Part shown: piece by piece, positions 1 to 35,667 of the stretch | How the letters are laid out: every line of letters begins with the position of its first letter | Numbering within the stretch: the first letter of the stretch is position 1 | NCBI GenBank assembly: GCA_022711575.1 | Contig: JAKLES010000005.1 | Span: 1 to 35,667, forward strand | Direction: 5' to 3' | Length of the DNA: 35,667 nt | DNA from: Deltaproteobacteria bacterium | GTDB taxonomy: Bacteria; Desulfobacterota; Syntrophia; Syntrophales; Smithellaceae | Made by a program: the position numbers and the translations under genes | Notes under the pieces: generated by a model | What the model saw: the letters and a program-made list of their open reading frames with translations, nothing else | Databases searched by the model: none | Told to the model about the DNA's origin: nothing

Positions 1-1470
1 ATGCCCCAAAAAATATTTAATACGAAAACAAGAAAAAAAGAAATACTCCAACCGATCAAAGAAGGCGTCATTGGTATGTACGTTTGCGGCATTACAGCCT
101 ACGATGTCTGTCATGTCGGTCATGCCCGTGCCGCAGTGGTGTTTGACGTGATCTTTCGGCACTTGAAAGCGCGCGGCTACGACGTGACGTATGTTAAAAA
201 CTTTACCGACATTGACGATAAGATCATTGATCGCGCGAATAAAGAAGGTATTGGTATTGCTCAAATAGCCGAACGGTATATTCAACTGCATGACGAAGAT
301 ATGGCGGCGCTCAATGTTATAACCCCAACCGTGACGCCGAAAGCCACCGAACACATGGCGGATATGATCGCTCTGATTTCAACACTGGAAAACAAAGGGA
401 TTGCTTACGCTTTGGACGGCGATGTGTTTTTTGCGGTCAACGGCTTTCCCGCCTACGGTGGATTGTCGGGACGTCATCTGGATGACATGATGGCCGGTGC
501 CCGCGTGGACATCAATGACAAGAAAAGAAACCCGCTGGATTTTGTCCTTTGGAAAAAGAGTAAGGAAGGCGAGCCATCTTGGGAAAGTCCGTGGGGAAAG
601 GGCAGGCCGGGTTGGCATATTGAGTGCTCGGCCATGAGCCGGCGTTATCTGGGTGATACTTTCGATATTCACGGGGGTGGCGAAGATCTGGTTTTCCCGC
701 ACCATGAAAATGAAATCGCTCAATCCCAGGCGGCAACGGGGAAACCCTTGGCCAATTACTGGATGCATAACGGCTTTGTCAAAATCAACGCGGAGAAGAT
801 GTCCAAGTCGTTGGGGAATATCTTCCCGGTGCGGGACATCATCAAACAATATCATCCCGAGGCCCTGCGCTTGTTTATGCTCCAGAGCCATTACCGCTCA
901 CCGGTGGACTATTCGGATACGTCACTCAAGGAAGCGCGAACGGCGCTGATTCGCTGTTATACGGCCCTGCAACTGATGAAAGAAACTCTGTCAGGGTTAG
1001 CTCAAGGGGAAGAGACGGTTCTGCCTACCAAGCCGGAGTACGTCAGTAAATTAAACGATTTGAAAGATAAATTTGACGCCGCGCTGGATGATGATTTTAA
1101 TACGGCGCAGGCCCTGGGATATGTTTTCGACGCTGCCCGGTTGATCAATAATGTGACGACTGCGGAAAAGAAGATGCCCCTGCCGGCCAAACGGGTTATC
1201 CTGGAGACTGCAACAGGCATATTTAAGCATTTTGGCTCTGTGCTGGGTGTTTTTCAGTCTGACCCGGATATCTTTTTTCATGCCGACCGAAATATTGAAG
1301 TCGGGAAGCGTGGTCTGGATGTTTCCCGAATAGAAGCGTTGATTCTAGCGCGGCAAAAGGCTCGTGAAGAAAAAGATTGGAGCCGGGCTGATGAGATTCG
1401 CCAAGAACTGGCTTTGCAGAATATTACTTTGAAGGATTCAGCAGGCCAGACAACCTGGTCGATCGAGTAG
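1..1470 (+). CDS. cysS: Cysteinyl-tRNA synthetase
   Basis: Class I aminoacyl-tRNA synthetase that charges tRNA-Cys with cysteine in the cytoplasm. At 489 residues it has the full family length. The HIGH signature is HVGH at residues 38-41 and the KMSKS loop is present unchanged at 266-270. The four zinc ligands that recognise the cysteine thiol are in the expected places: C29, C209, H234 and E238, the last three at the same numbers as in the E. coli enzyme. The ATG is the first base of the window, so its ribosome binding site and any upstream partner cannot be seen. The next gene starts about 170 bases downstream on the same strand. Identification is certain; only the exact start rests on family length. 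Confidence 0.97.
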   Translation: MPQKIFNTKTRKKEILQPIKEGVIGMYVCGITAYDVCHVGHARAAVVFDVIFRHLKARGYDVTYVKNFTDIDDKIIDRANKEGIGIAQIAERYIQLHDEDMAALNVITPTVTPKATEHMADMIALISTLENKGIAYALDGDVFFAVNGFPAYGGLSGRHLDDMMAGARVDINDKKRNPLDFVLWKKSKEGEPSWESPWGKGRPGWHIECSAMSRRYLGDTFDIHGGGEDLVFPHHENEIAQSQAATGKPLANYWMHNGFVKINAEKMSKSLGNIFPVRDIIKQYHPEALRLFMLQSHYRSPVDYSDTSLKEARTALIRCYTALQLMKETLSGLAQGEETVLPTKPEYVSKLNDLKDKFDAALDDDFNTAQALGYVFDAARLINNVTTAEKKMPLPAKRVILETATGIFKHFGSVLGVFQSDPDIFFHADRNIEVGKRGLDVSRIEALILARQKAREEKDWSRADEIRQELALQNITLKDSAGQTTWSIE

Positions 1471-1637
1471 GAAGTAAGTCTGCCGATTTTCCACGTCCAA
1501 TTCATAAAAGTATTCTTGATATTTCTTTCCTGATTGCCGAAATATATGGAAAATAACGGGGGTAATGGTATATACTTCCTTAAATTGAAGTCATTCTTTA
1601 TATGAAATAAAATACCTTATTTACGGTGAGGCTGAAC

Positions 1638-2960
1638 ATGAAAAACATATCCGGTAAATGGCCAGTATTCGTCATCATAATCCTTGGACTTTTTGTTATT
1701 TTTGGACCGTATTCCGATAGCAAGGTTTCCGCACGGGACAAGAACATCTACAAAGAGATTAAAACATTCAACGAAGTTTTGGATATGGTGCAGAAAAACT
1801 ACGTGGAAGAAATAGATTCCTCTGTTTTGATTCAGGGCGCAATCAACGGCATGATAAAATCTCTTGATCCCCATAGCGCGTTTATGACGCCGGACGTATA
1901 TAAAGAACTGGAAGTGGAGACGCAGGGGCGCTTTGGCGGAATCGGCATTGAAATTACAATATTGAAAGATGTTTTGACCGTTGTCTCTCCCATTGAAGAT
2001 ACCCCGGCATTTAAGGCGGGTGTTAAATCCGGTGATCAGATCATCAAAATCGATGGCAAGTCCACAAAAGACATTACGATCATGGAAGCCGTGAAAAAGC
2101 TGCGCGGCCCGAAGGACTCGAAAGTCACCATTACGATTCTGCGGGAAAATATGACACAGCCTAAAGACATCGTTTTGACACGGGCGGTGATCCAGATTAA
2201 AAGTATCAAATCAAAAACATTTGATGACCATATCGGTTATATCCGTATTGCATCCTTTCACGAGCGGACATCCGATGATCTTCGCAAAGCGCTGGCTGAT
2301 GTGAGTGCGAAAACAACTCCTATGAAGGGACTGGTACTCGACTTAAGGAATGATCCGGGCGGACTTTTGAATCAAGCTATTGAAGTTTCCGATATTTTTT
2401 TAAAGTCGGGTATGATTGTTTCCACCCGTGGTCGAGCGAAAAACATGGAAACCAAAACAATGGCCCGGGATAATGGTGGCAAGGAAGTTACGGTTCCCAT
2501 GGTTGTTCTGGTGAATGAAGGTACGGCGAGCGCGGCGGAGATTGTGGCGGGTGCGTTACAGGATAACGGGCGGGCGCTGATTGTGGGGACACAGACCTTT
2601 GGTAAAGCGTCCGTGCAAACGGTGATTCCACTGGAAAACGGTTCCGCACTGAAATTGACGACCGCCCGGTATTACACACCCAACGGCAGATCGATACAGG
2701 CCGAGGGGATTAAACCGGACATTATCGTAAAGTTGGTAAAGCCGTCCGAGGAGCCTGAAAATCCTCTGGAGGAAAGACTTCGGGAAAAGGATCTCAAGGG
2801 ACATATTAAACCGGCCAAAGAAGACGGTACGCAGCTTGAGGAAAATAATAAAGTCGACGATCTCAAAGAGGTCTCTGATTTGACTAAAGACAATCAGCTC
2901 AAGACGGCCATTGATATTTTAAAAAGCTGGCATATCATGAGAAAGAATCTGACCAACTGA
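1638..2960 (+). CDS. ctpA: S41 family carboxy-terminal processing protease (CtpA)
   Basis: Periplasmic serine protease that trims or degrades proteins from their C-termini; in related bacteria it acts on envelope and cell wall enzymes. An N-terminal hydrophobic segment (about residues 8-24) works as signal or anchor. A PDZ domain follows (about 90-175, with the FGGIGIE and GDQIIKIDG motifs), then the S41 core. The catalytic serine is S298 in GTASAAEI and the lysine is K323 in TFGKASVQ, 25 residues apart as usual. The C-terminal 60 residues are charged and low complexity. I chose ATG 1638 over the in-frame GTG at 1626 because the GTG overlaps a GTGAGG ribosome binding site 6 bases before the ATG. 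The 160 bases upstream hold only a weak promoter-like match (TGGAAA, 16 bases, TATATA, 1547-1574). It is probably co-transcribed with the deacetylase gene that follows. Confidence 0.95.
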   Translation: MKNISGKWPVFVIIILGLFVIFGPYSDSKVSARDKNIYKEIKTFNEVLDMVQKNYVEEIDSSVLIQGAINGMIKSLDPHSAFMTPDVYKELEVETQGRFGGIGIEITILKDVLTVVSPIEDTPAFKAGVKSGDQIIKIDGKSTKDITIMEAVKKLRGPKDSKVTITILRENMTQPKDIVLTRAVIQIKSIKSKTFDDHIGYIRIASFHERTSDDLRKALADVSAKTTPMKGLVLDLRNDPGGLLNQAIEVSDIFLKSGMIVSTRGRAKNMETKTMARDNGGKEVTVPMVVLVNEGTASAAEIVAGALQDNGRALIVGTQTFGKASVQTVIPLENGSALKLTTARYYTPNGRSIQAEGIKPDIIVKLVKPSEEPENPLEERLREKDLKGHIKPAKEDGTQLEENNKVDDLKEVSDLTKDNQLKTAIDILKSWHIMRKNLTN

Positions 2961-2985
2961 TGCCGTTTCCAGAGGGGCATGGATA

Positions 2986-4035
2986 TTGTCAGCCATGAAA
3001 AAGAAAAAAAGGAACAATGTATTAACGGCAGTTTTAGTGACAATGATTGTCTTGTCCATTACTGCGATAACTTACGTGATACTGTTTCATCAGGAAGAGA
3101 CGGGGTTGGTTAAGCGGGTGCCAGCGCAGAAGAAACAAACGGCGCAGCCGAAGGCGAAACGAGCAAAGCCTTCGGTAAAGACTTCGGCAAAAGAGCCCAA
3201 TATTGCAAATGAAAAAATTCCGGTACAACCTTCCATAAAAGAAGCACTTAAAAAAGATACGCAAGTTCTTCCTGCGCATAAATCTGTAGTGAAATCTCCT
3301 GAGAAAGAACAGATTGTTATTGCTAAAATAACACCCCCTCGTCCGCTGTTAAAACAGGTAGCCATTATAATTGACGACATAGGTTATGATATGGCGCCGG
3401 TGCGTGATCTTTTGAGCATCGACGCAGATATCACGTTTGCCATTTTACCGCTTCTTGCCCACTCACGGGCGGCGGCGGATATATTGCACAAGGCCAATCG
3501 TGAAACATTGCTGCATCTGCCCATGGAGCCGCTTTCCTACCCGAAAGAAAAACCGGGCAGCGGCGCTCTTTTTTCGGATATGAATGATGAAGAACTTGTC
3601 TTTCAGATGGAAAAAAATCTGGCTTCCGTTCCTTATGTCGTCGGCGTCAACAACCACATGGGTTCCAAATTTATGTTAAATGAGAGGAATCTCGTGACGG
3701 TTTTTAATCAGTTGAAAAAAAGAGATTTATTTTTTATCGATTCACGGACAACCAATGGTTCAAAAACAACGGCGGCTGCACAAAAAGTTCATTTAACCAT
3801 TGCGTCACGCAAGATCTTTCTGGACAATGAGCGCAACTATTCAAAAATTTATCAAATCCTGATGGATGTGGCCGAGGCGCCGGCCGGTAACTCGATGCTT
3901 ATCGTGATCGGTCACCCCTACCCCGAGACGATTCGGGCGCTTAAAGATGCCCATAAAGTCTTTCGGGAAAAAGGTGTATCAATTATCCCTGTCTCAAAAC
4001 TGATAAAAAAGAAAACATCGGAAAGCGCATCCTAA
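2986..4035 (+). CDS. Divergent polysaccharide deacetylase family protein (YibQ/DUF610)
   Basis: Member of the divergent polysaccharide deacetylase family, which has the NodB-like barrel but an unproven substrate; a role in envelope polysaccharide metabolism is inferred. One membrane segment lies near residues 13-35, followed by a Lys/Pro/Ala-rich linker (about 40-110) that would span periplasmic space, then the catalytic-like domain. Family motifs seen are IIIDDIGYD (127-135), NNHMGSK (222-228), IDSRT, and GHPYPET near the C-terminus. The start is TTG 2986: the AGAGGGG at 2971-2977 is 8 bases before it, but 17 before the ATG at 2995. It begins 25 bases after ctpA, a pairing common in deltaproteobacteria (from memory), which suggests one envelope-related operon. 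Family assignment is secure, function is not. Confidence 0.88.
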   Translation: MSAMKKKKRNNVLTAVLVTMIVLSITAITYVILFHQEETGLVKRVPAQKKQTAQPKAKRAKPSVKTSAKEPNIANEKIPVQPSIKEALKKDTQVLPAHKSVVKSPEKEQIVIAKITPPRPLLKQVAIIIDDIGYDMAPVRDLLSIDADITFAILPLLAHSRAAADILHKANRETLLHLPMEPLSYPKEKPGSGALFSDMNDEELVFQMEKNLASVPYVVGVNNHMGSKFMLNERNLVTVFNQLKKRDLFFIDSRTTNGSKTTAAAQKVHLTIASRKIFLDNERNYSKIYQILMDVAEAPAGNSMLIVIGHPYPETIRALKDAHKVFREKGVSIIPVSKLIKKKTSESAS

Positions 4036-4081
4036 TAAACGATTTTTTCCAGGATGCAGGCTTTGAGGGCAACCATACTCT

Positions 4082-5788
4082 ATGCAAAAAAAACTCATCA
4101 ATTTAATAACCTGCTGTTTGCTTCTTCCCGCGATATTTTCCGGCTGCGCTTCTTGGTCAGTAGGCCGTTCATTATCTTATCCGTCTGCTCCGGAAAAATA
4201 TTCCGGGGCGGCCGCCTATCATTATTCGCTGGCTGTTTTGTCGAGGCTGGATGGCGATTTAGGGGGGGCTATCGATGAACTGAAACAGGCGCTCTCGCTG
4301 CAACCTGATTCACCTTATCTTAGCACCGAACTGGTTTCAATGTATGTTGAGAACAGTAATGTTGATCTTGCCTTGTCTCTAGGTGAGTCATCTCTGGCCA
4401 AAAATCCCGGTAATACTGAACTGCGTTCGATTATGGGTGGTTTGTATTTTAACTTACGTGAATATGATAAAGCGATTCGGGAGTATCAGACCATTATCGA
4501 GATAGATCCGAAGAATCTGGTTGCTTATTTGTATCTGGCGACTATTTATGCCCAGGAAAAAAAGTATGATTCGGCGGAGAAGGCTTATCGAAAAATGCTG
4601 GCAATAGATCCTGACAATATTATCGGGATGTATTATTACGCAAAAACATTGACCCAAATGAACCGTTGGGCGGAGGCGGAGGCTCTATACCATAAAATAA
4701 CTTTGCAAGGGCCGGCATTTGAAGCGGCCTGGCTGGGGCTTGCCGCACTTTACGAAACTAAAAACAAGTATGATGAAGCCATTGGCGTTTATCGCCGCTA
4801 TTTAGAGATCAATCCCGCCCGGATCAATTTCCGAGTGAAGATTGCAGATCTGCTGGTTAAAGCGAATAAGCAGGGAGCGGCGGAAAAAGAATTTCAGGAA
4901 GTTTTGAAAATGGATCCCGCCAACCGGGAGGTGCGTACCGCTCTGGGGCTCTTATACTACGATATGCGACGATTTGATGCGGCGGCCGTTCAATTTTCGT
5001 CTCTTCTGGAGACAGCGCAAAATGACGACAAATTGCATTATCTTTTAGCCAACGCTCTGGAGCAAAAAGGTGATTTGCCTGCGGCGCGGGTGGAATATCA
5101 AAAAATATCTACAGTGTTTGAATTATATGCCAATGCCCAGATCCATACGGCAATGATTTTCAAGAAAGAAGGCAGGCTCGATGACGCCATCCTGGTCCTG
5201 ACCCAAGCCATCCAGAAGAAAAACGATCAAGCCATTTTATATCTCTATTTATCATCGCTATACGAAGAACAGAAGAACTTTACGGTGGCTGAAAAAACAG
5301 TACTGGAAGGCATTGGGCGCTTTCCACGCAATGCGGATCTGCATTATGTCCGGGGTTCAATACTGGAGAAAATGAACCGTTTTGAGGAAAGCATCAAATC
5401 CATGGAAGCCGTGCTGGATATTGATCCGCAAAACGCAGACGCACTTAATTTTATCGGTTATTCCTATGCTGACCGGGGGATTCATCTGGACCGGGCCGAA
5501 CAAATGATTATCCAAGCCTTAAAGATCAAGCCGGACAACGGATATATTCTAGACTCGTTGGGCTGGGTATATTTTAAAAAAAGTCAATACGACAGCGCCC
5601 TGAAATATCTGAAAAGAGCACGGGAGCTCTTGCCGGATGATGCTAATATTATGGAGCATCTGGGAGATGTTTATTTAAAAATCGGACAGGATAAAGAGGC
5701 GCTGGACCAATACCGGAATGCCGTAAAAATTGATTCTGACAACAGTACGCTGAAAAAGAAACTCGACGATCTGATCTATAAAAAATAG
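4082..5788 (+). CDS. Large TPR-repeat lipoprotein
   Basis: A 568-residue protein built almost wholly of tetratricopeptide repeats, about 14 by eye. Each shows the usual pattern of a small residue near position 8, Ala at 20 and a Pro after the second helix (for example the IDPKN, IDPDN, INPAR, MDPAN, IDPQN and IKPDN turns). The N-terminus MQKKLINLITCC leads to a hydrophobic stretch and a lipobox IFSGC with the lipidated cysteine at C22, so the mature protein should be membrane-anchored in the periplasm. Such proteins act as scaffolds for envelope assembly or secretion complexes; no specific partner can be read from the sequence. The ribosome binding site GAGGG (4065-4069) is rather distant. 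The gene after it encodes another lipoprotein, 45 bases away, and the two probably work or are expressed together. Confidence 0.85.
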   Translation: MQKKLINLITCCLLLPAIFSGCASWSVGRSLSYPSAPEKYSGAAAYHYSLAVLSRLDGDLGGAIDELKQALSLQPDSPYLSTELVSMYVENSNVDLALSLGESSLAKNPGNTELRSIMGGLYFNLREYDKAIREYQTIIEIDPKNLVAYLYLATIYAQEKKYDSAEKAYRKMLAIDPDNIIGMYYYAKTLTQMNRWAEAEALYHKITLQGPAFEAAWLGLAALYETKNKYDEAIGVYRRYLEINPARINFRVKIADLLVKANKQGAAEKEFQEVLKMDPANREVRTALGLLYYDMRRFDAAAVQFSSLLETAQNDDKLHYLLANALEQKGDLPAARVEYQKISTVFELYANAQIHTAMIFKKEGRLDDAILVLTQAIQKKNDQAILYLYLSSLYEEQKNFTVAEKTVLEGIGRFPRNADLHYVRGSILEKMNRFEESIKSMEAVLDIDPQNADALNFIGYSYADRGIHLDRAEQMIIQALKIKPDNGYILDSLGWVYFKKSQYDSALKYLKRARELLPDDANIMEHLGDVYLKIGQDKEALDQYRNAVKIDSDNSTLKKKLDDLIYKK

Positions 5789-5833
5789 AGTCGGCGAAAT
5801 CTGCGTCAAATTTTCTTAGAAAGTGCTTTTGAC

Positions 5834-6610
5834 ATGTTTGATCGATGTTTTCCTTGCAAGCGAATCCTGATTGTTTTGTTGCTATCGATGCTGGCTTGCG
5901 GATGCGTCGGCAAGGCCGTTAGAGGGTCTGTTATGCCGCCAAAATCTTTAGAGCTCATTAGAACTATTCATGAAACGGACAGAATTGTCGCTACTGTGCG
6001 GCTTGATCTGATGACGGCCCAGGGACGTTATCCAATAAAAGCCGCGTTGATTTTGCAGAAGCCTTCCTACTTTAGACTGGAAGTGCTGCCGGTCATTGGC
6101 ACGCCGGATTTTTTTCTTGCCGCGTCATCGGACGCAATGAGCATCTTCATTCCTTCGCAGGGCGAGTTTTATACAGGGAAACCCTCTGCCGAAAATTTGG
6201 CGCGATTCTTACCCTGGGCTTTTAATATCGAAGATATTGTCACTATTTTTTCCGGAGCCTACCCGCCGCTCACCGGAAACAAACTGTCTTATGAAAGTTA
6301 TGTCGAAGATCATGTATTGCGGGTTTTGATGACGACCTCTACAGGTGCTTCGCAAACCGTCTGGATGAACAAAAACGGGACTATCGCAAAACTAATCCGC
6401 AACGGAACGGACGGCAAAGAGATTTACCAGGTTTTGTATGAGGATTATGAACCGGCGAGCCGTCTGCCCGGAAGAATCATTATCGAAATGGTGGATCACA
6501 TAACGTCCGTTACTGCAACATTCACGGATGTTAGGATAGAAAAGGCGACGGATCTGTCGGTTTTTGAATTGTCTGCGCCGGTGGGAATGGAAATAATCAA
6601 ACTGGATTAA
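5834..6610 (+). CDS. LolB/DUF4292-like outer membrane lipoprotein
   Basis: A 258-residue predicted lipoprotein. The signal peptide runs MFDRCFPCKR plus a leucine-rich core and ends at LACGC, with C22 or C24 as the lipidated residue. The mature part shows the layout of LolB-fold proteins: an early beta strand RIVATVRLDLMTAQGRYP, then ALILQKPSYFRLEVLPVIGTP, a hydrophobic DFFLAASSDAMSIFIPSQGEFYTG segment and late strands in which a ligand-binding half-barrel would close. This is like the DUF4292/LolB-like genes that often follow TPR lipoprotein genes in deltaproteobacteria (from memory). A role in carrying or inserting lipids or lipoproteins is an inference. The gene is convergent with the tol-pal operon; I see no T-tailed terminator of its own. 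Confidence 0.62.
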   Translation: MFDRCFPCKRILIVLLLSMLACGCVGKAVRGSVMPPKSLELIRTIHETDRIVATVRLDLMTAQGRYPIKAALILQKPSYFRLEVLPVIGTPDFFLAASSDAMSIFIPSQGEFYTGKPSAENLARFLPWAFNIEDIVTIFSGAYPPLTGNKLSYESYVEDHVLRVLMTTSTGASQTVWMNKNGTIAKLIRNGTDGKEIYQVLYEDYEPASRLPGRIIIEMVDHITSVTATFTDVRIEKATDLSVFELSAPVGMEIIKLD

Positions 6611-6716
6611 CGACTTTGAAAGGTATCTGGGAGAAGCGAAAAATTCTTCGCCTTCCACGAAAAGACGGATTCTGAATTCCATGGTCGTTGCTTTGGTCGG
6701 CAGGAGACGCTCTAAT

Positions 6717-6742
6717 AAAAAAAGGGGCTTCATGGCCCCTTT
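6717..6742 (-). terminator. Intrinsic terminator of the tol-pal operon
   Basis: The hairpin stem AAAGGGGC (6721-6728) pairs with GCCCCTTT (6735-6742) around a six-base loop. Read on the minus strand, the stem is followed by seven T residues and then ATT. It lies 20 bases past the cpoB stop codon. In the plus direction the hairpin is followed by only three T and then a G-run, so it is likely to work mainly for the minus-strand operon. Confidence 0.88.
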
Positions 6743-6762
6743 GGGGTGGGGATTGTAGGGCG

Positions 6763-7572
6763 CTACTTGATTTCTTGAAGTTTGGTACGCGCAATATGCG
6801 CCTGACTTGTATTGGGATAATCCTTAATGACCTGCTGCAGAAGCAGCTTGGCGCTTGCCTTATCGCCCAGATTATGAAAGGAGATCCCTTGCTTTAACAG
6901 GGCGTAAGGGACTTTATTGCTGCTGGGGAATTTTTTAGTTACTTTTTCATATTCCAGTATGGCTTTTTCATATTTCTTTTCAAAAAAATAACATTCGCCA
7001 ATCCAGAACTGGGCATTATCGGAGTACTCGCCAGACGGATAGGCGGCCAGGAAGCCTTGAAAGGCTTCTCTGGCTTTAGGGTAATTGCCGTTTTTGAAAG
7101 TCTGATAGGCCGTCGCGTATATAGCCGCTTTGCCCTGTTTGCCTGAAGGATCCTTGGCTAAAGCGGAACTATCGATGTCGCTTGCTGAATCTTTTTTGCT
7201 GATTTCCAGAAAATTTTCAATAAAATTGATTTTCAAGAGCAGACTGTCAATCTTTTCCCTGTCGTCTTTGTCTCGGGACGTCTCCTTCTTCAATGTTTCA
7301 ACTTCGCCGCGTAATTGCTGGACCTGATCGCGCAGTTCCGTAAAGTCCGCGCTGGTATTGGCCTGCCCTTTACGCAAGGAGGCCAGAGTTTCAGTATTTT
7401 TCTCCTGCTCTTTTTGCAGCGTAGCGATCCGGGTATTTACAGCAACAACTTTTTCTTCCACCTGCTGGTTTAATTCCGAACGGACCATCTTTAAATCGGA
7501 GGATGTCGCGCAACCGGCAACTGCAAAAACAACAACTAAAAACATCAGATAAAGAGAGTTTTTCAAAGCCAT
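6763..7572 (-). CDS. cpoB: Tol-Pal system protein CpoB/YbgF (lipoprotein form)
   Basis: Last gene of the tol-pal operon. CpoB links peptidoglycan synthesis to outer membrane constriction through TolA and PBP1B in E. coli. Order of parts: signal peptide with lipobox VAGC (C21), a coiled coil of about residues 25-125 rich in Glu, Lys and Gln that would trimerise, a short linker, then three TPR-like repeats (about 150-269: AYQTFKNGNYPKAREAF, AQFWIGECYFFEKKYEKAI and ALLKQGISFHNLGDKASAK). The E. coli protein is periplasmic; the lipobox suggests a membrane-tethered form here. It starts 12 bases after pal. The ATG abuts its GAGGAG ribosome binding site with no spacer, so TTG 7566 (protein starting MKNSLY, spacing 6) may be the true start. 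Confidence 0.92.
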   Translation of the reverse strand: MALKNSLYLMFLVVVFAVAGCATSSDLKMVRSELNQQVEEKVVAVNTRIATLQKEQEKNTETLASLRKGQANTSADFTELRDQVQQLRGEVETLKKETSRDKDDREKIDSLLLKINFIENFLEISKKDSASDIDSSALAKDPSGKQGKAAIYATAYQTFKNGNYPKAREAFQGFLAAYPSGEYSDNAQFWIGECYFFEKKYEKAILEYEKVTKKFPSSNKVPYALLKQGISFHNLGDKASAKLLLQQVIKDYPNTSQAHIARTKLQEIK

Positions 7573-7584
7573 CTCCTCTGTTAA

Positions 7585-8181
7585 TTATTTTAAAAGAAAC
7601 TGTACGCGTCTGTTCTGCGCCCAAGCTTCTTCAGTGCTGCGGGAATCCAGCGGGCGTTCTTCGCCATAGCTGATGGTTTCAATACGCGATGCATTGATCC
7701 CCAGATTCTCCAGATATTGCTTGGTTTCCTGCGCCCGTCTCTCTCCCAGAGCCATATTGTATTCAGTGGTTCCTCTTTCATCGCAGTAACCTTCAACAAC
7801 GATGGTGGCGCTGCTGTTCTTTGTGAATATTTCGGCGTTTGCTTTTAATATTTCACGAGCGTCGGATCGGATATTGGATTTGTCATAATCGAAATAGATG
7901 TTCTGTATGTTCAAGTCGTTGAGGGCTGCTGCATTCTTTTTTTCTCTGGCTTCTTTCGCGGCCTGGGCTTTTAGAGCGGCTTCCCGTTCTGTCTGTTCTT
8001 TCGCTCGTCGGGCGACTTCATCATCTGTCTCTTTGACCGGCGCCGCCTGTGCGGATACTGCCTTCTGTTCCTGGACACTCTCATCCTTAACAACTGCTTG
8101 TTTTTCCGCACAACCGCTGAACATTGCTAAACCAAATGAAAAAACCATTAATAATCCAATCAGTGTTAAATATTTTTTCAT
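7585..8181 (-). CDS. pal: Peptidoglycan-associated lipoprotein Pal
   Basis: Outer membrane lipoprotein that binds peptidoglycan non-covalently and is moved to the septum by the Tol motor. The lipobox FSGC gives lipidated C24. An Ala/Glu/Lys-rich linker (about 30-88) is followed by an OmpA-like domain (about 90-198) with the motifs IYFDYDKSNI, VEGYCDERGT and the NRRVQF end that contain the diaminopimelate-binding Asp and Arg. I chose ATG 8181 rather than the in-frame GTG 8217 because AAAGGAG stands just before it and the shorter form has a normal signal peptide. A 236-base leader separates it from tolB, with a possible own promoter and a long palindrome (separate entries). Confidence 0.97.
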   Translation of the reverse strand: MKKYLTLIGLLMVFSFGLAMFSGCAEKQAVVKDESVQEQKAVSAQAAPVKETDDEVARRAKEQTEREAALKAQAAKEAREKKNAAALNDLNIQNIYFDYDKSNIRSDAREILKANAEIFTKNSSATIVVEGYCDERGTTEYNMALGERRAQETKQYLENLGINASRIETISYGEERPLDSRSTEEAWAQNRRVQFLLK

Positions 8182-8216
8182 GATATTCTCCTTTCGGTAT
8201 GAGTATGGATCGTTCA

Positions 8217-8246
8217 CAAGTTGTGTTGAAGCTTCAACATAACTTG
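8217..8246. repeat. 30-base near-perfect palindrome in the pal leader
   Basis: Two 15-base arms match with one mismatch (8223 against 8240) and no spacer. The inner 16 bases, 8224-8239, TGTTGAAGCTTCAACA, are perfectly self-complementary. It begins 35 bases upstream of the pal start codon, between the candidate promoter and the ribosome binding site. No T-run follows on either strand, so it is not a normal terminator. A dimeric repressor site or an RNA hairpin acting on pal mRNA are both possible. Confidence 0.75.
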
Positions 8247-8314
8247 CCTTCGAACGTCAATAAATAATATAAAATTCAATGGCATACGATGTTTTGATTA
8301 CGGGGATTCCCGGT

Positions 8315-8344
8315 AACCTCTTTGCTTTTCAATGTTCTTGTCAA
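8315..8344 (-). promoter_or_regulatory. Candidate promoter for pal-cpoB
   Basis: On the minus strand a perfect TTGACA (8339-8344) is followed after 18 bases by GAGGTT (8315-8320). The -10 is poor by the TATAAT rule. However, both the TTGACAAG start and the AGGTTAC end are shared with the putative tolQ promoter, in a 236-base gap inside an operon. Transcription would give a leader of about 125 bases containing the palindrome. Confidence 0.35.
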
Positions 8345-8417
8345 ATTTTATAGTGACCATGATGTTTTCTATACGGCAAAGGGTGAAAAATAACAACCCC
8401 AACATCAAATAAATTTT

Positions 8418-9737
8418 TTATTTAAATCTGGGTGACCAGGTTGGCATAACTAAATAATCTTTGCTTTCCTTGAGGATGCGCGCATTCAGACCGTTTGAAT
8501 TCATAATAGTAAGGCGGCTTCTTGAGCCTTGCCGGGAACAGAAAACAATTTGTCTGCCGGAAGGAGACCAGGATGGATATTCATTATCCGCAGCATCAAA
8601 TGTCAACTGCATAAGATTGTGGCCTTCCTCGTCCACGGAGAAGATTTGATACTTATGATTGATGAGGCCTTCATAAGCAATTCTGCCGCCGCGGGGAGAC
8701 CAGGAAGGAGATGTATTGTAATTGCCTTCAAAAGTAATTCGTTTAACGTTGTTGCCGTCCGTATCCATGATAAAGATTTGCGGTGAACCGGAGCGATTGG
8801 ACACGAAAGCGATTTTCTTACCGTCAGGCGACCAGGTTGGAGAGACATCAATGGAATAATTGCGGGTTAATCGCTTAAGCGTCATCGTGTCAATATCCAG
8901 GACATAGATTTCTTCATTGTCGTCCTTACTCAGTGTCAGCAATATTTTTTTGCTGTCTGGAGAGAAGGATCCGCATAAATTAAGACCTTTGAACGAAGAA
9001 ATTTTTTTTTCTTTTCCGGTTTTCAAATGACGGAGATAAACCTCCGGTCTGCCGCCTTTGTAGGACGTGAAAGCAAGGTATTGACCATCAGGCGACCAGC
9101 GCGGCGCCGCGACAATATTTTGATGATTTGTTAGATTTTTCAGGTTGGATGTGTCGTAGTCCATTGTGTAAATGTCAGATTGGCCATTTTTTTTGATCAC
9201 GAAAGCCATTTTCGTATTGAAGTCGCCTTCATCTCCAGTCAGCGCAAGCAGAATATCGGCGGCGATGGCGCGGGCCATCGCCGGCAAATCGCCGGTTTTA
9301 CCTGAATATTTTTTATTAAAAAGAAGCTGGCCGCGTGTGACATCGTAAAGACGGCTCTCCACGATAACATCATTTTGGCTGGTGATTATATCGCCACGCA
9401 GTAGAAAATCCGCGCCAATGACGGACCAGTCGGAAAAACGGATGGTTTCTGGAGTTCCTGGTTCAAGGCCTTCCAGAAAACTTTTTTTGTCTAAAACATT
9501 AAAGATTCCAGATAGGTCGAGATAGTGTCTGATGCTGTCCGCAAGAGCGGTATTGAAATCAGAAGATGGGGCTGCACCCCCTTTTTTATTTTGAAAATCA
9601 CAAATTGCTATGGGGAATTGTTGAAAACCGGGTGCGTCAATATCAATATATACCTTAGCGAATGCTGTGTTATGCATGCAGCTGACACATAACAAAATGA
9701 AAAAGATGAGGAGCTTGAAGAAGGATTGTTTTTCCAT
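8418..9737 (-). CDS. tolB: Tol-Pal system beta-propeller protein TolB
   Basis: Periplasmic partner of Pal and TolA, needed for outer membrane integrity and for Pal mobilisation. The signal peptide (about residues 1-27, cleaved after AFA) has a normal charged start and hydrophobic core. The N-terminal domain (about 30-165) is followed by a six-bladed propeller made of PD40 repeats, with the recurring tryptophan motif WSPDG or a variant near residues 210, 250, 297, 340, 385 and 430 (RWSPDGQYLAF, TWSPDGKKIAF, SWSPRGGRIAY, SWSPSGRQIVF). Length 439 is typical. The gene follows tolA after 26 bases. No convincing terminator separates it from pal, so read-through into pal is expected. Confidence 0.97.
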   Translation of the reverse strand: MEKQSFFKLLIFFILLCVSCMHNTAFAKVYIDIDAPGFQQFPIAICDFQNKKGGAAPSSDFNTALADSIRHYLDLSGIFNVLDKKSFLEGLEPGTPETIRFSDWSVIGADFLLRGDIITSQNDVIVESRLYDVTRGQLLFNKKYSGKTGDLPAMARAIAADILLALTGDEGDFNTKMAFVIKKNGQSDIYTMDYDTSNLKNLTNHQNIVAAPRWSPDGQYLAFTSYKGGRPEVYLRHLKTGKEKKISSFKGLNLCGSFSPDSKKILLTLSKDDNEEIYVLDIDTMTLKRLTRNYSIDVSPTWSPDGKKIAFVSNRSGSPQIFIMDTDGNNVKRITFEGNYNTSPSWSPRGGRIAYEGLINHKYQIFSVDEEGHNLMQLTFDAADNEYPSWSPSGRQIVFCSRQGSRSRLTIMNSNGLNARILKESKDYLVMPTWSPRFK

Positions 9738-9763
9738 GGTTATGGCAGAACCTTTATGGTTGT

Positions 9764-10504
9764 CTAGCGTAATTCAGCGGAATGAAATCGGATACCGATT
9801 TCAATGGAGCGACTGTTCACCCATCCCGTCAGTGGGGGGAAGGGTATTGATTTTTTAACGGCTCGCAGCGCAGACTCGTCAAAATAACTATTACCGGAAC
9901 GTTTTTCAAAGCCGATATATTCCAATGCGCCGCTTTGCGCAATTCTAACCTCAATAATAGTTTCCACATTGTTTTTGGGCATTAGCGTGGCAGGTAACGT
10001 CCAATTTTTTTTTATTTTCGACCAGATAAAACGTTTGTAGTCGTCTGCTCGCGATTGATTTTCACCCGAAGAGTTTGCGAAGGTGCCCGGGGGGTGAGAC
10101 ACGGGCGGCGCTTTACTCGTCTTGTTGTTTTCCACGCTGGAAAGTTCTTTTTGCTTGATGGCACTGATTGCTTTTTCAATGTCCGGTTTGCCGGTTTCGT
10201 CTTTTTTAATGAGGGGTGCAGATTCCGAATCGATAGGTTTACGCTTCAGAATTAAAGAGTGGGCCGGTTGTGATGTTTGGAGCAAATTCTTGGGCCCGGA
10301 TGCCTCCTGTGACGACCGTAAAACTTCGGGACCCACCAATGCGACAGAATAGGAAGCGCCAAAAGTTAACTGCCTCGATGCACCAGGCACGGTCATGATG
10401 ATGGCTGCAATAACAATCAAGTGAAGAAGCAGGGAGGCGAGAAACATGTTGTAGGGAATGCCGGTATTGCCGAAGGGGTTCTGATGGGGCATCCGGGACG
10501 TCAT
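9764..10504 (-). CDS. tolA: TolA/TonB-type energy-transducing protein
   Basis: Inner membrane protein that carries proton-motive energy from TolQR across the periplasm to TolB-Pal. There is a single membrane helix (about residues 20-39) with the S-x3-H pair (S24, H28) that contacts the TolQ/ExbB motor. A charged, proline-containing periplasmic region (about 55-150) follows, then a TonB/TolA C-terminal domain (about 155-246: YKRFIWSKIKKNWTLP, IEVRIAQSGALEYIGFEKRSGNSYFDESALRAVKK). It is much shorter than E. coli TolA (421 residues) and lacks the long Ala/Lys helix. By sequence alone it could be called TonB, but its position between tolR and tolB favours TolA. Its ATG overlaps the tolR stop by four bases, which suggests translational coupling. 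Confidence 0.9.
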   Translation of the reverse strand: MTSRMPHQNPFGNTGIPYNMFLASLLLHLIVIAAIIMTVPGASRQLTFGASYSVALVGPEVLRSSQEASGPKNLLQTSQPAHSLILKRKPIDSESAPLIKKDETGKPDIEKAISAIKQKELSSVENNKTSKAPPVSHPPGTFANSSGENQSRADDYKRFIWSKIKKNWTLPATLMPKNNVETIIEVRIAQSGALEYIGFEKRSGNSYFDESALRAVKKSIPFPPLTGWVNSRSIEIGIRFHSAELR

Positions 10505-10923
10505 TTTATACCCTCGGGCGGTTCGGTAATCATGCCGAGCTTATCGACGCCCGCCTTGCGTATTTCCGACATCACTTCCACCACAAAGCCATAGGGAACA
10601 TTTTTGTCGGCGCGTAGGAAAACCTCCCGGTCAACGCGTACGTCAAAAATTGCGGCAAGCTTCGCGTTGAGATCCTGAAGCGGCATCCGGGTTTTGTTCA
10701 AGAAAATTTCTTTGTTTTCGTTAATGCTCAAGACCAGTTTTTCTTCCGCGAGATCGATGCTTTTTGATTTGACGCGCGGCAGGTTGACATCAATGCCCAT
10801 GGAAAGCATCGGCGCGGTGACCATAAAGATGATGAGGAGCACGAGCATAACGTCAACCAGCGGCGTGACATTGATTTCCGCCATAGATTTTCTGTCGTTA
10901 TTTCTTGAGCGTGTTAGTCTCAT
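10501..10923 (-). CDS. tolR: Proton channel subunit TolR (ExbD family)
   Basis: Inner membrane subunit of the Tol motor. One transmembrane helix (about residues 20-40) carries the essential aspartate D24 within NVTPLVDVMLVLLIIFM, the residue that is protonated during ion flow. A periplasmic ExbD/TolR domain follows (about 60-140), ending in the AGVDKLGMITEPP strand typical of the family. Length 140 fits. It is 22 bases downstream of tolQ and overlaps tolA by four bases. The ribosome binding site (AAAGG directly before ATG) is weak, consistent with coupling to tolQ translation. Confidence 0.96.
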   Translation of the reverse strand: MRLTRSRNNDRKSMAEINVTPLVDVMLVLLIIFMVTAPMLSMGIDVNLPRVKSKSIDLAEEKLVLSINENKEIFLNKTRMPLQDLNAKLAAIFDVRVDREVFLRADKNVPYGFVVEVMSEIRKAGVDKLGMITEPPEGIK

Positions 10924-10945
10924 ACCCTTTAAGCCGAAATAAAAT

Positions 10946-11665
10946 TCATTTACGAATGAGATAACGTTCGACGATATTTAAAAATTCGTCGGCAAAGTTA
11001 TCCATTTCCTGAACCATTGTTTTGGATTTATTTAAAAAATAATTATAAAAAATAACGGCCGGGATGGCTGCGGCCAGTCCTGCCGCTGTGGCGATCAGCG
11101 CTTCTGAGATTCCGGGAGCGACAACGGCCAGTGTCGCCGAACCGCGTGCGCCGATGGCTTTGAAAGTTTCCATAATCCCCCAGACGGTGCCGAATAACCC
11201 GATGAAGGGACTTGCGGAACCGGTTGTGGCCAGAAATCCCAACGCGCTCTCCAGTTTGGTCATTTCCGTGTTGGAGGCTCGGTTGAGTGCGCGCTGTACA
11301 TTATCCAAAGAAGAGAGGCTGATTTCTTCACTGCGGATTGCGTCTTTCGAAAGCTTATTCATTTTGGTCAGTTCCGTATAGCCGACACGGAAAACTTCCG
11401 CCGTTGTTGAACATGAATATTTTTTTGCCGCCGGGAGAACATCGGAGAGCTTATTGCTGTGCTGATAATCAGAATCAAAAGCCTCATTTTCTTTGTTGAT
11501 TTTTCGATAATATTTGAATTTAAAAAAAATGATCGTCCAGGAAACGACGGAGAGAACAAGCAGGATCAACAGAACGAACTTGACCATCAAGCCGGCATCT
11601 AAAATCATGCCTAAAAGAGAGCCGTGAAAATTGCTTCCTATACCTAAAGACCCAATATCTTTCAA
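10946..11665 (-). CDS. tolQ: Proton channel subunit TolQ (MotA/TolQ/ExbB family)
   Basis: Forms the pentameric channel around the TolR helices in the inner membrane. Three membrane helices are visible: about residues 26-48, 141-165 (FLATTGSASPFIGLFGTVWG, the family signature) and 183-210 (SEALIATAAGLAAAIPAV). The long cytoplasmic loop lies between the first and second. Length 239 is normal. The start is TTG 11665; a GGAGA site lies seven bases before it and no upstream ATG is in frame. It is the first gene of the tol block. A good candidate promoter is found 39-67 bases upstream of the start codon, so it can be transcribed independently of epmA. Confidence 0.97.
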   Translation of the reverse strand: MKDIGSLGIGSNFHGSLLGMILDAGLMVKFVLLILLVLSVVSWTIIFFKFKYYRKINKENEAFDSDYQHSNKLSDVLPAAKKYSCSTTAEVFRVGYTELTKMNKLSKDAIRSEEISLSSLDNVQRALNRASNTEMTKLESALGFLATTGSASPFIGLFGTVWGIMETFKAIGARGSATLAVVAPGISEALIATAAGLAAAIPAVIFYNYFLNKSKTMVQEMDNFADEFLNIVERYLIRK

Positions 11666-11703
11666 TTTATTGTCTCCAAAAATGGTTTTAAAATTTGCGT
11701 TGT

Positions 11704-11732
11704 AACCTAAAGGAAAAAAAGGGGCTTGTCAA
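11704..11732 (-). promoter_or_regulatory. Putative sigma70-type promoter of the tol-pal operon
   Basis: Minus strand: perfect -35 TTGACA (11727-11732), a spacer of exactly 17 bases, and TAGGTT (11704-11709) as -10. The predicted start would lie near 11697 and leave a leader of about 30 bases with a good ribosome binding site. It sits in the 87-base gap between epmA and tolQ. Confidence 0.62.
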
Positions 11733-11752
11733 TACATCTTTTTTTTTCAAGG

Positions 11753-12691
11753 TTAAAGCGCTTCCGGTGGAAAGGCGGTGATGTTGTCAATTTGCACCGT
11801 ATCGGTCAGAATCATCATCATCCGGTCGATGCCGAGCGCGATGCCGGCGGTTTCAGGTAATGTTCTCAGGGCCTGCAAAAATTTTTCCGGCATGGCATAG
11901 CGCGCCCAGTTCTTTTTGGCGCGCGCTTGCTGCGCTTCCTCAAAACGCCGTCTTTGTTCATCCGCATCGGTCAATTCCGAAAAACCATTGGCGATCTCCA
12001 TGCCCCCGATGTAAAGTTCGAAGCGCTCCGCAACAGTCGGATCGCTCTTTTTTGCTTTAGCCAGTGCCGCCAATTTGGCCGGGTAATCATAAAGAAACGT
12101 TGGGTGATCGGCGCCCAAGTGAGGTTCGATATACGCCACCAGAATTTCATCAAACCTGTCTTGAGCCAGGGCTTCCGGGCAGCTCATGGGTGCATACCTG
12201 AAAAAGGCGTCAGCCACAGTGATTCTTTCCCAACCTGGCGCGAAATCTATTTTTTTATTTTGCCAGATAATGCGCTGGTCGTATCCCAGGTCCTTCAATC
12301 CGGCAATGAGCATGGTCTCGCATTGATCCATAAGCTGACAGTAGTCAAATTGCGCGACGTACCATTCCAGCATGGTAAATTCCGGCAAGTGCTTGCTGCC
12401 CCTTTCATCCGCTCGAAAGCACTTACAGAACTGGAAAATCCGGGGATAGCCCGCAGCCAGAAGTCTTTTCATACAGAGCTCAGGTGATGTCTGTAAAAAC
12501 CAGTTGCCTGATGGAATAGCTTCAATATGCTCTTCCGGAGCGGGAGAGGGGATTCGAACGGGTGTTTCGACTTCCAGAAAATGGCGCTGAATAAAGAAAT
12601 GACGGATGCCTTGAATGAACTTGGCTCGCAGGTGCAGAGCTTGCGACTTGCGTGCCAGACAGAAGTGATCATCCTGATGGATTGTATTCAA
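11753..12691 (-). CDS. epmA: EF-P lysine lysyltransferase EpmA (GenX/PoxA)
   Basis: Paralogue of the class II lysyl-tRNA synthetase catalytic core that attaches (R)-beta-lysine to the conserved lysine of elongation factor P. It is 312 residues long and lacks the N-terminal anticodon-binding domain of true LysRS, which is the hallmark of EpmA. Motif 2 is visible as FRADE with R93 and E96, followed by HLPEFTMLEWY. Motif 3 is GIALGIDRMMM with the GIDR at 287-290. The start is TTG 12691, only six bases after the efp stop; an AAAGG inside the end of efp is the likely ribosome site. The next in-frame ATG would delete the first 73 residues including part of the active fold. The order efp-epmA leaves little doubt about its substrate. 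Confidence 0.95.
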   Translation of the reverse strand: MNTIHQDDHFCLARKSQALHLRAKFIQGIRHFFIQRHFLEVETPVRIPSPAPEEHIEAIPSGNWFLQTSPELCMKRLLAAGYPRIFQFCKCFRADERGSKHLPEFTMLEWYVAQFDYCQLMDQCETMLIAGLKDLGYDQRIIWQNKKIDFAPGWERITVADAFFRYAPMSCPEALAQDRFDEILVAYIEPHLGADHPTFLYDYPAKLAALAKAKKSDPTVAERFELYIGGMEIANGFSELTDADEQRRRFEEAQQARAKKNWARYAMPEKFLQALRTLPETAGIALGIDRMMMILTDTVQIDNITAFPPEAL

Positions 12692-12697
12692 ATCGAA

Positions 12698-13261
12698 TCA
12701 GCCTTTGACGCGTGTCAAGTATTCTCCTGTGCGTGTGTCAATGCGGATTTTTTCTCCTTCGGTGACAAAGGTCGGCACAAGAATCGTGTAGCCTGTTTGT
12801 ACCTTGACCGGTTTAGTCGCACCGGATACCGTGTCACCTTTGGCCCAGGGTTCGGCTTCCGTGACGACCAGTTCAACAAAATTGGGCAGGCTGATTCCGA
12901 TAGGTCGGTCTTCAAAAAGCAGGATTTCCACTTCGATGTTGTCGAGTAAAAAGTTTACCGCATCTCCAACCTGTGCTTCCGTCAGATAAACCTGTTCGTA
13001 GTTTTCATTGTCCATGAAACAATATTTGTCGCCTTCCTTGTAAAGATACTGCATTTTCTTTTCGCGCAGATCGGCCGCTTCAAAGTTATCGACGGAGCGG
13101 AAGGTGCGTTCGAACTGGTTGCCGTTGAGCATGTTTTTGAGCTTGGTTCGGTATAGAGCCTGTCCTTTACCAGGCTTGACGAAGTTAAATTCGGTAATGA
13201 TGTAAGGTTCGTTGTCGATTTTTAAGCGCAACCCTTTTCTTAAATCGCTGGCGGTGTACAT
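12698..13261 (-). CDS. efp: Translation elongation factor P
   Basis: Ribosome-binding factor that relieves stalling at consecutive prolines. The sequence is 187 residues with three beta-barrel domains: KOW-like domain I (about 1-64), OB domain II (65-127) and OB domain III (128-187, with the family signature around GDTVSGATKPVKVQTG). The modified loop is FVKPGKGQA with the acceptor lysine at K32, the form used by the EpmA/EpmB beta-lysylation pathway rather than the arginine form modified by EarP. The two modification genes flank it on either side. AAGGAG stands ten bases before the ATG. A candidate promoter lies just upstream. Confidence 0.98.
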   Translation of the reverse strand: MYTASDLRKGLRLKIDNEPYIITEFNFVKPGKGQALYRTKLKNMLNGNQFERTFRSVDNFEAADLREKKMQYLYKEGDKYCFMDNENYEQVYLTEAQVGDAVNFLLDNIEVEILLFEDRPIGISLPNFVELVVTEAEPWAKGDTVSGATKPVKVQTGYTILVPTFVTEGEKIRIDTRTGEYLTRVKG

Positions 13262-13318
13262 AACTGCTAATCTCCTTGGTTATCGTTTCTCTGGTAATGC
13301 ATGAATTTACTTGTGCTC

Positions 13319-13347
13319 TTCCTAATCTAATTATTCAAAATTGTCAA
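13319..13347 (-). promoter_or_regulatory. Putative promoter for efp-epmA
   Basis: Minus strand: perfect TTGACA (13342-13347) inside the last codons of the epmB-like gene, then 17 bases, then TAGGAA (13319-13324). It resembles the tolQ promoter in having TAGG as the first half of the -10. The leader would be about 50 bases. Confidence 0.5.
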
Positions 13348-14422
13348 AAAAATCTTGATGTTTTCGTATATCAATTTTTATTGATCGAGACATCGACAGA
13401 AGTGGGACTTTCCCCGCCTGTTCCGGCAGGTCGGCCACGTATTGCGGCATCGCCAGACCGGAGCAATGCCTGCGGAGTTCTTCCATTATCGTCAGGCCAG
13501 ATTTTATTTCAGTGCGGAAATGGCCGCAGCCTTTCACCGGTTCGCAGTGAAAAAGATAATAAGGACGAATAGATATCTTTTGTAATCCGTATAACAGGCG
13601 CTGCATGACGTCGGGTGAATCATTTATACCTTTGAGTAAAACCGATTGATTCGAAACGGGGATGCCTGCTTCCTGAAGCATACTACAGGCTCGTGCGGCG
13701 TCCGGTGTAATTTCCGAAGGATGATTAAACTGTGTGTTAAACCACAAGGGCCGGTAGCGTTTGAGTATCCGACAGAGATCTTTCGTGATTCTCATCGGTA
13801 AAACCGCAGGCATGCGGCTACCAATGCGCAACACCTCAATATGCGGTACGGCCGCGAAAGAGCTCAGGATCACTTCCACCTTCCCGTCGTCGTAAGTCAG
13901 AGGGTCGCCGCCGGAAAGAATGACTTCCCGGACTTGAGGCGAGTTTGCCACATAGCGAACCATTTTTTCCAAGCGACTTTCTAAGGTGGATGTTTCCGGG
14001 CTTGTCCAGGAACGCTTGCGATTACAGTGCCGGCAATAGGTAGCGCAGGTTTTAGTGACAATGGCCAGAACGCGGTCGGGATAGCGATGGATCAGTTTCG
14101 GCGCCGGCATGCAGCCGTCTTCATTTAGTGGATCCTCCGGGTAGTTGGGTAACATGGAAACTTCTTTCACATCCGGAATGCATTGCAAAGCCAGCGGATC
14201 GTTTTTATCATCTTGCTGAATGAGTGACAAATAGTAAGGGGTGATCGCCATAGGATAGATGGAAAGCACAGAATACAATTTCTCCATTTGGGGTATCGGT
14301 TTACCGAAAATCCTGGCCACTGCTGCTATGGATGTGACGCGGTTTTCAAATTGCCAGCGCCAGTCTCGCCAATTTTGGATAGACATATTGGAGAAATGAG
14401 AAAACAGGATTTTTTTATTCAT
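13331..14422 (-). CDS. epmB: Radical SAM lysine 2,3-aminomutase family protein, probable EpmB
   Basis: Radical SAM, PLP-dependent enzyme of the lysine 2,3-aminomutase family. By context it should convert L-lysine to (R)-beta-lysine for EF-P modification. The iron-sulfur cluster motif is C126-x3-C130-x2-C133 (CATYCRHCNRKR) and the SAM-binding SGGDPL is at 170-175. The probable PLP lysine is K338 in PEQAGK. The N-terminus (NWRDWRWQFENR) and the CRHCNRKR region look more like metabolic KamA than E. coli EpmB, while at 363 residues it lacks the long C-terminal part of KamA. E294 stands where KamA has an aspartate that holds the substrate side-chain amine; D331 keeps the second one. No strong ribosome site is visible. 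The EF-P role is inferred from the neighbours. Confidence 0.8.
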   Translation of the reverse strand: MNKKILFSHFSNMSIQNWRDWRWQFENRVTSIAAVARIFGKPIPQMEKLYSVLSIYPMAITPYYLSLIQQDDKNDPLALQCIPDVKEVSMLPNYPEDPLNEDGCMPAPKLIHRYPDRVLAIVTKTCATYCRHCNRKRSWTSPETSTLESRLEKMVRYVANSPQVREVILSGGDPLTYDDGKVEVILSSFAAVPHIEVLRIGSRMPAVLPMRITKDLCRILKRYRPLWFNTQFNHPSEITPDAARACSMLQEAGIPVSNQSVLLKGINDSPDVMQRLLYGLQKISIRPYYLFHCEPVKGCGHFRTEIKSGLTIMEELRRHCSGLAMPQYVADLPEQAGKVPLLSMSRSIKIDIRKHQDFFDNFE

Positions 14423-14570
14423 AAAATTTTAAACCATTTGCGGCGATTTGCGTATCACAATTTCTCATCCGTGCAAAGGAAATCAATACGCACCGGATGT
14501 TAAAAAAATAGGGGAAATTGCCCATCGGTCGTGATATATAAAAAAATATCTGAGATTAGGAGAATCCCCA

Positions 14571-15548
14571 TTGGCATCCATTCAAAAGCGTAAAGAACGG
14601 GTAGCGATGCTGTCTGTCGCATCCAATTCCACTCTAGTGGTCTTCAAAATCATTGTCGGCACGCTGATTGGTTCCGTTTCGATTATTTCCGAGGCGATTC
14701 ACTCTGGCATGGATTTACTGGCGGCAATCATTGCCATGTTTTCCGTTAAAAAATCATATCTTCCGGCGGACGATGCCCACCCTTTCGGGCACGGCAAGGT
14801 CGAAAGCATCTCCGGTTTGATAGAAGCCTTTTTGATTTTTATTGCGGCTTTCTGGATTATTTTTGAGGCGTTCAAGAAACTGACTTCCGCGCAGGAAGTA
14901 GAATCACCCGGCTGGGGCGTCGCTGTGATGTTTTTATCCGCTTCCCTCAATTTTTTTGTGTCCCAAAGGCTTTTTGCAGTTGGAAAAGAAGCGGATTCCA
15001 TCGCCCTGCAAGCGGATGCCTGGCATCTGCGAACCGACGTCTATACATCTGTGGGTGTTATGGTCAGTCTAGGCATTATCTGGCTTAGCCACTATTTCTT
15101 TGCTGATCCGCGCATTCACTGGCTGGATCCGATTGCAGCGATATTTGTAGCTGTGTTTATTCTGAAGGCGGCTTACGATTTAACCTCACAGGCGCTGGGC
15201 GACCTTATGGATGTGAAATTGCCCCCAGATGAAGAGGGATGGATCCGCGATGTGATCGCTGGTCGTAAGTCTGAGATCCACGGTTATCACCAATTAAGAA
15301 CGCGCAAAGCAGGCAATTTCCGTTTCATCGAATTTCATCTCAAGGTTGATCCCAAAATGACGGTGGATGCCTCGCACGGTATTACCCGTGATCTTAAACA
15401 TGTTATTATGGATAAATTTCCTGCTGCAACCGTAACCATTCATATTGAGCCCTGTGACGGTAACTGTACCGAAATCTGCGCGACCGGTTGTCTTTTAACG
15501 GAAGCCCAGAGACTGCAAATATCACTGTCTGGCGGACGAGTTCGTTAA
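14571..15548 (+). CDS. Cation diffusion facilitator family transporter
   Basis: Inner membrane divalent metal/proton antiporter, probably exporting zinc or a similar metal. Five to six hydrophobic segments lie in the first 215 residues, followed by a cytoplasmic ferredoxin-like domain (about 218-290). The metal site is recognisable as H-x3-D in helix 2 (EAIHSGMDLL) and H-x3-D in helix 5 (DAWHLRTD), an arrangement common in zinc-transporting members. The C-terminal end is odd: four cysteines, C295, C299, C303 and C307, spaced exactly three apart, that could bind metal. The start is TTG 14571 with AGGAGA seven bases before it. The gene stands alone, divergent from epmB and convergent with the HD nuclease. 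No metal-responsive operator is evident in the 148-base upstream gap. Confidence 0.93.
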   Translation: MASIQKRKERVAMLSVASNSTLVVFKIIVGTLIGSVSIISEAIHSGMDLLAAIIAMFSVKKSYLPADDAHPFGHGKVESISGLIEAFLIFIAAFWIIFEAFKKLTSAQEVESPGWGVAVMFLSASLNFFVSQRLFAVGKEADSIALQADAWHLRTDVYTSVGVMVSLGIIWLSHYFFADPRIHWLDPIAAIFVAVFILKAAYDLTSQALGDLMDVKLPPDEEGWIRDVIAGRKSEIHGYHQLRTRKAGNFRFIEFHLKVDPKMTVDASHGITRDLKHVIMDKFPAATVTIHIEPCDGNCTEICATGCLLTEAQRLQISLSGGRVR

Positions 15549-15654
15549 ACAGGCAGGGTATTGATTTTACGGAACAGAGAACACTTTCAATGGTTGTGCA
15601 TTTGTTCTTTGCGTAATTTCCAAGTCATCCGCATGAAGGCTTTATATGCATTTA

Positions 15655-16611
15655 CTACTTGCCTTTATATAGATATCGCTCAAAAAAGCGGTTGTAGTTT
15701 GTCCAGTCGGAATCTGTATTGGTGGCGTCGGCGGCAACAAAACTTTGAAATGCATTGATCTTGGCATCGAGGTCGTCTATAAAATGAATGACCAGTGCTT
15801 CCATGGTTTTCGGCCGTTTGGGCGAGCCGAATTCAAATTCACCGTGATGGCTTAAAATGATGTGGCGCAACTCCAGTGCGAGCTGTGATGGAAAATCCGG
15901 TATGGCCTCAATTTTTTTGTTGATCATTTCCACGCCCATGACCAGATGGCCAATCATCCGGCCTTCGTCGCTGTACCCAATCAAACTGTCATAGGAGAAT
16001 TCATAGATTTTGCCGATGTCGTGCAGCATGCCGCCGGCAATCAGCAGATCTCTATTTAATTGCGGATAATGATTCGCTGCCTTGTCTAGCAGGCGCACAA
16101 CGGAAAGCGTATGTTCGAGCAGACCGCCCAGATAGATATGGTGGAAGCCCTTGGCTGCCGGTGCTCGTCGGAAAAGTTCAGCCGTTTTTTCATCATAAAA
16201 AAAAGCCGCAAGCAGTTTTTTTACCGGCTCAGATGAAATGGTGTCGATGTATGCGAGGATGTCCTGAAACATCGTCTGCGTATCCAGCTTACTGACCGGC
16301 AGATAATCTGCTGGGTCAATGTTTTCCGGTGTGCAGAGTTTAATGGTAAGAATGGATATCTGAAGTGTGTTGCGGTAACTGAGCGCCCGGCCTTCGATGT
16401 AAATAATGTCACCTTTTTTGAAGACGCGATCCAACTCCACGGCGTTATCCCAGACCTTGCCGTCTGTTTCGCCCGTTTTGTCTTTCAGGCGAACATTCAG
16501 ATAAGCTGAGCCTTTCTGGGAAAAGGCCATGCTCTTTTCCGCGACTAAAAAGGTAGAAGCGATTTTATCGCCCTGCTTGATGTCTTGAAGATAGATTTCT
16601 TTGGTTTTCAA
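15655..16611 (-). CDS. yhaM: YhaM-like 3'-5' exoribonuclease (OB fold plus HD domain)
   Basis: Resembles the B. subtilis 3'-5' exoribonuclease YhaM. An N-terminal OB-fold nucleic acid binding domain (about residues 15-95: AYLNVRLKDKTGETDGKVWD, GDIIYIEG) is followed by an HD metal-dependent domain (about 155-300). Metal ligands are visible as H167, the H197-D198 pair in MLHDIGK, H222, H255/H256 in SHHGEFE, and D279 or D280. Length 318 matches the family. The start is TTG 16611 with AAAGGCGG five bases before it; no ATG is in frame nearby. It follows selB by 40 bases and is presumably on the same transcript. RNA rather than DNA as substrate is taken from the family and not shown here. Confidence 0.88.
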   Translation of the reverse strand: MKTKEIYLQDIKQGDKIASTFLVAEKSMAFSQKGSAYLNVRLKDKTGETDGKVWDNAVELDRVFKKGDIIYIEGRALSYRNTLQISILTIKLCTPENIDPADYLPVSKLDTQTMFQDILAYIDTISSEPVKKLLAAFFYDEKTAELFRRAPAAKGFHHIYLGGLLEHTLSVVRLLDKAANHYPQLNRDLLIAGGMLHDIGKIYEFSYDSLIGYSDEGRMIGHLVMGVEMINKKIEAIPDFPSQLALELRHIILSHHGEFEFGSPKRPKTMEALVIHFIDDLDAKINAFQSFVAADATNTDSDWTNYNRFFERYLYKGK

Positions 16612-16651
16612 ATAAACCGCCTTTCATCAAAAACATTTTTTGATTCTTGCT

Positions 16652-18565
16652 CTAGTGTTTCTCTCTCAATATTCGGTGATCTGCCACGCGAACCGTCAGT
16701 TTGCTTGTGTCGAAATATTCCATAAGCGGAATGATGTATTTGCGCGACAATCCGGTTAAATCTTTAAAAGTAGCCGGTGTTGCCTGACCATCCCGGATAA
16801 GCTGTGCTTTGTAATCGTTACGTAACTTGTCCAGTGTGGCGCGCGCAAAGCATAGTTCTTCATTGATTTTAATAAGCTCTCCGTCTTTGAGCATCAGCTT
16901 GACAATGTTTTGTGCATTAACCTTCGAATCCTTAAAACTGTTGATGACGTCGGAAAGTGACGGTGGTGTCAGTTCGGCCTGCACGTAAATCGATGCAATG
17001 GATTGACGCAACGCGTCCTCTTCACCCACCAGTTGAACAAGATGCGATGCCAGTCGGACGCTGTCCTTATCGTTGACGATGGCTTCTTTTTTCCCGAGAC
17101 TGGCAAGAATCATGTTAAAGAGTTTGACAGACACAGGAGCGGCAAGCGCTGCCTTGAGCTCTTCCTTGGAAATGCCTTCCTTCAAAGGATTTTTCTTGTG
17201 ATAATCCGAGAGGCTTTTAATAATCAGTTCTTCCAACTGTGTATACAAGTGGACAGATATGGAGGTTGTGTCGTCGCTCGCGATCAAGATGGCTTGGCGG
17301 CTGGAAAATAATTTCTCCATCACCTCCCGGATTTTTTTGACATTCACTCCCAGGCGAAAAGCGAGTGATCGAATATTCATACCGTTGAAACCAGCTCGTT
17401 CCAGAAGAACAAAAATTTTTCCTTCCAAAGTACCGCTTTGCAAGGTTTGTAGATCATCGAGTATTTTTTTATTTTTTCTTTTATGTTTTCCTGGCAATGG
17501 GTCGAGAATCCGACCGCCGCCGATGGTAGTCACCGGTGAGTAACTACGCAAGACGAAATGATCGCCCGCCACCACCACATCTTCATTGGCCAAAATAAGC
17601 TGGGCGAAGGATTTTTCACCGGAGGACAGTTCATCTGCCTCCAACAGAACAATGCGCGTCATGATTTCCGTCGTTCCTGTGTGCAGACGCACCAATGCCC
17701 GGTTTTTCAATTTCCGGGTATTGGAGGCAAGGTATTCGAAAAACACATCAATCCTTTGTGTGGACCAGACTGTCTGTGGACGCACTAAAACGTTGCCTCG
17801 TTCGAGCGTCGATTTTTCGATGCCCTGAAGATTGAGAGCGGTGCGCTGGCCCGAGAAAACTTCTTCTACAGGCTTGTTGTGTATTTGGATGCCCCGGATG
17901 CGCGCGGAAACATCTTCCGGTAGAATCTGAATATCCTCTCCCACTTTGATCTTATCAGAAATCAGTGTGCCGGTCACCACGGTGCCGAATCCTTTCATGG
18001 TAAAGATACGGTCAACCGGCAGACGGAAAATACCGTCATCTATTTTTTCTTTCAAACGGTCTGTGGTTTTATCCAATTCGGCAAGCAGTTCCTGAATACC
18101 AGTTTCTTTAACTGCCGAAACCGGAACGATCGATGCGTCAGAGAGAAAAGTATCTTTTAGATAGTCTGTAATTTCGGAGCGCACCAGTTCCAGCCAGTCT
18201 TTTTCCACCAGATCAATTTTGGTCAGGGCGACAAGGCCTGTGGTAATTCCCAGAAGCGAGCAGATTTGTAAATGTTCTTTCGTTTGCGGCATGATGCCTT
18301 CATCCGCGGCAATGACCATTAAAACCAGGTCAATGCCCGCCGCGCCGGCTACCATGTGCTTAATAAACTTTTCGTGGCCCGGTACATCAACAATGCCTAG
18401 CGTATGGCCGGAGGGAAGTTCGAGCGAGGCAAACCCCAGTTCAATGGTGATGCCTCTTTCTTTTTCCTCTTTGAGACGGTCGGTGTCTATGCCGGTCAGA
18501 GCTTTGATTAACGATGTTTTTCCATGATCCACATGACCGGCTGTGCCCAAAACGAAATGTCGCAT
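16652..18565 (-). CDS. selB: Selenocysteine-specific elongation factor SelB
   Basis: GTPase that brings selenocysteinyl-tRNA to UGA codons followed by a SECIS hairpin. The EF-Tu-like GTPase domain has GHVDHGKT at residues 10-17, DVPGHEKF at 60-67 and TKID at 115-118. Domains II and III follow to about residue 370, then the C-terminal winged-helix array that binds the mRNA hairpin (about 375-637). Length 637 is normal. The ATG has AGGA seven bases before it. The gene implies that this genome also carries selA, selD and selC, none of which is in the window, and I see no gene here with an internal TGA that reads as selenocysteine. It is divergent from ruvX and leads into the HD nuclease. Confidence 0.97.
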
Positions 18566-18599
18566 GTTTTTTCCTGCTATCTCAATTTCAATGATATTT

Positions 18600-18628
18600 A
18601 AAATAACAAACTCCCGCCATTTTCACAA
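18600..18628 (-). promoter_or_regulatory. Candidate promoter for selB-yhaM
   Basis: Minus strand: TTGTGA (18623-18628), a spacer of 17 bases and TATTTT (18600-18605). Each hexamer agrees with the sigma70 consensus at four of six positions. It lies 35-63 bases ahead of the selB start in the divergent gap. Confidence 0.35.
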
Positions 18629-18685
18629 CATCATATTTCCGGCGGAAACGACGGGCAACAGGGAAAACAGCCGATGATTTAATTC

Positions 18686-18714
18686 TTGAAAATACTATGC
18701 AGAATTGTTAGGCC
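18686..18714 (+). promoter_or_regulatory. Candidate promoter for ruvX-mltG
   Basis: Plus strand: TTGAAA (18686-18691), a spacer of 17 bases and TAGGCC (18709-18714). The -10 shares TAGG with the tolQ and efp candidates. The predicted start would be near 18721, giving a very short leader that still contains the GAGGTG ribosome site. Confidence 0.35.
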
Positions 18715-18735
18715 ATAGATGAAATGAGGTGCTTT

Positions 18736-19167
18736 TTGCGCATTCTTGGTTTGGACTACGGTGATAAAAGAATTGGTGTGGCCGTCTGTGACGAGTTGGG
18801 TGTGACGGCTCAGGGCTTGCCGACGCTGGTTCGCAAAACGAAAAAACATGATCTGGGAATTTTGGCCCATTGGATTCAGCATTATTCGGTTCAGAAAATT
18901 GTCATTGGATATCCTTTGCGACTGGATGATTCCGAAGGCATTCAGTGTGAAAAGGTTAACCGTTTTGTTGGTTTGCTTAAGAAAACTTTTTCTCTGCCTG
19001 TGATGAAATGGCCAGAGACATTATCGACCAGGGAGGCTGAAGAAATTTTAATTTCATCCGGCGTCCGCTGGCAAAAAAGGAAGGAAAAGGTTGATCGGCT
19101 GGCGGCTTGTTTAATTCTGCAAAATTACCTGGATTACGCCGATCAATCAAAGGCCGGCCAGTTTTGA
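18736..19167 (+). CDS. ruvX: YqgF/RuvX family putative Holliday junction resolvase (pre-16S rRNA nuclease)
   Basis: Small RNase H-fold nuclease; the E. coli member is implicated in pre-16S rRNA 5'-end processing and other members resolve DNA junctions. The first strand carries LDYGDKRIGVAV with the catalytic aspartate D7. VIGYPLRLDDSEG is the second motif and VDRLAACLILQNYL ends the domain with the third acidic residue. I chose TTG 18736 because it gives the canonical MRILGLDYG start and has GAGGTG just before it. The in-frame ATG at 18724 adds four residues and overlaps this site. Mature length is 143, as usual. mltG follows 48 bases later. Confidence 0.92.
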   Translation: MRILGLDYGDKRIGVAVCDELGVTAQGLPTLVRKTKKHDLGILAHWIQHYSVQKIVIGYPLRLDDSEGIQCEKVNRFVGLLKKTFSLPVMKWPETLSTREAEEILISSGVRWQKRKEKVDRLAACLILQNYLDYADQSKAGQF

Positions 19168-19215
19168 ATCCTGCCCTTTCGAAATTTTCATCGTTTCCGT
19201 ATTGTGTGACAAAAC

Positions 19216-20262
19216 ATGAAAAAAATGATCAGTAAAATTTTATTAAGTGTTTGTATACTACCGTGTATCGCGGCCATTCTCTTTGGCGTTTGGCTGTTCA
19301 TCTATGCCAAGACGCCAATTGATGCGGCAAAAGTTACAACCGTATTGGTTGATATCCCTACAGGCACCAGTTTTGTTCAGGTAACAAAGATTCTCAGTGA
19401 TGTTGGGTTGGTTGAAAACAGGCTTATGTTTTACAGCTTAGTCGCAGTCAAAAGAGGCGCCCGGTCAATTCGCGCCGGTGAATATGAGTTTACCACTGCT
19501 CTTTCCCCGGCTGAAGTAGTTGATAAACTTGTTCATGGGGACATCAAAAAATATTCAGTAACGATTCGTGAGGATTATTCACTGAAAGAAATTGCCGTGT
19601 GTCTCAAAGAAGACAAGTTGATCGATGAAAAAGCTTTTTTTGAGTTGGCTGAGGATAAAGTATTTTTATCCTCAGTGGGTGTTCGGGGACAATCAATTGA
19701 AGGATATCTTTTCCCTGACACATATTTCTTCAATCGTTCCATGACTACCAGACAGATTATGCGCACCATGGTCGATCGTTTCTGGAGTAAAGTTTCTCCG
19801 GAAATGATTAATAAAGCTGCTAAAAGAGGTTGGAATCCGCATCAATTTGTGACTTTTGCCTCACTTATCGGTAAAGAGTCCGGAAATTCCGCCGAAAAAC
19901 CAATGATTGCAGCTGTTTTTTATAATCGGATGAAAAAAGGAATGCACCTCCAGAGTGACCCTACTGCTGTTTATGATATGAAAGATTTTAATGGGAAAGT
20001 GCTGCGAAGTCATTATAGGAGAGAATCTCCTTATAATACTTATATGATCAAAGGGTTACCGCCTGGACCCATTGCCAATCCAGGCCTGGATTCATTTCGG
20101 GCGGTTCTCAATCCGGCGGCTGTCGATTACCTCTTTTTTGTTTCTCAAAGAGACGGTACTCATTTTTTCTCATCATCATTAGAGGCTCACAATGAAGCCG
20201 TACTGTATTTTCGCAACAACATCGCCAATCCTAACGAGCATGAACATGAAACTACACAATAG
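19216..20262 (+). CDS. mltG: Endolytic transglycosylase MltG
   Basis: Inner membrane lytic transglycosylase that cuts nascent glycan strands and is thought to end their elongation. One N-terminal membrane helix (about residues 7-30), a LysM-like subdomain (about 40-110) and the YceG catalytic domain to residue 348. The catalytic glutamate is E221 in ASLIGKES, and the QSDPTAVYD, SPYNTY and GLPPGPIANPG motifs are all present. The usual EKE ahead of it reads GKE here, but the catalytic residue itself is kept. No strong ribosome site precedes the ATG. Its location between ruvX and the mra cluster fits a cell wall function; the 277-base gap before mraZ contains the cluster promoter. Confidence 0.95.
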   Translation: MKKMISKILLSVCILPCIAAILFGVWLFIYAKTPIDAAKVTTVLVDIPTGTSFVQVTKILSDVGLVENRLMFYSLVAVKRGARSIRAGEYEFTTALSPAEVVDKLVHGDIKKYSVTIREDYSLKEIAVCLKEDKLIDEKAFFELAEDKVFLSSVGVRGQSIEGYLFPDTYFFNRSMTTRQIMRTMVDRFWSKVSPEMINKAAKRGWNPHQFVTFASLIGKESGNSAEKPMIAAVFYNRMKKGMHLQSDPTAVYDMKDFNGKVLRSHYRRESPYNTYMIKGLPPGPIANPGLDSFRAVLNPAAVDYLFFVSQRDGTHFFSSSLEAHNEAVLYFRNNIANPNEHEHETTQ

Positions 20263-20468
20263 CGATGATTTTCCTATTTATCTGATTAGTTTCATTGCGC
20301 TTTAGTATTCACCCCCGCTTATTTTTTTTACGCTATTTCCAACGAATAAAATCTCTTGAGGACTGTCCTAACAATCTTTCATGCCAATGCGTTGTCCTGA
20401 TTGATTTACATTACCTGTTTTCCCAGTAATTTTAAGTTAATTGATCATAAAAAAGATTCACTTTTTTC

Positions 20469-20497
20469 TTGACAAAGGCATTTTCCCTCTCTATAGT
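20469..20497 (+). promoter_or_regulatory. Sigma70-type promoter of the mraZ/dcw cluster
   Basis: Perfect -35 TTGACA (20469-20474), exactly 17 bases, and -10 TATAGT (20492-20497, five of six matches). The transcription start should be near 20504, so the leader to the mraZ GTG is about 36 bases. This is the best promoter in the window. It also shows that the longer reading frame beginning at 20441 is not the real mraZ start. Confidence 0.85.
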
Positions 20498-20504
20498 CGG
20501 CCAC

Positions 20505-20534
20505 GTGGGGTAAAGTGGTTTAATGTGGAGGGAA
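20505..20534 (+). promoter_or_regulatory. MraZ operator: three 10-base GTGG repeats
   Basis: Three direct repeats begin at 20505, 20515 and 20525: GTGGGGTAAA, GTGGTTTAAT and GTGGAGGGAA. They sit on one helix face at an exact 10-base period. This matches the tandem TGGG-type repeats bound by MraZ in E. coli. They lie immediately after the -10 element, and the third repeat contains the GGAGGG ribosome binding site, so MraZ bound here could block both promoter clearance and access to the DNA that encodes the leader. Confidence 0.78.
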
Positions 20535-20539
20535 CTTTA

Positions 20540-20986
20540 GTGTCTGTATTTCGAGGACAATATCATCACACCATCGATGAAAAAGGAAGAATCATTTTTC
20601 CGTCCCGGTTTCGTGAACTGTTTGCGGATAAATATGACAACCGCATGGTCATTACGAATTGGGATGGATATTTGATGGTTTTTCCATTCGATGAATGGCG
20701 CGTTATCGAGGAAAAAGTATCACATCAATCCATCTTACGCAAAGAAGTGCGTTCCTTTCAACGATTTTTCATGTCCGGTGCGGTGGATTGCAATCTCGAT
20801 GGTCAGGGCCGGGTACTGATTCCTCCCGCGTTACGTGAATATGCCAACCTGGAAAAAGAAATTATTCTGGCCGGTATGATTAAAGTCATCGAAATCTGGT
20901 CGAAAGACCGGTTCGAATCGGAAATGAAAAAAACCGGCGGTGATATTGCCCAGTTCAGTGATTACATGGCTGACCTGGGGATATGA
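20540..20986 (+). CDS. mraZ: Transcriptional regulator MraZ
   Basis: DNA-binding protein with two swapped-hairpin AbrB-like domains that forms rings and represses its own dcw operon. Both half-domains are clear: [23 protein letters not shown] near the N-terminus and [20 protein letters not shown] near residue 85. The start is GTG 20540: GGAGGG (20527-20532) stands seven bases before it, and the protein then begins MSVFRGQY, close to the family's usual MFRGEY. Length 148 is typical. Its stop codon lies a few bases before the rsmH start. The likely operator is directly upstream (separate entry). Confidence 0.95.
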
Positions 20987-20988
20987 TC

Positions 20989-21924
20989 ATGAGTGCTGAT
21001 TTTACTCACGAGCCGGTAATGCTTCAGGAAGTGCTGTTGTGGCTTGTGGGTAATAGGACCGGCGTTTACGTGGACGGTACGATAGGTGGCGCGGGGCATG
21101 CCCGCGCAATTTTGGAACAGACTGAAGCGACGCTGATCGGAATGGATTGCGATGCAGACGCCCTCATAGTCGCCGAAGAGAGACTGGCGTCATTTGGATC
21201 GCGTAAAATCCTGATCAAGGCAAATTTTGCCGACCTGGCCTCTGTTCTGAAAGCATTGCATGTTGATAAAGTTGATGGTGTGCTTTTGGATTTGGGTGTT
21301 TCGTCCCATCAACTGGATGCAGCGCACCGAGGATTTAGCTTCAGCCAGTCCGCGCCGCTTGATATGCGGATGGATCAGGATTTAAAGCGTTGCGCTTATG
21401 ATATTGTCAACTATTCTACGCCAACTGAACTGGAAAAGATTATCAGATTATACGGGGAAGAAAATATGGCCGCAAGAATCGCCAGGGCAATATCGAAAAA
21501 GAGGCAAACTTCGCCTATTGAGACGACGATTGAGCTCGCCGGTATCGTCGCTTCGGTCATGCCGGAAAGCATGAAGCGGCAGAAGATTCATCCCGCCACG
21601 CGAACTTTTCAGGCACTACGTATAGCCGTGAACCGAGAGCTCGATTCCATTGTTCCGGCAATCGAAGGCGCCATAGGCGCACTCTCGGTAGGAGGACGCG
21701 TGGGTGTGATTTCCTTCCACTCGCTGGAGGACCGGATCGTTAAAAATACCTTTCGCGATATGGCGGCGACCTGTGTTTGTCCAAAAGATATTCCTTACTG
21801 TGTTTGTCATAAAGAGGCCGTCGTAAAAGTTTTGACGCGTAAAGCGGTAGTGCCTTCCTCTGAAGAAATCAGGCAAAATCCGCGTGCCCGCAGCGCAAAG
21901 TTGCGCGTGGCAGAGAGGATTTAA
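20989..21924 (+). CDS. rsmH: 16S rRNA (cytosine1402-N4)-methyltransferase RsmH
   Basis: Methylates C1402 of 16S rRNA in the ribosomal P site; formerly MraW. The N-terminal HEPVMLQEVL motif, the SAM-binding VDGTIGGAGHARAIL and the MDCDADAL loop, and DLGVSSHQLDAAHRGFSF are all characteristic, as is the late FHSLEDRIVK followed by two C-x-C pairs (CVCPKDIPYCVC). Two ATG codons are possible, 20983 (overlapping the mraZ stop) and 20989. I prefer 20989 because GGGG at 20977-20980 is eight bases away from it. The protein is then 311 residues. ftsL starts directly at the next base after its stop codon. Confidence 0.97.
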   Translation: MSADFTHEPVMLQEVLLWLVGNRTGVYVDGTIGGAGHARAILEQTEATLIGMDCDADALIVAEERLASFGSRKILIKANFADLASVLKALHVDKVDGVLLDLGVSSHQLDAAHRGFSFSQSAPLDMRMDQDLKRCAYDIVNYSTPTELEKIIRLYGEENMAARIARAISKKRQTSPIETTIELAGIVASVMPESMKRQKIHPATRTFQALRIAVNRELDSIVPAIEGAIGALSVGGRVGVISFHSLEDRIVKNTFRDMAATCVCPKDIPYCVCHKEAVVKVLTRKAVVPSSEEIRQNPRARSAKLRVAERI

Positions 21925-22272
21925 ATGGCGCAGACGGTAGGAACACAGGCCATCTCGCAGGGCCGGCAGGTCAGGAAAACTGCTACTGCCTCTTTCGGTG
22001 CGAAGTATCCGACATTTATTGTTGTGGCTCTTGTTCTCATGTTTGTCGCACTGATTTATGTTGGTTCGCACATTCGCATGACTAAGATGGAGTACAGTAT
22101 TGCCGCAGCGTTAAATGCTAAGGGGAATTTACTGGAAGAACAAAAGAGACTGAAATTGGAATTAGCCATGCTGAAAGCACCGCAGAGAATAGAAGACATT
22201 GCCAGAAATAAGCTACAGATGTCCTATCCCGCTGCGGAGCAAGTGATTATTTTAAAACAAACGGGGAAGTGA
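21925..22272 (+). CDS. ftsL: Cell division protein FtsL
   Basis: Short bitopic division protein that forms the FtsQLB complex and activates FtsWI. At 115 residues it has a cytoplasmic tail of about 28 residues, one transmembrane helix (about 29-48: PTFIVVALVLMFVALIYV) and a periplasmic coiled coil (about 60-92, LLEEQKRLKLELAMLKAP) ending with an RIEDIARNKLQMSYP segment typical of FtsL. Sequence similarity within this family is low, so the call rests on architecture and on position between rsmH and ftsI. It overlaps the ftsI region by a few bases depending on the ftsI start. Confidence 0.9.
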   Translation: MAQTVGTQAISQGRQVRKTATASFGAKYPTFIVVALVLMFVALIYVGSHIRMTKMEYSIAAALNAKGNLLEEQKRLKLELAMLKAPQRIEDIARNKLQMSYPAAEQVIILKQTGK

Positions 22273-22274
22273 GA

Positions 22275-24263
22275 ATGACGGCAGAATCAAAAAAATGGCT
22301 GAAGTTCCGGCTAGCCAGCATTCTGGCGATTTTTTTGATTTTGTTTATTGCGTTATTGTCCCGCGCCTTTCAATTGCAGGTTTTATCCGGAGAGAAATTA
22401 AAAAAGCTGGCCGTCAGACAGCATATCACCACGTTACCCATTCATTCCGAAAGGGGCATGATTTATGACCGCAACGGTGAGAAACTGGCCATGTCGGTAT
22501 TGGCGGATTCCGTGTGCGCCGACCCGACAAGGATTACCGATCAGTCGAAAGCGTCCCGTAAGATCGCGGCTATTCTGAATCTTAATTCATCCACCATTTT
22601 TAAAAGAATTTCCGAGCCGAAGAGTTTCTGCTGGCTGGCCAGAAAAATTTCTGCCGAGCAGGCGGCTCAGGTAGAAGCGGCGGGCATTGAAGGTGTCTTT
22701 CTGATCAAAGAACCGAAGCGATTTTATCCGAACGGCCCATTGGCGGCTCATTTGATCGGATTCTCCGGTTTTGATGCCGAGGGCCTGGAAGGACTCGAAA
22801 AGAAATATGATGATTATTTAAAAGGAACACCGGAAAAACTGACCTGGGCCAGAGATGCGAAAGGGAAAAAACTTTTTCTGCATGTTGAACGGAATCTTTC
22901 TCCCAAAGATGAGAGTGCCAACCTGGTTCTGACCATTGACAGCCGCATTCAGTACCTGGTGGAAACGCATTTGAAGGAAGCTGTTTTGGATAAAGGCGCA
23001 AAAGGCGGTATTGCGATTGTCATGGATCCGAAAACGGGTGAAATTTTAGCTATGGCCAACGAGAAAGGATTCAATCCTAACAACATCACGGGGCTGACGT
23101 CCGATGTATGGCGCAACCGTGCGATTGCGGACTCGTTTGATCCAGGATCAACTTTTAAGCCTTTTCTGGTTGCCGGCGCCCTGGAAGAAAAAGTTGTTAG
23201 GGAATCAGACCGGTTTTACTGTGAGAATGGACATTATACCGTTGCCAATCGGGTGATTCGTGAAGCCAACCGGAAACGTCACGGCTATCTGTCCGTACGT
23301 GATATTCTAAAGTACTCCAGTAATATTGGCTCCGCAAAAATCGCGGAAAAGCTTGGCCGGGAAAAGTATTATTCCTACATTAAAAATTTCGGTTTTGGTT
23401 CCAGAACAGGAATTGATTTATCCGGTGAGGCTGCAGGAGTTTTAAGGCCTGCGAAGAGTTGGACCAGGGTGGACACGGCGGCGATCGCTTTTGGCCAGGG
23501 CATCTCGGTGACGGCCATTCAGCTGATTAGCGCTATGTCGGCGATAGCCAACAACGGGGTTTTGATGAAACCCTTCATTGTGCGCGGTCTGACCGATAGA
23601 AATAACAACCCGGTTAAAATGTATGCGCCGGAAGCTGTGCGCCGTGTTGTTTCTCCGGCGACAGCCAGACGAATGACCGCCATGCTGACACAAGTGGTTG
23701 GTTCAGCGGACGGCACAGGTAAAAACGCTCATATCATCAATGTGGAGGTTGCCGGTAAAACCGGGACCGCGCAGAAATTCGATTTTGCTCGCGGCGTTTA
23801 TTCATCGGAAAGGGTTCGCACTTCCTTTATTGGATTTTTCCCCTCCGATAATCCCCAAGTTGTGATTCTCGTAATTCTCGATGAACCGCAGCGCGATAAG
23901 TGGGGCGGTGTGGCCGCAGCGCCGGTATTTAAAAATATCGGCGAACAGATTCTCAACTGTTTCAAGACAAACATTCGGGAAACGCCGGTGTTTGAACCTC
24001 AAAAGACAAACAATCTGCAATTGGCTTCAGCAGAAAAATCTATTGTTGAGGATGTGTCGGCAGCTGAAGATGATCTTGATGATGACTCCCTCATGCCGGA
24101 CTTTACCGGCTTGACCATTCGGGAGGCGTTAAAAATATCGAAATCCCGATCGATTGAGCTGCAGATATCTGGTAATGGCTGGGCTGTGCGACAGCTCCCA
24201 AAACCAGGTTCGGTTTTAGGCGATGAGCGACTGTGTAAAATTATATTTGAGATGAAAAACTGA
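22275..24263 (+). CDS. ftsI: Penicillin-binding protein 3 (FtsI), with C-terminal PASTA domain
   Basis: Septal transpeptidase that crosslinks peptidoglycan with FtsW. One N-terminal membrane helix (about residues 13-33), a dimerisation domain with the RGMIYDRNGEKLA motif, then the transpeptidase domain. Its active-site motifs are S292-T-F-K, S348-S-N and K495-T-G-T. A PASTA domain follows (about 605-662: MPDFTGLTIREALK), a feature of Gram-positive-type PBPs and of deltaproteobacterial FtsI, absent from E. coli PBP3. ATG 22275 is preferred over GTG 22269 because a GGGG lies eight bases before it. A Ser/Asp-rich linker joins the transpeptidase to PASTA. Confidence 0.95.
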   Translation: MTAESKKWLKFRLASILAIFLILFIALLSRAFQLQVLSGEKLKKLAVRQHITTLPIHSERGMIYDRNGEKLAMSVLADSVCADPTRITDQSKASRKIAAILNLNSSTIFKRISEPKSFCWLARKISAEQAAQVEAAGIEGVFLIKEPKRFYPNGPLAAHLIGFSGFDAEGLEGLEKKYDDYLKGTPEKLTWARDAKGKKLFLHVERNLSPKDESANLVLTIDSRIQYLVETHLKEAVLDKGAKGGIAIVMDPKTGEILAMANEKGFNPNNITGLTSDVWRNRAIADSFDPGSTFKPFLVAGALEEKVVRESDRFYCENGHYTVANRVIREANRKRHGYLSVRDILKYSSNIGSAKIAEKLGREKYYSYIKNFGFGSRTGIDLSGEAAGVLRPAKSWTRVDTAAIAFGQGISVTAIQLISAMSAIANNGVLMKPFIVRGLTDRNNNPVKMYAPEAVRRVVSPATARRMTAMLTQVVGSADGTGKNAHIINVEVAGKTGTAQKFDFARGVYSSERVRTSFIGFFPSDNPQVVILVILDEPQRDKWGGVAAAPVFKNIGEQILNCFKTNIRETPVFEPQKTNNLQLASAEKSIVEDVSAAEDDLDDDSLMPDFTGLTIREALKISKSRSIELQISGNGWAVRQLPKPGSVLGDERLCKIIFEMKN

Positions 24264-24266
24264 GGC

Positions 24267-27230
24267 ATGATGGAGCTGCGGCAATTACTGCAAGGTATCA
24301 ACACGATCGGGAAGAAGACGGATCAAACTGGCGATGTGTTATCAGTCTGTTATGCCGCAGATCAATGCGAAAAAGGTTCGTTCTTTGTGGCGATCCCCGG
24401 ATTGGCTCATGATGGCCACGACTTTATCGGTCAGGCAATTAAGCGCGGCGCGCGTTTTATTGTTCATCAAAAAGATATTAGTGTGCCAGATGGGATCATC
24501 GCCATCAAAGTATCCGACAGTCGCCGCGCGTTAGGTCAGTTGGCTAAAAATTATTTCGGCGACCCGTCGTCTCGGTTGACCCTTATTGGTATCACGGGAA
24601 CCAGTGGAAAAACAACCGTGTCTTATTTACTGGAATCGATCTTGACGGCCGCCGGTTTTCGCTGTGGCGTTTTAGGGACAGTCAATTACCGTTACAACGG
24701 TAAAATAATGCCGGCGCCGAACACCACGCCGGAATCATACGAAATGCAAAAGATCCTGAGGGAGATGGTCTCCGAAGGCGTGACGCATGTGATCGCCGAG
24801 GTGTCTTCGCATGCACTGGATTTGAGAAGAGTTGATGATTGTGATTTTGATCTGGGAGTCTTCACCAATCTCAGTCCGGAGCATCTGGATTATCATAAGG
24901 ATATGGAAGATTACTTCCGGGCCAAGAAAAGATTTTTTACTGAGCTATTAGCGCAAAGCAAAAAAAACCGCCCACAAAAAATGGTGGTTAACGCGGATGA
25001 CCCGTGGGGACAAAGACTGCTGAGCGAAGTCCGGATACCCGCGCTATCGTATGGCCTGGGCAAAAATACCGGGGTGACAATTGAACATGAGGAGATAACG
25101 CTTGACGGGATCCGGTCTGAAATCAGTTTGGGCGGAAAGAAAATAACCGTGGCCTCCCGACTCATCGGCAGATTCAATCTGTCCAATATTCTGGCCGCCG
25201 CCGCCGCCGCATCTGTCCTGCGCGTGGAGACTTCGGTGATTGAGGCTGGGATTAAGAATTTATCCTGTGTTCCGGGGCGTCTGGAAAAGATTGATTCGTC
25301 TGCCGGTATTCACGTTTTTGTCGATTACGCCCATAAACCGGATGCGTTAAAACAAGTGCTGCAAAATTTAGATAAGATGAAGCAAAGAAAAATATTGACG
25401 GTTTTTGGCTGCGGCGGTAATCGTGACCGCGCCAAGAGACCTTTGATGGGCGAAACGGCAACGACCTACAGCGATTTGACGATTGTAACGTCCGACAATC
25501 CGCGTTGCGAAGATCCATCGGCTATCATCAGCGAAATCGAGGCGGGGATTGATCAGAGAAAAATAAGAAAAGTATCGTGGGAGCATTTGGTATTTGCTGA
25601 TGATGCACATACCTATACGGTCATTGCCGACCGGAAAGCCGCAATTCTTGCCGCCATTCAGATAGCACAACCTCAGGACATTGTGCTGATTGCCGGTAAA
25701 GGTCATGAAGATTATCAGATTTTAGGAACAAAAAAAATACCGTTTGACGACCGGATTGTCGCGACACATGCTTTGCGATCAAGATTCCCTGATCGTTTGG
25801 AGGTTGTATCCCCAGTGTTTTCCTTGGCTGAAGTTCTGGCCGAGACGGACGGTCGCTTGATCGCCGGAAATAGGGAAACCATGATTTACGGGGTTTCCAC
25901 GGATTCCAGACACATTCAGCCGGAGAATCTTTTCATTGCCCTTCAGGGAGAGAATTTTGACGGTCATACTTTTGTCCAGAAGGCCTTGGAGGGCGGTGCA
26001 GCCGGCGCTATTGTCTCAGATGCCCGTGAGATCAACCTACAGCAACTCAATCCGAGTAAAGGTCTGATGGAGGTGGTCGATACCCTTCGGGCGCTGGGTG
26101 ACCTGGCGCACGCTCACCGCCGGCGTTTTTCCATTCCCGTAATCGGGCTCACCGGTTCTTCAGGCAAGACGACCACCAAAGAAATGCTGTCCTGTATCCT
26201 CGAGCGGGAAAGAAAAGTTCTTAAGACGGAAGGCAATTTAAACAATCTGATCGGATTACCACAGACCATTTTCCGCATGACCGGTCAGCACGAAATCGCT
26301 GTCCTGGAAATGGGAACCAACAAGCGCGGCGAAATTAAAAGGCTGACGCAAATTGCCTTGCCGGACATCGGGCTCATCACCAATGTCGGCCCCGCGCATC
26401 TGGCGGGGTTTGGTACCGTTGATGCAGTGGGCGAGGAAAAAGGCGATTTGTTTTTTAATATGATCCCGTCAGGTATTGCGGTTGTTAATCTTGACGACGA
26501 AGCGGTGTGCAATGCGGCTGATCGATGGGCTGGTCGCCGTGTCACATTCAGTATGAGGGCCGGTGCAGATGTCAGCGTAAACGATATTCGAAAAAACGGC
26601 GCCCGCGGCACGAGTTTCAACCTGCTGATGGGTGGCTGCGCGTACAAGGTGGATATGAAAGTCGTCGGCATTTTTAATATCTACAATGCGATGGCCGCTG
26701 CGGCGACAGCCGTCGCCTGCGGCATCCGTTTTGAATCGATTCAGCGGGGCTTGAACATGTTTCAGGCGGTGGGTGGACGCATGGAGATCATTAAACTGCA
26801 AAACGGCGCGTATCTGATCAATGATGCCTATAATGCTAATCCCGCATCTGTTCGAGAAGCCCTGCTGACCCTGAAGGATGCGCGAAATGCGCACAATGCT
26901 TTCGTGTTTTTAGGCGATATGCTGGAGTTGGGCGAAGCGGCGCCGGAAATGCATCGCAAAATCGGGATGCTTTTGGCGACAACGGGTGCGACAGCGGCTT
27001 TTCTTCAAGGCGAGTTTGCTCAGATTACCGCCGCCGGTGCTCTGGAGGGAGGGTTAGCGAAGGAACAAGTCATGTTTTTAAAGGATGATGAAGAGGCTAT
27101 GACTTCTTTGAAAAAAAAGTTACGCAGAGGCGATTGGATTCTAGTCAAAGGATCCCGACGGATGAAGATGGACAGGATTGCAGCGAGAATCCGCAAGGAT
27201 TTCGGCGATGGAAAAACCGAAAGCGAATAA
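24267..27230 (+). CDS. murE-murF: Fused MurE-MurF bifunctional muropeptide ligase
   Basis: One 987-residue frame carries two complete Mur ligases. The MurE half (about 1-510) adds meso-diaminopimelate to UDP-MurNAc-L-Ala-D-Glu: ATP loop GTSGKTT at 111-117, the NTTPES substrate motif, EVSSHAL, and the D410-N-P-R413 box that marks diaminopimelate rather than lysine specificity, then GHEDYQ. The MurF half (about 516-987) adds D-Ala-D-Ala: ATP loop GSSGKTT at 630-636, EMGTNKRGEI, and the NDAYNANPASV motif. Only about 15 residues join the halves. Two start codons are adjacent (24267 and 24270) after GAGG; the second has better spacing. The gene replaces the two separate genes found in this place in most bacteria. 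Fusions of this type are known in Bordetella and relatives. Confidence 0.96.
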   Translation: MMELRQLLQGINTIGKKTDQTGDVLSVCYAADQCEKGSFFVAIPGLAHDGHDFIGQAIKRGARFIVHQKDISVPDGIIAIKVSDSRRALGQLAKNYFGDPSSRLTLIGITGTSGKTTVSYLLESILTAAGFRCGVLGTVNYRYNGKIMPAPNTTPESYEMQKILREMVSEGVTHVIAEVSSHALDLRRVDDCDFDLGVFTNLSPEHLDYHKDMEDYFRAKKRFFTELLAQSKKNRPQKMVVNADDPWGQRLLSEVRIPALSYGLGKNTGVTIEHEEITLDGIRSEISLGGKKITVASRLIGRFNLSNILAAAAAASVLRVETSVIEAGIKNLSCVPGRLEKIDSSAGIHVFVDYAHKPDALKQVLQNLDKMKQRKILTVFGCGGNRDRAKRPLMGETATTYSDLTIVTSDNPRCEDPSAIISEIEAGIDQRKIRKVSWEHLVFADDAHTYTVIADRKAAILAAIQIAQPQDIVLIAGKGHEDYQILGTKKIPFDDRIVATHALRSRFPDRLEVVSPVFSLAEVLAETDGRLIAGNRETMIYGVSTDSRHIQPENLFIALQGENFDGHTFVQKALEGGAAGAIVSDAREINLQQLNPSKGLMEVVDTLRALGDLAHAHRRRFSIPVIGLTGSSGKTTTKEMLSCILERERKVLKTEGNLNNLIGLPQTIFRMTGQHEIAVLEMGTNKRGEIKRLTQIALPDIGLITNVGPAHLAGFGTVDAVGEEKGDLFFNMIPSGIAVVNLDDEAVCNAADRWAGRRVTFSMRAGADVSVNDIRKNGARGTSFNLLMGGCAYKVDMKVVGIFNIYNAMAAAATAVACGIRFESIQRGLNMFQAVGGRMEIIKLQNGAYLINDAYNANPASVREALLTLKDARNAHNAFVFLGDMLELGEAAPEMHRKIGMLLATTGATAAFLQGEFAQITAAGALEGGLAKEQVMFLKDDEEAMTSLKKKLRRGDWILVKGSRRMKMDRIAARIRKDFGDGKTESE

Positions 27231-27257
27231 GCGGCGCATGAAACCGGGAGAAAAAAA

Positions 27258-28337
27258 ATGATTTACCATTTTTTGTACCCTTTACATACAGTATTCTCAT
27301 TCTTCAACGTCTTTCGCTATATCACGTTTCGGACCATATTTGCTTCGATCACGGCCTTGCTGATTTGTCTGATTCTGGGCCGGTGGTTCATTCAAAAGTT
27401 ACAAAGCCTGCAAATTGATCAGCAGATACGAGAAGATGGGCCGAAGACGCATCAGGTGAAGAAAGGCACGCCCACGATGGGAGGTGTGCTCATTATCTTC
27501 GCAGTGGCAATTTCCACATTGTTATGGGCCAATTTGGCTGTTGATTATATATGGTTGGTTCTGCTGGTGACGGTCGGATTTGGCCTGATCGGCTTTTTTG
27601 ATGATTTTCAGAAAATGGCCGGAAAAAGCTCTCGCGGTATTTCCGGAAAAACAAGGCTTGCTGCGGAAATTATGATCGCCTTATTTGTCGGTTTTATTTT
27701 GTATTTCAAGCCGGGATTTAACTCGCAAGTGACGATTCCCTTTTTCAAAACGGTTTTACCCAATCTGGGTTGGGGGTACATTCTGTTTTGCGTTTTTATT
27801 ATCGTGGGTGCGGCCAACGCTGTGAACTTGACGGATGGACTCGACGGTTTGGCGACCGGCCCTGCAATCATTTGTTTTGCGACGTATTTGCTGTTTGCCT
27901 ACTTTGCCGGTAACGTGAAAGTAGCGCATTATCTGCAGATTCCTTATGTCTCCAGCGCCGGAGAGTTGTCCGTATTCTGCGGAGCGTTGATGGGCGCGGC
28001 GCTCGGCTTTTTGTGGTTTAACGCCTATCCGGCGGAAATATTCATGGGCGATGTCGGATCGCTTTCGATGGGTGGAGCGCTGGGAACGGTAGCCGTTATC
28101 ACCAAGCAGGAAATTTTGCTGGCGATTGTTGGCGGTGTTTTTGTGATGGAAACTTTTTCCGTCATTTTCCAGGTCGGTTATTTCAAACTGACGGGCGGCA
28201 GACGGATTTTCCGGATGGCGCCGATCCATCATCATTTTGAACTCAAAGGCTGGGCGGAACCGAAGGTGATTGTCCGATTCTGGATCATTTCGATCCTGTT
28301 GGCGCTGTTGGCGATCAGCACCTTAAAGTTACGTTAG
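27258..28337 (+). CDS. mraY: Phospho-N-acetylmuramoyl-pentapeptide-transferase MraY
   Basis: Polytopic inner membrane enzyme that transfers phospho-MurNAc-pentapeptide to undecaprenyl phosphate to form lipid I. About ten hydrophobic segments are visible over 359 residues. The catalytic aspartates stand where expected: D115 and D116 in GFFDDFQ, D193 and D196 in [12 protein letters not shown], and D265 in FMGDVGS. The substrate loop [11 protein letters not shown] lies near residue 325. GGGAGA a few bases before the ATG is a good ribosome site. It is 27 bases downstream of murE-murF and seven bases upstream of murD. Confidence 0.98.
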
Positions 28338-28344
28338 AGGAACC

Positions 28345-29688
28345 ATGGAAGTTGCAGGAAAGAAAATAGTCGTCATCGGTATGGGTAAAACGGGCATCGC
28401 AGCTGCGGCGTTTCTCGGGGGTCTCGGCGCAACCGTTGTGGCAGTCGATGAAAAACCTTCGCATCAGTGGGGGGAAGCGTTTGACTCCATGGCCGGTCAA
28501 CCGTGGATTACCGTCGGCAGCTATGATGTGCTGACGCCCGACGGTGTTGACATGGTTGTGCCTTCGCCTGGGATTCCTCCATACCATGATATTTTAGCGG
28601 CCGCGCAAAAAAGAAATATTCCGATCATGAGCGAGATTGAACTGGCCTATCGCTTTATCAAAGTGCCGATCATCGCCGTGACGGGCACTAACGGTAAAAC
28701 CACCACCACTACGCTGCTGGGTAAGATTCTGACGCATGCCGGAAAGAAAGTATTTGTCGGCGGAAACATCGGCAATCCTCTCATTGAATATGCCGGATCC
28801 CCGCAGACCGATGATTTCATTGTCGCTGAAATCAGCAGTTTCCAGCTTCAATGGATAAAGACATTCCGTCCGCATGCCGCCATGCTGCTCAATATTACGT
28901 GTGATCATGTCAATTATCACGGATCGTTTGAAGAATACCGGCGCGTTAAGGCCAGGATATTTGAACGGCAGCAGGGAAGCGATCTGGCGATTCTTAATGC
29001 CGAAGATGAAACACAGGAAGGACTGGCCTCGTCGATCAGGGCACAGGTGGTCCACTTCAGTTCATTACGATCGCTCAGTCCCGGAATATGCTTACGGGAT
29101 GATTTTATCGTTTACAGCAAGGCGGACGGTTCGGAAGAGCGTTATCCTTTGAGCATGATTTCTCTTCCCGGTTTGCACAACGTGGAAAATGTTATGGCGG
29201 CAGTTACGGCGGCTCGTTTTTGCGGATGTTCTCAGGAGAGTATTGTAGAGGCCGTATCGCAGTTTCACGGTTTACCGCATCGCATCGAATTTGCCGGAGA
29301 AAAGCATTCAGTGCAATTTTATGATGACTCCAAGGGAACCAATGTGGATGCGGTCATTCGCGCGCTTCAAACCTTTTCCACGCCGGTTATTTTACTTTTG
29401 GGCGGACGGGACAAGGACGGAAATTTTAATGCGCTCCAGCCGCTGCTGTCTTTCAAGGCAAAACAGGTCGTCTTGTTTGGCGAGGCGCGTGACAGCATTG
29501 AACCTCAGATCGGCAATGGGGTGCCCGTATGGAAGGAATCGACATTGCGAGAGGCCGTTGAACGAGCTTATCAGAATGCGCGGCCCGGAGACATTGTGCT
29601 GTTATCGCCGGGATGCGCAAGCTTTGATGAGTTTGTCAATTATAAGGAACGGGGGAATTACTTTAAGAAAGTGGTCAGGAACCTTTAA
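28345..29688 (+). CDS. murD: UDP-N-acetylmuramoyl-L-alanine--D-glutamate ligase MurD
   Basis: Cytoplasmic ligase that adds D-glutamate to UDP-MurNAc-L-Ala. An N-terminal Rossmann-like domain (GMGKTGIAAAAFL), the central ATPase domain with TGTNGKTTTT at residues 113-122, and the C-terminal domain with DDSKGTNVDA and LSPGCASFDEF are all present. The usual DHLDRH motif of the central domain reads DHVNYH here, which keeps the outer His. Length 447 is typical. AGAGGA stands before the ATG, and ftsW begins at the base right after the stop codon. Confidence 0.97.
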   Translation: MEVAGKKIVVIGMGKTGIAAAAFLGGLGATVVAVDEKPSHQWGEAFDSMAGQPWITVGSYDVLTPDGVDMVVPSPGIPPYHDILAAAQKRNIPIMSEIELAYRFIKVPIIAVTGTNGKTTTTTLLGKILTHAGKKVFVGGNIGNPLIEYAGSPQTDDFIVAEISSFQLQWIKTFRPHAAMLLNITCDHVNYHGSFEEYRRVKARIFERQQGSDLAILNAEDETQEGLASSIRAQVVHFSSLRSLSPGICLRDDFIVYSKADGSEERYPLSMISLPGLHNVENVMAAVTAARFCGCSQESIVEAVSQFHGLPHRIEFAGEKHSVQFYDDSKGTNVDAVIRALQTFSTPVILLLGGRDKDGNFNALQPLLSFKAKQVVLFGEARDSIEPQIGNGVPVWKESTLREAVERAYQNARPGDIVLLSPGCASFDEFVNYKERGNYFKKVVRNL

Positions 29689-30798
29689 ATGGAAGCAGCC
29701 GTAAAAAAAGAAACTAATACGCCGGACATGATCTTACTGCTGGTTACCTTGATTCTGGTAACGGTGGGCACCGCGATGATTTATTCATCGAGCTCCATTC
29801 TGGCCCTGGAAAAGTTCAAAGACGGGCAGTTTTTTCTTAAGAAACATTTGTTTTTTGTTTTTGTCGGTCTGCTGATCATGATTGTAATGACCAAGATTCC
29901 TTATGAGCAAATGAAGAAGGTGGCTTATCCCGGCGTCATGGTATCCGTTGTTTTGCTTCTGCTGCTTTTCATCCCGCATGTCGGCATTAAAAGAGGCGGT
30001 GCAACCCGCTGGCTCAATATGGGTGTGTTTTCGTTTCAGGTGACCGAACTGGTCAAGGTGGCGATGGTGATTTTTCTGGCGCATCTTCTGACACGAAAGG
30101 TGCATCATCTCAAGAAATTCAGTCGGGGTGTTCTGATTCCCTTATCGGTGACAACCGTCATCATGGGTTTAATTATTCTCCAGCCGGATTTCGGTACCGT
30201 CGTCATTATCATGTCGATTCTGCTTTTGATGCTGTCTTTGGCCGGTTCCCGGATCACTCATTTGATATTTCTCGGCGCGGCTTTTATTCCCGTGGGAATC
30301 TGGCTCATCATGCACAAGGGTTACCGGATGGCTCGCCTGACAGCTTTTCTGGATCCTTGGAAAGACGCGGATAATACCGGCTTCCAGCTCATCCAGTCTC
30401 TGATTTCCTTCGGATCGGGCGGTGTGACGGGTCAGGGCATCGGCGACGGTATGCAAAAATTATTTTATCTGCCGGAACCGCACACGGATTTTATCCTGGC
30501 GGTCATCGCCGAGGAAAGCGGTTTTATCGGCGTAACGATCATTATTATTATGTTTATTTTCTTCCTACTACGCGGCTTTATGATTGCTTTTCGCGCGCCG
30601 GATCTTTTCGGGACATTGCTGGCCGCCGGTTTGACGATGCTGATTACCATGCAGGCATTTATTAATATTGCGGGTGTGATGGGTCTTATTCCCTTGAAAG
30701 GGTTGGCGCTGCCTTTCTTGAGTTACGGTGGCACGTCGTTTGTCATGAGTATGCTGGTGGTGGGGATTTTATTGAATATTTCCACGCAGCGGACATAA
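29689..30798 (+). CDS. ftsW: Lipid II polymerase FtsW (SEDS family)
   Basis: Septal peptidoglycan glycosyltransferase that works with FtsI. It has about ten membrane helices in 369 residues. Family motifs include the RWLNMGVFSFQVTELVK segment, a GFQLIQSLISFGSGGVTGQG loop, the conserved catalytic aspartate D267 in PHTDFILAVIAEE, and LPFLSYGGTSF near the C-terminus. By sequence RodA is an alternative, but its place between murD and murG in the dcw cluster makes FtsW the right name. It starts directly at the murD stop, with AGGA inside the end of murD serving as ribosome site. Confidence 0.96.
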   Translation: MEAAVKKETNTPDMILLLVTLILVTVGTAMIYSSSSILALEKFKDGQFFLKKHLFFVFVGLLIMIVMTKIPYEQMKKVAYPGVMVSVVLLLLLFIPHVGIKRGGATRWLNMGVFSFQVTELVKVAMVIFLAHLLTRKVHHLKKFSRGVLIPLSVTTVIMGLIILQPDFGTVVIIMSILLLMLSLAGSRITHLIFLGAAFIPVGIWLIMHKGYRMARLTAFLDPWKDADNTGFQLIQSLISFGSGGVTGQGIGDGMQKLFYLPEPHTDFILAVIAEESGFIGVTIIIIMFIFFLLRGFMIAFRAPDLFGTLLAAGLTMLITMQAFINIAGVMGLIPLKGLALPFLSYGGTSFVMSMLVVGILLNISTQRT

Positions 30799-30817
30799 AC
30801 GGCAAAAGGATATAAAG

Positions 30818-31930
30818 ATGCGTATTGTCATCGCGGGAGGAGGAACAGGCGGTCATTTGTTTCCCGGCATTGCCGTTGCGGAGGAGTTTTTAAAACGCGA
30901 TCTTCGAAGTCGTGTGATGTTTATCGGCACGAAAAAAGGGATTGAACACAGGTTGTTGGGGCAGTTGGGTTATACGCTTTCGGAAATTGATGTGGAAGGT
31001 TTGAAGGGAAGAGGTTTGGCGGCGTTGGTTAAAGGGTTGTGGGCGATACCGAAGAGCATGTGGCAGTCCAGGCTCATTTTAAAAGACTTTTCTCCTGATA
31101 TCGTCATTGGTGTTGGTGGTTACGCATCAGGGCCTGCCGTGATGGCCGCATATTTGATGGGTATTCCCACCGCCATCGCCGAGCAAAACGCCTTAGCGGG
31201 GAACACTAACCGCATTTTAGGGAAGTTTGTTGCTAAAATATTTCTGACCTACGAGCAAAGTAAAAACCTGTTTGCGGCAGACAAGGTTTTGGTAACAGGC
31301 AATCCCGTTCGTGCTGCGATCGCCGCAGGTTTGAGTCGTACGCGAGAGAAAAAAGGAGGTCGACAAATTCTCATTTTCGGAGGATCGCAGGGCGCAGCGG
31401 CCATTAATAAAACGATGGTGGCCATGTTGCCGCTTTTGCAGAAGATGAAAGATAAAGTCAGTGTTGTCCATCAGACAGGCGAGCGTGATTTGACGATGGT
31501 GAGGCGGGCTTATCAACAATACGGTATCGAGGCTCAGGTCAGCCCGTTTATTGTCGATATGGTGTCCGCCTATACAGCATCCGATCTGGTTATCTGTCGC
31601 GCCGGAGCCACATCTCTTGCGGAAATTACAGTGGCGGGGAAAGCCTCTATTCTGATTCCCTTTCCATTTGCAGCCAATGATCATCAGGTTCTAAACGCTC
31701 AGGCAATGGTCGAAGCCGGCGCCGCGGCAATGATTCTGGAAAGCAACCTTACCGCCGAAAAACTGTATTCGTTGGTGGAAAGCTTGCTGGGTGACAATCA
31801 AAAATTGCGGGACATGGAAGTCAGATCAAAAAAGTTGGGTAAGCCCGATGCCGCCGCAAGAATTGTCGATGCCTGCATGCAATTGGTATCGAAGAATAAA
31901 CGTCAAAGTCAAAACGAGGAAGAAAGTTAA
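30818..31930 (+). CDS. murG: Lipid II synthase MurG (UDP-GlcNAc transferase)
   Basis: Membrane-associated GT-B glycosyltransferase that adds GlcNAc to lipid I. The N-terminal glycine-rich loop is GGGTGGHLFPG at residues 7-17 with H13. The GVGGYASGPAVMAA segment and an AEQNALAG motif belong to the acceptor domain. The UDP-GlcNAc site shows as FGGSQGAAAIN and RAGATSLAEI, followed by NDHQVLNA. Length 370 is normal. AAAGGA lies seven bases before the ATG. The murC start lies just after the murG stop. Confidence 0.98.
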   Translation: MRIVIAGGGTGGHLFPGIAVAEEFLKRDLRSRVMFIGTKKGIEHRLLGQLGYTLSEIDVEGLKGRGLAALVKGLWAIPKSMWQSRLILKDFSPDIVIGVGGYASGPAVMAAYLMGIPTAIAEQNALAGNTNRILGKFVAKIFLTYEQSKNLFAADKVLVTGNPVRAAIAAGLSRTREKKGGRQILIFGGSQGAAAINKTMVAMLPLLQKMKDKVSVVHQTGERDLTMVRRAYQQYGIEAQVSPFIVDMVSAYTASDLVICRAGATSLAEITVAGKASILIPFPFAANDHQVLNAQAMVEAGAAAMILESNLTAEKLYSLVESLLGDNQKLRDMEVRSKKLGKPDAAARIVDACMQLVSKNKRQSQNEEES

Positions 31931-31931
31931 A

Positions 31932-33344
31932 ATGGTAAAAGATCGGGAAACCGGATTCATGCAGCGCAAAGTCAAAAGCATTCATTTTATCGGAATCGGC
32001 GGTATCGGCATGAGTGGAATCGCCGAAGTACTGCTGAATCTCGGTTACGGTGTCAGTGGCTCGGATATTCAATCCTCCGACACAACCAAGCGCTTGCAAC
32101 AATTGGGTGCGAAGGTTGCCGTCGGACACGCGGCGGAAAATATCGGCATTGCGGATGTGGTGGTGACGTCCACCGCAGTGAAGACGGATAATCCGGAAGT
32201 TGTTGAAGCGCATCATAAAAATATTCCGGTGATTCCGCGCGCGGAAATGCTGGCGGAACTTCTCAAAATGAAATTTTCCGTCGCCGTCTCCGGCAGCCAC
32301 GGCAAGACGACCACGACCTCCATGGTTTCAACTATTTTGGCTGAGGGCGGTCTTGATCCGACGATGGTGATCGGCGGCAAGCTGGCCAGTATCGGTTCCA
32401 ATGCCCGGCTGGGCGACGGTGATATCATCGTTGCGGAAGCGGATGAGAGCGACGGCTCGTTTTTAAAGTTGTCTCCCACCATTGCCGTCGTTACCAATAT
32501 CGATCGTGAACATCTGGATTATTATCCGGGGATAGAAGAAATCAAGGCGGCCTTTTTAAAATTTGCCAATATCGTTCCTTTTTATGGCTGTACGGTGATG
32601 TGTAATGATAATGAACATGTGCGCGAGATTGCCGACGCCATCAAGAGGCGGGTGATTACGTATGGCATTGATCAGCCCGCGGACTACAGCACCAACGATA
32701 TCCGGTTTTTGGAATCCAAAACGCTATACCAACTGTCTTATAAAGGAGAAAGCCTGGGCGATGTTGAGTTGATTGTTCCAGGCCTTTTCAATGTCTATAA
32801 CTCAATGGCGGCTGTAGCGGTGGGGCGCGAGTTGGGGCTTGATATGGCAACCATTCGGAAGGGTTTAAAAAGTTTTTCGGGTGTGCAGCGGCGTCTGGAG
32901 GTCAAGGGCAGGGCAAGGCAGATCACGGTGGTGGATGATTATGGGCATCACCCAACGGAAATTATGGCGACGCTGGCCGCGGCCCGGCAGATGTGGAAGG
33001 GCCGGCTGATTGTGGTTTTCCAGCCGCACCGTTTTACGCGCACCAAGGCGCTCTTTGATGAATTCACCCGGTCGTTTAACGACGCGGATATTCTGGTGCT
33101 CAACGATATATATCCGGCTAGCGAAGCGCCGATACCCGGTATTAATTCCGCCGCCCTCTGGGCGGCCATTAAGGAAAACGGCCACCCGCATGTAGAATAT
33201 ATGGGTCAGGCGCAAAACACGCTCGACTTTTTGTTAACAACGGCAAAGCCTGGAGATACTCTTATCACACTGGGCGCGGGCAGTGTGTATAAGATTGGAG
33301 AGGCGTTTCTGGAACAACTGGAGAAAAAGGGAGAGAAAAAATAA
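31932..33344 (+). CDS. murC: UDP-N-acetylmuramate--L-alanine ligase MurC
   Basis: First Mur ligase, adding L-alanine to UDP-MurNAc. The Rossmann motif GIGGIGMSG is at residues 21-29, the ATP loop SGSHGKTTTT starts at 120, and DDYGHHPTEI near residue 335 belongs to the C-terminal domain. I start it at ATG 31932: the frame is open further upstream but that part overlaps murG and has no homology-like features. A second ATG at 31959 (protein starting MQRKVKSIHF) is also possible, since the Rossmann strand begins just after it. Length is 470 residues with the first choice. The stop overlaps the murB start by one base. Confidence 0.97.
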   Translation: MVKDRETGFMQRKVKSIHFIGIGGIGMSGIAEVLLNLGYGVSGSDIQSSDTTKRLQQLGAKVAVGHAAENIGIADVVVTSTAVKTDNPEVVEAHHKNIPVIPRAEMLAELLKMKFSVAVSGSHGKTTTTSMVSTILAEGGLDPTMVIGGKLASIGSNARLGDGDIIVAEADESDGSFLKLSPTIAVVTNIDREHLDYYPGIEEIKAAFLKFANIVPFYGCTVMCNDNEHVREIADAIKRRVITYGIDQPADYSTNDIRFLESKTLYQLSYKGESLGDVELIVPGLFNVYNSMAAVAVGRELGLDMATIRKGLKSFSGVQRRLEVKGRARQITVVDDYGHHPTEIMATLAAARQMWKGRLIVVFQPHRFTRTKALFDEFTRSFNDADILVLNDIYPASEAPIPGINSAALWAAIKENGHPHVEYMGQAQNTLDFLLTTAKPGDTLITLGAGSVYKIGEAFLEQLEKKGEKK

Positions 33345-34270
33345 TGACGGTTTGCCGGGCTATACAGGATGCACTAGGCGATTTGAACGTCGGGAAAATA
33401 TGGTACGAAGAGCCGATATCGCGCCATGCGTCGCTAAAGCTGGGTGGCCAGGTTGATGCGCTGGTGATGACTGAAAACGAAGATCAACTCAGGGAAGTCG
33501 TATGCAGGCTGACAGAAAAAAATATTCCGTTTTTGCCGGTCGGAAATCTGACGAATATTCTCGTGCGCGAAGGCGGATACCGCGGGGTCATGTTATGGAT
33601 GCGCGGACTGGATCAGGCGATCTGTGCATCCCGGAAAGACGGGGGATCTTTTATTGACGCACAAGCGGGTGCGACGCTGGCGAAGGTCGCTTCACTGGCA
33701 GCCGCAGAGGAATTGACCGGTCTGGAGTTTTGCACGGGAATTCCCGGCACCGTCGGCGGTGCCGTTCGGATGAACGCCGGCGCATACGGAACAGAAATAA
33801 AGGATGTCGTCTCCACCGTATCGGTGATTGACGGCCGAGGAAACAAGAAAGTCTTCCGGCGCGATGAGATCGTGTTTACCTATCGTCAATCCAATCTGCC
33901 TGCGGATGTCATTATCTGCGGGGCGCGCTTTAATCTGCAAAAGGGAAGCGGAGCGCAAATCAAAGAGCGGATGGCTGAAATCATGAAGTGGCGTCATGAA
34001 AAGCATCCCTTGCAATATCCCAACGCCGGCTCAGTTTTTAAAAATCTGCCCGGAATGCCGGCTGGAAAATTGATTGAGGATCTGGGATTGAAAGGTGTGC
34101 GGCGCGGGGATGTGCAAGTCTCGAAGATGCACGCCAACTTCATCGTGAACAAAGGCCAGGGCACCGCCTCTGACATGATTTCACTGATCACGTTCATTCA
34201 GGAAAAGGTTAAAAAAGAAAAAAATGTCCAACTGGAAACGGAAATAGTTATTATTGGAGAGCATCTGTGA
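33344..34270 (+). CDS. murB: UDP-N-acetylenolpyruvoylglucosamine reductase MurB
   Basis: Flavoenzyme that reduces UDP-GlcNAc-enolpyruvate to UDP-MurNAc. The FAD-binding domain has SLKLGGQVDAL (30-40) and CTGIPGTVGGAVRMNAGAYG (130-149). The catalytic serine is S230 in NAGSVFKN, and YRQS (180-183) contributes the proton-relay arginine region. The protein lacks the tyrosine loop of type I enzymes, so it is type II. The FAD pyrophosphate loop is unusual: GNLTN at 67-71 where most members have G-x-G-S/T-N. The ATG shares one base with the murC stop, and the stop overlaps the ftsQ GTG by three bases. Confidence 0.96.
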   Translation: MTVCRAIQDALGDLNVGKIWYEEPISRHASLKLGGQVDALVMTENEDQLREVVCRLTEKNIPFLPVGNLTNILVREGGYRGVMLWMRGLDQAICASRKDGGSFIDAQAGATLAKVASLAAAEELTGLEFCTGIPGTVGGAVRMNAGAYGTEIKDVVSTVSVIDGRGNKKVFRRDEIVFTYRQSNLPADVIICGARFNLQKGSGAQIKERMAEIMKWRHEKHPLQYPNAGSVFKNLPGMPAGKLIEDLGLKGVRRGDVQVSKMHANFIVNKGQGTASDMISLITFIQEKVKKEKNVQLETEIVIIGEHL

Positions 34271-35112
34271 GGGAAAAAATAAGAGTTAGTCTGGAAGCCA
34301 AAAAAAACCGTCTGCGTCGGCGTCTGATTGGGGCATTGGGCGAATCGATAGGGGCGCTTGCCCTGCTGGCTGCAGCAACCTTTTTCAGTGTCTTGTTTAT
34401 CTATACCTATAATTATTTGTTGAGTGCTTCATATTTTGAAATCAAAGAAATATCCGTGCGCGGGGTCAAGGAACTCACAGAAAAAGACATTTTAGCAATG
34501 GCGAAAATTCAGCCGCGTTCGAATATCCTGGCTGTGAGTACGGATGTTGTGGCCGGCCGGATAGCCGCCAATCCCTGGGTCAAGCATATTTACGTCGGCC
34601 GGGAATTGCCGGACCGTTTGGTGCTGGACGTACGTGAGCGGACGCCGATTGCTCTGCTCAAGCAGGCCGGCAATTTCTATCTGATGGACAGAGAAGGCGT
34701 TGTCTTTAAAAAATTATCCAAAGGCGATGATGTCGATCTGGCCATTGTGACCGGCGTGAACGTTGAGGCTAAAGTCCAATCTGCATTGATGACCGAGGCG
34801 CTGAAACTCCTGGAAACATTATCCACTTCGGATCAGCACGCTTTATTGGGAACGGTTTCCGAGATGCATATTGACGAACTCTTCGGTTTGTCCGTCCTGA
34901 CGGACAAAGGATTGCATTTAAAATTGGGGCGGGAGAATTTTGCGGGTAAGCTTCATCAACTTCAGATCGTCCTATCTGATCTGGAAATGCGGGGCATGAA
35001 AAACGGTCATTTGTTTGTTGATCTGGCCGATGTTTCCAAAGTGACGGTTCAGCGTAAAGACGCACTGGAAAAAACGCAGGAACAGAAAAAAGGACCGCAG
35101 TACAGAATATAA
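34267..35112 (+). CDS. ftsQ: Cell division protein FtsQ
   Basis: Bitopic division protein that assembles with FtsL and FtsB. A basic cytoplasmic tail (residues 1-25, rich in Arg and Lys) precedes a membrane helix (about 27-50), a POTRA domain (about 57-128: FEIKEISVRGVKELTEKDIL, NPWVKHIYVGRELPDRLVLDVRERTPIAL) and the beta domain (about 135-250, with FYLMDREGVVF). A charged tail ends the protein. The start is GTG 34267, which overlaps the murB stop, with GGAGA seven bases before it. The ddl gene that often separates murB and ftsQ is absent. ftsA follows after 28 bases. Confidence 0.94.
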   Translation: MREKIRVSLEAKKNRLRRRLIGALGESIGALALLAAATFFSVLFIYTYNYLLSASYFEIKEISVRGVKELTEKDILAMAKIQPRSNILAVSTDVVAGRIAANPWVKHIYVGRELPDRLVLDVRERTPIALLKQAGNFYLMDREGVVFKKLSKGDDVDLAIVTGVNVEAKVQSALMTEALKLLETLSTSDQHALLGTVSEMHIDELFGLSVLTDKGLHLKLGRENFAGKLHQLQIVLSDLEMRGMKNGHLFVDLADVSKVTVQRKDALEKTQEQKKGPQYRI

Positions 35113-35140
35113 TCAATGGCTATTCTAGAAGGGTGAAACT

Positions 35141-35667
35141 ATGGGGAGAAAAAGTAACGTTTTGGTGGGCATCGATATTGGAACGACGAAAACGACGGCA
35201 ATTGTCGGCGAAGTGACGGAAGCCGGTATTGACATCATCGGTATGGGGATAACCCCCGCCAAAGAATTGAGAAAAGGCGGCGTGGTCAATATCGATAGCA
35301 CTGTCGAGGCGATCAAAAAGGCCGTGGAGGATGCCGAACACATGTCCGGCTGCCGCATCAATTCCGCCTATGTCGGTATCGCCGGCAGCCATGTTAAGGG
35401 GCAGAACTCGCTGGGCATTGTCGCCGTCAAAGGCCGGGAAGTCGGCGAAGAAGATCTGCAAAGAGCAATTGAAGCGTCCAAAGCCATTGCTATTCCCGTG
35501 GATCGGGAAATTCTGCATACGCTGCCCCAGAACTATGTGGTGGACGGGCAAGACGGCATCCGCGATCCCGTGGGAATGTCGGGTGTGCGCCTCGAGGCGA
35601 AAGTGCATATTGTAACAGGCGCCGCCGCTGCCATTCAGAATGTAGTGAAATCCGTCAATCGCGTCGG
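35141..35667 (+). CDS. ftsA: Cell division protein FtsA (partial, runs off the window)
   Basis: Actin-like protein that anchors FtsZ to the membrane. The first 175 residues are present and the rest lies past the window end. The ATP-binding phosphate loop VGIDIGTTKTTAIVGE starts at residue 8, and the insertion that forms the 1C domain follows (about 80-160: HVKGQNSLGIV, REILHTLPQNYVVDGQDGIRDPVGMSG), with a VHIVTGAAAAIQN strand at the cut edge. AAGGGTG six bases before the ATG is a good ribosome site. ftsZ would be expected next, outside the window. Confidence 0.95.
   Translation, partial: MGRKSNVLVGIDIGTTKTTAIVGEVTEAGIDIIGMGITPAKELRKGGVVNIDSTVEAIKKAVEDAEHMSGCRINSAYVGIAGSHVKGQNSLGIVAVKGREVGEEDLQRAIEASKAIAIPVDREILHTLPQNYVVDGQDGIRDPVGMSGVRLEAKVHIVTGAAAAIQNVVKSVNRV

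Follow-up and report, generated by a model that had tools for sequence, protein, structure and literature searches.

The window, a stretch of 35,667 nt analyzed as a whole, carries a dcw cluster whose first gene, mraZ, encodes a predicted regulator and overlaps the following gene, rsmH, by 4 nt. Three copies of the tetranucleotide GTGG, here called boxes 1 to 3, adjoin the 5' end of mraZ, and their coordinates are listed in Table 1 together with those of the promoter and the Shine-Dalgarno (SD) sequence. MraZ, a regulator that is very widespread among bacteria, binds DNA; it is built of two AbrB-like halves and, in other species, assembles into rings. The product of mraZ in the window is, as predicted from its sequence, a full MraZ with two MraZ/AbrB-like halves and a D-x3-R motif in each; D13-R17 and D87-R91 are invariant (6/6 aligned sequences), and solved MraZ chains are matched at about 1e-10 to 1e-11.

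Table 1. Features at the 5' end of the dcw cluster, in window coordinates
Feature	Position	Strand	Basis
-35 hexamer TTGACA	20469..20474	+	sequence; TTGAC[A/T] with a 17- or 18-nt spacer in 77/79 order-set leaders
-10 hexamer TATAGT	20492..20497	+	sequence; TATAGT in 43/79 order-set leaders
MraZ box 1 GTGG (predicted)	20505..20508	+	decamer GTGGGGTAAA from 20505; kept in 78/78 anchored leaders
MraZ box 2 GTGG (predicted), AAA before	20515..20518	+	decamer GTGGTTTAAT from 20515
MraZ box 3 GTGG (predicted)	20525..20528	+	decamer GTGGAGGGAA from 20525
Shine-Dalgarno (SD) GGAGGG	20527..20532	+	first GG common to box 3; [G/C/A]TGG[A/G]GG in 77/79 order-set leaders
mraZ, predicted regulator, GTG start	20540..20986	+	PF02381 E 1.5e-29, two stretches; solved MraZ chains
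rsmH (mraW), next dcw cluster gene	20983..21924	+	PF01795 E 7.9e-115

A sequence-only reading of this DNA had described GTGG repeats at 20505, 20515 and 20525, a near-consensus promoter before the GTG start and a ribosome site, GGAGGG, held in the third repeat. All of this is found in the sequence: the repeat positions are exact, the promoter (TTGACA-17-TATAGT, 20469-20497) matches 11 of 12 consensus bases, and the SD-like run falls within repeat 3, 7 nt ahead of the start codon. Shuffles of the promoter region contain on average 0.9 promoter-like sites. From the promoter spacing, transcription is predicted to start at about 20503-20506. Box 1 begins after a gap of 7 nt from the -10 hexamer, and the boxes thus lie downstream of the -10 and over the predicted transcription start, as in Escherichia coli and B. 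cenocepacia, the promoter of the window being itself a prediction.

Positions 20505-20534 consist of the three decamers of Table 1 placed end to end, among which only GTGG and a few A/T positions recur, with pairwise differences at 3 to 5 of the 10 positions. When the 100-nt leader was shuffled 200,000 times with its dinucleotides preserved, a single shuffle had three GTGG at period 10, the period having been picked after the data were seen. Over the window there are 3 GTGG pairs at period 10 against 0.67 expected, a number reached by 4 of 100 shuffles; the one pair that lies elsewhere is at 23900, inside the open reading frame 22269-24263. The window's own 1.5-Mb assembly contains one triple, at mraZ, and because a backwards control pattern also occurs once in that assembly, a single genome is not decisive. 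The own-genome count was accordingly rejected as proof, the control having given an equal number.

The leaders of related mraZ genes were collected as an order set, composed of the best 80 of 101 relatives by similarity plus the window, which amounts to 81 loci and 79 distinct leaders; most of the relatives are MAGs deposited under the names Syntrophaceae, Syntrophales or Deltaproteobacteria. When these leaders are aligned, both the 10-base period and GTGG prove to be conserved: an exact triple at period 10 is present in 75 of 79 and at least a pair in 78. No triple occurs at periods 5-9 or 11-15 in any of the 79 leaders, pairs at those periods numbering at most 2. The nearest relative, Syntrophaceae UBA8930, whose MraZ is 96% identical, has all three boxes. 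Among the 78 leaders that could be anchored, the 10-nt step, the T of each box and the AA before box 2 are invariant except in L117, the first G of box 3 is kept in 75 and its T in all 78, and box 1 is mostly GTGGAG. Across the order-set leaders the 10-nt step is fixed while the flanks vary. That the repeats arose by chance, or simply accompany G-rich ribosome sites, is a view to which the single triple and single control match of the window's own genome would lend something, but conservation at one period alone, with no triple at period 10 in 3950 shuffles of the order-set leaders or in 5250 of the phylum set described below, makes it extremely improbable.

The gap between the -10 hexamer and box 1 is 6-9 nt in 70 order-set leaders, 11 nt in one and -2 nt in six, with two leaders having no promoter call, and the distance from box 3 to the start codon is 13-19 nt in 77 leaders and 44 nt in one. 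The spread of 6 to 9 nt seen in the majority of leaders led us to reject a strict phasing of operator and promoter. Six leaders (L058, L059, L061, L064, L080 and L084) have the gap of -2; their box 1 and -10 hexamer overlap (TATAGTGG or TATTGTGG), which brings the whole operator closer to the promoter by about one helical turn, with a leader shorter by the same amount.

To our knowledge, the requirements of an MraZ operator have been defined in few species. The E. coli promoter Pmra and its MraZ operator were reportedly described by Eraso et al. in 2014. In the leader of E. coli K-12, TTGACA is followed by 18 nt, TAAACT, a further 7 nt and then three GTGG at 10-base steps ahead of mraZ. The sequence-only reading had implied that boxes downstream of the -10 distinguish the window from E. 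coli; that contrast falls away, as K-12 has the same layout with the same 7-nt gap, and PMC7761207 agrees. What does differ is the SD, which in K-12 comes after box 3, itself 24 nt before the ATG, whereas in the window box 3 is part of the SD. The B. cenocepacia MraZ site is likewise reported to lie downstream of the -10 "as in E. coli" and to overlap the transcription start; it is built from a repeated GTG motif, as 7-nt repeats with 3-nt spacers, but has four repeats, and 100 bp separate the mapped transcription start from the start codon further down (PMC7761207). Binding of MraZ to GTG-core repeats of period 10 is reported for B. cenocepacia (PMC7761207) and for Mollicutes (PMC5282649), where the site is given as (AAAGTG[T/G]N3)3 (PMC8475190, PMC5282649). 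The window shares with the Mollicutes site the GTG core, the period of 10 and the AAA before box 2, but its boxes 1 and 3 are without the full AAA and its last box carries the SD. Box 2 fits the Mollicutes heptamer AAAGTG[T/G], and boxes 1 and 3 do not fully do so; neither does box 1 of E. coli.

We consider it very probable that the three GTGG repeats are an MraZ operator, at which MraZ positioned over the start lowers transcription of mraZ and of the dcw cluster, and that box 3 doubles as the ribosome site. The assignment of an MraZ-type operator, made in the sequence-only reading and still a prediction, is strongly supported by conservation in the order and the phylum and by its placement at mraZ. 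Autorepression, with MraZ occupying the start site, is the likely mechanism, and repression by promoter occupation appears most likely because the boxes lie over the predicted start site. MraZ would dock on GTGG cores that face one side of the helix, in boxes that span roughly +1 to +25 of the transcript; docked MraZ would keep RNA polymerase from the promoter or hold polymerase there, with less transcription of mraZ and the downstream dcw genes as the expected result. In the Syntrophales, the last box has also become the ribosome site of mraZ. Boxes at about +1 to +25 would fall within the RNA polymerase footprint, which makes it no less likely that polymerase is excluded than that its escape from the promoter is blocked, the latter being one of several steric modes and the one suggested from the sequence. 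We infer MraZ binding, repression and its steric mode, and the effect would extend to the whole cluster, judging from gene order and from other species.

MraZ bound at the same operator could have the opposite sign and raise dcw transcription, as is suggested by N. elongata, in which loss of mraZ is reported to lower dcw transcripts and overexpression to raise them (PMC9395523). We regard this as improbable for the window, given that boxes over and past the predicted start site would be a rare place for an activator, that box 1 lies over the -10 in six leaders, and that MraZ-mediated repression is reported in both E. coli and M. genitalium (PMC8475190, PMC7761207).

The triple was then counted in 59 related genomes, and 53 of them contain it. 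There are 55 matches in total, of which 53 are just upstream of the mraZ match (coordinates compared by eye), and the backwards control pattern gives 8 matches in the same 59 genomes. Two genomes without an mraZ hit (G016 and G055) have no triple. These counts are most simply read as pointing to an MraZ with a single strong target, the cluster it belongs to, though the genomes could also contain isolated or paired boxes at other places. For E. coli, in contrast, PMC7761207 reports that MraZ affects about 23% of genes, whereas triples in the related genomes are nearly confined to mraZ. Single and strictly phased operators throughout an order make clean targets for binding work, for which the prediction is one main MraZ target. 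The only two triples away from mraZ (G010:C108:36998-37021 and G015:C48:2847-2870) are of similar make, GTGG[T/C]CTTGTGTGG..., and a wider regulon defined by the triple was rejected, two such matches in 59 genomes being fewer than the 8 of the control; no second target is claimed. Separately, one genome (G071) contains two arrays of GTGGACAGGT-like 10-base repeats off mraZ, at C1:1932764-1932837 and C1:2488503-2488546, and another (G188) has an identical 24-mer, GTGGATGCAGGTGGATTTTTGTGG, on contigs C38, C61, C73, C74 and C81, which resembles a dispersed repeat.

For the phylum set, 137 Desulfobacterota genomes with mraZ yielded 110 loci that were read and 105 distinct leaders outside the order, after 3 loci without a usable N-terminus and 2 duplicates were dropped. 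Four of the 27 genomes left out are the window's and those of its own family, and the others are mostly weaker MraZ matches, a possible bias in the counts. Start codons were called by profile and are doubtful in L139, L142, L146 and L147. At least two GTGG at period 10 are present in 89 of the 105 leaders and at least three in 50, compared with 0.5% and 0% of shuffles, respectively; at other periods triples are absent and pairs number 2 at most, and 16 of the 105 leaders have no GTGG pair at period 10. The place of the boxes relative to the start varies outside the order, from 5 to 90 nt, and since the boxes are elsewhere relative to the start in those leaders, the SD overlap is no part of the general system. 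In five leaders (L199, L204, L208, L233 and L185) the last GTGG box starts 7-10 nt ahead of the ATG and no other SD is visible, so translation of mraZ may there rely on a weak site that is part of the operator.

Beyond the phylum, a named set of 15 bacteria from other groups was assembled from 14 of 31 plasmid-collection records and K-12, with six of the 15 starts being tblastn match ends rather than annotated starts. At least two GTGG at period 10 are seen in 13 of the 15, the exceptions being Monoglobus and a Burkholderia with GTG-only repeats. Among 13 genomes without an mraZ hit, six have a near-full rsmH match, and two of these are unusable owing to a run of N or a contig end; none of the four usable genomes, three of which are from one family, has a GTGG pair before rsmH. 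Such an apparent loss of the boxes together with mraZ would weakly support the operator reading.

A G-rich leader might also be selected as a G-quadruplex, in DNA or mRNA, and not as a protein site. A G-quadruplex is reported downstream of the Staphylococcus aureus mraZ promoter (PMC11796246), likewise in a G-rich stretch, and a two-tetrad motif with loops of up to 9 nt is found in 77 of the 79 order-set leaders, although any GTGG triple plus SD would fit this motif. Different from the S. aureus case is that a three-tetrad motif (four runs of at least three G, loops of up to 12 nt) is present in none of the 79 leaders. As a quadruplex has no need of an exact 10-nt step, of the T in each box or of the AA before box 2, all invariant bar L117, we judge selection for such a structure to be very unlikely. 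Control at the RNA level, in which MraZ or a structured leader would act on the mRNA at the ribosome site, is in keeping with an SD held in box 3 in 77 of 79 leaders. Such control is nevertheless highly unlikely: the leader folds worse than its shuffles (z +1.6, 193 of 200 shuffles being at least as stable), no Rfam family is matched in 20260-20700, and the distance from box to start outside the order has the wide range given above. The G-quadruplex, the structured RNA leader and RNA-level control were thus tested and are not favored by the motif, fold and Rfam results, and we retain the MraZ operator as the explanation of the boxes.

The fusion of box 3 with the SD has a narrower distribution than the boxes. 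By a loose test, GTGG[A/G]GG at 4-13 nt from the start, it is present in 75 of the 79 order-set leaders. Only 2 of the 105 phylum-set leaders pass this test and both are unclear, L139 having a doubtful start and L222 having the motif apart from its tandem array, and the fusion is absent from all 15 bacteria of the named set. At the level of whole genomes, GTGGNNNNAAGTGGNNNNNNNTGGRGG occurs once each in 115 of 128 genomes, the window's own and 127 others with a completeness of 85% or more, covering 20 of the 21 sampled families of the order, and the backwards control gives 2. A stricter fusion pattern is found in 114 of 155 genomes of any completeness, with 0 for the control. The sole family without the fused pattern (G054) has a degenerate array. 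At 25 further GG[A/G]GG sites in front of open frames of these loci, GT comes ahead of the motif once.

The T of box 3, kept in every anchored leader, is not required by the SD. Within the order set, the last G of GGAGG is kept in 77 of 78 leaders, and the position that corresponds to it in box 1 is C or T in 74 of 78; this G looks specific to the SD because it has no counterpart in box 1. It had been claimed from the sequence that operator and ribosome site cannot vary independently, and this proved too strong, as the two are separable, though rarely (L122, L132, L133, L093 and L019). The first three of these (3/79) keep GGAGG and have lost the first G of box 3, while L093 keeps box 3 and has its start codon 44 nt downstream of the box. 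The pattern of substitutions suggests that box 3 is constrained both as a box and as an SD; these constraints look real and can be separated.

Whereas the operator itself is of a known kind, its fusion with the SD looks new as an element. No report of such a fusion was found among the titles and abstracts searched, which cover little of the subscription literature and give no proof of novelty. The fusion offers a natural example of transcription control and translation drawing on a single stretch, and it lends itself to base-by-base dissection. A further and more tentative idea, which we hold to be possible yet rather unlikely, is that box 3 of the Syntrophales is dual-coded and under two simultaneous selections, one for MraZ on its first G and T and one for the ribosome on the last GG of GGAGG. 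The autoregulatory loop would then be buffered, because one change can weaken operator and SD together, and MraZ might, in some members, compete with the ribosome on the mRNA. If this were true, a mutation that lowers MraZ synthesis would also loosen MraZ's own operator, and translation strength and repression would not easily drift apart.

One leader of the order set, L019 (from genome G052), has an intact box 3 and, just after it, a separate SD-like GGGAGGGG. Another genome of the same genus, G228, has the fused form, which makes this pair a natural separation of the two signals.
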